From: an uncultured Acidimicrobiales bacterium
GTDB lineage: Bacteria > Actinomycetota > Acidimicrobiia > Acidimicrobiales > SZUA-35
Reading direction: 5' to 3'
DNA: 64,000 bases
NCBI GenBank assembly: GCA_937922785.1
Contig: CALAJQ010000012.1
Location: 186,001-250,000 of the forward strand
The notes beneath the pieces were generated by a model. The model had not been told where the DNA came from and did no database searches. It saw nothing but the letters and a program-made list of their open reading frames with translations. Position numbers and translations under genes: made by a program. This document shows, one piece after another, positions 1 through 64,000 of the stretch; the first letter of the stretch is position 1; each line of letters opens with the position of its first letter.

Positions 1-681
1 TAGATAGAGCTGCCCAAAGGCGGCAAACTCTCGCGCTGTTGCGTACACAAATGAGGAGCCGATGAAGGTGCCAACTTCATCGGTCTTGACGGTCGCGTTG
101 GTCATTCCGAGAGGATCAAACAGACGCTCTTGAATGAATGCCGCCATATTCTCAGCACCACCAAGTGCGTCTTTGCAGATTCTTGAAATGATGTTTGTGG
201 TGCCGCTTGAGTAGTTAAACACGGTGCCTGGTTCGTGATCGAGAGGCAGCGCCGCCGCGTAGGCGGCGGTGTCTGAGGAGCCTTTGCCAAACAGCATTTC
301 AATGCAGTCTGATGTTTCGGCGTCCACATAGTCTTCGCTGAACCGCAGCCCGCTGGTCATTGTTAGAAGATGGTTCAGTGTTATCGCTGAGCGGTTGTCG
401 CCAACCCATTCGCGGACCGGGGCCGGCTGGTCAGGTTGCAGCTTTCCATCGAGGACCAGCATGCCCACCAGAGCATGAGTGAGGCTCTTCGCCATGCTCC
501 AGCTAATCAAGGTTGTGTCGGCGCCAACCTGGCCACCGCTGCCGGGATCGATTCCGTAGCGCTCTGCGATTACTTCGCCTTTGTGCTGCACGACTGCTGC
601 TAACGGGACCCCAAATCGTTCCTGGTTGGCGGGTAGGAAGTGTTCATCGAGCAGGGCGGCTAAACGCGGCGAAACAGTCAC
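1..681 (-). CDS. Serine beta-lactamase-family hydrolase, 3' truncated by window edge
   Basis: This is the N-terminal 227 codons of a beta-lactamase/penicillin-binding-protein-like (class C type) serine hydrolase; the rest lies beyond base 1. The nucleophile motif SMAK (SxxK) sits near residue 64 and a Tyr motif NYSSG (YxN-like position) near residue 160, followed by the family's DPLGMTNA segment. It starts at a GTG at 681 because an in-frame TAA lies four codons upstream, leaving no earlier start. No signal peptide is visible, so a cytosolic esterase or peptidase role is as likely as cell-wall activity. It follows the lipoprotein gene by 14 bp and is probably cotranscribed with it. The substrate cannot be told from sequence. 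Confidence 0.8.
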   Translation of the reverse strand, partial: MTVSPRLAALLDEHFLPANQERFGVPLAAVVQHKGEVIAERYGIDPGSGGQVGADTTLISWSMAKSLTHALVGMLVLDGKLQPDQPAPVREWVGDNRSAITLNHLLTMTSGLRFSEDYVDAETSDCIEMLFGKGSSDTAAYAAALPLDHEPGTVFNYSSGTTNIISRICKDALGGAENMAAFIQERLFDPLGMTNATVKTDEVGTFIGSSFVYATAREFAAFGQLYL

Positions 682-695
682 TTGCTCAACTTAAC

Positions 696-1232
696 TCAGC
701 GAGGAAGCCTGTATTCCATCGTCATTCCACCCCAGCCGCTGATTTGGTCCCGACCTTCAACTATCACTGTGTCAACGTCGGCTGGGATCTCGATTCCTGA
801 CTGGCTTCGAGTGAACGGCTGCTCGTTGGCGTGGTCGTGACCCAGGATGCGCTCGCCAAAGACGGTGCCGTCTGGTCCCACCACTCGCCACGCATCGGCG
901 TAGCGGTCTGGCGAGTCATAGGGCGAGCTAAGTGTCACTGAGAAGCTCCAGCTATCCCCGCCCTCAGAGTTGGCTTCAACGCCAACAACGTCAGGGAAAA
1001 GCTCGTCCGGATCCGAGACTTCATACCCTGTCGATGAGTCCTCTTGAGCAGCCTCGCTGCCAGTGTTTGAGGCTTGGGTTGTTGGCGAATCGTCCGCAAC
1101 TACGGATGTGGTAGGCGTGTCAGTGCCTGCGTCGCTATTGGTATCGCCGCCCGAACAGCCAACCAAAGCAGCCGCAAAGGCAAGCGCGGCTACGAACTTA
1201 AGACTTAACTGAGAAACGAATTTTGCGTTCAT
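696..1232 (-). CDS. Putative secreted lipoprotein, unknown function
   Basis: A 178-residue protein with a bacterial lipoprotein signal: a short basic N-terminus, a hydrophobic stretch and a lipobox ending LVGC at about residue 26, so it should be anchored outside the membrane. A Ser/Thr/Asp-rich linker follows (about 28-70), then a compact beta-rich domain of about 105 residues ending WGGMTMEYRLPR. I do not recognise the domain. Its start overlaps the end of the upstream RNB-ribonuclease gene by 35 bp, so it probably belongs to the same transcript. Confidence 0.7.
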   Translation of the reverse strand: MNAKFVSQLSLKFVAALAFAAALVGCSGGDTNSDAGTDTPTTSVVADDSPTTQASNTGSEAAQEDSSTGYEVSDPDELFPDVVGVEANSEGGDSWSFSVTLSSPYDSPDRYADAWRVVGPDGTVFGERILGHDHANEQPFTRSQSGIEIPADVDTVIVEGRDQISGWGGMTMEYRLPR

Positions 1233-2613
1233 GAGGGTTGGCCTCTTCTAGTTTTAGTTTCAGTGTTTCGGCTGGAGTCCGGCCGTCAGGTTTGATGTGA
1301 GCAACAACAGCTGGCTCGCGCAGCTGCACAGTGGCTCGGTCTCGACGCTCATCGACATCGATCACAAACGCGTCGAACTCCTGTCCTACGGATCCGCTAA
1401 GGCACAGCGCTTCGACGAAGTCCAGCATGGTCCGATCCAATGCTGACTCTTTCGAGCGCGACTTACCCATTTGCGACGGGAGCTCATCCAAGGCCTCAAC
1501 CGCCCACGCTGGCGGTTCCTCTTCGGCGTAAAGCGAAAGCAAAATCTCGTTAGCGAACCGGTCGACCAGACGTCTTAGAGGAGCTGTCACGTGTCCGTAT
1601 ATGGACGCGATTGCGCCGTGTTCTGGGTGGTCTGGGAGGTTTCCGTTGCTGAAGCCAACATAGCCGGCACCTCGAAACGACCGGGCGGCCTGCAACAGGA
1701 ATGCCGAGGATTGAGGTGAATCGGGCTGCACGCCCCGAACCATGTCGGCGTATGCCATGTCGTCTGGCCAGCTAATCCCCAAAGCCTTTGCCTGGCGGCG
1801 GAGACGACGCAGGTCCTGTTTGCGAGGCGGGGGCAAGGTTCGTAGAACACCGACCCCAGCGTCGTGCATCATGGTGCCGGCAACGATTCCGGTAAGTAGC
1901 GAGATTTGTGCGTTCCAACCTTCAACGGGAATCGATTCGTCATAGGCCAGCCTGTAGCTGCCGTTGCTTTCGACAACCTCCTGTGACGGCAAGTTGAGGC
2001 TTACCCCGCCTCGAGCGGTCTCTTGTTTCTGGCGAAGCGGGCCGATCTCGGCCAGGAGGCCCAGCGATCCGTCGTCGCCAGAAGCTATGCGGCTTTGGGC
2101 CATCTTGTAGTCAATGGCTTCTCTGGTGCGCACTTCGGCTCGTTCGAAATGAGAGTGCGTTGGCATCCCTGACGGGTCAAGGTCGATGGTCCACAACAGG
2201 GCGGGCTTGTCTCCGCCGGCCAGAAGTGAGGCCCGGTCTTCGGAGATGCGTGGCGGATGCAAAGGCGTTCGCAGATCGGGTGAATAAAGGGTGACACCGC
2301 GCTTGCGCGCTTCGGTGTCAACGGCGCCGCCAGGCTTGAGGAACGCGGCAGCGTCGGCAATGGCGTAAAAAACTCGGTAGCCGTCGCCGAGCCGTTCCGC
2401 AGCGAAGGCCTGGTCAAGGTCAGTTGCGCCGGGCGGGTCAATCGCCACAAACGGAATATCTCGAGCGTCGCGCCGCCTAACTGGCTCGGGAACCGCTGCT
2501 TCGGCTTCAGCTAAGACCTCATCTGGGAAGTGTTCGGGGACGTCTAGTTCAGCTCTGATACGGGCGAACCCGTCTTCGAAGGAACCTTTGGCATGAAGTA
2601 CTGGGCGGGCCAC
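1198..2613 (-). CDS. RNB-domain 3'-5' exoribonuclease (RNase II/R family)
   Basis: A 471-residue protein with the RNase II catalytic (RNB) domain. The metal-binding signature IDPPGATDLDQA is at residues 58-69, with Asp59, Asp65 and Asp67 as likely Mg ligands; the fourth Asp of the E. coli-type signature is Gln here. An arginine-rich downstream segment (RRLVDRFAN) matches the RNA-clamping part of the domain. It is much shorter than RNase R and lacks recognisable N-terminal cold-shock domains, resembling the compact actinobacterial RNB proteins. It would degrade single-stranded RNA processively in the cytosol. It starts at GTG 2613, just after panB, and its end overlaps the lipoprotein gene. 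Confidence 0.85.
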   Translation of the reverse strand: MARPVLHAKGSFEDGFARIRAELDVPEHFPDEVLAEAEAAVPEPVRRRDARDIPFVAIDPPGATDLDQAFAAERLGDGYRVFYAIADAAAFLKPGGAVDTEARKRGVTLYSPDLRTPLHPPRISEDRASLLAGGDKPALLWTIDLDPSGMPTHSHFERAEVRTREAIDYKMAQSRIASGDDGSLGLLAEIGPLRQKQETARGGVSLNLPSQEVVESNGSYRLAYDESIPVEGWNAQISLLTGIVAGTMMHDAGVGVLRTLPPPRKQDLRRLRRQAKALGISWPDDMAYADMVRGVQPDSPQSSAFLLQAARSFRGAGYVGFSNGNLPDHPEHGAIASIYGHVTAPLRRLVDRFANEILLSLYAEEEPPAWAVEALDELPSQMGKSRSKESALDRTMLDFVEALCLSGSVGQEFDAFVIDVDERRDRATVQLREPAVVAHIKPDGRTPAETLKLKLEEANPHERKIRFSVKS

Positions 2614-2622
2614 CCCAAGAAA

Positions 2623-3519
2623 CTACTGGCTATCTGGTCCAGAGCCGTATAGGCCTAGTGCTTCCTTCAGCTCATCTTTAGCCAAGTAGCTTTCATCGGG
2701 GCCAGGAAAATTCCCCGTGCGCACGTCGGAGGTGAACTGGGCGATCTGTCTGACCTGATCGTCGTAGGCAGTTCCATAACTACGCACAAACCGGGGCTTG
2801 AACCGGTTCTCGAGGCCAATGACGTCGTGGTAGACCAACACTTGTCCGTCACACGCAGAGCCAGCACCGATGCCGATCGTCGGCACGCTGACCGCCTCGG
2901 TTACCATCTTGCCCACAACGTCAGGCACGCCCTCTAGCAAGATGGAATAGGCGCCGCCGGCTTCCATCGCCTTGGCTTCTCCGACTAGCAGGTTGGCGGC
3001 TTCGGCCTCACGGCCTTGAATCTTGAACCCACCCATGACGTTGTAGCTTTGCGGAGTCAGCCCCAGATGACACATGACGGGAATCTCGGCGTCAATTAGT
3101 GCCTTCAACATCGGCAGCCTCTTCCGGCCGCCCTCCATCTTCACCGAAGTGGCTCCAGCTCTGATTAGCTTGGCGGCGTTAGTCACAGTGTCGATGGGGG
3201 AGAGGTGGAAACTCATCCACGGCAGGTCACCCACGATGTGGGCTTTGGGCCTAGCCCGGGCTACGGCTTTAATGTGGTGAACCATCTCATCGACGGTTAC
3301 TTCCATAGTCGTCTTGTGGCCAAGCACGACCATGCCGACCGAGTCGCCCACAAGAATCAGATCTACACCAGCCTCGCTAGCGACACGGGCCGACGGAGCG
3401 TCATAGGCAGTCACCATGACGAGGGGCTCAGATCCGTTGCGCACCTTTGATGCCCGGATCTGGGGGACAGTGATTACTGACCTAGTCTTAGGTTTGTCAG
3501 CCTTGTTAGCTTCGGCCAT
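2623..3519 (-). CDS. panB: 3-methyl-2-oxobutanoate hydroxymethyltransferase
   Basis: PanB transfers a hydroxymethyl group from 5,10-methylene-THF to 2-oxoisovalerate to make ketopantoate, the first committed step of pantothenate/CoA synthesis. The 298-residue sequence shows the family opening VMVTAYDAPSARVA (about 35-48), the Mg-binding LVGDSVGMVVLGH (about 56-68) and GIGAGSACDGQVLV (about 216-229). About 20 residues precede the usual N-terminus, so a slightly later start is possible. It lies in a minus-strand group with panC and the DUF2520 gene, 21 bp after panC, a conserved actinobacterial arrangement. Confidence 0.95.
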   Translation of the reverse strand: MAEANKADKPKTRSVITVPQIRASKVRNGSEPLVMVTAYDAPSARVASEAGVDLILVGDSVGMVVLGHKTTMEVTVDEMVHHIKAVARARPKAHIVGDLPWMSFHLSPIDTVTNAAKLIRAGATSVKMEGGRKRLPMLKALIDAEIPVMCHLGLTPQSYNVMGGFKIQGREAEAANLLVGEAKAMEAGGAYSILLEGVPDVVGKMVTEAVSVPTIGIGAGSACDGQVLVYHDVIGLENRFKPRFVRSYGTAYDDQVRQIAQFTSDVRTGNFPGPDESYLAKDELKEALGLYGSGPDSQ

Positions 3520-3540
3520 ATCAGTTCTTCACCCGTCGAT

Positions 3541-4398
3541 TCATTTAACACTGACCCCACAATTGTCCAGCAGTCGGGGCCGACCAACCTGGGCGGCCAC
3601 CAGTAGACGTACATCGTTCACCAGAGTTGCCGGAACATCAAATGACGAGGCATCAACAATGGCGACGTAATCGGCCTGTGCCAGGGGTTCTGCGTCTATC
3701 ACGGCCAACATCTCGGCCTCGATTGCGGCCCGGTCACGGGCACCCGCTCCGATTGCTTCAACGCCGACGTCTAAAGACCTTCGTAGTACTACAGCGGCTT
3801 GTCGCTGCTCAGGATTCAGGTACGTATTCCGGCTGCTCATTGCCAGTCCATCAGGCTCCCGGATGATGGGGCAGCCCTTAACCTCAACCGGAATCGAGAG
3901 GTCGGCAACCATTCGCCGAATGATCGCCAGCTGCTGATAGTCCTTCTCGCCGAAGTAAGCCCGGCACGGACCCACGATGTTAAAGAGCTTTGAGACCACG
4001 GTGGCCATTCCCGAAAAATGGGTTGGCCGAGTGGCCCCTTCATATTTGTCCGACAGTTGGGGGACCGCTACCGAGGTCAGCACGGGTCCAAACGGGTACA
4101 TCTCGTCAACTGTCGGGGTGAAGAGGACTGACACGCCGTTAGCTTCGGCCAGCTCGGAATCTCGCTGTAAGTCCCGGGGATAGTCCTCCAAGTCTTCGTC
4201 TGCAGCGAACTGAAGTGGGTTCACAAATATCGAGGCAGCGACGACGTCGTTATCGTCCGAAGCCGCCCTCATCAGTGACGCGTGGCCATCGTGGAGGTAT
4301 CCCATAGTTGGGACGAACCCGACCTGTTTACCCTCGGTTCTAAGCCCGTTCAACAGCTGCCGGAAGTCTTTGATTGTTTCAACACGAGTGACTGTCAC
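3541..4398 (-). CDS. panC: Pantothenate synthetase (pantoate--beta-alanine ligase)
   Basis: PanC condenses pantoate with beta-alanine using ATP to give pantothenate, in the cytosol. The 285-residue length is typical. The nucleotide-binding HIGH-like motif GYLHDGHASL is at about 33-42, the FGEKDYQQ segment at about 150, and the KMSKS-like region appears as LAMSSRNTYL near 190. Its start overlaps the stop of the DUF2520 gene by 4 bp, which indicates translational coupling. No panD was found in the window, so beta-alanine supply must be encoded elsewhere. Confidence 0.95.
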   Translation of the reverse strand: MTVTRVETIKDFRQLLNGLRTEGKQVGFVPTMGYLHDGHASLMRAASDDNDVVAASIFVNPLQFAADEDLEDYPRDLQRDSELAEANGVSVLFTPTVDEMYPFGPVLTSVAVPQLSDKYEGATRPTHFSGMATVVSKLFNIVGPCRAYFGEKDYQQLAIIRRMVADLSIPVEVKGCPIIREPDGLAMSSRNTYLNPEQRQAAVVLRRSLDVGVEAIGAGARDRAAIEAEMLAVIDAEPLAQADYVAIVDASSFDVPATLVNDVRLLVAAQVGRPRLLDNCGVSVK

Positions 4399-5129
4399 AG
4401 AAAGTTCTCCGGGAAGGTCTGACCGGCTAGAGCGGCAGCGGCTGCTGCCAATGGAAGGTAGAGCTGTGCTTCTTGACTTCCGATGGCATCAAGATGAGAT
4501 CGACACGTATCCCAGTCTCCGCGAGAAGCCGGGCCAGTGATTGCGTTGGCTGCTGATGACGCAACAGCATTCTCTAGACTGGTTTGCATGATTTGCCAAT
4601 AGGCCTGAGCCGGGATTCCGGCCAGCTCTGCGATTCGTTCAACTTGACCCCATAGCGCGACCGCATGGTTGCTGGCCACTGCGGCTCCTGCGTGATAGGC
4701 CGATCGTGCGGATTCAGAAACCTCAAGCGGTGTGCCGCCTAGAGCAAGCACCATCTCGCGGGCTATGTCGTGTCCGGCAACAGCGAACTGGCAATTGGAC
4801 AACAGTCGCATCGATCCAGTCTCCGGGTCAGGCAAAGAGATCAACGGATGTACCGAAGCGACTTCGAGGTGAGGAGCGAGCTCGGCCAAAGTCCGGGACC
4901 CAGCTATATGCATAACCACAGCGTTTCCAGGGTCGATCGCTTCGGCCACGGGGGCAATTGCGTCGTCGGGGACAGCCAGAATGACTAAGTCCACCTCATC
5001 GGCACTTGCCGAAATTGGGTCCGATCGGCTCCAAACGCCGGCACTTGACCAGCCGACGGTAGTTAGGGCTTTGTCCATGGACAGCCCGGCCCGGCCTGGC
5101 CCAATGATTCGGTATCGGCGCACTGGCAT
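4395..5129 (-). CDS. Rossmann-fold DUF2520 oxidoreductase, pantothenate cluster
   Basis: A 244-residue protein with an N-terminal dinucleotide-binding motif (IIGPGRAGLS, GxGxxG type) and a C-terminal helical DUF2520-like domain. The family commonly sits directly upstream of panC in Actinobacteria; a role as ketopantoate reductase or other NAD(P)-dependent step of the pathway is an inference from that context, not shown by sequence. I chose ATG 5129 because it follows the mutM stop by 8 bp and begins right at the Rossmann strand (MPVRRYRIIG); an in-frame start at 5165 would overlap mutM. Confidence 0.8.
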   Translation of the reverse strand: MPVRRYRIIGPGRAGLSMDKALTTVGWSSAGVWSRSDPISASADEVDLVILAVPDDAIAPVAEAIDPGNAVVMHIAGSRTLAELAPHLEVASVHPLISLPDPETGSMRLLSNCQFAVAGHDIAREMVLALGGTPLEVSESARSAYHAGAAVASNHAVALWGQVERIAELAGIPAQAYWQIMQTSLENAVASSAANAITGPASRGDWDTCRSHLDAIGSQEAQLYLPLAAAAAALAGQTFPENFL

Positions 5130-5137
5130 AACAGTAC

Positions 5138-5944
5138 CTATCGCTTCTGGCAACGTGGACACCACGTTGTTGTACGGGCGTCTATGACATCGCTTACTAG
5201 CGTTGTGTTACACCGTCCGCACGGTTCGCCTGAACGGCCGTAACAAAACAGCGCATGCTGGTTCTCACCTTCACCGCCTTCTGCATTGCGGTAGTCGCGA
5301 AGCGTTGTGCCACCATTGTCGACGCCCTGTCTGAGGGTCTCCTGGATCGCTTCGAGCAGTCGCCCCGCCCGTTCGAGGCCAAGCTGTTTTACCTTCGGGT
5401 TGATTTTGGCAATCCACAAGGCTTCGTCGGCGTAGATGTTGCCGACTCCGGCAATCGGGCGTTGGGAAAGAAGCTGAGTCTTTAGCGCACGCTTGCTTTG
5501 CGATAACAGCGAGTGAAACAGTTTCGGTGTGAGGGCCGGGTCCCAGGGTTCTGGCCCTGCGTTAGCCAAGGTTGGAATGCCGGCATAGTTTCCCGCTTCC
5601 ACAACTCGAAGTCGTCCAAAGCGCCTGACGTCGGCGAACTCGAGCGTCTCGTCCCCGTCAAGGTGCCACCACGCTCGAAGGTAGGGATCTTCGGTATTTG
5701 GCCCTCCAGGTGTGAAGCGAAGTTGTCCAGTCATGCCTAGATGAACCACTAGCTCGCGATGGTCATCAGTGGACACCAAGAGGTACTTGCCGCGCCGTCG
5801 GACACCTCTAATGAAAGCGCCGGTTACATCACGGGCCGGAGTGAACTTCGGATGATCAAACGAGCCTGCTTCCAACACCTGGCGGTTCACTAAACGCGGC
5901 TCAAGTTGACGCCTTACGGTTTCAACTTCGGGAAGCTCAGGCAT
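5138..5944 (-). CDS. mutM: Formamidopyrimidine-DNA glycosylase
   Basis: MutM/Fpg removes 8-oxoguanine and formamidopyrimidines and cleaves the abasic site. The 268-residue protein begins MPELPEVETVRRQL, giving the N-terminal Pro2 nucleophile and Glu3. The helix-two-turn-helix region (GVGNIYADEALW) is at about 170-181, and a complete zinc finger closes the protein: two Cys in PCGRC and two in CPRC. All catalytic features are intact. It lies 13 bp after the FAD oxidoreductase gene and 8 bp before the DUF2520 gene. Confidence 0.95.
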   Translation of the reverse strand: MPELPEVETVRRQLEPRLVNRQVLEAGSFDHPKFTPARDVTGAFIRGVRRRGKYLLVSTDDHRELVVHLGMTGQLRFTPGGPNTEDPYLRAWWHLDGDETLEFADVRRFGRLRVVEAGNYAGIPTLANAGPEPWDPALTPKLFHSLLSQSKRALKTQLLSQRPIAGVGNIYADEALWIAKINPKVKQLGLERAGRLLEAIQETLRQGVDNGGTTLRDYRNAEGGEGENQHALFCYGRSGEPCGRCNTTLVSDVIDARTTTWCPRCQKR

Positions 5945-5957
5945 TGGCTTGGGTCAG

Positions 5958-7178
5958 CTACGGCTGAGGTTGGGATAGCACTGCGGCTGCAACGGCGCTA
6001 CCACTCCGCAGTGCTCCGTTGATCGAGGCATCGCGGCGGTGGTCTCCGGCAATCCAAACTCCAGTTGGAAGCTGCATAGGTGAGTGAGCGTCGAAACCCG
6101 GAAGCTGACGTGGTTGCGCCCGATGAATTTCGTCAACTCGCAGGACTTCCCAAAAGTCGGTCTGGGAGCCGAACCAAGAGCGGGCTTGGGTCCGCATACG
6201 GTCCACCAGTTGAGGTTCGATGAACGGCGAGCTCATAGCAACCAACGCCTTGTCAGCCGGGCTGTAGCGCCCACTGATCTGACTCATAACAGCCATGGAG
6301 TTGATTGGTTGAACGCCATCGCCGTTCAGTACAAGAACTGGTTCAACCACAGGTGGTTCAGGCGCACTCATCCAAACCGTGGTTACTCCGCGCCAGCCTG
6401 GGTCGGGCGAGTCGGTTAGAACCGCTGCAGCTGTTGGATCGGTTGCGACCACAACTGCATCTGCCTCAATTCGGGTTCCGTCGGGCAATACCACTGAGTC
6501 GCCGGTGACGCTGGCGACAGGGGTGTTCAGATGCAGACCGTTGTCGGGAATGTTCTTGGCCAGTTGGTTTGGTATCTCTCCCATGCCATTTGCTGGCACG
6601 GCAGCGTCTCCCGCTGAGAGCATGCGGAACACGAACTCCAGATGTCTTGAGGAAGACCCAAGTTGGGGATCCAAAGTGATGCCAGCAAACAAGGGCTTCA
6701 GGAATCGGTTGATCATCGTCTCTGAGAATCCAGCATCTTGGAGACGAGCAAGAGCAGTTGTGTCTTCGCGTCGCCACAGATCCTCAAGCGTGCCCTTGTT
6801 GACGGCGAGACGGAAAGCGAGGATTCGAGCCTTATCAAGAACTGATCCGATTGGCGCCGTGGCAGTGTTGATCAGCTGCGACGGGTCGCGAAACGGGTCG
6901 CCGATGCGGTGCATCTCGCCATCGATAGAAATTGAAGCACCGGGAGCAAAGGCCCGCAGGTCGAGGGCTTCATAGTTCAGCAATCTCTGAGCTTCGGGAT
7001 AAGCCGTCAGCAGTATCTGAAAGCCACGGTCAAGAAGGAAACCGTCATGAGAGTCAGTTCTTACACGACCCCCAACGCCGTCGGACGCCTCAAACACCGC
7101 TACCTCGTGGCCCGCTGCAGCGAACTCGCTGGCGGCGGCCAGCCCGGCTAAACCTGCTCCTACTACTACTGTGCGCAC
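5958..7178 (-). CDS. FAD-dependent amine-oxidase-like oxidoreductase
   Basis: A 406-residue flavoprotein of the amine oxidase/protoporphyrinogen oxidase/phytoene desaturase superfamily. The N-terminal ADP-binding motif VVVGAGLAGLAAA (about 4-16) is followed by the second FAD signature GVGGRVRTD (about 35-43). The C-terminal FAD segment is GVWIAGDHR, near residue 375, preceding a typical final helix. Substrate cannot be assigned: hydrophobic amine, porphyrinogen or carotenoid precursor are all possible. Proximity to DNA repair genes looks incidental. Confidence 0.85.
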   Translation of the reverse strand: MRTVVVGAGLAGLAAASEFAAAGHEVAVFEASDGVGGRVRTDSHDGFLLDRGFQILLTAYPEAQRLLNYEALDLRAFAPGASISIDGEMHRIGDPFRDPSQLINTATAPIGSVLDKARILAFRLAVNKGTLEDLWRREDTTALARLQDAGFSETMINRFLKPLFAGITLDPQLGSSSRHLEFVFRMLSAGDAAVPANGMGEIPNQLAKNIPDNGLHLNTPVASVTGDSVVLPDGTRIEADAVVVATDPTAAAVLTDSPDPGWRGVTTVWMSAPEPPVVEPVLVLNGDGVQPINSMAVMSQISGRYSPADKALVAMSSPFIEPQLVDRMRTQARSWFGSQTDFWEVLRVDEIHRAQPRQLPGFDAHSPMQLPTGVWIAGDHRRDASINGALRSGSAVAAAVLSQPQP

Positions 7179-7249
7179 AAAAACTGTCTACTTGGTAACG
7201 GGCGCAAAAGCACCACCATCAGGCGGCTGGCAGGCCGATCCGTTCAGAT

Positions 7250-8149
7250 TTAGGTGCCAAGATGAATACCGTCGGCATTCATCGCCAGGCGGGGCCCGTA
7301 TTTTGGCGCCGTGCCGGAGCTGGTACACAGCCGGATTATGCGCCATCGATGCCCGGCATAAGGCTCCAAGAGTTCAAGCATTCGCGGATCATCGGCCCTG
7401 GGCTCTTGAGCCAAATGCCATGCCACCGTGTTCGGAAAGTGATAATCACCAACCGGGACGGCGTCTGCATCGCCCATTACCGAAGCTGTGATCATGTTGG
7501 AAGTCCAGATGCCGATTCCACGAATGTGTTCCAGTCGAGCCTTCACTTCGGCAGTGGAGCGCGACGAAGTGAGGTTGGGAATGCGTCTCAGTTCTTTAGC
7601 TGCCCGAATGATTGTGTCGGCCCGTTTTCGTTCAACGTCCACTTTGTGAAAGTCGTGGTAGGCCATCTGAGCAACGGTCTCTGCGCTGGGGAGAATCCAT
7701 CCAGGGTTGGGTCCCGGAGCTGGGTCTCCAAAGCGTCTAGCCATCAGCCGCCTCGATCTGAGAGCCGCAACTCCCTGTACTTTCTGGCCCAAGATCCCGG
7801 CAACTACTGCGTCCCACGGACGGTCGGTGCGACCCAACAGAAATGGCTTGCGACGCCAAAGATCTCGTAACTGAGGAGGTGGTTCGAAACCTTCGATGTT
7901 GTCTTCGCTGCCGGCTAGAAGTGGCGCTTGATTCAACATCCACTCGGTCCCTTCACCCCAGGCCTCGGCCTCAAGACGCGTTGGGGAAATGCGGCGCATC
8001 AGCAGCGTGGCGGTTCCATCCGGAGTCCGAGTTGACCAGCGGACCTCGGTCGGGCCGATCATGAGAGGCTGCTTGGAACCGGTAACTGTTCGACGGAGAT
8101 CGATGCCGTCAGCTATGTCGAAGACGCGCTTCTTGGAGACCTCGCCCAT
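7250..8149 (-). CDS. DNA-3-methyladenine glycosylase-like HhH-GPD protein
   Basis: A 299-residue protein with the HhH-GPD base-excision fold of the AlkA (DNA-3-methyladenine glycosylase II) group. The helix-hairpin-helix segment LEHIRGIGIWTSNMI spans 207-221 and the catalytic Asp is probably Asp235 in VPVGDYHFPN. The GQKVQ segment near 121 matches the conserved helix of the fold. It probably excises alkylated bases. It lacks the Ada regulatory and methyltransferase domains often fused to AlkA in actinobacteria. Confidence 0.85.
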   Translation of the reverse strand: MGEVSKKRVFDIADGIDLRRTVTGSKQPLMIGPTEVRWSTRTPDGTATLLMRRISPTRLEAEAWGEGTEWMLNQAPLLAGSEDNIEGFEPPPQLRDLWRRKPFLLGRTDRPWDAVVAGILGQKVQGVAALRSRRLMARRFGDPAPGPNPGWILPSAETVAQMAYHDFHKVDVERKRADTIIRAAKELRRIPNLTSSRSTAEVKARLEHIRGIGIWTSNMITASVMGDADAVPVGDYHFPNTVAWHLAQEPRADDPRMLELLEPYAGHRWRIIRLCTSSGTAPKYGPRLAMNADGIHLGT

Positions 8150-8158
8150 AGATTCAAG

Positions 8159-8947
8159 CTAGAGGTTCACTAGCTGAATTCGTTGTCGGGCCTGAATGGA
8201 TCGAGGTGCTCCGGTGCGTTGAATCACCCCTACCGAGTCCAGCTCAAACGTGGTGTTGGAACACCCGCCGTTTTCATAGGACTGATAACTCGTCGTTCCT
8301 GATTGGGGTCTGACTAGCTGGCCTCGACGGGTCACCACCTCAATATCACTCCAACGAACTGCAACTCCGGGATCCTCGCAGTTAGCGAACGACTCAGTCC
8401 ACACAACGGGCGCTGTCAAGAAGTCGGCCTTGATATGCAGGTCCCGCACGACGGTTTCGATGCCGGTGCTTAGGTCGGTTACTGATGCCCGCCAACCCTG
8501 GTCGGGAGATGGGGCGATCTTGTATCGGTACTGCCTTCGGGCCACCCACTCATAATCACGAGTGTTCTTGTTATTGGCGGCCGATGGCAGAGCCGACGTT
8601 GAGCCGGGCAGCTCACCGCCGCCGGTGTAGTAGCCGCCCCAATTGATTGCCCCCGAGTTTGGGTGTAGCGAGAAATTTTGCAGACCAAAGTGGCCCGCGC
8701 CGACCTTGTTTGATCCGTCCAGGAACGAAACTTGAAAGGCCCAGAAGATCAGCCGATCTACTTTCGGTGGTTCGAGAACCTCGATTGTTGCCGACGCTGA
8801 CACCAGCGGTTCAACTGGAACGTCAAGCCACAGGTGGAACGACGAGGCGCCATTGGACGATGTGGGCGGGCCCGTAAGTCGAGTTCGTTTAGGCCCGACC
8901 AAAGCCGACCTTGATCCGCCGAAGTTGAAGAAGTCTCGCAGAGCCAC
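8159..8947 (-). CDS. Conserved-looking protein of unknown function
   Basis: A 262-residue protein that I do not recognise. It has no signal peptide or membrane span. The central part (about 70-175) is rich in aromatic and glycine residues (GGYYTGGGELPG) and alternates in a way that suggests beta-sandwich strands, as in lectin-like or jelly-roll folds; a CEDPGVAVRWSDIEV segment and a late Cys (GGCSNTT) follow. It precedes the AlkA-like gene by 9 bp on the same strand, so they are probably cotranscribed. The upstream 65 bp separate it from the divergent Nudix gene. Confidence 0.6.
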   Translation of the reverse strand: MALRDFFNFGGSRSALVGPKRTRLTGPPTSSNGASSFHLWLDVPVEPLVSASATIEVLEPPKVDRLIFWAFQVSFLDGSNKVGAGHFGLQNFSLHPNSGAINWGGYYTGGGELPGSTSALPSAANNKNTRDYEWVARRQYRYKIAPSPDQGWRASVTDLSTGIETVVRDLHIKADFLTAPVVWTESFANCEDPGVAVRWSDIEVVTRRGQLVRPQSGTTSYQSYENGGCSNTTFELDSVGVIQRTGAPRSIQARQRIQLVNL

Positions 8948-9012
8948 CTATGCACTGTGCCACAGTACGCTGTTGGTATGGACAGATCGTCCCGGACTGG
9001 GGTGGATGAATT

Positions 9013-9720
9013 CTGAGCGAATCGATTGATCCATTTGCTCCACCGCCCGGACGGGGAGGCCCCCAGCACGTACCTCGACCCCCCGACGCCAGACTTGGCT
9101 CTCCGCCTCCGTGGGCCAAATACAGGTCTGATCTGCCAACGAAGTCTCAGATCATAAGTGCGGTATCCCAGTCCTTTCCGAGCTCACCGCAAGCGGTGGC
9201 AGTGGACGGCAAACAGCCGTCTGCGGTTTTGGTCTTGCTTGTTGGTAGCGATGAACGGCCAGAGTTGGTCTTCACCAGACGGGCGTGGCACCTGCGTTCT
9301 CACACCGGCGAAATCAGCTTTCCCGGTGGCCGATTCGAAGACGGCGACCAAGACCTGCAAGCAACTGCGCTCCGTGAGAGCCAGGAAGAGATCGGACTTG
9401 ACCCCGCCGAGGTGACAGTTGTCGGCGAGCTAGACCGCATGGTGACAGTTTCTAGCCCGGCCCTGATCGTTCCGTTTGTGGGCGTTGTCGAAGGCGAGCC
9501 ATTGATGGTTCCTTCGCCTGATGAAGTTGACGCCATCGTTAAGGTTTCCATAGCGGAATTGCTTGATCCCACGATCTACCGCTCCGAGGTCTGGCGGAGG
9601 CCCGATCTCGGGGAACTCGAAATCACGTTCTTTGAGTTGGTGGGCGACACTCTTTGGGGTGCAACAGCGCGAATGGTAAGAAATCTCCTCGAGACGGTCA
9701 TCAGCCAGACAGGGGCTTAG
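9013..9720 (+). CDS. Nudix hydrolase, CoA-pyrophosphatase type, probable CTG start
   Basis: The Nudix box is complete (GGRFEDGDQD followed by REsqEEIGL) and is preceded by RAWHLRSHTGEISFPGG, the signature of CoA diphosphatases, so the likely substrates are CoA and derivatives. The only ordinary start is GTG 9196 (174 residues), but the same frame stays open and protein-like back to 9010, reading SESIDPFAPPPGRGGPQ then PRPPDARLGSPPPWA. A purine-rich GGGGTGG ends 7 nt before CTG 9013, so I place the start there (235 residues); ATT 9010 is the other option. A base error near 9006-9013 that hides an ATG start is an alternative. Family assignment is sure; the start is not. Confidence 0.75.
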   Translation: MSESIDPFAPPPGRGGPQHVPRPPDARLGSPPPWAKYRSDLPTKSQIISAVSQSFPSSPQAVAVDGKQPSAVLVLLVGSDERPELVFTRRAWHLRSHTGEISFPGGRFEDGDQDLQATALRESQEEIGLDPAEVTVVGELDRMVTVSSPALIVPFVGVVEGEPLMVPSPDEVDAIVKVSIAELLDPTIYRSEVWRRPDLGELEITFFELVGDTLWGATARMVRNLLETVISQTGA

Positions 9721-9723
9721 GAG

Positions 9724-10149
9724 ATGAGCCAACGCACTGGCGTCGGTCCAGTACCCAAAATCCCTAGAGGTCTCGATCTGGCACTAGCGTTCGTGACGCT
9801 CCTAAACAGCGGTGTCTCGTGGCTCACCTGGGTAAAAGTTGGGGCGTCTGAAAGAAATAGTTATGAAGTATTTCGGACCGCCCAAAGGTTTGATCTTGAA
9901 GCGCTAGACCCGTTGCGGTTTGTCTGGTTTATGTCGCCGGTTGCCACGCTGGCCTGCTTGTTGCTGGTTGCCATACAGATGAGGCGCCCAGCAGGGCTTT
10001 TGGTTCTATTTCAGTCGATATTGGTGGCTGCAGTAGGTCTTGCTGTGCTGCTGGTTGGGGTTGAAAGTGGCCTCGGCCCGCTGCTGGGCTTTGCGTCAGG
10101 CATCACGGGAATTGGACTGGGAGCTTCGGCACTAATGTCTCGGAATTAG
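9724..10149 (+). CDS. Small integral membrane protein, unknown function
   Basis: A 141-residue protein with four hydrophobic segments (about 18-36, 66-88, 92-112 and 117-136), hence probably four membrane spans with a soluble loop carrying charged residues between the first two. No recognised family motif. It follows the Nudix gene by 3 bp and is probably in the same transcript, with the AGGAG-type sequence at the Nudix stop acting as its ribosome binding site. Confidence 0.65.
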   Translation: MSQRTGVGPVPKIPRGLDLALAFVTLLNSGVSWLTWVKVGASERNSYEVFRTAQRFDLEALDPLRFVWFMSPVATLACLLLVAIQMRRPAGLLVLFQSILVAAVGLAVLLVGVESGLGPLLGFASGITGIGLGASALMSRN

Positions 10150-10239
10150 ATGGCGCGCCTCTAAAGCCTCTTTGTGGCCGTGCCGAAGTCCCTGGTGAGA
10201 CTTTCAGCAAGCGAACCAACGCCCAGGGGTACGTGCCGA

Positions 10240-12702
10240 ATGACTGACTTTGACCGAAAATTAGAGGACTTGGAGCGCCGTCGACCCGCTCTAGGCGGGT
10301 ACGTGCAGCACCCCAACCCTAAATTGGAACCGCATCTTCCGTATGAGGACGATGCGTTTCAGGACGCCGCTTTTCAGGAACCAGCGGTTCCGGATTTTGT
10401 CGCTGAGTTTGCTAGCTCCGAACCTCAGACGCACGACGCCCAGGCGGCATGGCAGCAGACAAGCGCAGCTCCTGGCTGGCAGACCGCTTCCTACGCTCCT
10501 CAAGAGCAGACCTACTCCGAACTTGGTTATTCAGACACTGGTTACCAGGAAGAGACCCATAGCTTCGTCGAGCACGAGTACGAGCACCACAGCTACCCAG
10601 ACCAGCCCTATCAGGTCCCCGAAGTTGCCGAAGGCGGCTGGGGTGCAGGCCACGAGCCCTCTGTTGACCATGGGCCTCCGGTCTATGAAGAGACCAGCTG
10701 GGAGATGCCAACAGCGCCTGGTCAGCACGACTTCGATGCTACCCCCGCTGGTGTTGCAACCCGCGACCGGGACTCGACGCGCGAAGATGCTGATACCAAC
10801 ACCGATTCCAAAAAGTCTGGGATGGGGGCGAGCGCGGTCTTTATCGGGTTCTTGTGCCTTGCAGTAGTTGTAGTTGGTGCAGCCGCGTTCTTTGCCCTGA
10901 AACTCGCCGACAGCGAACCGGAGGGACCCGCAAGCCCCGAGGCTGCGGTGGCAGTGATGCTTGAAGCGTTGGCTGCAGAGGATGCGCTTGGCATGGCCGA
11001 GTCGATTTTGCCGTCTGAACGCGAAAGCCTCATTGACCCTACGCTTGCCCTAGTAGAAGAACTGAAGCGTGTCGGTCTGCTTTCATCAGACACAGACCTC
11101 AACAACATCAGCGGCGTTGATATCACCACCAACGCTCTGACCATGGAAATCGAAGAGATCGATAGCCAAATTCGTTGGGTCACGATGAACGGCGGCACGA
11201 TAACTAGCAACGGATCCGGTGACGGACTGCCGGTGTCGGAGTCAGAGATCTCGGCCGACATCAATGAAACCGTCGACTTCAGTGTTGACCCAGTCTCCTT
11301 TGCCGTCGTTGAAGAGAACGGATCCTGGTATCCCAGCATCTGGTACACGATTGCCGAAACCGCTCGCCGTGAAGCAGATCTTCCACGGCCGACTCTTAGT
11401 CGCCAGCCAACCGGTTCACGCACACCAGGCGAGGCCGTCGCCCGATTCGTCAACGCAGCAGCAGACATGCGGCCCAGCGAAATGCTGACCGCGCTGGATC
11501 CCGTCGAGATGCGAGCTGCCTATGACTACTCATCGCTTTTCATTTCAGACCTTGATTCGGCCGCCCTTGAACTGCGCCGAGATATTCGATCAGATGGCTC
11601 AACCTGGAACCTTGCTTCGCTGGATACCTCGGTGACCGAGGCCGGTGACAAGGCAATTGTTTCAATCGACGGGTTTGTCATCACCGGAACCCAAGGATTA
11701 ACAGAGCCATTCGCGGTAACGCTGGACGAGGGCTGTCTGACCCTTGAAGGTTCAGGACAGCCGGAATCGGTTTGCCGTGGCGAGGATGGGTTCCCCGATA
11801 TAGCAACGAACATGCGTGTGGTTGAACGGGATGGACTGTGGTTCGTCTCAGCCGCTCCAAACCTCATCTATCCATATGTCGATTACCTGCGAACCTTAGA
11901 GACCGACAGCGTCGCTAGCTTCGGAGACCTGATCGATTCAGCCCTGGATTCGGCTTTCAACTCAGCCGAACTGAGCTTCAGCCCGATCGATCCTCAGCCT
12001 TCACAGGCCTGGACCGCCGCATACACGGTGGATCAGTTCATCCCGGCTGGCACGCCAGCGTCAGAGATCGCACAATTCCTCGTCCTAGAGGACATACCTT
12101 CTGAGCTTGTACCTGGCACTGCGATTGTTAACCTCGGCCAGATTTCGGGCCTTGAGGCCGCCTTCGACATCGAGCCAGGCACAATCCTGGTGGCGCCGCT
12201 ATTGCGAGAAGCAGCATTGGATCCAAGCCTGACCGACCCTGACCCCGATCCAGCCAGCACTGATCCGAACAGCACTGATCCAAACAGCACTGATCCAGAT
12301 GCGCCGGTTGAAGCTGCGCCCACACCTGAACCCTCTATCGCCGAACCAGTTGAGGCTGACCTTTTCCCAGCCGGAGCGGTCTGGCTCAGAGTCGACAGTT
12401 CAACATCGGCGGTGTTTGACATCAACTTCGATGCACGGGAACCACTTTGGGTGGCCGAACGCATTGATGGCTCAGTAACAATTCAGATTACGAAACTTGC
12501 AGACTCTCGAGAAACCCGTGCGCTGGAGTTCAGCGAGTTCTGGGGTTGGCAGAGGGCTCGCAATATCGAGTATCCGGCTTACGCCAACTCTCAATATGCA
12601 GTTGTTGTTGTTGGCAACTACCTGGTTGTGTCCCTGGACCCGCTGGATGATTCAGGAATTCTGCTCGAACAGGCCCGATACTTAGCGAAACAGATTCGGT
12701 AA
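10240..12702 (+). CDS. Large membrane-anchored protein with repeated extracytoplasmic domains
   Basis: An 820-residue single-span protein. The first ~190 residues are cytoplasmic, acidic and rich in Tyr/Gln/Pro (low complexity). A transmembrane helix lies at about 197-219, and the remaining 600 residues face outward. The ectodomain holds two similar lumenal modules (around 235-375 and 385-555) with AVAVMLEALAAED and EAVARFVNAAADM openings, resembling repeated NTF2-like modules. Near 664-690 there is a proline-rich linker with three STDPN units, then a final ~120-residue domain. ATG 10240 is preferred over 10174 because AGGGG lies 10-15 nt upstream and the sequence then opens MTDFDRKLEDLERR. 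The function is unknown; a cell-envelope role is an inference. Confidence 0.65.
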   Translation: MTDFDRKLEDLERRRPALGGYVQHPNPKLEPHLPYEDDAFQDAAFQEPAVPDFVAEFASSEPQTHDAQAAWQQTSAAPGWQTASYAPQEQTYSELGYSDTGYQEETHSFVEHEYEHHSYPDQPYQVPEVAEGGWGAGHEPSVDHGPPVYEETSWEMPTAPGQHDFDATPAGVATRDRDSTREDADTNTDSKKSGMGASAVFIGFLCLAVVVVGAAAFFALKLADSEPEGPASPEAAVAVMLEALAAEDALGMAESILPSERESLIDPTLALVEELKRVGLLSSDTDLNNISGVDITTNALTMEIEEIDSQIRWVTMNGGTITSNGSGDGLPVSESEISADINETVDFSVDPVSFAVVEENGSWYPSIWYTIAETARREADLPRPTLSRQPTGSRTPGEAVARFVNAAADMRPSEMLTALDPVEMRAAYDYSSLFISDLDSAALELRRDIRSDGSTWNLASLDTSVTEAGDKAIVSIDGFVITGTQGLTEPFAVTLDEGCLTLEGSGQPESVCRGEDGFPDIATNMRVVERDGLWFVSAAPNLIYPYVDYLRTLETDSVASFGDLIDSALDSAFNSAELSFSPIDPQPSQAWTAAYTVDQFIPAGTPASEIAQFLVLEDIPSELVPGTAIVNLGQISGLEAAFDIEPGTILVAPLLREAALDPSLTDPDPDPASTDPNSTDPNSTDPDAPVEAAPTPEPSIAEPVEADLFPAGAVWLRVDSSTSAVFDINFDAREPLWVAERIDGSVTIQITKLADSRETRALEFSEFWGWQRARNIEYPAYANSQYAVVVVGNYLVVSLDPLDDSGILLEQARYLAKQIR
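12255..12299 (+). repeat. Three tandem 15-bp units inside a gene
   Basis: Three consecutive copies of a 15-bp unit (cagcactgatccgaa and two near copies) encode STDPN-type pentapeptides in the linker of the large membrane protein. In-frame unit length means copy number can vary without disrupting the gene. Confidence 0.85.
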
Positions 12703-12727
12703 CGCCAAATTCGCCACTAGTCTCTTT

Positions 12728-12743
12728 CCTTTCCCCGGAAAGG
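12728..12743 (+). promoter_or_regulatory. Hairpin covering the guaB3 ribosome binding site
   Basis: An inverted repeat CCTTTC / GAAAGG with a short C-rich loop lies just before the guaB3 ATG at 12751. The strand that would pair contains AAAGGG, the apparent Shine-Dalgarno sequence, 6 nt from the ATG. Folding would hide the ribosome binding site. Whether it regulates is an inference. Confidence 0.4.
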
Positions 12744-12750
12744 GCAAACA

Positions 12751-13857
12751 ATGGCCGAGCTAGATATCGGGATGGGTAAAGCGGGGCGTAAAGCCTACTC
12801 GCTAGACGACATCGCTCTCCTCCCGAGCCGTCGTACCCGAGATGCTGACCTCGTCGATCTGTCTTGGCAGATCGACGCCTATGACTTCAGCATTCCGATC
12901 ATGGCTTCAGCTATGGACTCGGTAACCAGTCCCCACACTGCGGCCGCGATGGCCGAGCTTGGTGGAGTTGGAGTTCTTGATCTGGAAGGCCTGTGGACCC
13001 GGCACGAAAACGCGGCTGAACTGTTGGAAGAGGTTGCCGCTTTAGACGGCAATGCGGCCACCGCCCGACTTCGAGAGCTCTACGGCGCTCAGCTGGATCA
13101 TGACCTGATCAAGCAACGAATCGAAGAGCTACAGGCCAGCGGAAGCTATGCAGCTGGCGCTGTCAGTCCTAAAAGGGTTCGGTCACTAGAACAGATCCTG
13201 TTGTCTGCTGGTCTGGATTTGTTAGTAATCCGCGGTTCGATCATCTCCGCCGAACACGTTTCGGACAAGGCGGAGCCGCTCAACCTCAAGGAGTTCGTTC
13301 GGCAGCTAGAAACACCCGTGGTCGTGGGCGGATGCGCCAGCTATTCAGCTGCGCTGCATCTGATGCGCACCGGTGCAGCGGGCGTCCTCGTCGGCGTCGA
13401 GAGCGGCCGTACCTCGACCAGCGCCAACGTGCTTGGAATATCGGTCCCGATGGCCACTGCAATATCCGATGTTCGGGCTGCTCGAATGCGGCATCTGGAT
13501 GAGACCGGCGTCTACGTAAAGATGATCGCCGATGGCGGTCTGCGAACCGGGGGAGACATCGCCAAGGCGTTGGCCTGCGGTGCGGATGCGGTCATGTTGG
13601 GTACAGCGCTGGCCGCAACCAGCGATTCGCCCGGTGGTGCACATCATTGGGGTCGAAGCATTACTCACCCCGAACTGCCTCAAGGTGACCTTGTGCAGCT
13701 GGAGGCCACAGGAACACTGGCTCAAGTTGTCTCGGGTCCGGCCAACGGGTCTGACGGTCGGCTAAATATCTCGGGCGCGTTAAGGCAATCGATGGCCACC
13801 CTTGGGTACGCGTCGTTGAAGGAACTCCAAAAGGCCGAGCTTCTGGTGGTCAACTGA
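12751..13857 (+). CDS. guaB3: GuaB3-type IMP dehydrogenase-family protein
   Basis: A 368-residue TIM-barrel protein of the IMPDH/GMP reductase superfamily, of the short GuaB3 type that lacks the CBS pair of true GuaB. It opens with the family segment [19 protein letters not shown] and ends [20 protein letters not shown]. In the catalytic loop, where IMPDH has a Cys (GSICTT), this protein reads [16 protein letters not shown], without Cys, so classical IMPDH chemistry is doubtful. The stop overlaps the guaA start by one base, so the two are translationally coupled, which ties it to guanine nucleotide synthesis. No full-length guaB is in the window. Confidence 0.85.
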
Positions 13858-15413
13858 TGGCAACCGGAGCTGCGGCCCCTGAACAAGTTGTGCTGGTAGT
13901 GGACTTCGGCGCTCAGTACGCGCAGCTCATCGCCCGACGTGTCCGCGAAGCGATGGTCTACTCAGAGATCGTGCCGCACAACATCACCGCTGCTGAGATC
14001 ATCCAGCGGAAGCCGTCAGCAATAATCCTGAGTGGCGGGCCGGCAAGTGTTCACGTGGAAGGCGCCCCCCGATTAGACGCCGAGATCTACCAGCTCGGCG
14101 TTCCCGTTCTAGGAATTTGTTACGGCGCTCAGTTAATCGCCCATCAACTTGGCGGCCTAGTTGGCCGCAATGAACGGGGTGAATACGGCCGAACAACCGT
14201 TAGCCGGATTGGTGAAACGTCGGTTCTGTTACCGGCCGCAATTGAAGCTGATCAAGAAACCTGGATGAGTCACTTCGACGCGATAACCGAAGTTCCACCT
14301 GGCTTTGTTGCTACAGCGAGTTCGCCTAACGCTCCGGTCGCGGTTCTTGAAGATGAGGCCCGCAATATTTATGGGGTGCAGTATCACCCTGAAGTTGGTC
14401 ACACAATCCAGGGAATGATTGTGATCGAGAGGTTCCTCCACGATCTCGCGGGCTGTGACTCGAGCTGGACCATGGATTCGGTAATCGAGTCTTCGGTTGA
14501 AGCCATTCGTGCTCAGGTCGGCGAAGGTCGGGCCGTGTGTGGCCTCTCTGGTGGAGTCGACTCTGCTGTAGCTGCGGCCATGGTTCATCGAGCAATTGGT
14601 GACCGCCTCACCTGCATCTATGTGGACACCGGGCTGATGCGTAAGGGCGAATCGGACCAGGTTGTTGAGACATTCCAAAAACACCAAGGCATAGAGCTGA
14701 TCCACGTTGATGCTTCCGAGCGATTCTTAAGTCGGTTAGCTGGAATCTCAGATCCCGAGACTAAGCGCAAGACAATTGGCGAGGTCTTCATCAGGGTGTT
14801 TGAAGAGGCTTCGGCAGGAATCGAGAACGCCGACTTCTTGGTACAGGGCACTCTGTACCCAGATGTAATCGAAAGCGGCACTTCAGATGCCGCCAAGATC
14901 AAGAGCCACCACAACGTCGGCGGCTTGCCTGATGACATCGAGTTCGATTTGGTCGAGCCGCTTCGTAACTTGTTCAAGGATGAGGTGCGCACTGTCGGCA
15001 CCGAGCTAGGTCTTCCTGACGAGATCGTTTGGCGACAGCCGTTCCCCGGACCTGGCCTTGGCGTTCGAATTATCGGCGACGTAGATCGCGAGAAGGTCAC
15101 CATTCTTCAGCATGCCGATGCGATCGTTCGTGAAGAAGTGAAGGCGGCGGGGCTCGAGCGAGAGATTTGGCAAGCCTTTGCCGTGCTGGCCGACATCCGC
15201 TCGGTTGGAGTCATGGGCGACGAGCGAACTTATGCCCGGCCGATCATTATCCGGGCCGTGACTTCTGAAGACGCAATGACAGCTGACTGGGCTCGCTTGC
15301 CCTATGAACTGCTCGAAACCATGAGCAATCGGATTATCAACGAAGTCGATGGAATTAACCGAGTTGTTTACGACGTGACTTCAAAGCCCCCCGGCACAAT
15401 CGAGTGGGAATAA
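13857..15413 (+). CDS. guaA: GMP synthase (glutamine-hydrolysing)
   Basis: GuaA aminates XMP to GMP with ATP and glutamine, the last step of GMP synthesis. The 518-residue protein has an N-terminal class I glutamine amidotransferase with nucleophile Cys88 in GICYGAQ and the His/Glu pair in YHPEV. It is followed by an N-type ATP pyrophosphatase with the P-loop SGGVDSAV at about 230-237, and the C-terminal dimerisation domain ending [10 protein letters not shown]. All catalytic parts are present. It is coupled to guaB3 by a one-base stop/start overlap. Confidence 0.97.
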
Positions 15414-15416
15414 GCG

Positions 15417-15466
15417 GTTCTGGCGGTGTAGCCAGTCACCCTCTCCCGTTCTGGCGGTGTAGCCAG
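15417..15466. repeat. Two 19-bp direct repeats between guaA and TPR gene
   Basis: Two identical copies of gttctggcggtgtagccag lie at 15417-15435 and 15448-15466, spaced 31 bp start to start. Each copy is itself an inverted repeat (CTGGC / GCCAG, 6-nt loop) and could fold as a small hairpin. They sit right after the guaA stop, between convergent genes. Confidence 0.8.
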
Positions 15467-15474
15467 CCAAACCC

Positions 15475-15525
15475 GGCTGGTTCCCAGGTCAGTTCGGAAT
15501 TGGTGGCTGGTTCCCAGGTCAGTTC
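15475..15525. repeat. Second pair of direct repeats, 21 bp, same gap
   Basis: Two identical copies of a 21-bp unit beginning ggctggttcccaggtc lie at 15475-15495 and 15505-15525, spaced 30 bp. They differ in sequence from the repeats just upstream but have nearly the same period. The gap between convergent genes is almost entirely made of these two repeat pairs. Confidence 0.8.
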
Positions 15526-15531
15526 CGAACT

Positions 15532-16320
15532 TCAGACGGTTGGGGTGAACGCTACCGACAGGGCGACTATGGCTAGAACTGCGAGGGCGATGGTGATTCG
15601 CAGGCGGTGCTCGGTCTTCCATTCATCCGAAGCGATTTGACGCAAGGTTTCCGGCAGTGAAGCTATGCGAATCTCGCGGGTAACAAAGGGAACAGCAAGG
15701 CCAACAGCCAAACCGATGGTTCCAAACATCAGAACTGCGATCACAGTGATTAACAAGGTCTGGGTTCGTGACAACGCCCAGTGATTAATGGCTTTGCCGA
15801 GATACCAGCGGTCGTTCGGATCTTCAGGTTCGCCGGCGGACTCGATGCAACGCTCAGCCTCGTCGAACCAGCCGAGCGCTGAGAAGCTTGCGGCAAGGTG
15901 GTACCAGGCAGGAGTCGAATAAGGGTCTACGGCCAGGGCTTGACGGGCCATCGTGTCTGCGGATCCAAACTGACGGTTCGTTAGGGCAACCCTCGCCAGC
16001 GCGATTGCTGAGGCAGGGGTCTGATGATCTCTAGAGCGGAGATGATTTAGGGCCTTGCGGGAAGATTCTCGTCTACCAGCGTGATTGGCGGCGACCGCCA
16101 TGAGCTCATGAAATCGATCGCTGTCGGACCCCACGCTTTGGGCGGCCTCAAGAACTTTTGTGGCTTTGCGCCATCGTCGTTCGAAAATTAGGCCCTCGGC
16201 CTCGGTCAGTAACGCTGCGCCGGGTTCGGTCCGGTGAGTCGGCTTAGGGACAACTTGAGCCGCAGGTCCATCGGTGGCCCGAATGCCGGACTCTGTTTGT
16301 TCTGAGGACGCAACACTCAC
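15532..16320 (-). CDS. TPR-containing membrane protein
   Basis: A 262-residue protein. Residues about 35-175 form helical repeats of the tetratricopeptide type (for example ADTMARQALAVDPYSTPAWY and the following SALGWFDEAERCI unit). Two membrane spans follow at about 186-209 and 241-260, separated by a ~30-residue charged loop. The N-terminal domain should therefore be cytoplasmic and serve as a protein-binding platform on the membrane. No partner is suggested by the neighbourhood: it is convergent with guaA and divergent from the helicase. Confidence 0.65.
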   Translation of the reverse strand: MSVASSEQTESGIRATDGPAAQVVPKPTHRTEPGAALLTEAEGLIFERRWRKATKVLEAAQSVGSDSDRFHELMAVAANHAGRRESSRKALNHLRSRDHQTPASAIALARVALTNRQFGSADTMARQALAVDPYSTPAWYHLAASFSALGWFDEAERCIESAGEPEDPNDRWYLGKAINHWALSRTQTLLITVIAVLMFGTIGLAVGLAVPFVTREIRIASLPETLRQIASDEWKTEHRLRITIALAVLAIVALSVAFTPTV

Positions 16321-16378
16321 AAGTGCCTATCGGCTGAGCGAGGCGGGTTTGAAGCAGTTGGCTGTCAGAGGGGCCAGG

Positions 16379-16384
16379 TAGGCT
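16379..16384 (+). promoter_or_regulatory. Putative -10 box of a leaderless helicase transcript
   Basis: TAGGCT lies 7 nt before the ATG at 16392 and no Shine-Dalgarno sequence is visible, so transcription probably starts at or next to the start codon. Confidence 0.5.
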
Positions 16385-16391
16385 GGGACTA

Positions 16392-18617
16392 ATGGCGCCT
16401 CATCCGATTCTTGATGGTCTTAATCCCGCGCAGCTTGAGGCGGTTACTCATACCGGAGGGCCACTTTTGGTCATTGCGGGCGCTGGATCAGGCAAAACGC
16501 GCGTGTTGACCCGTCGGATTGCTTGGCAGATTGAACAAGGTGCGTCACCTTTTGAGATTCTGGCAATCACATTTACCAACAAAGCCGCCAACGAAATGAA
16601 GTACCGGGTTGGCGCCTTGGTCGGGCCAGTTGCTGAGAAAATGTGGGTCTCAACCTTCCACTCGGCGTGTGTGCGGATACTCCGCAGTGATGGCAAACAC
16701 CTCGGGTTCGGCTCGAACTTCACCATTTACGATCAAGCCGATGCGCTACGGCTAACGAGTTACGTGGTCCGCGATCTCAACATGGATCCGAAACGTTTCA
16801 CCCCTAGAAACATGCACTCGGGAATTTCCTCAGCCAAGAACGAGGGACTGACTGCGGCCAAGTTTTCTGACTCGGTGACCAACCCTGCTCAGAAGAAAGT
16901 TGCCGAGGTCTACCTCGAATACCAAAAGCGTTTGGCCAAGGCAGGCGCGATGGACTTTGATGACCTGCTCTTGAACACGGTGCGCTTGTTCCGCCAAGAG
17001 CCTGAGGTGTTGGCGAAGTACCAGCGCCGGTTCGGCAACTTGTTGGTGGATGAGTACCAGGACACCAACGGGGTCCAAAATGAGTTGGTTGTTCGGCTGG
17101 CCAACGCGCATCGCCAGGTGACGGTTGTCGGTGACCACGATCAGTCGGTCTACCGATTCCGCGGCGCCGACATTCGCAACATTGCCGAGTTTGAGAACGC
17201 GTTCGAAGACTCAACAGTTGTTCTGCTCGAACAGAACTATCGATCGACACAAACTATTCTTGATGCGGCCAACGCAGTGATTTCCCAGAACTTTGGCCGT
17301 AAACCGAAGAACCTCTGGACCGAAGCCGGGCATGGTGAAAAGATCGTTCGTTACCACGCTGACGATGAGACTGACGAGTGTCAGTTTGTTGCCGGTGAGC
17401 TGGCCCGCCTGCACGACCGAGGTGATTATCGGTGGCGGGACATGGCCGTTTTCTACCGGACCAACGCTCAAAGCCGAGTACTTGAGGAATACCTCATGCG
17501 GGTCGGCATTCCATACAAAGTCGTCGGCGGCACTCGCTTCTATGACCGCAAGGAAATCAAGGACGCAATCGCATATCTGAAGGTGGTGCGTAACCCACAA
17601 GACGAAGTGTCAGTAAAACGAGTGCTGAACAGTCCTAAGCGCGGTATCGGCGACACTTCAGTTGGCAAGGTCGACAACTACGCAACTATGCACGGACTCA
17701 CGTTTATGGAGGCGTTAGCCAGGGCCGACGATGCCGGGGTCAGCGGAAAAGCCATCAAGGGAATCGCCCAGTTCTTACTGCTTCACCAGTCCTGGGTTGA
17801 TGCAGCAGACAAGACACCGGCAGAGCTTCTCGAAATGATCATGGACGACACTGGCTATGTCATCGAGCTTGAAGACGACCGAACAATCGAATCCGAAGGC
17901 CGGGTCGAGAATCTTCAGGAACTGGCCGGGGTCGCAACCAAGTTCGAAACTGTTGATGAGTTCCTCGAACAAGTTTCGTTAGTTGCAGACACAGACAACA
18001 TTGACGACGAGGACGCGACCATCACGCTGATGACCCTGCACGGGGCCAAGGGTCTTGAGTATCCAGTGGTCGTGCTGCTGGGGTTGGAAGACGGCATCTT
18101 CCCCCACATTAGAGCCCTCACTGACCCTGAAGAGCTGGAGGAAGAACGCCGCCTTTGTTACGTAGGGCTGACCCGTGCTCAAGAAAAGCTATACGTGACT
18201 CATGCCTGGAGTCGGATGCTGTTTGGGCAGACTCAATACAACCCGCCCAGCCGCTTCCTTGATGAGATTCCTAGCGAACTAATTACTGACGCCGAAGGTA
18301 GCCGAAACTCAAGTAAGGGCCGGCTCAAATCGACGTTCGGATCATCTGGAACTTCGAGACCAGCGCAACGATCAAGTGGCTTTGCTGGAAAGGACCGTCT
18401 CATCGAAACAGCGCTCAAACCCAAGGGTCCGCAAGCCCATGGCGCTGATTCGATTGGCCTGAGAACCGGTGATGACGTGATGCACGCCAAGTGGGGCGAA
18501 GGAATCATCCTCGACATTAGAGGTTCCGGTGATAAGGCCGAGGCCGTCGTCCGATTCCCCACAGTTGGAGAAAAGGTTTTGCTGCTTGCCTGGGCCCCTC
18601 TAGAGAAAGTGGGCTAG
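16392..18617 (+). CDS. pcrA: UvrD/PcrA-family ATP-dependent DNA helicase
   Basis: A superfamily 1A 3'-5' helicase of 741 residues, the usual PcrA length. It acts in nucleotide excision repair, replication-fork clearing and plasmid replication. The Q motif LNPAQLEAV is at 10-18, Walker A AGAGSGKT at 29-36, the Walker B DEYQDTN near 221, motif III GDHDQSVYRFRGAD, and motif VI YVGLTRAQEKLY near 595. The C-terminal ~50 residues (GDDVMHAKWGEGIILDI) match the Tudor-like RNA-polymerase interaction domain of PcrA. It has its own probable leaderless promoter. Confidence 0.95.
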   Translation: MAPHPILDGLNPAQLEAVTHTGGPLLVIAGAGSGKTRVLTRRIAWQIEQGASPFEILAITFTNKAANEMKYRVGALVGPVAEKMWVSTFHSACVRILRSDGKHLGFGSNFTIYDQADALRLTSYVVRDLNMDPKRFTPRNMHSGISSAKNEGLTAAKFSDSVTNPAQKKVAEVYLEYQKRLAKAGAMDFDDLLLNTVRLFRQEPEVLAKYQRRFGNLLVDEYQDTNGVQNELVVRLANAHRQVTVVGDHDQSVYRFRGADIRNIAEFENAFEDSTVVLLEQNYRSTQTILDAANAVISQNFGRKPKNLWTEAGHGEKIVRYHADDETDECQFVAGELARLHDRGDYRWRDMAVFYRTNAQSRVLEEYLMRVGIPYKVVGGTRFYDRKEIKDAIAYLKVVRNPQDEVSVKRVLNSPKRGIGDTSVGKVDNYATMHGLTFMEALARADDAGVSGKAIKGIAQFLLLHQSWVDAADKTPAELLEMIMDDTGYVIELEDDRTIESEGRVENLQELAGVATKFETVDEFLEQVSLVADTDNIDDEDATITLMTLHGAKGLEYPVVVLLGLEDGIFPHIRALTDPEELEEERRLCYVGLTRAQEKLYVTHAWSRMLFGQTQYNPPSRFLDEIPSELITDAEGSRNSSKGRLKSTFGSSGTSRPAQRSSGFAGKDRLIETALKPKGPQAHGADSIGLRTGDDVMHAKWGEGIILDIRGSGDKAEAVVRFPTVGEKVLLLAWAPLEKVG

Positions 18618-18635
18618 GGCGCCAAGCCGTTCTCG

Positions 18636-18890
18636 CTAAAAGATCTGCCTAACCAGCGGAATTACCAGTAGCTGGATTCCAAAGATAACTACCAGGATCG
18701 AGAAATCGAAGCCGCCAGTCCGAGGCATAAAGGAACGAATAGGCGCCAACACTGGCTCGGTCACTCTGTTGATTCCCCTGGCAATTGGGTACACGGCGGA
18801 CTGAGAATCAATGGGGAACCAGCTGAGCAGAGCTCTGGCGATGAAGATGAAGTAGTAGAGGGTCAGAAGGCGGACAATTAGGTTTTCCAT
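18636..18890 (-). CDS. YggT-family membrane protein
   Basis: An 84-residue protein with two hydrophobic helices (about 3-22 and 60-82) flanking the family signature segment with ARALLSWFP and NRVTEPVLAPIRSFMP. In actinobacteria YggT proteins are usually found near sepF and divIVA and are thought to support division or osmotic tolerance; here it stands alone, convergent with the helicase, so the context adds nothing. Confidence 0.9.
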   Translation of the reverse strand: MENLIVRLLTLYYFIFIARALLSWFPIDSQSAVYPIARGINRVTEPVLAPIRSFMPRTGGFDFSILVVIFGIQLLVIPLVRQIF

Positions 18891-19024
18891 TGTGGAGTCA
18901 TTCTAGAGCCCACAACGGATAGCTGAGGTTCAGGTTCGGCCGCTACCAGCGAATCCAGTAACTTCGACTGTTTCTGACTGGTCCATTGACTCAGCTCCCT
19001 GGGCCGCAACAGTGTGGCTTCGTT

Positions 19025-19030
19025 TATGAT
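19025..19030 (+). promoter_or_regulatory. Putative -10 box of the shikimate kinase gene
   Basis: TATGAT lies 8 nt before the ATG at 19039, with no Shine-Dalgarno sequence and no convincing -35 at the right distance; leaderless initiation is likely. Confidence 0.5.
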
Positions 19031-19038
19031 CGGCATCA

Positions 19039-20049
19039 ATGAAACCTGCTCAAGCAGTCACTAATCGCAACCTGGTGCTCACTGGGTTCATGGGAACCGG
19101 CAAAACCACAATTGGCAAAATGCTCGCGTCGGAACTGGGTTGGCCATTCGTGGATTCCGATGCGGTGATTGTTCATCGGTTCGGACCCGTTGAAGAGATC
19201 TTTGACGCTCATGGCGAAGATCACTTTCGATCGCTCGAGCGAGAAGTTGCTAAAGAGCTAGCCGAGACAACCGGACATGTCATAGCGACGGGTGGCGCTC
19301 TGGTGCTTGACCCACAAAGTGCGGCTGTGTTGAATGCCACTGGACGAACGTTCTGTCTTGTGGCAAGACCTGAAACGATATTCAAAAGGCTTGGTGGCGA
19401 GGCTGGCCAGAAGCGCCCTCTGCTGGCAGGTCCTGACCCAGAGGGTCGAATTCGGCAGTTGCTCGAAAGCCGCAGCGCCGGTTACGGGGCGTTTCCACAG
19501 TTCTCAACCGAGACTTCGACCATGGCTAACGTCGCCCGAGAGCTGGCCAGTCTTGTTTCAACTGAACCCGAGTACATGATTGGCCCCAACGGCGGCAGCT
19601 GGTGGGTTGGGGCCGGGGTGATGGGTGCCGCAGCCCAGCTTTCAGGTTGTGACGGACCGGTCGTGGCTGTGGTTAGCGAGAGCTCCCGTCGGTACGGCCC
19701 CGTGACCGGCGCTACAAAGATCTTTGAGGTTGGCGGCCCGAAGCCACTTGATTCGTTGCGTCGAGAACTTGATCAATGTGAAGAAGGCACTGCGGTTGTT
19801 GTGGTTGGGGGATCCCAGGCCATGAGTCTTGGCGTCTTGGCGGCAGAATCGGTCGGCCTTCAAACCGTGCTGTGTCCGGCCGGGGTCGATGCCGTGGATG
19901 ACGCTATCGAATTGGGCGCTGCAACTGCGCCCGGGCACTCCGTGGTTATCGATCTTGCGACTCTCCAGTCGGGCAATCCGGCGTGGGTGGAGCCTTTGCC
20001 TGAACTCTGGGCGAACTTAAGCACCAAGCTTGCAGAGCTGGCCAGCTAG
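19039..20049 (+). CDS. aroK: Shikimate kinase fused to a truncated AroB-like domain
   Basis: Residues 11-172 are a shikimate kinase: P-loop GFMGTGKTT (16-24), shikimate-binding VDSDAVI (38-44) and FRSLER (63-68), ATGG (83-86) and the lid KRPLL (125-129). The kinase phosphorylates shikimate in aromatic amino acid synthesis. Residues about 178-336 resemble only the N-terminal NAD-binding part of 3-dehydroquinate synthase: a degenerate GPVVAVVSESS strand, a loop GGPKPLDSLRREL like the AroB GEAAKTLETL segment, VVVVGGSQA in place of the GGGVxGD turn, and VVIDLATL like AroB VLIDPDTL. The metal-binding C-terminal domain of AroB is absent, so this half cannot be a working synthase. It precedes aroQ by 9 bp. 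Confidence 0.85.
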   Translation: MKPAQAVTNRNLVLTGFMGTGKTTIGKMLASELGWPFVDSDAVIVHRFGPVEEIFDAHGEDHFRSLEREVAKELAETTGHVIATGGALVLDPQSAAVLNATGRTFCLVARPETIFKRLGGEAGQKRPLLAGPDPEGRIRQLLESRSAGYGAFPQFSTETSTMANVARELASLVSTEPEYMIGPNGGSWWVGAGVMGAAAQLSGCDGPVVAVVSESSRRYGPVTGATKIFEVGGPKPLDSLRRELDQCEEGTAVVVVGGSQAMSLGVLAAESVGLQTVLCPAGVDAVDDAIELGAATAPGHSVVIDLATLQSGNPAWVEPLPELWANLSTKLAELAS

Positions 20050-20058
20050 TCTTTTCCA

Positions 20059-20499
20059 GTGGCACATCGAATCCTCATTCTTAACGGTCCTAACTTGAAC
20101 CTTCTTGGTTCGAGGGAGCCTGAGGTCTATGGGACCGACACATTGGCCGACATTGTGGACCGCTTAGCTGAATCCGCTGGCGACCGAGCCGAGCTACGCC
20201 ACATTCAGTCGAACAACGAGGGCGAGCTAATCGAAGCAATTCATGACGCTCGAAATTGGGCCGCCGGAATTGTGTTTAACCCTGGAGCATTCACCCACAC
20301 TTCTATCGCGTTGCGAGACGCCGTGTCGGGTGTTGAGCTTCCCGTGGTTGAGACTCACTTGTCGAACGTGCATGCACGCGAAGAATTTCGTCATAAGTCG
20401 TTCTTGACCGCAGTTTGTGTGGGAGTAGTGGCTGGCTTTGGTGCGAGCAGCTACACGCTGGCTCTGGAAGCGCTCATCGGGCACCTCGACAGTCTGTGA
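20059..20499 (+). CDS. aroQ: Type II 3-dehydroquinate dehydratase
   Basis: AroQ dehydrates 3-dehydroquinate to 3-dehydroshikimate. The 146-residue protein has the type II landmarks: [19 protein letters not shown] with the catalytic Tyr (about 5-23), [31 protein letters not shown] and [15 protein letters not shown]. It starts at GTG 20059, 9 bp after the shikimate kinase fusion, so the two shikimate-pathway steps share a transcript. Confidence 0.95.
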
Positions 20500-20510
20500 G
20501 CTCAGTTGCG

Positions 20511-21002
20511 CTAGTTGTTGGTGTCGCGAGCGTCTGCGTTTAGGTCAACTACCAGGACGCCGTCGGCTTGCACTTCAACCGGATACTGAAGGAGGCCTTC
20601 GCCTTCGGCTGAATAGGAAGTCCCGTCGCACGAGTCTTCGAATGTCTCAGAGTCTTCTTGCCACTCAACAGCACAGTCTCGGGGAGCATCGGCTGATCGA
20701 GCAGCGAAAGCGAACCAGCCTGACTCGTCGTTGGTGCCGATGTGTTGGATGATGACGTCGCGATCGCCACTGGCCACATCGCTAAACAGCAGCGGGCCAC
20801 CGTCATCAACCAAATCGGCGATGACCTCAGCCGGACCTGGCCTAAATCGCTGGTCGCCCACGTTGATGGTGATTTCGCCGTTACTCGCCTGGGATGTGAT
20901 GCGCGTAATCAGGAACACCATGGCCACTACCCCAAGAAGTCCGGCTATGACCACCAGGATTGCCTGGCGGGAAGATTTGCTACCACCTCTGGCTACTGGC
21001 AC
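20511..21002 (-). CDS. Membrane-anchored exoprotein, possible degenerate Rieske-like domain
   Basis: A 163-residue protein with one N-terminal membrane anchor (about 14-36, ILVVIAGLLGVVAMVFLI) and an exported domain. The C-terminal half (CAVEWQEDSETFEDSCDGTSY, then LLQYPVEVQADGVLVVDL) has the order of strands of a Rieske domain, but the paired CxH / CxxH cluster ligands are missing (only lone Cys residues remain). A link to Rieske folds is a guess from pattern only. It is convergent with aroQ and divergent from sucC. Confidence 0.55.
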   Translation of the reverse strand: MPVARGGSKSSRQAILVVIAGLLGVVAMVFLITRITSQASNGEITINVGDQRFRPGPAEVIADLVDDGGPLLFSDVASGDRDVIIQHIGTNDESGWFAFAARSADAPRDCAVEWQEDSETFEDSCDGTSYSAEGEGLLQYPVEVQADGVLVVDLNADARDTNN

Positions 21003-21078
21003 TTTGCTGCTCTTAACTTCGCAATCTGGCTGCTCACCGCTCTAGTATCGCAAGAGAAGTCGACGATTAGGACACCAA

Positions 21079-22218
21079 GTGGATCTCCTTGAATACCAAG
21101 GCAAGCAATTTTTCGCGTCATACGGCATTCCCGTTTCTGACGGTGAGGCCTGTACCGATGTTGAAAGTGCGGTTGCAACCGCGAACCGGGTGGGATATCC
21201 GGTTGTAGTCAAGGCCCAGGTTCACACGGGTGGGCGCGGCAAGGCTGGCGGCGTGAAGCTGGCCAATAACGAAGCTGAGGCTCGTGAGCACGCAACCAAC
21301 ATTCTTGGGCTTGATATCAAGGGTCACATCGTCAAGGTCATTTGGGTTGAAATCGCCTCCGACATTGAAGAGGAGTACTACGCCAGCTTCACTCTTGACC
21401 GCTCGGCCAAGAAGTACCTCGGCATGTTGTCAGCCGAAGGCGGCGTCGAGATCGAAACTGTGGCCGAGGAGAACCCTGACGCTATCGCCAAGATCCACGT
21501 CGACCCGATGATCGGCCTAAGCGAAGAGGCTTGCCGGGCCTGGGTTGCCGCAGCCAAGCTGAACCCTGCCGCCACCGAAGGCGCGGTCGACATCTTGATG
21601 AAGCTCTACAACGCTTACGTCGATGGCGACGCAGACTTGGTAGAGATCAACCCGTTGATTCTTAAGCCCACCGGCGAGGTTCACGCCTTGGACGCGAAGG
21701 TGTCTTTGGATGCCAACGCCATCTATGAGCACCCCGACTACGCCCAGTACGATGAGACCCAGCCTCGAGACGAGCGTGAAACCGCAGCTCACGAGAAGGG
21801 GCTGCAATATGTCGGCCTTGACGGCACCGTGGGCGTCATCGCCAACGGCGCTGGCCTAGCCATGAGCACCCTGGACGTCATCAACCAAGTAGGCGGCGAG
21901 CCTGCCAACTTCTTGGACATTGGCGGAGGCGCTAACGCTGACGTGATGGCTGGTGCTCTTGAGGTGATTAACAACGACCCCAAGGTCAAGTCGATCTTCA
22001 TCAACATCTTTGGTGGAATCACCCGCGGCGAAGAGGTCGCAAACGGAATTATCGAGGCGCTAGCGCGAGTCAACATGAACTCGCCAATCGTTGTGCGTCT
22101 CGACGGCACTAACGCCGCCGAAGGTCGGGCAATTCTTGAGCCCGCACTAAATGACATGTTGATGATGGAACCGACGATGCTTGATGCTGCCCGTAAAGCA
22201 GTCGAGCTAGTGAACTAA
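21079..22218 (+). CDS. sucC: Succinyl-CoA synthetase beta subunit
   Basis: SucC is the ATP-grasp subunit of succinyl-CoA synthetase, which makes ATP or GTP from succinyl-CoA in the TCA cycle. The 379-residue protein opens MDLLEYQGKQFFASYGIPV, typical of the family, with the nucleotide-binding KAQVHTGGRGKAGGV (about 38-52), the Mg-binding VEINPLI and the CoA/His-loop GGITRGEEVANGI. It starts at GTG 21079 and lies 28 bp before sucD. Confidence 0.97.
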   Translation: MDLLEYQGKQFFASYGIPVSDGEACTDVESAVATANRVGYPVVVKAQVHTGGRGKAGGVKLANNEAEAREHATNILGLDIKGHIVKVIWVEIASDIEEEYYASFTLDRSAKKYLGMLSAEGGVEIETVAEENPDAIAKIHVDPMIGLSEEACRAWVAAAKLNPAATEGAVDILMKLYNAYVDGDADLVEINPLILKPTGEVHALDAKVSLDANAIYEHPDYAQYDETQPRDERETAAHEKGLQYVGLDGTVGVIANGAGLAMSTLDVINQVGGEPANFLDIGGGANADVMAGALEVINNDPKVKSIFINIFGGITRGEEVANGIIEALARVNMNSPIVVRLDGTNAAEGRAILEPALNDMLMMEPTMLDAARKAVELVN

Positions 22219-22246
22219 CGCAGACCGAACGAGCAGAGACCAAACA

Positions 22247-23131
22247 ATGAGCATATTTCTAGACGAAAACACCAAGGTCATCTACCAAGGACTGACTGGT
22301 TCAACGGGCCGCTACTACGGCGGCCTCAATAAGGCTTACGGCACCCAGGTGGTTGCCGGCACGCATCCGAAGAAGGCGGGCACTGAAGTTGACGGCGTGC
22401 CAATCTTCGCCACGGTCAAAGAGGCTGCTGAAGCCACTGGAGCCACCGCCACTTGTATCTTCATCCCAGCTCCCGGTGTAAAGGGCGCGGTTCTTGAAGC
22501 CGCTGAGGCTGGTATGGAACTAGTGGTTTGTATCACCGAGGGCGTTCCCGCTCACGATGAGGCCTACTTCTACAACAAGCTGAAGAACGATTACCCCGGT
22601 ACTCGTTTGCTTGGCCCTAACTGCCCTGGTCTGATCAGCCCCGGAAAGGCCAACGTTGGTATTACCGCTGGTCACATCGCCAAGGCCGGTGGCCCAGTAG
22701 GCATCGTTAGCCGTTCTGGCACTCTCACCTACCAGGCGCTGTATGAGCTTCAGCAAAAAGACATTGGCGTCACAACCTGTGTTGGTATCGGCGGAGATCC
22801 AGTTCCTGGAACCAACTTCATCGACTGTCTGGCTGCATTTGAGGCCGACCCTGACACCAAGGCGATCATGATGATCGGCGAAATCGGTGGATCGGCTGAA
22901 GAGGAGGCTGCGGAGTTCATCAAGGCCAACGTCACCAAGCCCGTATCCAGCTATGTCGCTGGCGTGACGGCACCTCCTGGCAAGAAGATGGGCCACGCAG
23001 GCGCCATCGTCAGCGGCGGTATGGGAACAGCCAAGGCCAAAATGGAAGCCCTAGAAGACGCAGGCGTAAAGGTTGGCCTAAACCCAACCGAAGCCGGCGA
23101 ACTAATGGCCGAAATCGTAGCTGGGCTTTAA
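22247..23131 (+). CDS. sucD: Succinyl-CoA synthetase alpha subunit
   Basis: SucD binds CoA and carries the phosphorylated histidine. The 294-residue protein has the CoA-binding [12 protein letters not shown] (about 16-27), [12 protein letters not shown] and the catalytic His in [10 protein letters not shown] near residue 246. It forms an operon with sucC. A transposase element begins four bases after its stop codon. Confidence 0.97.
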
Positions 23132-23134
23132 CGA

Positions 23135-23188
23135 GGGTCAAGTCTCAAAAGTAGCTAGGTGCTTCTAGCTGTGGATAACCACCCAATG
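23135..23188. repeat. Left inverted arm of the RAYT element
   Basis: The 54-bp arm pairs with 24178-24231. Within it a GTAG tetranucleotide (23151-23154) is followed by CTAG gtgctt CTAG, a small hairpin, which is the layout of REP sequences recognised by RAYT proteins. Confidence 0.8.
23170..23178 (-). promoter_or_regulatory. Perfect DnaA box in left arm
   Basis: TTATCCACA on the minus strand, the standard DnaA box. Its mirror copy lies in the right arm at 24188-24196 on the plus strand. The 9-mer is one of the longest identical inner blocks between two otherwise diverged inner arms. Confidence 0.75.
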
Positions 23189-23205
23189 CTGTCATAGCGC
23201 GCTCA

Positions 23206-23211
23206 TAGTGT
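23206..23211 (+). promoter_or_regulatory. Putative -10 box of the transposase gene
   Basis: TAGTGT lies 7 nt before the ATG at 23219 and there is no Shine-Dalgarno sequence, so the transposase is probably expressed from a leaderless transcript. Confidence 0.45.
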
Positions 23212-23218
23212 CTGCCCT

Positions 23219-24211
23219 ATGGCTAGACAACACAGAATTCAATACCCGGGAGCTTGGTATCACGTAACCCATAGGGGAGCGGGTCGCCAAGACATCTACA
23301 AGAACGACATCGATCGGCAAGTGTTTTTGAAACAGATAGCCGAAACGAGCGAGCGCCACACGCTTGAAGTTCACGCCTTCTGCCTGATGACGAACCACTA
23401 TCACCTGTTGGTTCGCACTCCTAACGCGAATTTATCAACGGCGATGAGGCACCTCAACAGCACCTATACGCAGCGCTTCAACCGGGCGCACCAAACTGAC
23501 GGAGCGGTCTTTAAGGGCCGATACGCGGCCCAGTTGGTAGGGGAGGATGACTACTTGCTCTCCGTGGTTCGTTACTTGCACCTGAACCCAGCACGGGCCG
23601 GACTGGAATCTGAAATCGGCAAGTACCGGTGGTCCAGTCTGGCCGCGTATCTTCAGCTGAAGCGTCCGCCAGCTTGGCTGGACATGACTTGGATCAATCG
23701 CCGGTTTTCTGATGTGGCTCAGTTCCGAAGATTCATTCAATCGGGACTTGGGGCTGTGATCGAGGAAAAACCCGAGTTCGACGAGTCGAAGCTGATTCTT
23801 GGATCCCCTGAATTCTGCAGAGACATCCTGAGCGGTGCGCACGGGTCTATAGAGACCCAGGCATCGCTGAACTCATCCACCCCCAAGCTTGACTTCAACT
23901 CGATCTCCCACGCGGTGATGATTTCGGCCCGGTGCACTGAGCAAGAGGTCCTCAAGACCAAGCCAGGGCAGCGATCTATACCTCGCCTAGTTGCGCTAAG
24001 TCTTGCGTCTGAATTCACTGACCTGAGTAGGTCAGACCTTGCATTGATCTTTGGTTTCGAGAGTCGCCGAGGCGTATCGACAGCCCTGCAATTGGTGTCA
24101 CAACTGAAGAATCAAGACACAGACGTTCGCCATCTCTATGCCGAGGCGACTAGAAGATTGGCCAGCGAGTCCAACCCCATTGGCCACTTATCCACAGAAA
24201 CCGGCACCTAG
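23219..24211 (+). CDS. REP-associated tyrosine transposase with DnaA domain IV-like tail
   Basis: A 330-residue Y1 (HUH) transposase of the RAYT/TnpA_REP group. It begins QYPGAWYHVTHRG (8-20), has the metal-binding HYH (60-62 in TNHYHLLV), the probable catalytic Tyr83 in LNSTYTQRFNR, and the family block VVRYLHLNPARAGL (116-129). Such enzymes cut and rejoin single-stranded DNA at REP hairpins. Residues about 226-315 resemble the DNA-binding domain IV of DnaA: IPRLVALSLASEFTDLS, then LALIFGFESRRGVSTAL (the place of the DnaA GGRDHTTV signature) and a final helix. Its stop codon lies inside the right inverted arm. Both arms carry DnaA boxes, which fits the tail being the end-recognition module. 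Confidence 0.9.
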   Translation: MARQHRIQYPGAWYHVTHRGAGRQDIYKNDIDRQVFLKQIAETSERHTLEVHAFCLMTNHYHLLVRTPNANLSTAMRHLNSTYTQRFNRAHQTDGAVFKGRYAAQLVGEDDYLLSVVRYLHLNPARAGLESEIGKYRWSSLAAYLQLKRPPAWLDMTWINRRFSDVAQFRRFIQSGLGAVIEEKPEFDESKLILGSPEFCRDILSGAHGSIETQASLNSSTPKLDFNSISHAVMISARCTEQEVLKTKPGQRSIPRLVALSLASEFTDLSRSDLALIFGFESRRGVSTALQLVSQLKNQDTDVRHLYAEATRRLASESNPIGHLSTETGT

Positions 24212-24231
24212 CTACTTTCGAGACTTGACCC
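24178..24231. repeat. Right inverted arm of the RAYT element
   Basis: Mirror of 23135-23188. It overlaps the last 11 codons of the transposase, so the coding sequence and the terminal sequence evolve together. Confidence 0.8.
24188..24196 (+). promoter_or_regulatory. Perfect DnaA box in right arm
   Basis: TTATCCACA lies inside the transposase 3' end, in inverted orientation to the copy at 23170-23178. Confidence 0.75.
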
Positions 24232-24264
24232 CCTTTTGGTTGAGCGTTGTGCTCTACTGATTTA

Positions 24265-25242
24265 GTGTTGTTTCGCGGGAGGGGATTGTCCCTTATGGCG
24301 TCGGTCGCTTTGTGCGGCTTGGCAGCCTGTACGGGCGCTCGGCCCGAGTTGCTGGTAGGCGAGACCATTCCGCCTCCGACCACGATTCCAGCGCCAGCTG
24401 AAACAACCACGACGGCCCCTCCGCTGGTTGCCGAAGCCAAGGCAATCATTAGCCCTACCGGTGTCGTCCTGCCCGTACGTGAAGTCACCGATGCGGGATA
24501 TGTAGTCACCACGCCCTGTGCCGAGGAAGGTTTCTTGGTCTGGGGCACCCCAATTTCTGAGGCCAGAGTTGTGCTAGACCCTGGCCACGGCGGGGATGAG
24601 TCAGGTGCGGTCGGGGCGAACGACCTGGCCGAGAAGGATCTGAACCTCAGCGTCGTCAAACGAACCGCAGCCATTCTTACCCAGCGCGGCATAAGCAACG
24701 TTCTGACCCGCACCGCCGACTACCGCGTCCCACTGCGGGTGAGATCAGAAATTGCGGACAGACTCCAGTCAGACATGCTTGTGTCGGTTCACCACAACGC
24801 TCCTCAGTTGGGTAACAGTGACGGTCCGGGCACCGAGATCTTTGTGCAGTCGGGCAACCGTGACTCTCGTCGTCTTGGCGGACTTATCTATGAGAAAACT
24901 GTGGAACAGCTAGACCAGTTCGATATTCAGTGGGTGTCTGCTCGTGACGCAGGCGTGATCGAAGTGCGTAACAGTGAAGGCCTCGATTCCTATGGCATGA
25001 TTCGGCGTCCGACAGTTCCGGCGGTCTTGCTAGAACTTGGCTACCTAGCAAACCCGGCCGAAGCCGAGCTGTTTGCCACCCCCGAATACGTTGAGGCCGC
25101 GGCGATCGGCCTTGCCGATGGCATCGAGACCTACCTCACTTTTGACTTCGACGGCTCCGGCTTCCGTGAAACTCCCAGAATCTTCAACCCCAAGGGCGGC
25201 ACGGGCGGGATTCTTGGCTGCGTTGACCCAGCCTTGGAGTAG
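24265..25242 (+). CDS. N-acetylmuramoyl-L-alanine amidase, lipoprotein
   Basis: An Amidase_3 zinc enzyme that cleaves the bond between MurNAc and the stem peptide. The catalytic domain (from about residue 100) shows the first zinc His in VVLDPGHGG, a zinc Glu in LAEKDLNL, the second His in LVSVHHNAPQ and the catalytic Glu in LLELGYLANP. A hydrophobic stretch with lipobox GLAAC precedes a Pro/Thr-rich linker, so it is probably a surface lipoprotein. The start is uncertain: GTG 24265 gives a normal signal peptide, ATG 24295 has the better ribosome site (GGGAGGGG) but a very short signal, and TTG 24247 is also in frame. Confidence 0.88.
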   Translation: MLFRGRGLSLMASVALCGLAACTGARPELLVGETIPPPTTIPAPAETTTTAPPLVAEAKAIISPTGVVLPVREVTDAGYVVTTPCAEEGFLVWGTPISEARVVLDPGHGGDESGAVGANDLAEKDLNLSVVKRTAAILTQRGISNVLTRTADYRVPLRVRSEIADRLQSDMLVSVHHNAPQLGNSDGPGTEIFVQSGNRDSRRLGGLIYEKTVEQLDQFDIQWVSARDAGVIEVRNSEGLDSYGMIRRPTVPAVLLELGYLANPAEAELFATPEYVEAAAIGLADGIETYLTFDFDGSGFRETPRIFNPKGGTGGILGCVDPALE

Positions 25243-25248
25243 TCCGGC

Positions 25249-25254
25249 TAGGTT
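25249..25254 (+). promoter_or_regulatory. Putative -10 box before purH
   Basis: TAGGTT lies 7 nt before the GTG at 25262 and no ribosome binding site is evident. This supports GTG 25262 as a leaderless start. Confidence 0.45.
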
Positions 25255-25261
25255 AATTCGA

Positions 25262-26773
25262 GTGCGAGCACTCCTCTCTGTTTATGACAAAACCGGCGTC
25301 GTCGAACTGGCCCAAGCCCTACACGACTTGGGCGTTGACCTTGTCGCCTCAGGCGGCACGGCGAAGGCGATTGCCGGTGCAAACATCCCGGTAACAGACG
25401 TCGCAGACTTCACCGGCTACCCGGCGATGCTAGGTCACCGCGTGGTCACGCTTCACCCCAAGGTGCATGGCGGACTGCTAGCTGATCGACGAGACACCGA
25501 GCATCTACGAGATCTTGAGACGCATCAAATCGACCTCATCGACATCGTCGTTGGGAACCTCTACCCGTTCAACTCCGATCCCAGCATCGAGCTGATCGAC
25601 ATCGGCGGACCCACCATGGTGCGGGCCGCCGCCAAAAATCACGAGTACGTGACCGTTCTTGTTGACCCCGCCGACTACGCCGATGTCCTCCAGGAGATAA
25701 AGGACCACGGCGGCCACACCACGCCTGAAACCCGCAAACGACTAGCCCGCAAGGCGTTCGCTCACACTGCAAGCTATGAGAACGCAATTGTCAGTTGGTT
25801 TGACGAGGATCAACCCAGCGCGGAGGTTTTGCCAGCGTCACTTCACCTAACGCTTGAACAGCGCGACACCCTCCGTTACGGCGAAAACCCACACCAGCAA
25901 GGCGCTCGATACAACAGAGCGGGCACCGAGAGTTGGTGGGACGGGGTCACTCAGCATTCAGGTCTGGCGCTTAGCTACTTGAACATATTCGACGGTGACG
26001 CTGCCTGGTCGATGGTTCACGCAATGGGTGAAGAACCGGCCGTCGCCATTATCAAACACGCCAACCCCTGTGGGTTCGCCGTTGCCGACAGCTTGGCCGA
26101 CGCATACCAGCGGGCTTTCGAGTGCGACCCTCGTTCGGCTTTTGGCGGAATCGTTGCCCTTAACCGCATTGTGGACGATGCAACAGCAGACCGAATTGTT
26201 GACGCCGCCCAGGCCGACATGATCATCGCTCCGGGCTTTGAGGACGGCGTGATCGAACGGCTACAAGGTAAGCGCAAGAACACTCGAGTTCTGGAAGCGA
26301 CGGCGCCCGAAGCGGGCCCGCTTACGATCCGGCAACTGTCGGACAGTTTCTTAGTGCAAGAGAACTATCGATTTAGTGTGACCCCGGCAGAGTGGCGCGT
26401 GGTAACCGAACGTCAACCTACGCCAACCGAGCTAGCCGATGCCGCATTGGCCTGGAAGCTAGCGGGCTACACCAGCTCGAACGCAATTGTGTTGGTCAAG
26501 GACCGGGTTGCATGGGGTATCGGGGCCGGTCAGCAGAACCGGGTTGAGTCGGCCCAGATTGCAGCGCAAAAGGCCGATGGGAGGGCCACGGGTGGCGCAT
26601 GCGCTTCGGACGCCTTTTATCCGTTCCCAGATGGCGTCGAGGCTGCAGCCGATGCCGGCATTGCCCTTGTGGTTCAGCCCGGTGGCTCAGTTGGTGACGA
26701 GGCCGTAATCGCCGCAGCCAACGCCCGCGGCATCTCCATGGTATTCACCGGCGAGCGCCAGTTCCGCCACTAA
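25262..26773 (+). CDS. purH: Bifunctional AICAR formyltransferase/IMP cyclohydrolase
   Basis: PurH does the last two steps of IMP synthesis. The 503-residue protein has the N-terminal MGS-like cyclohydrolase domain (VRALLSVYDKTGVVELA, VASGGTAKAIA, GGLLADRRD) and the C-terminal transformylase with RYGENPHQQGARY and the catalytic KHANPCG (about 268-274), ending FTGERQFRH. I set the start at GTG 25262, where family homology begins; the open frame continues upstream to 25073 but only across the amidase coding region. Its end overlaps the convergent HAD gene by 4 bp. Confidence 0.96.
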   Translation: MRALLSVYDKTGVVELAQALHDLGVDLVASGGTAKAIAGANIPVTDVADFTGYPAMLGHRVVTLHPKVHGGLLADRRDTEHLRDLETHQIDLIDIVVGNLYPFNSDPSIELIDIGGPTMVRAAAKNHEYVTVLVDPADYADVLQEIKDHGGHTTPETRKRLARKAFAHTASYENAIVSWFDEDQPSAEVLPASLHLTLEQRDTLRYGENPHQQGARYNRAGTESWWDGVTQHSGLALSYLNIFDGDAAWSMVHAMGEEPAVAIIKHANPCGFAVADSLADAYQRAFECDPRSAFGGIVALNRIVDDATADRIVDAAQADMIIAPGFEDGVIERLQGKRKNTRVLEATAPEAGPLTIRQLSDSFLVQENYRFSVTPAEWRVVTERQPTPTELADAALAWKLAGYTSSNAIVLVKDRVAWGIGAGQQNRVESAQIAAQKADGRATGGACASDAFYPFPDGVEAAADAGIALVVQPGGSVGDEAVIAAANARGISMVFTGERQFRH

Positions 26774-27438
26774 GTGAGACCGAGCAAATCCAACGGGATC
26801 TCGGCGACCGATTCCACTACCAAGTCGGCGTGGGCGAAGTCTTGGCCGGCGGTCACTGGGTTCGGGCATACAACACAGGTCATGCCTGCTTCTTTAGCTG
26901 CCTTCGCACCTGCAGCGGAGTCCTCGATAGCCACACACGCGCTGGGGTCTATCCGAAGAGCATCGGCGGCGGCCAGAAAGACATCTGGCCACGGCTTCGC
27001 GTTCTCAACGTCATCGCGGGTTCGCAACGCCGAAACAAATCGGCTCAGCTCTAGACGTTCAAGGTGAGGTCCGACCCATGTAGTCGGTGAACTTGACGCA
27101 ACGGCCATTGGGATCCCAGCGCCATGGGATCGCTTAAAGAGGGCCTGTACTCCGTCTCGTATTGGCTGAGCGAAGGTCATTTCGTTCTTGTGGGCTCGAG
27201 TGCGCTCTAACACCTCGTCGAGATCGGCTGGCACACCAATGTGGTCAGTGATCATCTGCTCGCTCCAGTGAGTCTTATTGTGAATCCCGATTCTGGCCTG
27301 CCACCGATCAAGCGTTAGCTCTAAGCCGTAGTGTTCACAAGCGATTCGCGATGCCACAAAGTGCGGCCACTCAGAATCGATAATCGTGCCGTCGAAGTCC
27401 CAGATGATCGCCTGAGGCGATATTGCCCTAATTGTCAC
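26770..27438 (-). CDS. HAD-superfamily phosphatase, beta-phosphoglucomutase-like
   Basis: A 222-residue HAD hydrolase, subfamily IA. Motif I is WDFDGTIIDSEWPH (about 14-27), motif II VASSSP near 115, motif III the Lys in NAKPWPDVFL, and motif IV CVAIEDSAAGAKAA. Such proteins act on small phosphorylated metabolites (sugar phosphates, phosphoglycolate); which one is not visible. It lies downstream of the TetR gene on the same strand and may be cotranscribed. Confidence 0.9.
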   Translation of the reverse strand: MTIRAISPQAIIWDFDGTIIDSEWPHFVASRIACEHYGLELTLDRWQARIGIHNKTHWSEQMITDHIGVPADLDEVLERTRAHKNEMTFAQPIRDGVQALFKRSHGAGIPMAVASSSPTTWVGPHLERLELSRFVSALRTRDDVENAKPWPDVFLAAADALRIDPSACVAIEDSAAGAKAAKEAGMTCVVCPNPVTAGQDFAHADLVVESVAEIPLDLLGLT

Positions 27439-27464
27439 GGCCGAAACCCTAGGCCAAGGGCTAG

Positions 27465-28142
27465 CTAAGCGTGCAGTAATTGCCGTTCTAGCCCGTCGAC
27501 AATGAGCTTCAACCCAAGCTCAAACTCAGCGTCGCGATCATTGTCGCGGGCGAGGGCCTCGGCTGATATGGGCAGGGAGTCGGTAGGCAGGCTCTGTCGG
27601 AACCCCCTTACTCGTCTCTGATCAACCGCTAGAAGGGGAGTGGGCTGTTGAGTCGGCCCGGCTTCGGTCAGGGCGTGGCCCAACACGTAGCTGACGATCA
27701 CGATCAGAACTCGATTGGCTGACTCTGGATCAAATCCAACTGAGGTCAATTCACCGAGCGCTCGCTCGGCCACTTTCATCGAGCTTTCGTGCAAGATTGG
27801 CCGCGTAGCCATTGGATAGAGCGCTCTTGGGTGGCGTAGTAGAGCAACCCTAAATGAGCGGGCGTAGTGCCTGAACTTCTCGGCCCAGCCTTCCCCGATC
27901 GGGTTGAGGTCAATCTCGGCGTAGATCTGGTCACACGCCAGATCTAGAAGCTCACCGACATCGGCGACCAACGGTTTCAGATCCGGAATCGAGGTACCTA
28001 GCGCCCTGGCCACAGCCTCCAGACTGAGGCATTCCGGGCCGGCCGCATCAACCATCTCTAGTGAGACTCTGCCAATTGCATCTTCGGTCAGGGCGCGGGC
28101 GTTCACACCCATATTGTTGTCGTTTCCAACGCGAATCACCAC
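27465..28142 (-). CDS. TetR-family transcriptional regulator
   Basis: A 225-residue protein. Residues about 15-62 form the TetR helix-turn-helix ([18 protein letters not shown], then [17 protein letters not shown]); the rest is a helical ligand-binding domain of the TetR_C type. It is divergent from mdh with only 44 bp between the starts, so mdh and the downstream HAD gene are possible targets. Starts at 28142 (GTG) or 28112 ([16 protein letters not shown]) are both possible. Confidence 0.8.
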
Positions 28143-28186
28143 CGGGTATCCTCAGGAAGAGAATTTTCACCTATCAGGAGCAATTT

Positions 28187-29176
28187 GTGACCAAGTCCCC
28201 AGCCCGTGTCGTCGTAACCGGAGCCGCCGGCCAAATCGGCTACCAACTGTTGTTCCGCATCGCTTCAGGAGCCCTTCTGGGTCCTGATCAGCCTGTCATT
28301 CTTCAGATGCTCGAAATCACCCCAGCGATGGACGCTCTTAAAGGTGTAGCGATGGAGCTAGAAGACGGCGCATTCCCGCTGCTAGAGGGCATCGTTCAGA
28401 CTGACGACGCAAACGTTGCCTTCGGTGATGCCACCCACGCGTTGCTAGTGGGAGCGATGCCTCGCAAGGACGGTATGGAGCGAGCCGACCTACTTGCCGC
28501 TAACGGCGGCATCTTTGGGCCACAAGGCAAGGCCATTAATGAAAACGCCTCGAAAGACATCAAGGTGCTAGTTGTTGGTAACCCAGCCAACACTAACGCA
28601 GTGATCGCCATGAACGCAGCCCCTGATATTGACCCTCGTCAATTCCACGCCATGACTCGGCTAGACCACAACCGGGCTATCTCACAGCTGGCCAGCAAGA
28701 CCGGCAAGGCCGTGCGAGACATCAAGAAGATGACCATCTGGGGCAACCACTCAAGCACGCAGTACCCCGACATCTTCCATTGCGAAGTTGGTGGCCAGAA
28801 CGCTGCCGAGCTTGTCAACGACGAGGCCTGGCTGGCCGATGAGTTCATCCCAACAGTTGCTAGCCGCGGTGGCGCAATCATCAAGGCTCGGGGCCTCTCC
28901 TCCGCGGCCTCGGCTGCGTCGGCGGCAATTGACCACATGCACGACTGGGCTCTTGGTACTGCCGATGGTGACTGGGTTTCAATGTCGGTCATCAGCGACG
29001 GCTCCTATGGAACACCTGACGGCATCATCTCTAGCGTTCCCGCAACTTGCAGCGGTGGCGACTTCTCAATCGTGCAGGGTCTCGAAATCAACGAGTTCAG
29101 CCAAGAGCGGATCAACGCCACTCACGCCGAGCTTGTTGCCGAGCGTGACACCGTCAAAGAACTAGGCCTCATCTAA
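28187..29176 (+). CDS. mdh: Malate dehydrogenase
   Basis: A 329-residue NAD-dependent malate dehydrogenase of the MDH group typical of actinobacteria, interconverting malate and oxaloacetate. Motifs: [19 protein letters not shown] (about 8-26), [18 protein letters not shown] with the substrate-binding Arg, and the catalytic His in [11 protein letters not shown]. The GTG at 28187 is the start: CAGGAG lies 6 nt upstream and homology begins there, although the frame is open further upstream. Confidence 0.95.
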
Positions 29177-29208
29177 GGCCAGCTGGCTCTCAAGCCTTTT
29201 TCTGAGCT

Positions 29209-29260
29209 TTTGGCCGCATAGCCCGTCGTTTCTGTCGGGTTGTGCGGCCAAAGCCGTTTT
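29209..29260 (+). terminator. Strong hairpin terminator after mdh
   Basis: Inverted arms of 17 nt (29209-29225 and 29236-29252; TTTGGCCGCA and TGCGGCCAAA at the base) with two wobble pairs and a 10-nt loop are followed by GCCGTTTTG. The T tracts on both sides mean it could serve both mdh and the convergent Nei-like gene. Confidence 0.75.
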
Positions 29261-29268
29261 GTGGTGGT

Positions 29269-30120
29269 CTACTTGAGGAATTTTGACGTGGTGTTGTCGG
29301 CCAGGATCTTGCCATTGGTTTGATCGGTTGGGCAGTAGAAGACAACGTACTTGCGGTAGCTGACAGTCCTGATTAGGTCACCACACTTCACGCAGGGTTC
29401 GTCGGCGTGATTGTGCACTTTGGATGGCCGGTCGGCGCTTTTGCCGATGTCGTCCAAGGTCCGTTCGTGCGCTGTTGCGGCAGCCAGTACCGTTTCAGAG
29501 GCAGCAGCTAGGCGTTGAATCTGGTCTGCATCTAGCTTTGAAGCGTTTGCAAACGGAGAAATCCCAGCCTCGAAACAAAGTTCGTTGGCCAGCAGACGTC
29601 CCAATCCGGCGATCTTTCTTTGGTCGCGCAAAAGTCCGTGAAGCCGTTTCGAGTTGGCTCCACACAGCACAGTCCAGTCATCGATGTTCATCGAGACAGC
29701 TTCGGGGCCCAGGTGATCGACAGGGGGCTGAGGCAGCGGATCACCGTCTACTATCCATGCTCCAGCCCGTCGCTCTGTGCCCGCCTCAGTAAGTAGCCAG
29801 GCGTGCTCCTCACCGTCATCGTCGGCAAAAACCCAACGAATCATTCCGCCACGAGGCTTCTTGGTTCGTTTGGCATCGGGTCGAAGTCGACCGCCCTGCA
29901 TAAGGTGCACGACGTGGGTATGTCCGTTTTCGAATCCGATCAGTAGGTACTTGCCGCGCCTACCCACCTTTGTGAGCTTCTGGCCCTTGGCACCGTCAGG
30001 AGGAGGATTAAAGGTCTTGAGCGACGCAAAGTTGATCAGCTCGAACTTTTTCAAAGTCATGCCACCAAGTGCGTCAGTCATCCGTTCAGCGTGGGCTTGG
30101 ACTTCAGGCATCTCTGGCAT
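29269..30120 (-). CDS. Fpg/Nei-family DNA glycosylase, Nei2-like
   Basis: A second Fpg/Nei-type base-excision enzyme (283 residues) for oxidised bases. It begins MPEMPEVQAHAERM with Pro2-Glu3 catalytic residues and has the helix-two-turn-helix (GLGRLLANELCFEAG, about 168-182). The C-terminal zinc finger is incomplete: Cys pair CVKC is present, but the second pair reads CPTDQ instead of CPxCQ, so one zinc ligand is replaced by Asp. It is followed on the same strand side by its upstream SCP2 neighbour at 8 bp distance. Confidence 0.88.
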   Translation of the reverse strand: MPEMPEVQAHAERMTDALGGMTLKKFELINFASLKTFNPPPDGAKGQKLTKVGRRGKYLLIGFENGHTHVVHLMQGGRLRPDAKRTKKPRGGMIRWVFADDDGEEHAWLLTEAGTERRAGAWIVDGDPLPQPPVDHLGPEAVSMNIDDWTVLCGANSKRLHGLLRDQRKIAGLGRLLANELCFEAGISPFANASKLDADQIQRLAAASETVLAAATAHERTLDDIGKSADRPSKVHNHADEPCVKCGDLIRTVSYRKYVVFYCPTDQTNGKILADNTTSKFLK

Positions 30121-30128
30121 TGGCGCTC

Positions 30129-30500
30129 CTAAACCGTTTGAGACCTCAAGTGTGCCAGCTCAGTGTCGATCGCTGCCATTGCGTCGTTGTTGCCGACCAG
30201 TTCTTGAACGTCGCCGCCGACACGAATCGATCCGTCCAAGAAGGCTCGTTGGGCGCTGGCTTCGCCTTTGAAAACTGCCAATGCCAGTTCCCATCCCAGC
30301 GTGAGAGTCACACCGGCACGTTCAGTTCCGGTAACAACCGATACTGCATCGGGCCCAAGAACAAGTGTGTAGGAAACATCACCCTCAGGTGTGCCGGTAA
30401 CTACGTAAGCCACCCCAACCGCACGAGGCATTGGCTCTAGATCTTTGACTGCTTCGTGGGCTGCGCTTAACCACTCGCTGCTGAGGTACCTGATAGTCAT
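30129..30500 (-). CDS. SCP2 sterol-transfer-like domain protein
   Basis: A 123-residue single-domain SCP2-fold protein (VGVAYVVTGTPEGDVSYTLVLGPDAV, LTLGWELALAVFKGEASAQRAF, GSIRVGGDVQEL). In other families the fold binds lipids or acyl chains. It lies 5 bp downstream of the GTPase gene and 8 bp upstream of the Nei-like gene, in a four-gene minus-strand run. No catalytic residues are expected. Confidence 0.8.
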   Translation of the reverse strand: MTIRYLSSEWLSAAHEAVKDLEPMPRAVGVAYVVTGTPEGDVSYTLVLGPDAVSVVTGTERAGVTLTLGWELALAVFKGEASAQRAFLDGSIRVGGDVQELVGNNDAMAAIDTELAHLRSQTV

Positions 30501-30505
30501 CGGTT

Positions 30506-32083
30506 CTACTTGCCCCCAGCCGTACGTAACAGTTCGTGCAGGTCCGATCGAAGCTTCAACTCGGCCCGAATCGGATCCATCACCAATTCATCAGCCAGAC
30601 CGGTCACGGCTTTGGCCGCCTCAGACTTGACGGCGCGCGAACGCCGCTTGGCTCCGACTCTTGCAACTTGGCGTGCCAACAAGCCAACCAGCCAACCAAA
30701 GAACAGCCCACCCAAGGCAAGGGCCGTTGGCACCGGTGTGCCCCGCACCTCCGGTGTTGGAAGGTCTGGCAGCTGGAACCATTGGGCGAAGAAGATAATT
30801 GTGAGCCAGCCCAAACCAACCAAAGCGGCGATCAGCAAGATCATTTGTAGAAAGCCGATCGCCTTCCACCAGAGGGGATCCTTCGACTGGTGCTTGCGGG
30901 TTGCTGAACTGACTGCTTCGTCTATTCGAGACTCGACTACTGCAGAGTCCGGAACTGCCCGCTTGCGAACCAGAGACGGCCACGGTGCTGGCATGCCTTC
31001 GGTCGCGTGGTCGGCAGCATCACGAATTGCTCCCGCAACACGGGCGCGTTGCGCGCCTGAAGGATCCGGTAGCGAAGAGCGTCCCGCTGACCCCGAACCC
31101 AGATGCAGGCGACGTAGAGGATGGGGCCTCAGCTTGCGAACCCACCTCGTAACTGGCCAGCCCATAGCCGCCGAAGCATCACGAAGGTGCCCGGCCTCAA
31201 CAGCGGAGGAGACAACTTCGATTCCCGATGCCTCGACCAGTTCGTTGGCCAGATGCTTGGCTTTCAGAGAACCAGGTTTGGAGTCTGGACCTAACGAATC
31301 GGCCAGCTCGCCTGCGGCTAACCGAACGTCTGCTTCAAGGCGACTAACGACGGCCTTCTGGTCAGCCACGGCGGTTGCCAGAACGTTTCTGAGTTCGTCG
31401 ACACCTCGCCCGGTAACAGCACTTACTTCTACGACTTTGGCTGAATCGATACCATCGGCGGTCAGCAGACGCGTCAAGTCTTTGCGACACGCCTTGACCT
31501 CATCTTCAGTCAGCGTGTCCACTTTGTTCAACGCCACCACCATGACGGCTCCATGACCACTTAGATCGCGCAAATATCGGTGAAGGGCGGCGTCGGCGTA
31601 CTTTTGGGGATCAGTGATCCAGAGCAACATGTCGGCGTGGGCGGCAATCCACTCCATCTCCATGCGATGTTCGACCTGAACCGAGTCGTGGTCGGGAACG
31701 TCCAGCAGCACCAAACCGCTTAGCTCGTCATCACCAGGGACTTGATGGCGACTAGCCACTCCCAGCCAGTCAAGAAGAGGCTGAGCGTCGTCGTCGCCCC
31801 AGACACAAGCCAGCGTGGATGAAGTCGTCGGCCTGCGCAGTCCGGTGGTGGCCACGTCGGATCCGACCAGAGCGTTTGTCATCGACGACTTACCCGAGCC
31901 AGTCGCTCCGAGGAGAGCGACCAGCGTATGGCTGGTTCCGTGGCGTAGCCTCTCGTTAGCCTTAGCAGCGATGTTGGTGGCCGCAGCCACAGCACCAGGG
32001 TCGAGCCGACCTTCGGCCATTGTTGCAGCCTCAGACAGCGCCTCTAGGCGCTCGGCCAGCTCGGGTGATCGACCCAATATCAC
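30506..32083 (-). CDS. Dynamin-like membrane GTPase, second of a pair
   Basis: A 525-residue GTPase. P-loop GATGSGKSS at 59-67, G3 LLDVPDHDSV near 131, and G4 ALNKVD near 187 are all present, so GTP binding is likely. A helical middle region follows, and two hydrophobic segments (about 420-445 and 462-482) should hold it in the membrane. Tandem pairs of such GTPases in actinobacteria resemble bacterial dynamin-like proteins, which remodel or protect membranes. Its start overlaps the stop of the upstream GTPase by 4 bp, so the two are made together and may form a heteromer. Confidence 0.82.
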   Translation of the reverse strand: MILGRSPELAERLEALSEAATMAEGRLDPGAVAAATNIAAKANERLRHGTSHTLVALLGATGSGKSSMTNALVGSDVATTGLRRPTTSSTLACVWGDDDAQPLLDWLGVASRHQVPGDDELSGLVLLDVPDHDSVQVEHRMEMEWIAAHADMLLWITDPQKYADAALHRYLRDLSGHGAVMVVALNKVDTLTEDEVKACRKDLTRLLTADGIDSAKVVEVSAVTGRGVDELRNVLATAVADQKAVVSRLEADVRLAAGELADSLGPDSKPGSLKAKHLANELVEASGIEVVSSAVEAGHLRDASAAMGWPVTRWVRKLRPHPLRRLHLGSGSAGRSSLPDPSGAQRARVAGAIRDAADHATEGMPAPWPSLVRKRAVPDSAVVESRIDEAVSSATRKHQSKDPLWWKAIGFLQMILLIAALVGLGWLTIIFFAQWFQLPDLPTPEVRGTPVPTALALGGLFFGWLVGLLARQVARVGAKRRSRAVKSEAAKAVTGLADELVMDPIRAELKLRSDLHELLRTAGGK

Positions 32084-33774
32084 TTACGAGCTTCTTCGAA
32101 TGTGGCAACAGCGTCGCCAAGTTCTTTGGTTATTTCGGGCGGCGAAACTTCTGTCCAAAGCTGGGTGCGGAACCGGTTGGCATCGGTATCAAGAAGCTTT
32201 CCGACTCGATTGAGGAGTTTCTGGCGGGCCTCGTTGGCGAGGTCCCGCACGGCCTGTTCTCCGAACAACGCGTTAAGAAGCGCTTGTGAGACGGTTGCGG
32301 TGCCGGCGGCAATTGCACCTTCGCCACCGGTTACTCCGCCTGTCTGAGCAAAGAGCACAATGATCAGGGCGAGGGCCACTGAGTTCACGCCGAAGGCCAA
32401 GATCCGGGCCGTGGTGCGTTTGCCCTCGCCACGCTCTTTGACCAAGGTCAGAATGTCGTCTTGCCAAGCGCGAATTTCGGCCCCGATGTCTCCCCGAAAC
32501 TGAGCGCCGGCTCGTTCCAGATCTCGGTTCTTTCCAAGTACCTGTTCACCTCCGGGCAGCATCTGCCAGGTTTCGGTGGTTTCAAGCGCGGCGCGATCAA
32601 CCAGGTCGATCATCAGTTGTTCGAGAGTGTTGGTGATCTCGCCCGCAACTTCGGCCGTGCCGGCGGTGCGACCCGTGATCACAGAGCTGATGCGATCCCT
32701 AATGCGACTAATCCGGGACTGAACTGCTCGCATCAATTCGTTTGTACCAATGAGTTCCTGCCACCGGTCCAGAACTTCGTTCCGCAGCAGAACTCCGCCA
32801 CTTAGAGAATCTTGGAGCTCTCGTCGGGCCTGCCCGTACTGAAGCTCCATGGCCTCACGCAACTCAGCGACGGCTTCGTCTTGGTCCGCGGCAGCCTTGA
32901 GTACCGCCTTAGCTCGGGGACTCACCGAGTCGAGTGCACCTTGGACCGTGCGTTTCACAACTTCGGCTCGCTTCTCGGCGTCCGCGCTTAGATCATCGAC
33001 CATGGCCTTCAGGGGAGCGATCGCAGCGCTCGGTAGGCGGCCGTCGATCAGTTCGGCGTCATTTATTGGGTAGACGGCTACGTCTCCCAGGCCACCGTCT
33101 AGGAGCATTTGCTTCAGGTGCGGGACAATTTCTGTCTCGGCACCCACTGGAACGCGGTTGATAATCACCGCAAGCGCGGTGCCCCTTGCTTGGGCCTTAC
33201 TTAGGAACTCCCATGGCACGGCGTCCGCATAGCGAACAGCGGTGGTGGTAAATAACCAAAGGTCAGCGGCGGCCAACAGCTGAGTGGCAAGCTCACGGTT
33301 GGCTTCCTCCACCGAGTCGATATCGGGAGCATCGATTATGGCCAACCCAGGATTCATTGTTTCAACTGGGCTGGTTCGCAGAACAGCCCCAGTCACGGTT
33401 CCCGAGGTTCCGCTTACCCGAGGAAGATCGGCCAACACTTCGGTACCAGAGAACCAAACCATGTCCGTCGGGTGGCAAATCAAAGTAGGGGCGCGGGTAG
33501 TTGGCCGGAGTACACCAGCAGGGGAAACGTCGGCTCCCGCTATGGAGTTGGTGATAGTGGATTTGCCAGATCCTGTTGAGCCGCCAATAACAGCTAGAAG
33601 AGGAGCGTCGAGACGCTGCAATCGAGGTAGCAGGTAGTCAGCGATCTGGTCGTCTAACTCTTTGGACGTCTGTCGGGCAGCGCCAGCTTCAGTCAGATCG
33701 AGCGTGAGCCGAACTGCCTTAAGGCCCGAACGCAGCCCAATCAGAGCCTCAGAGATCGCCACTGTGTCGCTCAC
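32080..33774 (-). CDS. Dynamin-like membrane GTPase, first of a pair
   Basis: A 564-residue partner of the next gene. P-loop GGSTGSGKST is at 64-73 and G3 IIDAPDIDSVEE near 147; the G4 position reads VIINRVPVG, lacking the usual NKxD, so guanine specificity may be altered. The region about 280-420 is long and helical, and hydrophobic spans occur around 450-490. It starts at GTG 33774, 7 nt after TAAGGT (33787-33782), so it is probably leaderless, and it is divergent from the hypothetical gene at 33827. Confidence 0.82.
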   Translation of the reverse strand: MSDTVAISEALIGLRSGLKAVRLTLDLTEAGAARQTSKELDDQIADYLLPRLQRLDAPLLAVIGGSTGSGKSTITNSIAGADVSPAGVLRPTTRAPTLICHPTDMVWFSGTEVLADLPRVSGTSGTVTGAVLRTSPVETMNPGLAIIDAPDIDSVEEANRELATQLLAAADLWLFTTTAVRYADAVPWEFLSKAQARGTALAVIINRVPVGAETEIVPHLKQMLLDGGLGDVAVYPINDAELIDGRLPSAAIAPLKAMVDDLSADAEKRAEVVKRTVQGALDSVSPRAKAVLKAAADQDEAVAELREAMELQYGQARRELQDSLSGGVLLRNEVLDRWQELIGTNELMRAVQSRISRIRDRISSVITGRTAGTAEVAGEITNTLEQLMIDLVDRAALETTETWQMLPGGEQVLGKNRDLERAGAQFRGDIGAEIRAWQDDILTLVKERGEGKRTTARILAFGVNSVALALIIVLFAQTGGVTGGEGAIAAGTATVSQALLNALFGEQAVRDLANEARQKLLNRVGKLLDTDANRFRTQLWTEVSPPEITKELGDAVATFEEARK

Positions 33775-33814
33775 GACGTTTACCTTAGGCCTCTTTGTTC
33801 AGATTTGGGGCGTC

Positions 33815-33820
33815 TAGAAT
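33815..33820 (+). promoter_or_regulatory. Putative -10 box, leaderless gene at 33827
   Basis: TAGAAT lies 6 nt before the GTG at 33827. The opposite-strand GTPase gene has TAAGGT 7 nt before its own GTG 33774, so the 52-bp gap holds two divergent leaderless promoters. Confidence 0.5.
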
Positions 33821-33826
33821 CGGCCA

Positions 33827-34519
33827 GTGGCAAACCAGTGGTTGAAGCTTGAGACAGCTCACATGCCAGAGGTAACTGACGTCCACCAGGTTTTTGCCAG
33901 CACTTCTGACACTGGCCTGTGGTTGCGGGTCACCCGCTTCGCCGGAGGAGCCTGGTTTCACGCCGCCTTGCTGCGATACGCGTCTCAACCAATTGTTCTA
34001 GCCGAAGAAGAAATCCCAGACGTGAAAGGCCGTTGGGAGCTTCGGAGTTCGGGCCTTTGGGCCGATCACAATTGTGAAACACCCCTGGACCACTGGAGTT
34101 ATGGGCTCGAAGCATTCGCTTTGGCTCTAGATGACCCGTTCCAACTTGTCCGAGACGGGGTCGGCGATCGCGTGCCGTTGGGTTGGGAGATCGAATTTGA
34201 AGCAGCCGAGGCTCCCGCCGGGTTGAGTCTTGAAACCGTTGATCCTCTGGATCAAGATCGGAAACAAGATCACGATCAGCAAAATGGTTATGAACAACGC
34301 GGAGTGGTGCACGGAATCCTTCTAACCAAAGAGGGCGAAACTGCCTTCGCTGCTCCCGCGGTGCGCCAACATTGGTGGGGGCCTCCCGAGACTCAACCAG
34401 CAGGACTATGGCTACCGGGTACAGCGAAAAAGCCCTCTGAAGAGCTTGACCGGGCCGCAGTCCAAATTGGCGGGTCCCAATGGATGGTTGCGTTATCACA
34501 TGGAGTGACGCGCGTTTAG
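33827..34519 (+). CDS. Conserved actinobacterial protein of unknown function
   Basis: A 230-residue soluble protein. The stretch GRWELRSSGLWADHNCETP followed by LDHWSYGLEAFALALDDP looks like a conserved core and resembles lipocalin-like/AttH-type folds in strand pattern, but no function can be named. A charged, Gln/Asp-rich linker (about 143-155) splits it in two. It is convergent with the MFS gene: the two stop codons are adjacent. Confidence 0.6.
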   Translation: MANQWLKLETAHMPEVTDVHQVFASTSDTGLWLRVTRFAGGAWFHAALLRYASQPIVLAEEEIPDVKGRWELRSSGLWADHNCETPLDHWSYGLEAFALALDDPFQLVRDGVGDRVPLGWEIEFEAAEAPAGLSLETVDPLDQDRKQDHDQQNGYEQRGVVHGILLTKEGETAFAAPAVRQHWWGPPETQPAGLWLPGTAKKPSEELDRAAVQIGGSQWMVALSHGVTRV

Positions 34520-35725
34520 CTAAATGCCAGTGCCTGAAGCCGCCCGTGTGGCCTCGGTAGGAAGCGCAGTCCGGAACCGTTGGTGACGCCAGGTGTCATA
34601 GGCCAACGTCATGCCGATTGCAGTGAGAATCAGCATTCCAATGGCGGCTGCGATGTAGGCCGGTGCCCGACCCCAATCGTCATAGATCGAGCCGATGACA
34701 ATTGCTGTTATGCCTCCCGCTAGCGCTTGGGCAGCACCGAGAACCCCCTGGGCCGCGGCTTGGCGCTCAACCGGAACCGACATGCTTACAGCGACGCCGG
34801 CAGCAGAAATAGTGAGGCCGTCACTAATTGCGTGGAACATTGCAACTCCGAATATCCAAGAACCCGATGGCAACAAGCCATAAGACGCCATGAATCCGGC
34901 GGCCACCACCATCCCGGCGGCCGCGATTCGGTAAGGGCCGACTCGTTGGGCCCATCGACCACCAGTCGGACCAAGAACTATCAGCGGAATGGCAAACAAC
35001 GTGATGCCGAGGTTTGCCACACGATCAGACGTGCCGAGGTCCGAGTGGACCAGTGCCCATAAGGCATCGAAGGCGCCGATCATCATGAATGCGGCCGCGC
35101 CAAGAGCAACCCCGCCGGCCACGGGCCGAAGTTTCAAAAGGTCCAAGGCAAGCCGCTGCCCCGAATAGTCAACGGTCTCAGACACCTTCACACCCAGCGA
35201 TGCTGTGACGGCGATGACGGTAAGCAAAGTGACCACTATGAACGGTGCTGACAGTCCGAACGGGCCTACCAAAGCGGCCGAAACTGCAGGACCTGCAGCA
35301 AATCCGAATACGTCGGCGGCCAAGAGCCGGCCAAGGTTCTCACCCAGGTTGTCCGGATCAGCAAGAACAACGATCCGTTTCACTGCAGGCACTGCGGCAC
35401 CTATACCCACGCCTGAGATAAGTCGGCCAGCAATGATGGGCAAGCTAGATTCCCCGAAACCCATCAGAAGCATTCCTACGACATTGATTCCAACGCCCAA
35501 GAAGACCATCTGACGGGCGCGCCCTCGGTCTGCGATTGGGCCCAAGACGAGCTGGGCAAAGAACGCTGAAATGAATCCGAGCCCGATGATGTATCCGATT
35601 TCGGTTTCGCTCATCCCGTAATCGTCTCGATAATCGTCAACGATCGTGAACAACACGCCGTAGCCCATAGACAAACAGGCGCTCAACGCCGAGAAAACCC
35701 AAATGGGCGAAGAATTTCTGCTCAC
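34520..35725 (-). CDS. MFS transporter
   Basis: A 401-residue major facilitator with 12 predicted spans. The loop 2-3 signature appears as GPIADRGRARQMVFLG (about 62-77) and the second half repeats as GPTGGRWAQRVGPYRIA. Family members export drugs or move small metabolites; the substrate is not visible. Its promoter overlaps that of the divergent ion channel gene. Confidence 0.85.
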   Translation of the reverse strand: MSRNSSPIWVFSALSACLSMGYGVLFTIVDDYRDDYGMSETEIGYIIGLGFISAFFAQLVLGPIADRGRARQMVFLGVGINVVGMLLMGFGESSLPIIAGRLISGVGIGAAVPAVKRIVVLADPDNLGENLGRLLAADVFGFAAGPAVSAALVGPFGLSAPFIVVTLLTVIAVTASLGVKVSETVDYSGQRLALDLLKLRPVAGGVALGAAAFMMIGAFDALWALVHSDLGTSDRVANLGITLFAIPLIVLGPTGGRWAQRVGPYRIAAAGMVVAAGFMASYGLLPSGSWIFGVAMFHAISDGLTISAAGVAVSMSVPVERQAAAQGVLGAAQALAGGITAIVIGSIYDDWGRAPAYIAAAIGMLILTAIGMTLAYDTWRHQRFRTALPTEATRAASGTGI

Positions 35726-35748
35726 CGGGACACGTTAAGCTAATCGGG
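35726..35748. promoter_or_regulatory. Overlapping divergent leaderless promoters
   Basis: Only 23 bp separate two start codons. The plus-strand -10 TAAGCT (35736-35741) is 7 nt before GTG 35749; the minus-strand -10 TAACGT (35737-35732) is 6 nt before GTG 35725. The two boxes share bases 35736-35737, so both promoters cannot be occupied at once. Confidence 0.5.
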
Positions 35749-36834
35749 GTGCAAGTGGTAGCGCTTATTGGGGGAATCATCCTCGTCGTTGCGGTTCTGG
35801 TCGATCTGTTCAACACGCTGGTCAGCACCCACACGTCCAATCATCGATTCTGGCTCTCTCGTAGGGTCACATTGTCGATGTGGAGTGTTCTAACCAAGAT
35901 TGCGGCCAGAGCTCCTGAAGGCCGAGTCCGCGAAGCAATTTTTGGGCTGTTCCCGCCCATCCTTATCCTCACGTTGCTAGTGGTTTGGGTTACTCAGCAA
36001 ATCTTTGGTTTCGCCCTAATTTGGTGGGGTATGGGCGGCCTCGCCGGAGTTGAAACCTTCGGAGATCACCTCTATTACTCGGGCGTCGTGTTCTTCACTG
36101 TGGGCTTTGGAGAAGTGGTTCCATCAGCAATAGTCCCGAGGTATGGCGCAATCATCGAGGCTTTCAGCGGCGTAATCACCATCGCCCTGGTCATTGGTTA
36201 TCTTCCTTCGCTCTATTCGGCCTACAGCGAGCGCGAACGCAAGCTGATGACGCTTGACGCTGGTACTGAAGCCCGCATCGAGCCAGTTGACCTAATGGTT
36301 GCTTGGGCTCCGAACGCAAAGGTCGACCGGCTGCTTTCCCACTTCGTTGAGTGGGAGAACTGGGTTGCGGGTGTTCTGGAAACTCACACGAGCTTTCCGA
36401 TGCTCATGTTGTTCCGGTCTCACCACTGGGGTCAAAGCTGGATTACCGGGCTTGGACTTGTAAGCGACGCTGCGCTGCAAACCGAGATGATCAAAGGGGC
36501 CCGAGGAGATTCGGCCTATTGGATGCTGCGCCGCTCTATCCGGCTTTTACAAGGTCTAACCCGCGGCGTTGACCTCAGTGAGTATCGCAAACAGCTAGAT
36601 AGAACCTATGAAGACGATGAACAGTTCATTGGCTTGTATAACCGGCTTGAGGCTCACGGTTTCGAACTCTATGACTACGAAGAGGCGAGAGACCACCTGC
36701 TCACGTTGCGCCGCTCTTATGACGCTCAGCTTGAGTACATGATTGATTTCTTAGGGGCGCCACGCGGCTTCTGGGGCCACGTGATTGGCCACCAGGTCAA
36801 ACGTGGGAAGGCTCCGAAGAGTCCGAATCTGTAA
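35749..36834 (+). CDS. Two-TM potassium-channel-like ion channel
   Basis: A 361-residue protein with an N-terminal hydrophobic helix (3-22), a helix at 69-92, a pore loop with filter TVGFGEVVP (117-125) and a helix at 132-156, followed by a ~200-residue cytoplasmic domain. The filter resembles K+ channels (TVGYGD) but is GFGE, so selectivity is uncertain. The cytoplasmic part is helical and Arg/Glu-rich and does not look like RCK/TrkA. Its 3' end overlaps the convergent DUF368 gene by 38 bp. Confidence 0.82.
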   Translation: MQVVALIGGIILVVAVLVDLFNTLVSTHTSNHRFWLSRRVTLSMWSVLTKIAARAPEGRVREAIFGLFPPILILTLLVVWVTQQIFGFALIWWGMGGLAGVETFGDHLYYSGVVFFTVGFGEVVPSAIVPRYGAIIEAFSGVITIALVIGYLPSLYSAYSERERKLMTLDAGTEARIEPVDLMVAWAPNAKVDRLLSHFVEWENWVAGVLETHTSFPMLMLFRSHHWGQSWITGLGLVSDAALQTEMIKGARGDSAYWMLRRSIRLLQGLTRGVDLSEYRKQLDRTYEDDEQFIGLYNRLEAHGFELYDYEEARDHLLTLRRSYDAQLEYMIDFLGAPRGFWGHVIGHQVKRGKAPKSPNL

Positions 36835-37726
36835 CGGGCTTCGCTTCGGCGAGTCGTACGATAAGCAGCGTTACAACGACCGCGATTGCGGCCAGGCCGG
36901 CCCCACCAATGAATTCACCGAAGCTGGGCATCTCCAACCCGGTTCCAACCACTGTCTCGTTGGCCTCGTCGCTGATAAAGCCAACTCCGTTGGGCCAGGG
37001 CCACAGAACTCGGAACGAGCCAACCATCAAACCCAGGAGAGCACCTAGAACTACCTGTTCGTAGTTCTCTAGAAGGTGATTTAGTACCGAGGAGAACAGC
37101 GCCAGGCCGATGACTGCGCCAACCAGGAATACCGCCAATTCACTGATTGATCCGCCCAACACCGCAGCGTACATTCCCAACATCAACATGATGAACGAGC
37201 CCGAAATGCCGGGGAGGATCATCGCACAGATGGCAATTGAGCCGGTCAAAGCAAACATCCAGATTGCAGGGTCCGCGCTAGCTCCGGCTTGGAACCCCAA
37301 CAGGTAGAAAGCCAGCACGGCTACCCCAACCAAAGCGCCCAAAGTCTTGGGTCCCCAGTCAGTTATCTGACGGGTCACCAGCAAGCAACTAGCTATGACC
37401 AGCCCTGAGAAAACAGCCGCTGTTCCTTCGGCGTGATCAACCAGAAGATCTTGCATCGGGTGACGCAGGAGGGCAAAGGCCCCCACAACACCAAGTCCGA
37501 GAGGGATAATAAACAGCCAGTCGATAGCTACCAGTGCGGCTATACCGTCGCTGAACTTTCCCGTAACCAGTAGCTTCAGCGCCCGGGCACCCTGGCGGAC
37601 GTTGGAGATCAGCCGCTTGTAGATACCTAATACCAGCGCGACGGTGCCGCCGGACACTCCGGGGACGATGTCGGCGCTTCCCATGAGGAAGCCACGGATC
37701 AGGGTGAGAAGGGGTTGAGGTATCAC
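36797..37726 (-). CDS. DUF368 integral membrane protein
   Basis: A 309-residue polytopic protein with the DUF368 signature GSADIVPGVSGGTVALVLGIY near the N-terminus and again LPGISGSFIMLMLGMY in the middle, about 8-9 spans. Members of this family (PopT/DUF368) have been implicated in undecaprenyl phosphate translocation, but other families do the same job; here the role is an inference from the family. It is likely cotranscribed with the upstream Septum_form gene (25 bp). Confidence 0.85.
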   Translation of the reverse strand: MIPQPLLTLIRGFLMGSADIVPGVSGGTVALVLGIYKRLISNVRQGARALKLLVTGKFSDGIAALVAIDWLFIIPLGLGVVGAFALLRHPMQDLLVDHAEGTAAVFSGLVIASCLLVTRQITDWGPKTLGALVGVAVLAFYLLGFQAGASADPAIWMFALTGSIAICAMILPGISGSFIMLMLGMYAAVLGGSISELAVFLVGAVIGLALFSSVLNHLLENYEQVVLGALLGLMVGSFRVLWPWPNGVGFISDEANETVVGTGLEMPSFGEFIGGAGLAAIAVVVTLLIVRLAEAKPVTDSDSSEPSHV

Positions 37727-37751
37727 GGGTTAAGAAGCTACACGCACAGCA

Positions 37752-38684
37752 CTAGCTAATGCTGGCTGTGGCGGATCCAAATAGGGGATTCAAAGACTCA
37801 TTGGACAGAACACAAATTTCCCATCGTTCACCAGCGGCCCACTGCTCTTGTGATGGATAGACCGAGTAGATGGACATTCCCGCTACGGCTGGTTCGAGCC
37901 CGACATAGCCAAAGAAACGTAACTCACAAGCCTCGCTGCCGAGGGTTCGACTAACCACGCCTGGGTAGTCGGAACGTTCGGCGACAAGGTTGGTTCCGTA
38001 CACCTCGAAGGTGTGGCTCGAGGCGCAATCAACGAAGCGGACCTGATCTGTGTAGCACTGACCTATCTGTGCTCCCGAAGTCAGTTGCCCTTGTAGAGGA
38101 TTACGTTCTGCGACCTGCGTGAAAGAGTTGTAGCCGATTAGACCGACGGCCAAGACGCCCACGATTGCGAAGGCACCAAGGACGATAGACAGCGTCGATC
38201 TAGGCTTAGGGGCGGGCCCGTCATCGCTTGTGCCCGGCGCAGCAAAGACCATGTCGGGCAGTTGGCGTGTGGGTGGAACCCGAAACGGAGAGTATGGCTC
38301 TGGCTCCACATCGTGCCCAGGTGTGGAGCCGTCAGTTGCGGCCTCTTCAGTTGCAAGGTGGTCGGCCGCCTGAGCCCCTTCCGGGCCGAAGCTGTCAGTA
38401 AAGGCTGGAAGCTCTATTTCTGGTTCTTGCCAGCGCTGCACCTCGATCGCTGGATCTGCATCGGGAACTGAATCTTCGAGCCTCACCAAAACCGGGGGAG
38501 CGGGCATAGGGACTCGTGGGGTTTGGGCTTCAGGGAGCTGGGGCTGTAGGTCTGGCTGCACCTGCTCATGAACAGCGGTTTCGACCTGAACTGCCTTAGC
38601 AGCGCGCTTGTTTTTGCGCGCGTTTCTATAGGCCCGCGACGGCGGTACTGGCTTTGACTCCTGATGGTCTTGTGACTCGGACAT
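37752..38684 (-). CDS. Septum-formation-domain membrane protein
   Basis: A 310-residue protein: a basic, Pro/Glu-rich cytoplasmic N-terminus (about 1-165), one membrane span (about 168-190, SIVLGAFAIVGVLAVGLIG) and an exported Septum_form-type domain with IGQCYTDQVRFVDCASSHTFEVYG, SEACELRFFGYVG and a final WEICVLS Cys motif. This arrangement of four Cys suggests two disulfides. The family occurs in actinobacteria with division-associated proteins; a direct division role is not shown. Confidence 0.8.
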   Translation of the reverse strand: MSESQDHQESKPVPPSRAYRNARKNKRAAKAVQVETAVHEQVQPDLQPQLPEAQTPRVPMPAPPVLVRLEDSVPDADPAIEVQRWQEPEIELPAFTDSFGPEGAQAADHLATEEAATDGSTPGHDVEPEPYSPFRVPPTRQLPDMVFAAPGTSDDGPAPKPRSTLSIVLGAFAIVGVLAVGLIGYNSFTQVAERNPLQGQLTSGAQIGQCYTDQVRFVDCASSHTFEVYGTNLVAERSDYPGVVSRTLGSEACELRFFGYVGLEPAVAGMSIYSVYPSQEQWAAGERWEICVLSNESLNPLFGSATASIS

Positions 38685-38733
38685 AGATCTTGGTGTGTTA
38701 ACGACCTGAATGGGCAGTGCCTTTAGGTCGCTC

Positions 38734-38739
38734 TAACCT
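38734..38739 (+). promoter_or_regulatory. Putative -10 box, leaderless SIMPL gene
   Basis: TAACCT lies 6 nt before the ATG at 38746. Confidence 0.45.
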
Positions 38740-38745
38740 GGCCAA

Positions 38746-39384
38746 ATGGCATCAGAATCTGCACGTTCGATAACCGTTGGTGGCTCAGGGGTTTGCGCTG
38801 TTGTTCCCGACATGGCCAGTGTCTCAGTTGGCGTTTCACTTCAAAGCCCGAACCTGGGCCAAGCCCGGACCCGAGTTGGTTCCAAGATGCAGGCCGCTCG
38901 CCAGGCCCTCATCAAGCGAGGTGTGGCGGAGAAAGACCTGACCACCACTCGGCTGAACATCCATAGTTACCGCAACAATCAAGGGCTAGCCCAGTACCAG
39001 GTATCGACGATGGTCAACGCTGTTGTACGAGATCTCAGCGGAATCGACGCTTTGGTTAACCAAGTTCTGGACGCAGTCGAGGATGGCGCTGAACTAAACG
39101 GTGTGACGTTTGATCGCGCCGACAGATCAGAGGCGGTCAAGGCTGCACGCGAAGCCGCCTATCAAGACGCCTTCGAAAAGGCCACGCAGCTGGCCACCTT
39201 GGCTGGAGTTTCGTTGGGTGAGGTAGTCGCGATCACAGAGCAAGAGCACAACTTTGGCCGCCCGTCGCGTCGGTCAAGCGTGCGAGCGATGTCGGCCGAC
39301 GTTGAAGGAGCAATGCCAATCGACGCCGGGGAACTAACTGAGCAAGCCAACATTTCTGTGTCGTGGACGTTGGTGCCTAGCTAG
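38746..39384 (+). CDS. SIMPL-domain (DUF541) protein
   Basis: A 212-residue protein with the SIMPL/DUF541 fold: an ITVGGSGVCAVVPDMASVSVGV start, a central KDLTTTRLNIHSYRN segment, the Arg/Ala-rich helix KAAREAAYQDAFEKATQLA, and a final strand NISVSWTLV. Related proteins are exported and linked to oxidative stress, but I see no signal peptide here, so it seems cytosolic. It is convergent with the desaturase gene across a tandem repeat. Confidence 0.8.
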   Translation: MASESARSITVGGSGVCAVVPDMASVSVGVSLQSPNLGQARTRVGSKMQAARQALIKRGVAEKDLTTTRLNIHSYRNNQGLAQYQVSTMVNAVVRDLSGIDALVNQVLDAVEDGAELNGVTFDRADRSEAVKAAREAAYQDAFEKATQLATLAGVSLGEVVAITEQEHNFGRPSRRSSVRAMSADVEGAMPIDAGELTEQANISVSWTLVPS

Positions 39385-39399
39385 CGCTAACTCTGCCCT

Positions 39400-39476
39400 G
39401 ACTAGTTCTTAGGCAGGTGGTGAGAGACTAGTTCTTAGGCAGGTGGTGAGAGACTAGTTCTAGGCAGCCGCTGAGA
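39400..39476. repeat. Three tandem 26-bp repeats between convergent genes
   Basis: Units at 39400-39425 and 39426-39451 are identical (gactagttcttaggcaggtg...), and a third at 39452-39476 lacks one T and has gccgct where the others have ggtggt. The third copy runs into the desaturase 3' end. The 26-bp period is exact. Confidence 0.85.
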
Positions 39477-40599
39477 GATCATCCCCTGCGGAAGGGAGTT
39501 CGTCGGTGAAGTGCCAGCCGTCGTCGGTTTCGCTAACCACGTGACAGCTGTGAGCAACATCCCACAGGGCTCGTCGGATCGGACTTGGGTTAAAGCGATA
39601 CAGATCGGGAAAGGCTGACTTAATGGCCGCGGTTGCTTGACGAGCCTTGTAGTGAGGGATCTTTGCGTCCAGATGATGCGCTACGTGGGTGGTGCCGATC
39701 CGGTGATGCAAGAAGTCAGCAATTGGGCCATAAGGGCGGTCGACTGAGCAGAAGGCTCCACGAACAAATGACCAGTCTTCATCGCTGTAGTGGGGCACGT
39801 CAGCGTCTGTGTGCTGTAGCCAGGTGTAAGTGACCAGCCATCCGTTCACTACTAGGTATGGCCCAAGATACACGGCGGCAACTTCCCAAGGGCTTCTGGC
39901 GATTGCCCACCAACCCAAGAGCGCTAGAGCTGCTAGCACTCCGGCAGTGCTCCAGAGAACCTTGGGTTTCCAGCGGGCAGGAAACAAGGCTTGGCTGAAC
40001 GGCTTTGCCGGCCAGAAGTGGTTGGTCAGCCCGCGTTCTGAACCGCCAGTCGCTCCGATGAGCAGATACATCGGCCATCCAAACCCAAGGCGGGTCGCAA
40101 CTGTGACCGCACCGTGAGCGGGTGCGCCAATCCGGTTTCGGATTCGCAGCACTCTCCGGCCTCGCTCGGTTGTAATCCGTTTCGGGACGTGAGTTTCGCC
40201 TTCTGTGACATGGTTTGTTTTTCCATGGTGGATCGCGTGGCTCCTTTGCCAGGAGAAGTAAGGCACGAGCAACGACGAGTGCATCACAAACCCAATGGCG
40301 TCCTGTACGCCCGGGGTCTTAGCGAACGCCCGATGACCACATTCGTGCGCCGCGACCCAAACACCCACCGCCACCGTGCCGTTGACGTAGGCATATGCAA
40401 CCCATGCTGGGGCCCAAACCCACGAAAGCGGTATGAAGGCAAGCGCGATAAAGCCGAGTATCAGCGTTGAAACAACCGAGAACAAGGCATAGGGCAATGA
40501 CTGCCAGAGGCTCCGCTCGAAGCACTCGCTAGGAATAACCGCTTTGACTTCAGCAGTTGTTGGAACGCGAAGAGGCTTCGAGTCAGAGATGTGCTTCAT
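39460..40599 (-). CDS. Membrane fatty acid desaturase
   Basis: A 379-residue di-iron membrane desaturase. The three His boxes are HECGHRAF (about 105-112), HAIHHGKTNH (about 140-149) and HVAHHLD (about 316-322), with hydrophobic spans between them. The HECGH first box and long hydrophobic stretches fit an acyl-lipid desaturase such as a delta-9/delta-12 type or a related hydroxylase. It has a probable ribosome site region upstream but no clear operon partner. Confidence 0.9.
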   Translation of the reverse strand: MKHISDSKPLRVPTTAEVKAVIPSECFERSLWQSLPYALFSVVSTLILGFIALAFIPLSWVWAPAWVAYAYVNGTVAVGVWVAAHECGHRAFAKTPGVQDAIGFVMHSSLLVPYFSWQRSHAIHHGKTNHVTEGETHVPKRITTERGRRVLRIRNRIGAPAHGAVTVATRLGFGWPMYLLIGATGGSERGLTNHFWPAKPFSQALFPARWKPKVLWSTAGVLAALALLGWWAIARSPWEVAAVYLGPYLVVNGWLVTYTWLQHTDADVPHYSDEDWSFVRGAFCSVDRPYGPIADFLHHRIGTTHVAHHLDAKIPHYKARQATAAIKSAFPDLYRFNPSPIRRALWDVAHSCHVVSETDDGWHFTDELPSAGDDLSAAA

Positions 40600-40621
40600 G
40601 GCGTGGCTGCGTTTGTCGGAT

Positions 40622-41395
40622 CTACTGGCCCGCTAAACGGCGGTTCTTGACCTTGGACTTTACGTAATCACGGTTCATGTAGGCGATGAAGTCAAGGCTG
40701 ATTTCCTTAGGGCACGCCTCGGAGCATTCGCCGTGGTTAGTGCAGCTACCGAAGTACTGCTCCATGGTTTCAACCATTTCTTCGGTTCGCTTGTAGCGCT
40801 CGGCTTGCCCTTGAGGCATGGCATTCAGGTGCCAAATCTTGGCCGAGGTGAACAGCTGACCAGCAGAGTTGGGACAGGCCGCAACGCAGGCGCCACAACC
40901 GATACAAGCTGCGGCGTCCATTGAAGACTCTGCAACATCTTTAGGTATAAGCATCTCGTTAGCGTCAGGAGCCGAGCCGGTCGGGGCACTAATGAAGCCA
41001 CCAACCTCGATAACCCGATCAAGCGCAGATCGGTCCACCACCAGGTCTTTGACTACCGGGAAAGCTGCCGCACGCCAGGGCTCGATTTCAATCGTGTCGC
41101 CATCGGTGAATTTGCGCATATGAAGCTGACAGGTCGCAGTGGCCTTCTCCTGGCCATGAGCACGGCCGTTGATCATTACGCCGCACGTTCCACAGATACC
41201 TTCTCGGCAGTCGTGAGGGAACTCGACAGGAACTTCACCTTGTTCGATTAGCTGTTCATTGACTACGTCGAGCATCTCGAGGAAAGAGGCGTCGGTGGGA
41301 ATGTTGTTGGCCGGGTATTCGGCGAAGCCACCCTTGGACGACGGGCCATCTTGGCGCCAGATTCGAAGCTTCAGGTTGAGTGTTTCTTCAGACAT
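40622..41395 (-). CDS. sdhB: Succinate dehydrogenase iron-sulfur subunit
   Basis: SdhB carries electrons from the flavoprotein to the quinone site of complex II. The [2Fe-2S] cluster ligands are CREGICGTCG plus a later Cys; the ferredoxin-like half has CIGCGACVAACP and CTNHGECSEACP. The 257-residue start at ATG 41395 (MSEETLNLKLRIWRQDG) matches the family; the frame is open upstream to 41506 but that part is inside sdhA coding sequence. sdhC, sdhA and sdhB lie in order on the minus strand. Confidence 0.95.
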   Translation of the reverse strand: MSEETLNLKLRIWRQDGPSSKGGFAEYPANNIPTDASFLEMLDVVNEQLIEQGEVPVEFPHDCREGICGTCGVMINGRAHGQEKATATCQLHMRKFTDGDTIEIEPWRAAAFPVVKDLVVDRSALDRVIEVGGFISAPTGSAPDANEMLIPKDVAESSMDAAACIGCGACVAACPNSAGQLFTSAKIWHLNAMPQGQAERYKRTEEMVETMEQYFGSCTNHGECSEACPKEISLDFIAYMNRDYVKSKVKNRRLAGQ

Positions 41396-41408
41396 GTTCT
41401 GGGAGCCT

Positions 41409-43328
41409 CTACTTGTAGGAACGCTGAGTGAGCTTGACGTTTTCAAATTCAAGCTCTTCGGCGTGTTTGGTCTGTGGGGTGTCGGCGTCGTGCCATTCCC
41501 AGGCACTTACGTGGGCATAGTTCTCGTCATCTCGTAGGGCTTCGCCCTCTTCAGTCTGAGACTCTTCTCTAAAGTGACCGCCACAACTCTCGTTGCGGTC
41601 CAGCGCATCTCGAGCCATTAGTTCGGCCAATTCAAAGAAGTCCGCAATACGGCCGGCCTTCTCAATAGAAGCGTTCAAAGTGTCGGCGTTGCCGAGTACC
41701 CGAACGTCTTTCCAGAACTCTTCGCGCAACGCACGAATTTCGTTGATCGCTTTTTCCAAGCCGTTCTGGTCTCGGGCCATGCCGATGTAGTTCCAGACGA
41801 TCTTGCCTAACTCGCGGTGGAAGTGCTCAGGGCTCTTTGTTCCGTTGATGTCTAAGAAACCTTGAGTCATCGCCTTGATGTTCTGCACCGATTCAGTGAA
41901 GACGGGATCATCAGTGGGGACGAGGTCCTGGCCCAGTTTCGGTGCCAGGTAGTCACCAATCGTGTAAGGCAGAACAAAGTAGCCGTCAGCCAAACCTTGC
42001 ATCAGCGCTGAAGCGCCAAGCCGGTTAGCGCCGTGGTCACTGAAGTTGGCCTCACCGGCGGCATAAAGGCCGGGGATGGTGGTCATCAGGTTGTAGTCAA
42101 CCCAGAGTCCGCCCATTGTGTAATGGGTTGCGGGGTAGATGCGCATCGGTACCTCGTAGGGGTTCTCACCCGTGATGCGCTCATACATCTCAAATAGGTT
42201 GCTGTAGCGAGCCTCGATGGTGTCCTTGCCGACACGCTCGATGGCTGATGCGAAATCGAGGTAGACACCGTTCTTCAGTGGGCCAACGCCGAAGCCTTGA
42301 TCAACCACTGTCTTGGCGTTTCGTGACGCAACGTCCCGAGGTACCAAGTTGCCAAAAGCCGGGTACTTCTCTTCGAGGTAGTAGTAGCGCTCAGCTTCGG
42401 GGATATCGCGCGCCCGACGGGTCTCATCGCGAGACCTCGGCACCCAGATCCGCCCGTCGTTCCGCAGCGACTCTGACATAAGAGTCAGCTTTGACTGGAA
42501 CTCATCTGAGGCCGGGATACAGGTTGGGTGAATCTGTGTGTAGGAAGGGTTGGCGAAATAGGCGCCTTTGCGGTGAGCACGCCAAGCAGCGGTGACATTG
42601 CACTGCATTGCGTTGGTGCTTAAGTAGAAGACGTTGCCGTAACCACCGGTGCAAAGAACAACTGCGTGGCCAGCATGGCTTTCGACCGCTCCGGTAGTCA
42701 GGTTGCGAGTTACGATCCCGACGGCCTCGCCATCCTTAACTACCAGATCTAGCATTTCAGAACGGGTGTGAAGCTTGACCGCTCCCAAACCAACTTGGCG
42801 CATTAGCGCTTGGTAGGCGCCGATCAGAAGCTGCTGGCCGGTCTGGCCTCGGGCATAAAAAGTTCGGCTTACTTGGGCTCCGCCAAAGGAGCGGTTTGCC
42901 AGGAGTCCGCCATATTCGCGAGCAAAAGGAACACCTTGAGCCGCGCACTGATCGATGATGTCAACCGACACCTCGGCTAGGCGGTAGACGTTGGCCTCAC
43001 GACTTCGATAGTCGCCACCTTTGACCGTGTCATAGAACAGTCGGAAGACGCTGTCTCCATCGTTCGGGTAGTTCTTTGCGGCGTTGATACCGCCCTGGGC
43101 GGCGATGGAGTGTGCGCGGCGTGGCGTGTCGTGGAACGTGAAAGCTTCTACTTCGTAGCCAAGCTCAGCAAAGGTTGCCGCAGCCGATGACCCAGCCAGG
43201 CCAGTTCCGACCACCAGAATCTTGAACTTGCGTTTGTTAGCCGGGTTCACGAGCTTGGAATCAAACTTGTGCTTGGTCCACTTCTCAGCGATTGGGCCTT
43301 CAGGGACCTTTGAATTAAGTGTTGTCAT
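41409..43328 (-). CDS. sdhA: Succinate dehydrogenase flavoprotein subunit
   Basis: SdhA oxidises succinate to fumarate with covalent FAD. The 639-residue protein has the FAD motif [15 protein letters not shown] (about 35-49), the FAD-linking histidine segment [15 protein letters not shown], the catalytic HPTCIP and [11 protein letters not shown] segments, and [19 protein letters not shown]. The length and N-terminal extension suit the actinobacterial b558-linked type. It overlaps the end of sdhC by 4 bp. Confidence 0.96.
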
Positions 43329-44104
43329 TGTCCTGCCTCCAGGCCTACTGCGCCGGTCCAGATCGAAAGAATGATGGTGAGGTTGCCAACCAATATCAGT
43401 GCAGCGATACCCATCGAAAGGCCTCGTCGCATCCAGTCATAGTTGGGGTTAGACCAGCCAAGGCTCTGGAACATTGACCAGATGCCGTGGAAGATGTGAA
43501 TAGATAGCGCCACTACAGCGATGATGTAGATAATGGCTGCGGCGGGTCGAACTAGCGAGCCTACGAGGTTCTCATGAACCCTTCCGTACTCCCAGTCTGA
43601 ATAGGCCGGTCCTACGCCCCAAGTTAGGTCAGCCAAGTGGAAGACGATGTAGAGCAGTGTGATCACGCCCGTCCAGCGCATCGATCGAGACGCAAAGTTC
43701 GCAGCGATCCAGTCTCGCTTGGCGGCATAAGGCTGGTTCGAAGCGGAGTTGAGTCGGGTAAGTGAGTAGGCCGAATGAATATGCAGTGCAAACATCGTGA
43801 TCAGGCCGAGTCTCAGGATCCACAACAAAACACCGTGAGGGAACAACGGAACCAACAGCTCACGAAGGAACTCTCCATAGATGTCCAGGTCATAGGCGCC
43901 TTCTTCAGGCACCCAACCAATAAACACCTTCAAGTTGCCCAACATGTGGAAGACAACAAAGCCAACCAGTCCAAGACCGGTTAAGGCCATGACCCACTTC
44001 TTGCCCACTGCTGTCTGGTAAAGACTCAGCGGAAAAGGAAGCTGTTTAGGCTTCGGGCGCATGGGGGGAGATGTGGAATTGCGACTTGGTGTAGTCGTGG
44101 CCAC
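43325..44104 (-). CDS. sdhC: Succinate dehydrogenase cytochrome b558 subunit
   Basis: A 259-residue single-polypeptide membrane anchor of the b558 type with five spans, replacing separate SdhC and SdhD. Heme-ligand histidine candidates are in [20 protein letters not shown] and SIHIFHG. It starts at GTG 44104, with CGGAGG 7 nt upstream, and is the first gene of sdhCAB. No sdhD-like gene is seen, as expected for this type. Confidence 0.92.
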
Positions 44105-44197
44105 CGGGAAACCTCCGGGTAGACGTATGGGCGTAGCTAGAAACTTACCTGGTCAGAGCCCAACAGGCTTAGTTCTGCTCCCAAGCAATTTTTCTTG

Positions 44198-46348
44198 TTA
44201 GCTGACCTGGGAACTGGTGGTGGCTTCCGCAGCTGGGATTACTACTGTTTGGTAGCGATTTGTTGCCGCCACACCTTCTGCTTGCAGGTCAATGTCGATA
44301 ATCAAGGTGCCGGTCCGGGCAGGAACGTCGAATCCGAAGTCCCCGACGAACTGCACGCTGTCGGCTTCGATCGGCCCTTCCCATGTTTTTGCAAATTCCC
44401 AAGCACCGCAACGGGCGCGGGCACTAACCGAGACAGTCCCGAGTTCTCTACGTAGATCGTTAACGGCATGCACAGTCAGGTCGAGCCGCTCGCCTGGAGA
44501 GACCAAACGCGGCGGCGAATCTGCAATCACGACTACGGGGCGACAAGCGTCGGCGACTGCGTTGAGGGCGGGTTTCGGGCGACGTTCAGAATCGAACAAG
44601 CCAAAGCCGCCCTCAGGCGCAGCATCCACTAGCGACATCAAACAGAAGCCAGTCGAGGGTGAGTACTTAAGACGACGCACTGTCTCGATTTGGTGCCGAA
44701 GGAGGTCTGCTTGATAGGCCCGTGTTGCATGTGCCCAGCTGATGCCGTCGCCGTAGGCCTTTCTAGGAAGATAACGGGCGAAGCTAGATTTCTGTGCACC
44801 GTTCCACGTTGGTTCGTCTTCGGGCCAGTCAGCCAGACTGACTGATTGTGAGCCGAATCCTCCTAGGAATCTGCCCAGCATCGGCCAACGCCGAATCATC
44901 TCGCCAAGCTCGGTGTAGGTACCGGTGAACCAGCCAACCCACAGATGGGGATCAGATGCTGCGGACGAGCCGACCAAAGCGTCAGTTGGTCGCGGTAACC
45001 CTCCGGAACGGGCGATTACAGATCGGGTTGGGTCCGAAGTTTTTAGTTCACGCCTCACCAGCGGGCCCAGGTAGCTGCGGTTCCAGCTGGGCGCCAGGTG
45101 ACGCGCTAGCCGTTTGGCCAGTTCTGATCTGCTTGCAGTCCGGTTGCCGGGTGGAGGAATTGGTGGCCCGTTCGGTTCATCGTGCGCGCACCAAACTGCA
45201 ACCGAAGGATGAGAGCCAAGCTGGTCTACAGCTGACCGTGCCACAACCCGGGCTGCCTTGCGGGCTCGAGTGCTGTGCACCCCAACTAAAGGCAAGTCTT
45301 GCCACAACAGCATGCCGGCTTCATCGGCAGCTGAATAAAGCTCAGGCCGTCCGATGTGACCATGAACTCGGATCAGATCCAGCCCTGCTTCGGCAGCGGC
45401 CTGGACGTCTTGGGCAATGGTTGCAGCGTCAATCGATCCTAGGAAACGGTCCTGAGGGCCGATTGACACACCCTTGGCAAACAGCTTTTGTCCGTTCACC
45501 TTGAACTGTAGATTGTCAACCGAAATTGACCGCAGACCTGTTCGCCAATGGCGGCGGTCCGACACTTCGGCGTCTTCTCCTCGTATCGCAACACCAACTT
45601 CGTACAGCGGTTGCTCACCAACTGAGTGCGGCCACCACAGGCGTGGTTTCATGACCCGAGTCGTCCACTCGATTCGGTTCTCTCCAGCGGCCACGGTGTG
45701 CAGGTCGCTTCCGCCAGCAACAGCTACTCCATCGTTACCGGTAACGGAGGTGTCGATGCGAAGGTCACCGGCCGAGGCCGCGTCGATGACAAGTCGAATG
45801 TGAAGGTCGGCCGAAGCGGTTGAAGCTCGGGTACAAAGAATCCGAGAATGTCGAATCGCGACGGTCCCAGTCTGCCTAACCGAAACCGGTCGCCAGATTC
45901 CGCCTGGTGATCCTGTTGGGGCGAGAGGTCCTGCTTGCAGGCTGCCAGTTAATGCGTGCTTCGGTTGACCCGCCTCGGGTTCGGGGCAAGACACTTGAAC
46001 GGCAAGAAGATGATCGGTCCGGGCTGCCAGAGCTTCGGTCACTTCGAACCGATGAGGTAAGAAGTATCCGGTAGTTGAGCCGAGAAAGTTGCCGTCTAAC
46101 CAGACATCAGAGTCGGCTATGACTCCGTCAAGGGTGAGCCAGTGTCGACTGTTGCCATCGGGCTTTGGGTGGCTGAAAGGCTTTCGGTAAAGCAGTGGTC
46201 CGGTACTAAAGGCGAAGGCGGTGCTCTGTCCCCAATGGCCAGGTACGTTGACCACGTCCCAAGACGAGTCATCAAAGTCGATGTCAGCGCCCGCTCTGTC
46301 TAACTCTGGCGTTGGCTTTGCCGCCCGCCATTCCCCCGATAGATCCAC
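44198..46348 (-). CDS. Glycoside hydrolase family 2-like protein lacking the nucleophile
   Basis: A 716-residue GH2 protein of the beta-mannosidase-like type: N-terminal sugar-binding jelly roll (LTLDGVIADSDVWLDGNFLG), immunoglobulin-like domain (RLWWPHSVGEQPLYEVGV) and TIM barrel. The acid/base Glu is kept (CAHDEPNGPP, Glu391), but the nucleophile motif, usually SEFG, reads FLGGFGSQS with Gly497, so hydrolysis by the retaining mechanism should fail. The GTG at 46348 is 6 nt after TAGGTT (46360-46355), hence a probable leaderless start; GTG 46354 is the other option. It could be a binding protein or use different chemistry. Confidence 0.8.
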   Translation of the reverse strand: MDLSGEWRAAKPTPELDRAGADIDFDDSSWDVVNVPGHWGQSTAFAFSTGPLLYRKPFSHPKPDGNSRHWLTLDGVIADSDVWLDGNFLGSTTGYFLPHRFEVTEALAARTDHLLAVQVSCPEPEAGQPKHALTGSLQAGPLAPTGSPGGIWRPVSVRQTGTVAIRHSRILCTRASTASADLHIRLVIDAASAGDLRIDTSVTGNDGVAVAGGSDLHTVAAGENRIEWTTRVMKPRLWWPHSVGEQPLYEVGVAIRGEDAEVSDRRHWRTGLRSISVDNLQFKVNGQKLFAKGVSIGPQDRFLGSIDAATIAQDVQAAAEAGLDLIRVHGHIGRPELYSAADEAGMLLWQDLPLVGVHSTRARKAARVVARSAVDQLGSHPSVAVWCAHDEPNGPPIPPPGNRTASRSELAKRLARHLAPSWNRSYLGPLVRRELKTSDPTRSVIARSGGLPRPTDALVGSSAASDPHLWVGWFTGTYTELGEMIRRWPMLGRFLGGFGSQSVSLADWPEDEPTWNGAQKSSFARYLPRKAYGDGISWAHATRAYQADLLRHQIETVRRLKYSPSTGFCLMSLVDAAPEGGFGLFDSERRPKPALNAVADACRPVVVIADSPPRLVSPGERLDLTVHAVNDLRRELGTVSVSARARCGAWEFAKTWEGPIEADSVQFVGDFGFDVPARTGTLIIDIDLQAEGVAATNRYQTVVIPAAEATTSSQVS

Positions 46349-46379
46349 GTCCACAACCTAGCCCTATCTCTGAACCCAC

Positions 46380-47345
46380 TCACCCCAACAGAGTGAGCGC
46401 ATAGTAGTCATTCTCGCTAGTCCAGGTCTTTAGGTGGGTCCAGCCCGTGTCCTCAATGGCGGCAGCAAACCGTGTCTCGCTGTACTTATGAGAGTTTTCG
46501 GTGTGGATGCGCTCGCCAGCAGTGAACACAAACGCGTGGCCACCCACAGTGACCGTTTGGTCAACAGTTGATTGGAGGTAGGTCTCTATCCGATCCAATT
46601 CTTCGTTGTACTCAACCATGTGCCAGAACTTCATCCGATCGATGTCACCGCCCAGTTCGCGGTTGATTCGGTCCAGCAGATTCAGATTAAACCGGCGGGT
46701 CACCCCGGCAGCGTCGTCATAAGCGGCTACGAGAACGTCGCGATCCTTCACTAGGTCATAGCCCACAAGCAGGTGAGATCCGCTTCCTAGATGGTCGTGA
46801 ATCCGTGCCAAGAACTGCTGGGCTCCTCCTGAGTCGAAGTTGCCAATTGTGGAACCGGGCAGGAACCCTAAACGAGATTGTGAGTCTCCCGACTCCAGTT
46901 CGGGCAGGTTGGCAAAGTCTCCAAGTAGCGGAGTAATCGTTATGTCAGGTCGGATAGCCGAGACCACTTCAGCTGTGGATTCCAGCTGTTCAATCGCTAC
47001 ATCAAGCGGTAGATACTCAGTGAGACCCTCAAGTGCTTTCACCAGAGTTTCAGTGCGAACGTCGGACCCTCCGCCGTACTCCACTACTTGGCGCACATGG
47101 CCAAGTAGTCCATCGAGCTGATCAGCTATTTCGCTGAGTAGCGCTCGCTCGTGCTTTGGCAGGTAGTACTCGGGGACCTGCTTGATCTGTTCATAGATCT
47201 CTACGCCAACAGCGTCGTAGAAGTACTTGGGCAACGTCCACTTCTGCGGAGCGCTGAAACCTTTGATTATGTCTACGAGGAACTCATTCTCTGAATCGTC
47301 CATGTCGCCGTCCATGTCATCGTGCATGTCATCTTCCATGTACAA
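46380..47345 (-). CDS. egtD: Histidine N-alpha-methyltransferase, ergothioneine type
   Basis: EgtD trimethylates histidine to hercynine using SAM, the first step of ergothioneine synthesis. Family landmarks are YFYDAVGVEIYEQIKQVPEY (about 42-61), the SAM-binding YGGGSDVRTETLVKAL, FLPGSTIGNFDSGGA and TENSHKYSETRF. The first ~18 residues are an unusual Met/Asp-rich tail (MEDDMHDDMDGDMDDSE) that may not be translated, since several ATG codons follow one another. EgtB and the other egt genes are not in the window, so a hercynine-only role or a partner elsewhere must be assumed. Confidence 0.9.
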   Translation of the reverse strand: MYMEDDMHDDMDGDMDDSENEFLVDIIKGFSAPQKWTLPKYFYDAVGVEIYEQIKQVPEYYLPKHERALLSEIADQLDGLLGHVRQVVEYGGGSDVRTETLVKALEGLTEYLPLDVAIEQLESTAEVVSAIRPDITITPLLGDFANLPELESGDSQSRLGFLPGSTIGNFDSGGAQQFLARIHDHLGSGSHLLVGYDLVKDRDVLVAAYDDAAGVTRRFNLNLLDRINRELGGDIDRMKFWHMVEYNEELDRIETYLQSTVDQTVTVGGHAFVFTAGERIHTENSHKYSETRFAAAIEDTGWTHLKTWTSENDYYALTLLG

Positions 47346-47409
47346 GCAACCCTAGGAGTGAACAATTCGTTCCGTCACATCAGCAATTTAGATTTTTCTG
47401 GCGACGATC

Positions 47410-47415
47410 TACAGT
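47410..47415 (+). promoter_or_regulatory. Putative -10 box, leaderless nitronate monooxygenase gene
   Basis: TACAGT lies 6 nt before the ATG at 47422. Confidence 0.45.
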
Positions 47416-47421
47416 TCCGAA

Positions 47422-48393
47422 ATGGCCTCTACAGAATCTAGTTCGGCACATTCAGCTACCTCGGTGCATCCAGTGTTCGAAAATCGGGTAAGTCGTGATC
47501 TTGGGGTTGACATTCCCATCGTCCAGGCGCCGATGGGCTGGATCGCTCGAAGCCAGTTAGCGTCAGCGGTGTCGAGCGCAGGGGCATGCGGAATCATTGA
47601 GACAAGTTCGGGTGAACTCGACGCAGTCAAAGGTGAGATCGCCAAGATGCGGGATCTCACGCCGAATCCCTTTGGGGTGAACATCGCTCAGGCGTTTGTT
47701 CGAGACCCGTCAATCGCAGAGTTCGTAATCGAACAAGGCGTGAAGTTCGTGACTACCTCCGCAGGGTCGCCAACCAAGTACACCGGCGTTCTTAAAGAGG
47801 CAGGCTTGACCGTCTATCACGTGGTTCCAACGCTGGCCGCCGCTCAAAAGGCGGTTGATGCCGGGGTTGACGGCCTTGTGGTTGAAGGAGGCGAAGGCGG
47901 TGGTTTCAAGAGCCCAACTCCAGTTTCGACGATGGTTCTGTTGCCACTTATCCGCGAGCGTTTCGATGTGCCCATAATTGCCGCTGGGGGCATCACCTGT
48001 GGCCGCACGATGGCTGCTGCGTTTGCACTTGGGGCCGAAGGTGTTCAAATGGGCACGCGCATGGTTTCGGCAGCGGAGTCTCCGGTTCACAACAACTGGA
48101 AGCAGGCAATTGTTGATGCCAAAGAGACCGACACATTGTTCCTAAATCGGCAACACTCACCAGCTCTTCGAGCACTGCGCACTGAAAAGACCGAAGCCTT
48201 GGTTAACGCAGAGCACAATGTCTTTGGCGATTTCGGAAATGCCCAGGACCTGTATTTTGGTGGCGACATGAACGCAGCGATTGCTCTAAGCGGCGAGGTC
48301 GCCGGCCGAATCACGTCGGTCCGGCCGGTCGCTGACATCATCTCAGACACAGTCGCCGAATTCACCGCTGTTGTTTCGGGGCTAGGCGGGTAG
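47422..48393 (+). CDS. Nitronate monooxygenase/NMO-family FMN protein
   Basis: A 323-residue TIM-barrel flavoprotein of the 2-nitropropane dioxygenase family: IVQAPMGWIARSQLASAVSSAG (about 34-55), VEGGEGGGF and IIAAGGITCGRTMAAAFALGAEGVQMG for FMN phosphate binding. It probably oxidises nitronates or related compounds; some relatives are enoyl-ACP reductase II-like, so the name is not certain. It is convergent with the histidine kinase and overlaps it by 12 bp. Confidence 0.82.
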   Translation: MASTESSSAHSATSVHPVFENRVSRDLGVDIPIVQAPMGWIARSQLASAVSSAGACGIIETSSGELDAVKGEIAKMRDLTPNPFGVNIAQAFVRDPSIAEFVIEQGVKFVTTSAGSPTKYTGVLKEAGLTVYHVVPTLAAAQKAVDAGVDGLVVEGGEGGGFKSPTPVSTMVLLPLIRERFDVPIIAAGGITCGRTMAAAFALGAEGVQMGTRMVSAAESPVHNNWKQAIVDAKETDTLFLNRQHSPALRALRTEKTEALVNAEHNVFGDFGNAQDLYFGGDMNAAIALSGEVAGRITSVRPVADIISDTVAEFTAVVSGLGG

Positions 48394-49905
48394 GGCGACT
48401 TCAAAGGTTGTGCCTTCACCTACAACCGAGCTAACCGTGAGTTTGCCGTCGTGGGCCTCAACGAGTTGTTTCGCGATAGCCAGACCCAACCCCGACCCGC
48501 CAGTTGCCTTAGTGCGAGACGAGTCGGCTCGGTAAAAGCGCTCAAACAATCGAGGTAGATGTTCTTCTCCGATGCCTTCACCAGTGTCGGTAACCGAGAT
48601 CACGGTTTGGTTGCCATCTGAGCTTGTACCGAGCGTGACCGATCCGCCCGCGGGCGTGTGGCGAACTGCGTTTGAGAGCAGATTGCTTAAAACTTGTCGG
48701 AGTCGAGCTGGGTCGGCGGGAACTACATCAGTGGTCTCTTCGGCAACCAGCGATACCCCCTTTGCGTCCGCGGAGAGCTTGTGAGCGGTAACGACCGAAC
48801 TAAGAAGCGAACCCAGCGAGACTTGTTCGAGAAGTACCTGCAAGGTGCCAGCCTCGGCCAACGTCAGCACCTGGAGGTCATCAACTATGGCCTGCATGTG
48901 AAGAGCATCTTCATGAAGGGAATCAATGAGATCGCCGTTTAGTGGCGAGACTCCGTCCTGAGCCGATTCCAGGTAGCCCCGCATGTTAGATAGCGGCGTT
49001 CGTAGCTCGTGAGCGACGTCGCTGGTGAACTCGCGCCGCCGCAGATCCTCGGTTTCAATCGAGCTGGCCATCTCGTTGAACGAACTGGAGAGTCGAGATA
49101 GCTCTTCAGAACCAGTTGGGTCGACGCGGGCCGAAAGGTCACCGGAGCCAATTCGGTCAGCTGCCCCGACCAATTGATTCACCGGTTCCAGCTCGCGTCG
49201 GACTGCGAACCAGGTGATGGCTGCTGCAACTGCGAAGGCTCCGAGAATGACCCACCACAACATTGGGTCGACGCCAAGATCCAAACCGCTCAAGACGGTG
49301 TCACCTTCGTCGCCAATGAACACCAGCGCCTGAAGGCGTTCATCGCCGACTGGCTCAGCGACTTGGAACTCTTCAACCAAGGCTTGGTCCGCACATTCTT
49401 CAGCCAGCGCGAGCTCTTCCTCGGTTGCCTCGTCAAGCAGTTGTGGCCCGAGATCAGAGATCAAAACGAACGGTATTCCGAATGCATCGAGGCACGCTTC
49501 ATACAGATCCTCGTCGAAATCTCCAAAGATCACGCCGTCGATCGGAAGCTCGAACGCCTCGGCTGGATTGGTCGGGTCGATGAAGGCGGCCTCGCGGTCA
49601 GGCAGGGGAGGGTTGGTGGGGTCAGAATCGGAAATGATGTTGAGGTCGGTGTCGGTCAGGACTACCCGTTCGTCCAGAATCTCGGCCAGCTCATCGATGA
49701 GTCCCTGAACGCCGTCCCAATCGCCTCTTAAGAACAGGTACGCATCAAGTTGATCTGTGACGAAGTCTTGCTGTTGCTGATCCTGAACGAAAGCATCTTC
49801 AAGTTCGTCAGCGGTGATGCGTTGGGTAAGCAAGGCAGTCGCCAGAACGACCACAAGCGACGTGGCAAGTACTACCGCGATGAGCCGTCCGGCAAGAGAT
49901 CGCAT
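48382..49905 (-). CDS. Membrane sensor histidine kinase
   Basis: A 507-residue HisKA sensor. A first span lies at about 8-27, followed by an acidic extracytoplasmic sensor domain (about 28-215), a second span (about 218-237), HAMP, and the kinase core with the phosphorylated His in DVAHELRTPLSNMRG (near 300), N box NLLSNAVRHT, G1 DTGEGIG and G2 GGSGLGLAI. The start ATG overlaps the response regulator stop by one base. The sensor domain faces the same compartment as the acidic exoprotein encoded upstream. Confidence 0.9.
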   Translation of the reverse strand: MRSLAGRLIAVVLATSLVVVLATALLTQRITADELEDAFVQDQQQQDFVTDQLDAYLFLRGDWDGVQGLIDELAEILDERVVLTDTDLNIISDSDPTNPPLPDREAAFIDPTNPAEAFELPIDGVIFGDFDEDLYEACLDAFGIPFVLISDLGPQLLDEATEEELALAEECADQALVEEFQVAEPVGDERLQALVFIGDEGDTVLSGLDLGVDPMLWWVILGAFAVAAAITWFAVRRELEPVNQLVGAADRIGSGDLSARVDPTGSEELSRLSSSFNEMASSIETEDLRRREFTSDVAHELRTPLSNMRGYLESAQDGVSPLNGDLIDSLHEDALHMQAIVDDLQVLTLAEAGTLQVLLEQVSLGSLLSSVVTAHKLSADAKGVSLVAEETTDVVPADPARLRQVLSNLLSNAVRHTPAGGSVTLGTSSDGNQTVISVTDTGEGIGEEHLPRLFERFYRADSSRTKATGGSGLGLAIAKQLVEAHDGKLTVSSVVGEGTTFEVALPA

Positions 49906-50633
49906 CAGTCTCGTTCTGTCGGTTGTTCTGGGTCGTCTAGTTGTTCTGGGTCAGCCAGTCGGTAGCCGACTCCATAGACAGTCTGAATGTGTGCTGGTTC
50001 GCTCGGATCAAGCTCGATCTTTTTTCTCAGGCTGACCACATGAACGTCCACAGTGCGCTCAAGACCGTCGTAGTTAAATCCAAAGGCCGCTTCTAGTAGC
50101 TGGCGGCGGGTGAAGGCGCGGCCACGATCAGAACACAAGGTCGCCAAGATCGCGAACTCCTTTGGTGTTGCATCAACGGGCCTTCCGGCCTTGGTGATCT
50201 CGTGTTTGCGAGTATCGACCGTTACGTCACCAAAGTGGAATAGCTGGTCAGAAGCTGGATCTCCGCCGCCATTTCGCCGCAGTACTGTCCTTACCTTCGC
50301 CATCAAGATGCGAGGGGAGTAGGGCTTGGTGATGTAGTCGTCAGCGCCCAAGTCCAGACCTAGCAGCATGTCTTCTTCAGTGGAACGGGCCGAAACAAAG
50401 ATTATGGGAATGTCGGTTTCGTAGCGGAGAACCCGGCACACGTCGAGACCATCCATCAACGGCATCATGATGTCTGCGATCACAAGGTCAGGCATCAGCC
50501 GACGCGCCTCATCAACGGCCTGGCGACCGTTGCTTGTGATGACTACTGCATACCCTTCGGCTTCTAGATACCGCCTCAGAAGTTCTGCTTGTTTTGGCTC
50601 GTCTTCAGCAACAAGCACACGGGCTTTCATCAT
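49905..50633 (-). CDS. OmpR-family response regulator
   Basis: A 242-residue regulator: receiver domain (VLVAEDEPKQAELL, phosphorylated Asp in VIADIMMPLMDG, and Lys in YITKPYSPRIL) followed by an OmpR/PhoB winged helix (TPKEFAILATLCSDRGRAF, VDVHVVSLRKKIELD). I set the start at ATG 50633 (MMKARVLVAEDEP); ATG 50630 is equally possible. It overlaps the kinase by one base, so the two are one operon with the exoprotein upstream. Confidence 0.92.
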   Translation of the reverse strand: MMKARVLVAEDEPKQAELLRRYLEAEGYAVVITSNGRQAVDEARRLMPDLVIADIMMPLMDGLDVCRVLRYETDIPIIFVSARSTEEDMLLGLDLGADDYITKPYSPRILMAKVRTVLRRNGGGDPASDQLFHFGDVTVDTRKHEITKAGRPVDATPKEFAILATLCSDRGRAFTRRQLLEAAFGFNYDGLERTVDVHVVSLRKKIELDPSEPAHIQTVYGVGYRLADPEQLDDPEQPTERD

Positions 50634-50650
50634 GACAATGATGCCCCAAT

Positions 50651-50682
50651 CCTGGGAGTCGGGCGGAACTCCGACTCCCAGG
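50651..50682. terminator. Perfect 12-bp hairpin between exoprotein and response regulator
   Basis: CCTGGGAGTCGG (50651-50662) pairs perfectly with CCGACTCCCAGG (50671-50682) over an 8-nt loop. It lies in the minus-strand gap between the exoprotein stop and the regulator start. It has no U tract, so it may attenuate or stabilise the transcript rather than terminate it outright. Confidence 0.55.
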
Positions 50683-50700
50683 TGGGAAATCTCAACCTTT

Positions 50701-51378
50701 CTAGTGCGAACCTTCGTCGAGCTCTTCGAACACGTCTTCAAGAACGTCCCAGGCTGCTTCATCGTCGAAGTCCCACTCAACCATTGGGATTCCGAGCACC
50801 TCGTCTTGCACCTCGGTGTAGGCGATGCCGGCTGCGTCAAGAGCTGCCTTGATTGCCTCATTCTCCGCAGTTACCTCAGCGATGATCTGGTCTCGCTCAG
50901 CCTGGTCCAAGCTTGCGAAATCTTCAGCCCACTGCTCGTTGAACAGGTCGTCGACAATCTCGTTCGCAGCTTCGTCTTCGAAGTCCCAGACGATGTACTC
51001 AACGCCCAGCTCCTCGTCGATCTCGACCGTGTAGGCGATGCCGGCTGCGTCAAGTGCTTCCTTGATTGCCTCATTCTCGGCAGTGATTTCTTCGACAAGC
51101 TCTGCCTTCTCTTCATCGCTGAGATCGTCGAAGTCAAAGTCACAGCCTTCAACTTCAATAGCTTCGCCGTCGTCGAACACAAGGTCGCCGTCAACTGCCT
51201 CGACTTCTTCAGCCTGAACTGCTGGCGTTGGCTCTGCTGCTGGCGCATCGGCTTGGGCTGAGGCCACAGATGCGGCTCCGCCGGTTAAAGCGAGGGCCAG
51301 CAGAATGCCGCCAACCAACTTGGTGTTGGCCTTGCCCGCTTCAGTACGGCCTGCTTCTGTCTTGTTTGGATCTCTCAT
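50701..51378 (-). CDS. Exported acidic protein with two internal repeats
   Basis: A 225-residue protein with a Sec-type signal (hydrophobic 21-41, LVGGILLALALTGGAASVA, ending ASA) and a very acidic mature part. Residues 92-146 and 162-216 are repeats with nearly the same pattern: ITAENEAIKEALDAAGIAYT and VTAENEAIKAALDAAGIAYT, followed by WDFEDEAANEIVDD and WDFDDEAAWDVLED. No known family. It precedes the response regulator and kinase on the same strand, 67 bp apart with a hairpin between, so it may belong to their regulon or supply their signal. A good ribosome site (AAGGAG) precedes ATG 51378. Confidence 0.75.
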   Translation of the reverse strand: MRDPNKTEAGRTEAGKANTKLVGGILLALALTGGAASVASAQADAPAAEPTPAVQAEEVEAVDGDLVFDDGEAIEVEGCDFDFDDLSDEEKAELVEEITAENEAIKEALDAAGIAYTVEIDEELGVEYIVWDFEDEAANEIVDDLFNEQWAEDFASLDQAERDQIIAEVTAENEAIKAALDAAGIAYTEVQDEVLGIPMVEWDFDDEAAWDVLEDVFEELDEGSH

Positions 51379-51521
51379 TGCTACAGACTCCTTAGGGGTA
51401 GGGGATATGGGTTTCTGTTGCTAAGAGAAGTGTCTGCCCGAGGCTGTTAAGGACTTGTGAAGAACCTGTCAGGTACTCAACTTTGTTGCGTTTGAACTGG
51501 TGGGAGTGCGTCCACGACGGG

Positions 51522-51630
51522 CCAAATGTCAGCTGGAGGTGACATCTTCCCGTTCTGTCTGCTGGAGGTGACAACTATTGTCACCTGGGGCAGAAATTTG
51601 GGTGGATTGTCACCTGGGGCTGACATTTGT
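51522..51630. repeat. Palindromic repeat block, family GGTGACA/TGTCACC, first copy
   Basis: Two forward units (agctggaggtgaca and tgctggaggtgaca, 29 bp apart) face two reverse units (tgtcacctggggc, 29 bp apart). The centre is a perfect palindrome AGGTGACAA cta TTGTCACCT at 51566-51586. It fills the gap between the divergent exoprotein and esterase genes, hence near both starts. A second block of the same structure is at 55912-56022. Confidence 0.8.
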
Positions 51631-51643
51631 GTTGGATGCGCCC

Positions 51644-52624
51644 ATGGAGCAGCATCGTTTCATGACCGATGTGATCAACCTGGAAGAAGCTCTTGATGAA
51701 ATGCACGCTGCGGTGCTGGCTGTCTTGCCACCGACGCTGCTGGACCTGACCGACCTCGAAGGTTGTCGGGCTCAGCTACAAGCGGTGCTAGAAGCAACCC
51801 CAGTTCCTCCCTTGCCTGAAAACGTTGAAATTTCTGAAATCATGGTTCCGGGTTTCGAGGGCGACCCTGATGTGCGTATCAAGCTTTATCGTCCGTCTGG
51901 TCTACCAAGTGCGGCGCCGGCTCTGTTATGGATTCATGGCGGTGGCATGGTCCTGATGTCGGCTGACGGTGATGACTACACGTGTGCGGTCAGGGCCGCG
52001 AGTCACAATTGTCTTGTTGCATCCGTCGATTACCGCCTGGCTCCAGAGACTCCAGCGCCTGGCTTAGTGCACGACTGCTACTCGGCCTTTCGTTATGTGG
52101 CGAACAATGCTGAGGATCTTGGAATCGATGCGGACCGAATTGTAATTGGTGGTGCCAGCGCCGGCGGCGGACTGGCCGCAGGTACAACGCTGTTCGCCCG
52201 AGACCAGGCGGGACCCATGCCAGTTGCCCAACTCTTGGTCTACCCGATGATTGACCACACCAATACCACCGTTAGCAGCCATGCAATCGTTGACAGCCGA
52301 GTGTGGAACAGGGCCGCCAACCTGCTGGCGTGGGAGCACTACTTGGGTGGCAGTCAACCGACTATCTACAGCTCACCGTCAACATGTGAAGATCTCAGCG
52401 GACTTCCACCTGCCTATATCAACGTAGGCACTTTCGACATGTTCCACGACGAAGACATTGCCTACGCAACCGCGCTGAACCGTGCCGGTGTTGCCTGCGA
52501 GCTGCACGTCTATCCCGGTGCTTTCCACGCCTCGAATGCATTCGTGATCGATCACCCCATGACCAAGCGATGGATCGCCGAAGAAGAGGCCTTCTTATCT
52601 CGCTCGCTATCGGGTGAGCTCTGA
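51644..52624 (+). CDS. HSL-family alpha/beta hydrolase (esterase)
   Basis: A hormone-sensitive-lipase-type esterase, about 326 residues. It has the oxyanion segment IHGGGMVL, the nucleophile elbow GGASAGG, the acid Asp in VGTFDMFHDE and His in YPGAFHASN. It probably hydrolyses short acyl esters. The frame is open back to 51578 but that is repeat sequence, so I start it at ATG 51644 (ATG 51662 is also possible). Its 3' end meets the convergent DsbA gene in a short repeat. Confidence 0.88.
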   Translation: MEQHRFMTDVINLEEALDEMHAAVLAVLPPTLLDLTDLEGCRAQLQAVLEATPVPPLPENVEISEIMVPGFEGDPDVRIKLYRPSGLPSAAPALLWIHGGGMVLMSADGDDYTCAVRAASHNCLVASVDYRLAPETPAPGLVHDCYSAFRYVANNAEDLGIDADRIVIGGASAGGGLAAGTTLFARDQAGPMPVAQLLVYPMIDHTNTTVSSHAIVDSRVWNRAANLLAWEHYLGGSQPTIYSSPSTCEDLSGLPPAYINVGTFDMFHDEDIAYATALNRAGVACELHVYPGAFHASNAFVIDHPMTKRWIAEEEAFLSRSLSGEL

Positions 52625-52630
52625 CCTGTA

Positions 52631-52669
52631 TCTAAGCGGTCTCTGACTGATCTCTAAGCGGTCTCTGAC
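52631..52669. repeat. Two 17-bp direct repeats at a convergent gene junction
   Basis: tctaagcggtctctgac occurs at 52631-52647 and 52653-52669, 22 bp apart, covering the end of the esterase gene's 3' flank and the last codons of the DsbA gene. Confidence 0.75.
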
Positions 52670-53274
52670 CGGTACTGCTCGATCACTTCACGGTAGGTGG
52701 ACACGTCAACCGCTCCGGGCACGAGATACCTACCACCGACCACCAACGACGGTACCGAGTTGATGCCAGCGCCAATGGCCTCGTTGTGTTCGTTCACAAC
52801 AGCGTCAAGCAAGATCTTGTTTTCCGACTGCCACCGAGCATCGAATTCGGCCCTATCAATTCCAGCCTCAGCCGCAATGTCCAACAACACTTCTCGATCT
52901 GAGATTGTGCGGTTCTCGGTGAAGTACGCCTTTAAGGCAGCGTGATGGAACGCCTGGTAGGCGCCTTGGCCAAACAGCGCCGCCACCTTGCCTGCAACCG
53001 CTGATGGCATGCTGTGGCTTGGAGGCTCGGACTCACCCGACCATTGGTTGAAGACCGTTCTTGGCTCCATCGAACCTGGCCGCTCCCAAGACTCGGTGTA
53101 GTTAGTGAATTTCTCCATCGACCGCTCTTCGGGTTCGGGCCGCAACATGAAACTTCGCCAGTTCAGCTCTACTTGATCACCGTATTCGGCCACGATTTCC
53201 TCAAGACGCACGGTCCCGACGTAGCACCAGGGTCAAAGGTAGTCAGACCAAACATCGAGCTTCACGGGATTCAT
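52654..53274 (-). CDS. DsbA/FrnE-family oxidoreductase with in-frame UGA at catalytic Cys
   Basis: The frame opens ATG 53274 (MNPVKLDVWSDYL) and hits TGA at 53235-53233, then continues as PWCYVGTVRLEEIVAEYG, the start of a DsbA/FrnE-type thioredoxin-fold protein (about 206 residues). The UGA replaces the first Cys of the CPWC motif, so a selenocysteine reading (U-P-W-C) is the simplest explanation; everything else of the family follows, including ERPGSMEPRTVFNQWS, the cis-Pro segment GINSVPSLVVGGRYLVPGA and a normal stop. Were UGA a stop, a start at GTG 53211 would yield a protein without its active site. A candidate hairpin lies just downstream of UGA. No sel genes are in the window. Confidence 0.8.
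53208..53225 (-). other. Candidate bacterial SECIS hairpin
   Basis: After UGA, 7 nt precede a stem GC-(U bulge)-ACG / CGU-GC with apical loop UCGGGAC. The loop is G-rich and centred about 17 nt after UGA, where bacterial SECIS loops lie. The stem is short, and the fold was drawn by eye. Confidence 0.4.
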
Positions 53275-53331
53275 GCCCCAACCCTACTTGTCTAGAACAG
53301 CCCTGACTTTTCGGTTTTGGGTCCTGGTGGC

Positions 53332-53337
53332 TAGGGT
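53332..53337 (+). promoter_or_regulatory. Putative -10 box, leaderless MoxR gene
   Basis: TAGGGT lies 6 nt before the ATG at 53344. Confidence 0.45.
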
Positions 53338-53343
53338 CCACTA

Positions 53344-54747
53344 ATGGCAGAACTTGCGGAAACACTTGGCGAACTACGAGCTTCAGGCTGGGAATCTCGC
53401 ACCGTTAAGGAAGAGATCAGGGCTAACGCCATTGGGCGCATCTCAAACAGCGAGCCTTTGTTCGACGGAGTGATGGGTTATGAAGAAACTGTTGTTCCCC
53501 AAATGGAGCACGCCATCCTGGCCGGCCACGACATAGTCCTGCTTGGCGAACGCGGTCAGGCGAAGACCCGCATGATTCGTTCACTCACGGGTCTGTTGGA
53601 TGAGTGGATGCCAATCGTTGCGGGCTCTGAAATCAACGACGATCCCTACAACCCGGTGTCACGGCATGCTTTAGACGCAGTTGCAGAGCACGGTGACGCA
53701 ACCCCAATTGCTTGGGTGCACAGAGATGCGCGCTTCGGCGAAAAGCTGGCAACGCCAGACACTTCAATCGCTGACCTAATCGGCGAAGTTGACCCAATCA
53801 AGGTGGCCGAAGGCCGATACCTGTCCGATGAGCTGACCCTGCACTATGGCCTTGTGCCCCGGACAAATCGAGGCGTGTTCGCAATCAACGAGCTTCCCGA
53901 CCTCGCCGAGCGCATTCAGGTTGGTCTGCTCAACGTTCTCGAAGAACGCGACGTCCAAATTCGGGGCTACAAAGTCCGGCTGCCACTGGACGTAATGCTT
54001 GTGGCCTCAGCCAACCCCGAGGACTACACAAACAGAGGGCGGATGATCACGCCGCTTAAGGATCGATTTGGTGCCCAGATCCGAACCCACTACCCACTTG
54101 AGATCTCAACCGAGATCGACATTGCCAAACAAGAGGCTTTGATTCCCACAAGCTCGCCAACGGTTTCCATTCCTGAATTCATGCACGAGATCGTCGCAAC
54201 CTTTACCCACCTCGCCCGGTCCAGCTCAAAGATCAACCAGCGCTCTGGCGTTTCAGTTCGACTAACGGTTTCGAACCTTGAGACCCTCGCTGCAGCGGCC
54301 ACAGCACGGGCTCTTCGCCTCGGAGAAACTGACACTGTCCCTCGCGTGTGTGAGCTGGACGCGCTTATTGCCTCAACTGCAGGCAAAGTTGAGATTGAGG
54401 CCTTGGACGAAGGTCGTGAGGGCGAGGTTATCGACCACCTGCTTTCCAGGGCCGTGGTGGAGGTCTTCAAGGATTCCGTCGAGCCAGAGCACGTTCGGGC
54501 CGTAGTCGATTCTTTTGAAGAAGATCTTGAAGTAAGCGCCGGTGATGACATTCCGGTCGGCAATTACATCGAGCTACTAACTAGGGTGCCAGCCATGGCA
54601 GCGCCAGTGATGGCTCTAGTAGGTGAGGGTGCATCCCAGGCCGCTCAAGCTAGCGCTATCGAGCTCATTCTTGAGGGTCTGCACCTAAGTCGTCGGCTCA
54701 ACAAAGACCAAGTCGGCACCAAGGCCACATATCGAGCCCGCAGCTAA
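53344..54747 (+). CDS. MoxR/magnesium chelatase-like AAA+ ATPase
   Basis: A 467-residue AAA+ ATPase. Walker A is GERGQAKT (68-75), a Walker B-like segment is RGVFAINELPDL, and the sensor 1 region reads MLVASANPEDYTNRGR. Family members work as chaperones that act with a VWA-domain partner to insert metals or mature enzyme complexes. The partner is likely the VWA gene at 56120, separated by the GH1-like gene on the opposite strand. The 3' end overlaps that gene by 4 bp. Confidence 0.85.
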   Translation: MAELAETLGELRASGWESRTVKEEIRANAIGRISNSEPLFDGVMGYEETVVPQMEHAILAGHDIVLLGERGQAKTRMIRSLTGLLDEWMPIVAGSEINDDPYNPVSRHALDAVAEHGDATPIAWVHRDARFGEKLATPDTSIADLIGEVDPIKVAEGRYLSDELTLHYGLVPRTNRGVFAINELPDLAERIQVGLLNVLEERDVQIRGYKVRLPLDVMLVASANPEDYTNRGRMITPLKDRFGAQIRTHYPLEISTEIDIAKQEALIPTSSPTVSIPEFMHEIVATFTHLARSSSKINQRSGVSVRLTVSNLETLAAAATARALRLGETDTVPRVCELDALIASTAGKVEIEALDEGREGEVIDHLLSRAVVEVFKDSVEPEHVRAVVDSFEEDLEVSAGDDIPVGNYIELLTRVPAMAAPVMALVGEGASQAAQASAIELILEGLHLSRRLNKDQVGTKATYRARS

Positions 54748-55880
54748 CTGCCGTCTGGCGTTGCCAGAACTGAGGCTTCGTCCTTTGGGGTGCGGTCAGA
54801 ACCAATAACCCCCGGCTTGATGTCGAAGCCTTCTTCCCAATGCCAACCGTCGATCGGACTGGCCTGCCACCACCCTGCGCCGACGTCCGCCGCAGCATCG
54901 AGAAGCGATGCAAGGTGCTCGGTTCGAGCTTGGCCATCGTCGGCAACCTCAGCCAGATCGCTACAAAATACCGTCTTCCGGGATCCGGCCCGTTCGGATG
55001 CTTCAAACCCGGCCGTCGCCATTGCTTCAGCCAGGGGCATCGAAAGGGTTGACCAGGCTCCGGTTCCGTCAATTTCGATCGGCGGACGTAAGTGGGTAAC
55101 GACTAGGTCATACGCGCCTCTCAACTCGTCGACCCGTTTGGTCGGCATGTCGCCCACCTTGAGTTCGCCCTCGTTGATGGCATGGAACCAGCTTCGGTTA
55201 AACAGCTCGTCAACCCACTGAGCGTGAGGCGCCGCTTTGACGTTGTCCCTTTGGCCGCGCACGAGGCGAGCGGTGACCGAAGTGGCGATTGGCGCAGAAC
55301 CTAGAAGTATCCGGAACGCCTCAGCGTCGGCCAGCATCACATTGCGCACGGCCTTCGTGGCGTTGATGGCTCCGGTCCTGCCCGGGGGAGCGGTGCCTAG
55401 GAACTGGCTTCTAAGGGTGTTGAAGACTGGCTCTCTCATGGGCAGCCAGCCAGCGGCCAAGTCTTCGAAGCTCTCACCGACCCAGTCAACGTGTCGTGAC
55501 CACGCAAGCAGGTTCTGGCGGTCGTCGTTGAACCCGCCCATGTCGTAGGCAAACCAACCAGGCAAGGTGCCGTCCACCAGAACAAGCCAAGGGGCAATGC
55601 CTAAGTCCTTGGCTGTTCCGATCACCTGCCTGCGAAACGCGAGAGCCTCGTGGTCAAGCTTGCCTTCGGCTGGAAATAATCTGGACCATTCGATGGTGAA
55701 CGCCGCTTCGGTCACGCCCATGGCCGCCAGTTGGGCGAGATCCTGTTCGAAGTTGAGGCCAAAACCGGCGCCGTCTGCACCCTCGGGCGCCTTGTTCTGG
55801 CGTGTCCACAGCGACCAATCGCTGGCCGCCGACGGACCTTCGAGCTCAGCCGAGGTAAATAATGCGCCAAATGAAGTCAA
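54744..55880 (-). CDS. GH1-like protein lacking a recognisable ENG nucleophile motif
   Basis: About 378 residues with a GH1-type TIM barrel: FGLNFEQDLAQLAAMGVTEAAFTIEWSR and DGTLPGWF. The acid/base position is MREP (usually TLNEP), keeping Glu; the nucleophile region, normally ITENG, reads VFCSDLAEVADD, with no ENG. Catalysis by the usual retaining mechanism is thus doubtful. The likely start is TTG 55880 (MTSFGALF), since TAGCAT lies 8 nt upstream; the frame is open to 55964 only through repeat sequence. Confidence 0.72.
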   Translation of the reverse strand: MTSFGALFTSAELEGPSAASDWSLWTRQNKAPEGADGAGFGLNFEQDLAQLAAMGVTEAAFTIEWSRLFPAEGKLDHEALAFRRQVIGTAKDLGIAPWLVLVDGTLPGWFAYDMGGFNDDRQNLLAWSRHVDWVGESFEDLAAGWLPMREPVFNTLRSQFLGTAPPGRTGAINATKAVRNVMLADAEAFRILLGSAPIATSVTARLVRGQRDNVKAAPHAQWVDELFNRSWFHAINEGELKVGDMPTKRVDELRGAYDLVVTHLRPPIEIDGTGAWSTLSMPLAEAMATAGFEASERAGSRKTVFCSDLAEVADDGQARTEHLASLLDAAADVGAGWWQASPIDGWHWEEGFDIKPGVIGSDRTPKDEASVLATPDGS

Positions 55881-55911
55881 GGGAAACGATGCTACTTCGT
55901 CCCCCTGAGAG

Positions 55912-56022
55912 CCAAATGTCTGCTGTAGGTGACAAAACACCGAAAAGTCAGCTGTAGGTGACAAAGAGTGTCACCTGGGGCAGAAATTTGGGGGGATTGT
56001 CACCTGGGGCAGAAATTTGGGG
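55912..56022. repeat. Palindromic repeat block, family GGTGACA/TGTCACC, second copy
   Basis: Same layout as 51522-51630: two forward units (tgctgtaggtgaca, agctgtaggtgaca) and two reverse units (tgtcacctggggcaga), each pair 29 bp apart, around the palindrome AGGTGACA aagag TGTCACCT at 55956-55976. It lies between the divergent GH1-like and VWA genes. Confidence 0.8.
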
Positions 56023-56119
56023 CCAGGTGAGAGCCGCGCCAGAGCCAGGCCAGAGCACCGCCAGTTGCCACTGTCGGCCCCTGATTTAGCTAGTGACCCG
56101 GCGCCGGTTAGTCTGGCTT

Positions 56120-58153
56120 ATGGTCGGATCGAGATTTCGTTACTCGCGGTGGGATGGCACACAGAAGGGCTTTGAGCTTGACGCCTTCGATGTGCTGGGC
56201 GAGATGGCTGACGATCTGCTCTATCACGGTGACCCGATGGCAGCACTTCGCCGCTTGATGCAAGAAGGTTTCACCGACGCCAACGGCGAGCGAGTTCAGG
56301 GCCTGCGCGAGATGATGGAACGTATTCGCGAAGAACGCGAGGCTCGATTGGAGAACTCTGACCTCGGTGGTGTCTACAGCGAGATCAACGAAGAGTTGCT
56401 TGATCTCATTAACCAAGAACGTCAAGCGCTATCTGACCGCAACGCCTTGGCCGATATGGAATTGGGCGACCCCGACGCCAGTGATGAGTCAAAGCGAAAC
56501 GCCGAATTGGCGGCCGAAACCAAGCAGAACAAAGGTCTCCAGCTAGATCTGATGCCTGATGATCTCGCCGGCAAGGTGAAAGGACTTCAGAACTATGAGT
56601 TCGAAAGCAACGAGGCTCAGCAGCGCTTCGATGATCTAATCGACAAACTCCGCCAGGAGATGGTCAACAAGCAGTTCTCCGAAATGGCCGGTGCCATGGA
56701 AAACATGTCGCCTGAAGACCTTGCTCGTATGAAAGACATGATGGCCGAGCTCAACCAGATGCTCGAGCAGAAGGCAGCCGGTGAAGAGCCAGACTTCGAT
56801 GGCTTCATGGAGAAATACGGTGACTTCTTCCCGGAGAACCCTCAAAGCTTGGAGGAGCTGCTGGAGGCAATGGCCATGCGCATGGCGGCCGCTCAGGCAA
56901 TGCTGAACTCAATGACGCCCGAGCAGCGTCAACAGCTCCAGGAACTGTCCAATGCGCTTATGGAAGACATGGATCTCAACTTTGAGGCCAGTCGTCTAAG
57001 CCAGAATTTGCAAGGCATGTTCCCCGACGCAGGTTGGCAACAAAGCTATGACTTCTCCGGATATGACCCGCTGGGTCTGGCTGGAGCATCGGAGACCTTC
57101 GCCGAGCTCAGCCAGCTGGACCAGATGGAGCAGTTCCTCCAGAACGCATCCAACCCAGCTTCGCTTGCCGATATCGATCTTGACCGCGTTCGTGACTTAC
57201 TTGGTGACCAGGAAGCTGCCTCACTTGAGCGGGCTGCGGAGCTGGCGAAGATGCTTGAAGACCAGGGCCTCGTTCAGAACACCGAGGGCCGTATGGAGCT
57301 AACGCCCCAAGGTCTGCGCCGCCTGGGTCAGGTGGCCCTGAACGACTTGTTTTCCAAGCTTGGCAAAGACGCTCTTGGGCAACACGACATCGACACTCGT
57401 GGTCTGGGCCACGAGCGCTCTTATGACACTCGGCCCTATGCCTACGGGGATCCGTTCAATCTGCATATCGAAAAGACCATCGGCAATGCCTTGCGCCGCA
57501 GCGGTGGGGGGATCCCAATTCAGCTGAAGCCCGAAGACTTCGAGATCGAGCTAACTGAACAGCAAGTTCGAAGCAGCACAGTGATCATGTTGGATCTGTC
57601 GATGTCAATGCCGATGCGGGGCAATTTCTTGCCGGCGAAGAAGGTTACGCTCGCTTTGCACAGCCTGATCAGCTCGCAGTTTCCTCGGGACTATTTGGGG
57701 CTGGTGTCCTTTGCTGACACCGCACGTGAGCTCAAGCCGCAGATGCTGCCAGAAGTGTCATGGGACTACATCTACGGCACAAACATGCATCACGGCTTTA
57801 TGTTGGCGCGCCAGATGCTGGCAAAGCAGACCGGCACCAAGCAGATAATCATGATCACCGATGGCGAACCTACCGCTCATCTGACCGCGGATGGCTATTC
57901 GGTCTTTAACTACCCACCGACCCAAGAGTGCGTCGACAAGACCATGGCTGAGGCACTTAGGTGCACAAAGGCTGGCATCACGATTAACACCTTCATGCTG
58001 GATGCCGATGCAGGTCTTCGGTATTTCGTGGAGCGACTAACAGAGATTAACGGCGGCCGAGCGTTCTTCACTTCGCCTGACACCTTGGGCGAATATCTGC
58101 TTGTTGATTTCATCGAGCACAAACGCACCTTGTTGGGTCGCCGATCCGCCTAA
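56120..58153 (+). CDS. VWA-domain protein, likely MoxR partner
   Basis: A 677-residue protein. A long acidic, Met/Gln-rich helical N-terminal region (about 1-430) precedes a von Willebrand A domain with the MIDAS motif VIMLDLSMSM (DxSxS), a FADTA Thr and the late Asp in ITDGEPT. The family pairs with MoxR ATPases for metal insertion or complex maturation. The start at ATG 56120 follows TAGTCT by 5 nt. GTG 56093 is in frame but upstream of any homology. Confidence 0.8.
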   Translation: MVGSRFRYSRWDGTQKGFELDAFDVLGEMADDLLYHGDPMAALRRLMQEGFTDANGERVQGLREMMERIREEREARLENSDLGGVYSEINEELLDLINQERQALSDRNALADMELGDPDASDESKRNAELAAETKQNKGLQLDLMPDDLAGKVKGLQNYEFESNEAQQRFDDLIDKLRQEMVNKQFSEMAGAMENMSPEDLARMKDMMAELNQMLEQKAAGEEPDFDGFMEKYGDFFPENPQSLEELLEAMAMRMAAAQAMLNSMTPEQRQQLQELSNALMEDMDLNFEASRLSQNLQGMFPDAGWQQSYDFSGYDPLGLAGASETFAELSQLDQMEQFLQNASNPASLADIDLDRVRDLLGDQEAASLERAAELAKMLEDQGLVQNTEGRMELTPQGLRRLGQVALNDLFSKLGKDALGQHDIDTRGLGHERSYDTRPYAYGDPFNLHIEKTIGNALRRSGGGIPIQLKPEDFEIELTEQQVRSSTVIMLDLSMSMPMRGNFLPAKKVTLALHSLISSQFPRDYLGLVSFADTARELKPQMLPEVSWDYIYGTNMHHGFMLARQMLAKQTGTKQIIMITDGEPTAHLTADGYSVFNYPPTQECVDKTMAEALRCTKAGITINTFMLDADAGLRYFVERLTEINGGRAFFTSPDTLGEYLLVDFIEHKRTLLGRRSA

Positions 58154-58165
58154 TCGTAAGGTTTC

Positions 58166-58180
58166 ACCACCATGGGTGGT
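58166..58180. terminator. Small hairpin after the VWA gene
   Basis: ACCACC atg GGTGGT, a 6-bp stem with a 3-nt loop, 12 bp past the stop at 58153. There is no T tract, so it is at best a weak terminator. Confidence 0.35.
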
Positions 58181-58340
58181 CACGGAACTACTGCGCGCGC
58201 CAAAAACCGCAGAAATAAGCGAAAAAGTGGTTGTCATATGCTCATCACAATGATGTAATTACACCGCAGCAATGCATGGCCCCCTTCCACTTCTAACCCG
58301 CACCTGGGGCCTTTGACTTTTTGGCGGAGGAGTTTCTTCG

Positions 58341-58640
58341 ATGGCGAGAAAGCACTTAATCCTAGACACAAGCTGGCAGGCGTATTCGAACTGCCTCGGT
58401 GTCGATCCGGACCTGTTCTTTCCAGAACGAGGCGCATCAACCCGTGAAGCCAAAGAAGTCTGCCGCGGCTGTGTAGTGCGTGAGGACTGCCTCGAGTACG
58501 CCCTTGCCAACGGTGAGAAGTTTGGCATTTGGGGTGGCATGAGCGAGCGCGAACGTCGCCGTATCCGTCGCCAACGGGCACTAGCTCGCCAAGAAGCCGC
58601 CGCCATCGCCGAAATGGCCACTGCTGGCACTGCTTCCTAA
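58341..58640 (+). CDS. WhiB-family iron-sulfur regulator
   Basis: A 99-residue WhiB protein with the four cluster Cys (SNCLGV, VCRGC, EDC: Cys spacing C, CxxC, C) and the GIWGG turn, ending in a basic helix RRRIRRQRALARQEA. It binds a [4Fe-4S] cluster and senses redox or nitric oxide, usually through contact with sigma factor region 4. It is 28 bp upstream of tatA. Confidence 0.93.
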   Translation: MARKHLILDTSWQAYSNCLGVDPDLFFPERGASTREAKEVCRGCVVREDCLEYALANGEKFGIWGGMSERERRRIRRQRALARQEAAAIAEMATAGTAS

Positions 58641-58656
58641 GTACAGCCTCAAGCTG

Positions 58657-58662
58657 TAGTCT
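58657..58662 (+). promoter_or_regulatory. Putative -10 box, leaderless tatA
   Basis: TAGTCT lies 6 nt before the ATG at 58669. Confidence 0.5.
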
Positions 58663-58668
58663 TTAGAT

Positions 58669-58845
58669 ATGCCTAACCTCAAGCCCAGCGAGCTTCTGAT
58701 CGTTCTTGTGATCATTCTGGTTCTGTTCGGCGGGTCCAAACTTCCACAGTTAGCGAAGAACCTCGGGCGCGCCCAGAAGGAATTCAAAGACGGGATTGAC
58801 GAAGGCCAAAGCTCTGTAGCGGCCGACGAAGATCTCGATTCTTAG
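58669..58845 (+). CDS. tatA: Twin-arginine translocase subunit TatA
   Basis: A 58-residue protein, short enough to be missed by automatic callers. It has an N-terminal hydrophobic helix ([17 protein letters not shown]) with the conserved FGG turn, then an amphipathic helix [19 protein letters not shown] and a short acidic tail. TatA forms the pore of the Tat export system. tatC is not in the window. Placement next to WhiB and the ECF sigma factor has no clear functional link. Confidence 0.9.
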
Positions 58846-58877
58846 TCTTCAATATTCTTTGGAACTCGCCGGTACCA

Positions 58878-59390
58878 GTGAGCGTTGAAACAGGCGTGGC
58901 GACAGTTCCCAGTTGGGAAGAAGTCGCCGAGACCCATGGACGGTTCATTTACAGCCTTGCTTACCGCTTGGCCGGGAACCATCACGACGCACAAGACTTG
59001 GTACAAGAAGTGTTACTGCGAGTTCGACGAGGACTAATTAACTACAAGCCCGGCAACTTCGAGGGCTGGCTTAGTCGAATCACCACAAATGCTTTCTTGG
59101 ACCGGGTCCGAAAGCAAAAGCGCAGACCAACTCAGAAGCTTCCAGACGATCCCGATCGAGTGATTGAAGGATCTCCTGGCGCCGACATTGAGATGGACGC
59201 TCACGACCTGCCCGATCATCTTCAAGAGCTCCTGGCCCAACTCCAAGTGGAGTATCGGGTGCCGGTGGTTCTCAAAGACGTAATGGGCTACTCCTACGAA
59301 GAAATCGCAACGTACCTAGACGTGCCTATCGGGACCGTTCGTTCACGGATCCACCGAGGCCGTTCGAAGCTGCGGAAGGCCCTCACATGA
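58878..59390 (+). CDS. ECF sigma factor
   Basis: A 170-residue sigma-70 family factor with only regions 2 and 4: region 2 with DAQDLVQEVLLRVRRGL and the -10 contact GWLSRITTNAFLDRVRKQKRR; region 4 with LKDVMGYSYEEIATYLDVPIGTVRSRIHRGRSKLRKAL. It resembles actinobacterial SigE/SigL-type stress sigma factors. It starts at GTG 58878 and overlaps the next gene by 4 bp. Confidence 0.92.
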   Translation: MSVETGVATVPSWEEVAETHGRFIYSLAYRLAGNHHDAQDLVQEVLLRVRRGLINYKPGNFEGWLSRITTNAFLDRVRKQKRRPTQKLPDDPDRVIEGSPGADIEMDAHDLPDHLQELLAQLQVEYRVPVVLKDVMGYSYEEIATYLDVPIGTVRSRIHRGRSKLRKALT

Positions 59391-60106
59391 CCCACAACAT
59401 GAATTTTGAGCCCGAAGAAGAATGGGAAGCATCAATCTCAGCAATGCTCTCCGGATTGGGGCCAGTTGACCCCCCTGAAGGGTTTATGGCCAGCGCCATG
59501 AACCACCGACCTCTATACGCCGGCCGAACAACCCTGGGCCTTGGCGCTTTGACAGCTTGTGCCCTAGCCCTTGCTGTCAGCCTGGGCGGTTTGAAAGGGT
59601 CAGGGGTGGTCCCCAAGGTTGACTCGTTAGCCGAACAGCACTCGCTGGTTGCGGCCAGCTTCTTCAACCCGTTTCAGACAGAGCCGCTGCCTGAGGCCGA
59701 AATGTCCAATCCGGATGAATTGATTGCTCAGCTTCCTCAGCTTGAATTGCCGTCGGGCCTTGAACCCAAGGCATTTTTCGCCGGGTCAGACTTCCAGCAG
59801 GCGCTTTTCTCTGAAACTAATGCTGCCAGCGATGCAGTTTCGATCTTCCACCAACCTGGTCTTGTTGACTTCTCAATGCTTCCTGAAGAGGGGCTGATGA
59901 TGATAGAGGACGTGCCGGCGTGGGTGGATGCCGAGCAATCGATAACAGTTCTTCAAGCACGAGACGAAGCAGTGACCATCGTGGGACTGTCGGCTGATCA
60001 GGTGGCCAATGTTGTTCGGTCCGTACCGAAACCGACCGCAGTTGACAAGCTAAGTGAGGCAATGAACACCATCACATCCCACCTTGGCTTTCCAAACCTC
60101 AAGTAA
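59387..60106 (+). CDS. Putative membrane anti-sigma factor
   Basis: A 239-residue protein coupled to the ECF sigma factor by a 4-bp overlap, which is the usual place for its anti-sigma factor. It has a cytoplasmic acidic N-terminus (about 1-40), one membrane span (about 49-67, LGLGALTACALALAVSLGG) and a ~160-residue exported part with no recognised domain. I do not see a zinc HxxxCxxC motif, so the anti-sigma role rests on position. Confidence 0.6.
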   Translation: MTHNMNFEPEEEWEASISAMLSGLGPVDPPEGFMASAMNHRPLYAGRTTLGLGALTACALALAVSLGGLKGSGVVPKVDSLAEQHSLVAASFFNPFQTEPLPEAEMSNPDELIAQLPQLELPSGLEPKAFFAGSDFQQALFSETNAASDAVSIFHQPGLVDFSMLPEEGLMMIEDVPAWVDAEQSITVLQARDEAVTIVGLSADQVANVVRSVPKPTAVDKLSEAMNTITSHLGFPNLK

Positions 60107-60168
60107 TTTCGCCTAGGTCTTTTTACCCAAAGTGGAACCATTCGGCTGGGCCGTACGTCTCTATAGGC

Positions 60169-60420
60169 ATGGACTCCACAAACTGGATGGCAGAAGGCAA
60201 CTGCAACAACCACCCTCCGGAAACCTTTTTTCCAAGTGATGGCGTGGGCGTTGAGGTCGCCAAGAAGATCTGCTTAACCTGCCCGGTGCAGGAACGGTGC
60301 CTTAACTACGCACTAGCAAATCGGATCGAACACGGCGTATGGGGCGCAGCCTCAGAACGGCAACGGCGGCGCATTCTCAAGGCTCGTCGCCAAGCGCTCG
60401 CTGCAGCAGCGGCGGCGTAG
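60169..60420 (+). CDS. Second WhiB-family iron-sulfur regulator
   Basis: An 83-residue WhiB with the Cys pattern GNCNN, CLTCPVQERC and the GVWGAAS turn, ending RRRILKARRQAL. It differs from the first WhiB 1.8 kb upstream in its loops. A TATAGG or TACGTC box close upstream suggests a leaderless start. Confidence 0.93.
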   Translation: MDSTNWMAEGNCNNHPPETFFPSDGVGVEVAKKICLTCPVQERCLNYALANRIEHGVWGAASERQRRRILKARRQALAAAAAA

Positions 60421-60471
60421 AACCCCGCTAAGAAGGGGAGGGGCGCAGGGGAGGGCGCAGATGCCGGTTAA

Positions 60472-60485
60472 CCCACTAAAGTGGG
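60472..60485 (+). promoter_or_regulatory. Small hairpin before the gene at 60492
   Basis: CCCAC taaa GTGGG lies 6 nt before ATG 60492 and its 3' arm is the only purine-rich ribosome-site candidate. An upstream C4/G4 hairpin at 60423-60438 precedes it. Confidence 0.3.
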
Positions 60486-60491
60486 GGCACT

Positions 60492-60815
60492 ATGACAGAC
60501 TTTGCTCCCACTGACGAACCCCAAGATCCTGTGTGTGGCGCAGCCATTGTCTACCTGGGGCCGGTTGCTCCTCACTGGGAGATTCGTCACGTCTTCGGCG
60601 AGCAGAAGATGATTGATGAATTCCGCACCAGAGTTAATGCTCGCCTGTTGTTGTTGCCTCGCCACGACCCTCAGTTCAGACGCAACAAGGAGCGGGTTAA
60701 CCGTGACGCTGAACGTGAGTTGATCCGAGTCGATTGGGACCTTGGCGACGACGATTCAGAATCAAACAGCCGGCCCGGTGGCCAGCAGCGGCCCGCAACT
60801 GCAGCCGTTGAGTGA
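60492..60815 (+). CDS. Small protein of unknown function before ppk
   Basis: A 107-residue acidic/basic protein with no membrane span, core PHWEIRHVFGEQKMIDEF and LLLLPRHDPQFRRNKE. I do not recognise it. It overlaps the start of ppk (38 bp or 74 bp, depending on the ppk start), so it is probably translated from the same message and may matter for ppk expression. Confidence 0.6.
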   Translation: MTDFAPTDEPQDPVCGAAIVYLGPVAPHWEIRHVFGEQKMIDEFRTRVNARLLLLPRHDPQFRRNKERVNRDAERELIRVDWDLGDDDSESNSRPGGQQRPATAAVE

Positions 60816-62874
60816 TCGGTATACAAACCGAGAACTGTCCTGGCTAGCCTTTAACGAGCGTGTCCTAGCCCAAACAACTAGGCCAGAGCTGCCAGTTATC
60901 GAACGCATCAAGTTCTGCTCTATTTACGCGTCCAATCTGGATGAGTTCTTTATGGTCAGAGTGGCTGGTCTTAAAGACCAGGTTGCGGGTGGGGTCACAA
61001 CCACCGGCCCAGACGGGCTTAGCCCGATCGCTCAGCTGGAGGCGATTCGTGAAGTTGTACTGGATCAAGCCGGCCGCTTGGAACAGATTCACAGTGTTGA
61101 TCTGCGAGCCGAACTAGCTGAGGTTGGGCTTGAAATAAGCAACTGGGACGAGCTGGACCTGACGGACCGCAAGGCCGCAACGGCAGAGTTCGAGTCTCGC
61201 CTGTTCCCGGTTCTGACACCGTTGGCGGTCGATCCAGGCCATCCGTTCCCATATATCTCTAACCTGTCGCTGAACCTGGCGGTAACCATCACGAACCCGT
61301 CTACCGGTTCTGAGCTTTTTGCCCGACTCAAAGTGCCCAAAGCCATCGGCCGATTCCTGCAACTTCCTTCGGGTCGACTTGTGCCAGTTGAACAGATCAT
61401 CGGTGCTCACCTCGACCAGCTCTTTCCGGGAATGGATGTGGCGGGTGCCTGGCCATTCAGAGTGTCACGCAACGCCGACTTAACTCTCGATGATGCCGAA
61501 GCCGATGACCTGTTGGAGGCCGTCGAGCTTGAGTTGAGGCGCCGTCGCTTCGGTCGCGCTATCCGGCTTGAGATCGACGCAACGATGCCAGCTTCGGTGG
61601 TAGAGCTGTTGGTTCGCGAACTCGATCTCGACAACGAAGATGTCTTCAGTTACCAAGATCTGGTAGATCTGTCGGGCTATGCCGACTTAGAGAGAATCGC
61701 AGGACCAGATCTGGCTCAGCCGATGACCGCCGGAATCACACCGACTGAACTGGTTGGTGCCGAACTCAGCTCTGAGTTCTTTGGGCGAATCGCTAAGAAC
61801 GACATTCTTCTTCATCACCCCTATGACTCATTCAGCGCCTCAGTGTCTGAGTTTGTTCGCCACGCTTCGCGTGACCCTCGGGTTCTTGCAATCAAGCTGA
61901 CGCTTTACCGGACCTCTGGCGACAGTCAGATCATCGAGTCCCTGATTCGAGCCGCTGAAAGTGGCAAACAGGTTGCGGCTCTGATCGAATTGAAGGCGCG
62001 CTTTGACGAGCGCGCCAACATTGCTTGGGCCCGTCGTCTGGAAGAGGCTGGGGTTCACGTGGTCTATGGCCTTGTTGGGCTGAAGATTCATTGCAAGACA
62101 ACCCTGATTGTTCGCGAAGAAGACGAGGGGTTGCGTCGCTACGCCCATGTAGGAACCGGCAACTACAACCCCCGAACAGCCCGCTACTACGAAGATCTGG
62201 GTCTGCTAACGGCCAATCCTCGTATCGGCAACGACCTCTCTCAGATGTTCAATTTCCTCACCGGTTATGGGCGCGATGTGTCCTACGAGCGATTATTGGT
62301 TGCGCCTACAACATTGCGTTCAGACCTACTCGAGCTGATTGCCAACGAGACCACCCACGGCGCCGACGGCCACATCTTTGTGAAGATGAACTCTCTGGTC
62401 GATCCTGAAATCATCGAACGGCTCTACACCGCCAGCCAAGCCGGAGTGAAGATCGAGCTTGTCATCCGTGGCGTGTGTTGTCTGCGGCCCGGGCTTGAAG
62501 GTATTAGCGAGAACATCACAGTCCGGTCGATTGTGGGCCGCTACCTAGAGCACTCCAGGATCTACTACTTCGGGCACGGGGATCGCGAGAATGCCGGTCC
62601 GAGCTACTACATAGGCTCTGCCGACTTGATGCCTCGGAACCTTGACCGGCGGGTCGAGGTTCTGACCCCGGTTGAGTCTCAAACGGCACGAGACCGTATT
62701 GACTTCATCGCCCGAACTTGTCTGGCCGACGATGTATTGGCTTGGGAGCTTCGAAGCGATGGAACCTACGCCAAACCGGCAGGCGGCCAGTTCCAAAGCC
62801 ACGATGAGTTTGAAAACAACGCTGCTCATCGGGTCGCAATGATGCGCGAATCGCGCGAACGCTACACAGAGTGA
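60778..62874 (+). CDS. ppk: Polyphosphate kinase 1
   Basis: Ppk1 polymerises the gamma phosphate of ATP into polyphosphate. The protein is about 698 residues. It has the N domain opening LSDRYTNRELSWLAFNERVL, the phosphorylated His in YAHVGTGNYNPRTARYYEDLGLL, the second His in LEHSRIYYF, and the conserved IKLTLYRTSGDSQI and PRNLDRRVEV segments. The start is uncertain between TTG 60742, GTG 60778 and TTG 60809; I chose GTG 60778. It overlaps the Nudix gene by 4 bp. Confidence 0.95.
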   Translation: MASSGPQLQPLSDRYTNRELSWLAFNERVLAQTTRPELPVIERIKFCSIYASNLDEFFMVRVAGLKDQVAGGVTTTGPDGLSPIAQLEAIREVVLDQAGRLEQIHSVDLRAELAEVGLEISNWDELDLTDRKAATAEFESRLFPVLTPLAVDPGHPFPYISNLSLNLAVTITNPSTGSELFARLKVPKAIGRFLQLPSGRLVPVEQIIGAHLDQLFPGMDVAGAWPFRVSRNADLTLDDAEADDLLEAVELELRRRRFGRAIRLEIDATMPASVVELLVRELDLDNEDVFSYQDLVDLSGYADLERIAGPDLAQPMTAGITPTELVGAELSSEFFGRIAKNDILLHHPYDSFSASVSEFVRHASRDPRVLAIKLTLYRTSGDSQIIESLIRAAESGKQVAALIELKARFDERANIAWARRLEEAGVHVVYGLVGLKIHCKTTLIVREEDEGLRRYAHVGTGNYNPRTARYYEDLGLLTANPRIGNDLSQMFNFLTGYGRDVSYERLLVAPTTLRSDLLELIANETTHGADGHIFVKMNSLVDPEIIERLYTASQAGVKIELVIRGVCCLRPGLEGISENITVRSIVGRYLEHSRIYYFGHGDRENAGPSYYIGSADLMPRNLDRRVEVLTPVESQTARDRIDFIARTCLADDVLAWELRSDGTYAKPAGGQFQSHDEFENNAAHRVAMMRESRERYTE

Positions 62875-63293
62875 GTCCGTCAGGGCAACCGGCACCAGAT
62901 CAAGTCCAGGTGTCAGCAGCGGGGTGTTTGCTTTGGCGACCGCATCCGAAAAAGTCGAACAAGAAGCAGGTGCTGATCATTCATCGGCCCCATCGCGATG
63001 ACTGGAGCTATCCAAAGGGGAAAGTAGATCCCGGCGAAACCGAACTTGAATGTGCTCTTCGAGAGGTAAAGGAAGAAACTGGCATGGAAGGCAAGCTCGG
63101 GGATGAGCTGCCCTTAGTGACCTACCGAGACCACAGGGACCGATCCAAGTCGGTCCGCTATTGGCTTCTGAAATACAAACAGGGTAACTTCAAGCCAAAT
63201 GATGAGGTCGACGAGATTGCTTGGGTCTCGCCTTCAAAAGCCGCCGATATTCTTACCTATCGCCATGACATTGAACTGTTGGACTATTTGTAG
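62871..63293 (+). CDS. MutT1-like Nudix hydrolase
   Basis: A 140-residue Nudix protein with GKVDPGETELECALREVKEETGM as the complete box (Glu pairs for Mg) and a WSYPKGK lead typical of MutT1/diadenosine-polyphosphate hydrolases. It may clean oxidised nucleotides or hydrolyse dinucleoside polyphosphates. In actinobacteria a MutT1 gene next to ppk is common; here it lacks the phosphatase domain found in the mycobacterial protein. The GTG start overlaps the ppk stop by 4 bp. Confidence 0.88.
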   Translation: MSPSGQPAPDQVQVSAAGCLLWRPHPKKSNKKQVLIIHRPHRDDWSYPKGKVDPGETELECALREVKEETGMEGKLGDELPLVTYRDHRDRSKSVRYWLLKYKQGNFKPNDEVDEIAWVSPSKAADILTYRHDIELLDYL

Positions 63294-63296
63294 CTG

Positions 63297-64000
63297 ATGT
63301 CAGCCTCGACGTGGTGGCCTACACCGAGCGCACCGTCGAAGTGGTTCACTGCTGAACAAATTACCAACTCCCGGGCTTACCATCGACCCGCATCCACAAT
63401 GACAACTGTGTCGATCGCGGTGGCAATCGGTCTAGGCCTCGCAATTTCTTTTACAGTAGGCGGCAGCTCAAACCAGGCAATGGTCTGGCTTCTCACCCCG
63501 CTGGCGGCCTTGTTGCCTTTGCTCGGTTACAACTGGTGGTTTCACTCTCGGCATCGTCGTTCCTTTGGCGCTCCGCCAAAGCCCATCAGCCAAATCGTTG
63601 CTGATTCTGTGATGGCCACAGCCATTGCGTTCACGGCCGTCAACGCCTTCATAATTACCATTCGGAATTTGGGAACCACAGTTGGGTCACTGGCAATTTT
63701 GGTAGGAGCTGCGGTGGCGTTTGCGGTGTTTGTTCCGCACCTAGTTTCCAGATCAGAGCTAGGTGAGGTGCCAGCCGAGGCAGCTGCGCCGTTTGTTGCA
63801 CTGGCCGAGTGGGCCGGGGTGCGCTGCAACTTCGCACTGGACCAGTCTCTGTCTGATGCCAACGCAAGGGCAGTAATGGTGGCTGGAAAACAAAACGTTG
63901 TGGTCTCCAATGCCTTGCTTGCCCAGCCAGCCGAGTTGCAGTCGCTCGTGGTGGCCCATGAGATTGCGCACCTCAAGCATGGTCACCTCTCGAAACTGCG
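63297..64000 (+). CDS. M48-family membrane zinc peptidase, 3' truncated
   Basis: The first 234 codons of an HtpX/M48-type metallopeptidase cut by the window end. It begins ATG 63297, three bases after the Nudix stop, with four hydrophobic segments (about 35-55, 65-80, 105-125, 130-150) and then the zinc motif HEIAH, in VVAHEIAHLKHGHLSKL. Members degrade misfolded membrane proteins. The third zinc ligand lies beyond the window. Confidence 0.85.
   Translation, partial: MSASTWWPTPSAPSKWFTAEQITNSRAYHRPASTMTTVSIAVAIGLGLAISFTVGGSSNQAMVWLLTPLAALLPLLGYNWWFHSRHRRSFGAPPKPISQIVADSVMATAIAFTAVNAFIITIRNLGTTVGSLAILVGAAVAFAVFVPHLVSRSELGEVPAEAAAPFVALAEWAGVRCNFALDQSLSDANARAVMVAGKQNVVVSNALLAQPAELQSLVVAHEIAHLKHGHLSKL

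Follow-up and report, generated by a model that had tools for sequence, protein, structure and literature searches.

The closest described systems are the DsbA-like selenoproteins of COG2761, which I take to be the FrnE group. As far as the accessible parts of these sources go, nine DsbA-like selenoproteins from the Sargasso Sea were placed under COG2761 in 2005 (PMC1088965, Table 1), a COG2761 DsbA-like selenoprotein is listed as 'DsbA-like protein form 1' (PMC13188914, Table 1; PMC9312934), and a UxxC protein named 'DsbA 1' was reported from the Global Ocean Sampling data in 2008 (PMC2398784). Among proteins with an ordinary Cys at this position, the FrnE of Deinococcus radiodurans is described in PMC8945050 as a protein with a CP(W/F)C site that is predicted to act as a cytoplasmic disulfide oxidoreductase, and its C-terminal CXXXXC is said to serve regeneration. 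The same source reports a C-terminal CXXXXC in many FrnE proteins and its absence from those of S. roseofulvus and D. maricopensis.

The window, a stretch of 64,000 nucleotides from an uncultured Acidimicrobiales bacterium (SZUA-35), contains a gene that is almost certainly an intact FrnE-type selenoprotein gene despite an apparent stop codon (Table 1). From ATG 53274 its reading frame passes through a single TGA and ends at TAG 52656-52654 without a further stop in between, and the TGA occupies the position of the first active-site Cys of CPWC in the motif SDYL-U-PWCYVG. Translated through the TGA, the protein matches the Pfam DSBA family (PF01323) over residues 6-198 (E = 5e-27). Its best sequence match is Deinococcus FrnE (E = 3e-19). 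A structure predicted with Sec modelled as Cys, from an alignment of 40 rows that left out 41 of the 81 available, reaches a pLDDT of 96.7 and has FrnE 5co3 as its best PDB match (E = 2.1e-12, TM 0.81). Pro175 is presumably the expected cis-Pro of the thioredoxin fold. With a DsbA domain, a CXXC-type site in which U stands for the first Cys, and FrnE as its closest match, the protein is a member of the FrnE subfamily of DsbA-like proteins. An earlier reading made from the sequence alone (the sequence-only reading) had called the gene a probable selenocysteine-containing DsbA/FrnE-family oxidoreductase, with a frame free of other defects from ATG 53274, a TGA exactly at the first catalytic Cys and an automatic start at GTG 53211 that would lose the active site. 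All four proposals are borne out by the frame, by aligned relatives that have TGA or TGC/TGT at this codon, by the FrnE matches and Sec machinery, and by the standard-code ORF list, which does begin the product at that GTG.

Table 1. Features of the selenoprotein gene, in coordinates of the window
Feature	Position	Strand	Evidence
FrnE-type DsbA-fold selenoprotein gene, 206 residues, U14, stop TAG	52654..53274	(-)	frame, Pfam, FrnE match, fold
UGA predicted to be read as selenocysteine, residue 14, first place in U-P-W-C	53233..53235	(-)	
TGC codon, expected resolving Cys17; sole Cys codon in the gene	53224..53226	(-)	
bSECIS-type hairpin, 7 bp (UCGGGAC / GUCUUGA), two G-U, loop CGUGC at 53212-53208, UGA-loop distance 20 nt	53201..53219	(-)	
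GTG, start in the ORF list if UGA is a stop; inside the hairpin loop	53209..53211	(-)	
Pro175, invariant in 40 aligned rows; preceding Val nearly invariant	52750..52752	(-)	alignment

Although D. radiodurans FrnE (5cnw, 5co3) is the best match by both sequence and fold, it has Cys in place of Sec, a C-terminal CXXXXC and 260 residues, whereas the window protein is shorter and, since it has no Cys other than Cys17, lacks the CXXXXC. Rv2466c, a mycothiol-dependent nitroreductase (PF22234), is likewise of DsbA type with a P-W active site and has a Sec form in this very genome, but it belongs to another family, PF22234 not being matched by the window protein at E <= 0.001. The COG2761/PF01323 selenoproteins, so far as the available portions of their descriptions go, share with the window protein a DsbA domain, Sec at the first place of UxxC, a bSECIS-type hairpin and Cys homologues. 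The likeness is one of description, and the window member differs in that its own genome was found to carry the complete Sec machinery. Since such proteins were reported in 2005, the window protein is a well-supported further member of that kind; the present analysis adds a view across the whole clade and evidence from covariation. In the open-licence literature I found no account of Acidimicrobiia selenoproteins.

If the UGA is decoded as selenocysteine, the sequence-only reading had argued, then selA, selB, selC and selD must lie elsewhere in the genome. SelA, SelB, SelD and tRNA-Sec were indeed all found in the same assembly, a draft of 4.9 Mb in 45 contigs that is 95.7% complete. SelA (E = 5.5e-94) is directly followed by SelB (275 bits against a curated cut-off of 242), and tRNA-Sec, with the anticodon TCA, scores 66.7 bits (cut-off 47). 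SelD (368 bits; L010, G000:C16:164748-165671) has a TGA at its own active site, HGAG-U-GCK, and would itself be a selenoprotein. The accompanying remark that such machinery is uncommon in this lineage has to be given up, SelA being present in 36 of the 39 genomes of the organism's family. It was found in all 12 family genomes with a TGA orthologue. In the wider class 12 of the 13 genomes with TGA have it, and the one miss, G226, is 79% complete. However, of 20 genomes that lack a close orthologue, hand-picked from the class match list and not drawn at random, 11 have SelA as well; SelA alone is therefore no predictor of the gene.

A single in-frame TGA in a draft assembly is what one mutation or one sequencing error would be expected to leave, and the gene could accordingly be read as a Cys-type FrnE inactivated by a nonsense mutation, or as an intact one with a miscalled base. 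The distribution of the codon argues strongly against both. Relatives were collected with patterns that excluded the Sec codon, and among the best 80 of 189 (20 of them the same genes as those in the family and class genome set) the column that the sequence-only reading had proposed to compare with Cys homologues holds TGA in 77, TGC in two and TGT in one, with TGA kept across identities down to about 38%. The frame 3' of the TGA extends for 189-212 codons in the 77 TGA relatives, and the scattered further nonsense changes that the same reading had named as a possible refutation are absent from them. Furthermore, the part 3' of the TGA is under purifying selection, with dN/dS of 0.1-0.3 against three relatives, although dS is near saturation (dN/dS pairs: L100, the same gene as in the family genome G038, 0.21/2.2; L101, 0.22/1.8; L105, 0.41/1.4). 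Together with a frame that has no other defect, these results make a pseudogene or an error very improbable for the window gene, and for the family this explanation is already refuted.

A TGA orthologue is present in 12 of the 39 family genomes, the organism's own included (two are fragments at contig ends), and among 395 genomes of the class in the organism's own and 13 more, with TGC orthologues in another three and an additional, weaker TGA match in G329 (30% identity). Outside the class, a search of 396 genomes from other classes of the phylum (E <= 1e-20) returned four more TGA forms with U-PWC (the FrnE-like loci L196, L197, L200 and L201), in G598 (49% identity), G492, G713 (34%) and G687 (32%); the predicted use of Sec in a FrnE-like fold reaches beyond the class. 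The record titles of the best 80 of 189 relatives are mostly Acidimicrobiales, Acidimicrobiia and Acidimicrobiaceae, with some Actinomycetes, Actinomycetota and Candidatus Microthrix, and three odd ones: Gammaproteobacteria (L165), Myxococcales (L177) and delta proteobacterium (L179).

Five distinct Cys orthologues are known in all, including the TGC forms L060, L061 and L063 (the last identical with L151 of the best 80). Twice, TGA and TGC forms occur within one genus (g103, in G053 and G094; g108, in G226 and G062), and on the tree the two members of each pair stand side by side (L129 with L061, L128 with L060); the residue has therefore been exchanged. The tree of 98 rows, from which L151 had been dropped as a duplicate of L063, separates one group of 78 U and 5 Cys rows from 15 Cys paralogues. 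It is not a clean one-origin tree, the U label requiring four changes over the 98 rows, and because the root is a midpoint root and the branches are long, the direction of change between U and Cys is unsure. On the same tree L165, the TGA form labelled Gammaproteobacteria, adjoins the two Cys forms whose records are titled Myxococcales and delta proteobacterium; either horizontal transfer or a binning error may lie behind this placement. A Cys orthologue might be taken as a sign that Sec decoding has been lost, an idea I rejected, as SelA is kept in all three class genomes with a TGC orthologue. In the part of PMC1794560 available, Cys homologues in Sec-decoding bacteria are noted for other families also.

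How would the UGA be distinguished from a stop? The published constraints on bSECIS elements, as given in the accessible portion of PMC13188914, are a loop of 3-9 nt, a stem of 4-16 bp, a G among the first two loop nucleotides, a spacing of 16-37 nt and an MFE <= -7.5. The window hairpin lies within them, with its 7-bp stem, 20-nt spacing and -8.9 kcal/mol for 31 nt, and the N1-N2 pair that usually closes such loops is absent (C and C). Its own fold is not more stable than that of shuffled sequences (z of -1.04, 0.11 and 0.21 for 31, 46 and 59 nt), and I have therefore dropped fold energy as an argument. The case for the hairpin is convincing by comparison among relatives only, not from the window's own sequence. 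Thus, of the earlier proposal that a hairpin stands at the right distance, its presence, bSECIS geometry and covariation hold, and fold energy lends it no support.

In relatives, nucleotides 13 to 33 after the UGA follow the pattern GUCGGGAC-loop-GUCUCGAC, exactly or with variation. A bSECIS-like hairpin at a spacing of 20 or 21 is formed by 71 of the 77 TGA relatives (the exceptions being L117, L122, L142, L148, L165 and L174), against 474 of 3850 synonymous-codon controls (12%). For covariation, three of the 77 TGA rows were dropped for identical 45-nt pieces, and the comparison covers 75 distinct TGA rows. Over these, 86.8% of cells are paired against 82.6% after shuffling (none of 500 shuffles as high), pairing falls to 33.6-47.7% when the partners are slid, and changes on both sides occur in 37 cells against 16.1 (again none of 500). 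At pair 21-31, 58 rows have GC, 13 have CG and four do not pair; at pair 22-30, 47 have AU, 17 GC and 10 GU, and one does not pair. Of the five covariation measures, two stay at chance level: the number of pairs with a change on both sides (4 against 3.4) and that of further pair types (10 against 10.4). The outermost two pairs fail to form in 36 and 24 of the 75 rows. A set of 25 rows from family and class genomes gives a similar picture. Third-base entropy in the four columns of conserved codons within the hairpin is 0.70, 1.05, 1.57 and 0.79 bits (mean 1.03), against a mean of 1.73 bits over 21 columns further on, the loop Val column at 1.57 being hardly below the latter. Among the Cys forms, the hairpin is not formed in L061, L063 or L177; L063 has another hairpin, L179 a different one at a spacing of 33, and L060 an interrupted 5-bp remnant.

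The same hairpin bears on the reading given by the standard-code ORF list, in which translation begins only at GTG 53211, the TGA merely ends a leader and the product is a protein of 185 residues without the active-site pair. That GTG lies in the loop of a conserved structure, and the product would lack strand 1 as well as the catalytic motif, whereas S-D-x-L-U-P-W-C is shared by all 25 aligned sequences, three of them Cys forms whose frame is open throughout. There is thus very little chance that the short product is the only one.

The same genome has a gene of a second, predicted selenoprotein family. The Rv2466c-like gene (PF22234; L195, G000:C3:117169-117789) has an in-frame TGA at U-P-W-C, and the motif codon is TGA in all 16 Rv2466c-like loci inspected (L180-L195, one locus in each of 16 of the 39 family genomes), each followed by a hairpin of at least 8 bp with the three-base loop GUU. 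The match list, whose stop counts include terminal stops, suggests more such TGA loci in family genomes. In G030 the Rv2466c-like TGA gene lies directly before the FrnE-type orthologue, and if the latter starts at the GTG concerned, the two Sec genes share the overlap GTGA, a hint at coupled translation. I found no account of a Sec form of Rv2466c in the open-licence literature, and the terms 'mycothiol', 'nitroreductase' and 'PF22234' are absent from a 2026 review; judging from the available portions, such a protein could be hidden under the DsbA-like entries of that review or under 'DsbA 2' of PMC2398784. That TGA is instead a general sense codon for some ordinary residue (codes 4 or 25), as three conserved in-frame TGAs in one genome (the window gene, SelD and the Rv2466c-like gene) might suggest, is practically out of the question, since all three stand at Sec/Cys-type active-site positions, TGA ends 13 of the 43 window ORFs that reach 250 aa or more (a count over both strands that includes overlapping ORFs), and the Sec machinery, tRNA-Sec included, is present.

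I therefore consider it highly probable that the product of the window gene is an FrnE-type thiol/disulfide oxidoreductase of the cytoplasm with Sec at the attacking position, the UGA being decoded by way of SelB and the hairpin. SelB with Sec-tRNA-Sec would bind the hairpin, the stem of which starts at nucleotide 14 past the UGA, and this codon would be decoded as Sec and not as a stop. In the resulting active site, Sec14-Pro-Trp-Cys17, the selenolate would attack a disulfide or other oxidised thiol, Cys17 would resolve the resulting mixed selenenyl sulfide, and recycling of the enzyme would presumably fall to an external reductant. The protein would probably reside in the cytoplasm and act in the reductase or isomerase direction.

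The surroundings of the gene add little to this. Across 14 stretches there is no conserved gene neighbourhood around the orthologues; the neighbours that recur are a MoxR-like ATPase (L084, at about 3 kb), ORF 45474-45803 (L084) and an alpha/beta hydrolase (L090, L093 and L094, at 5-6 kb), and they say nothing firm on function. Elsewhere in the window, ORF 46380-47345 (-) looks like EgtD, the histidine methyltransferase of ergothioneine synthesis. The product of 50701-51378 (-) is acidic and may be secreted; two stretches within it resemble each other (ENEAIK-ALDAAGIAYT), and its gene adjoins a response regulator and histidine kinase pair.

The two Sec proteins invite the idea that the cytoplasmic thiol defence of Acidimicrobiia rests partly on a selenocysteine pair, FrnE-U and the Rv2466c-like U protein with mycothiol, a suggestion that I regard as speculative and rather unlikely. 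As no NCBIfam model matches the FrnE-type window protein at cut-off or the Rv2466c-like Sec protein at E <= 0.001, such genes are probably mis-annotated, and the window gene, truncated by a standard-code ORF list, is almost certainly an intact selenoprotein gene. The family provides a well-sampled case of Sec/Cys exchange in which the hairpin can be traced base by base. Finally, SelA, and hence probably the use of selenocysteine, is the rule in the family to which this bacterium belongs.
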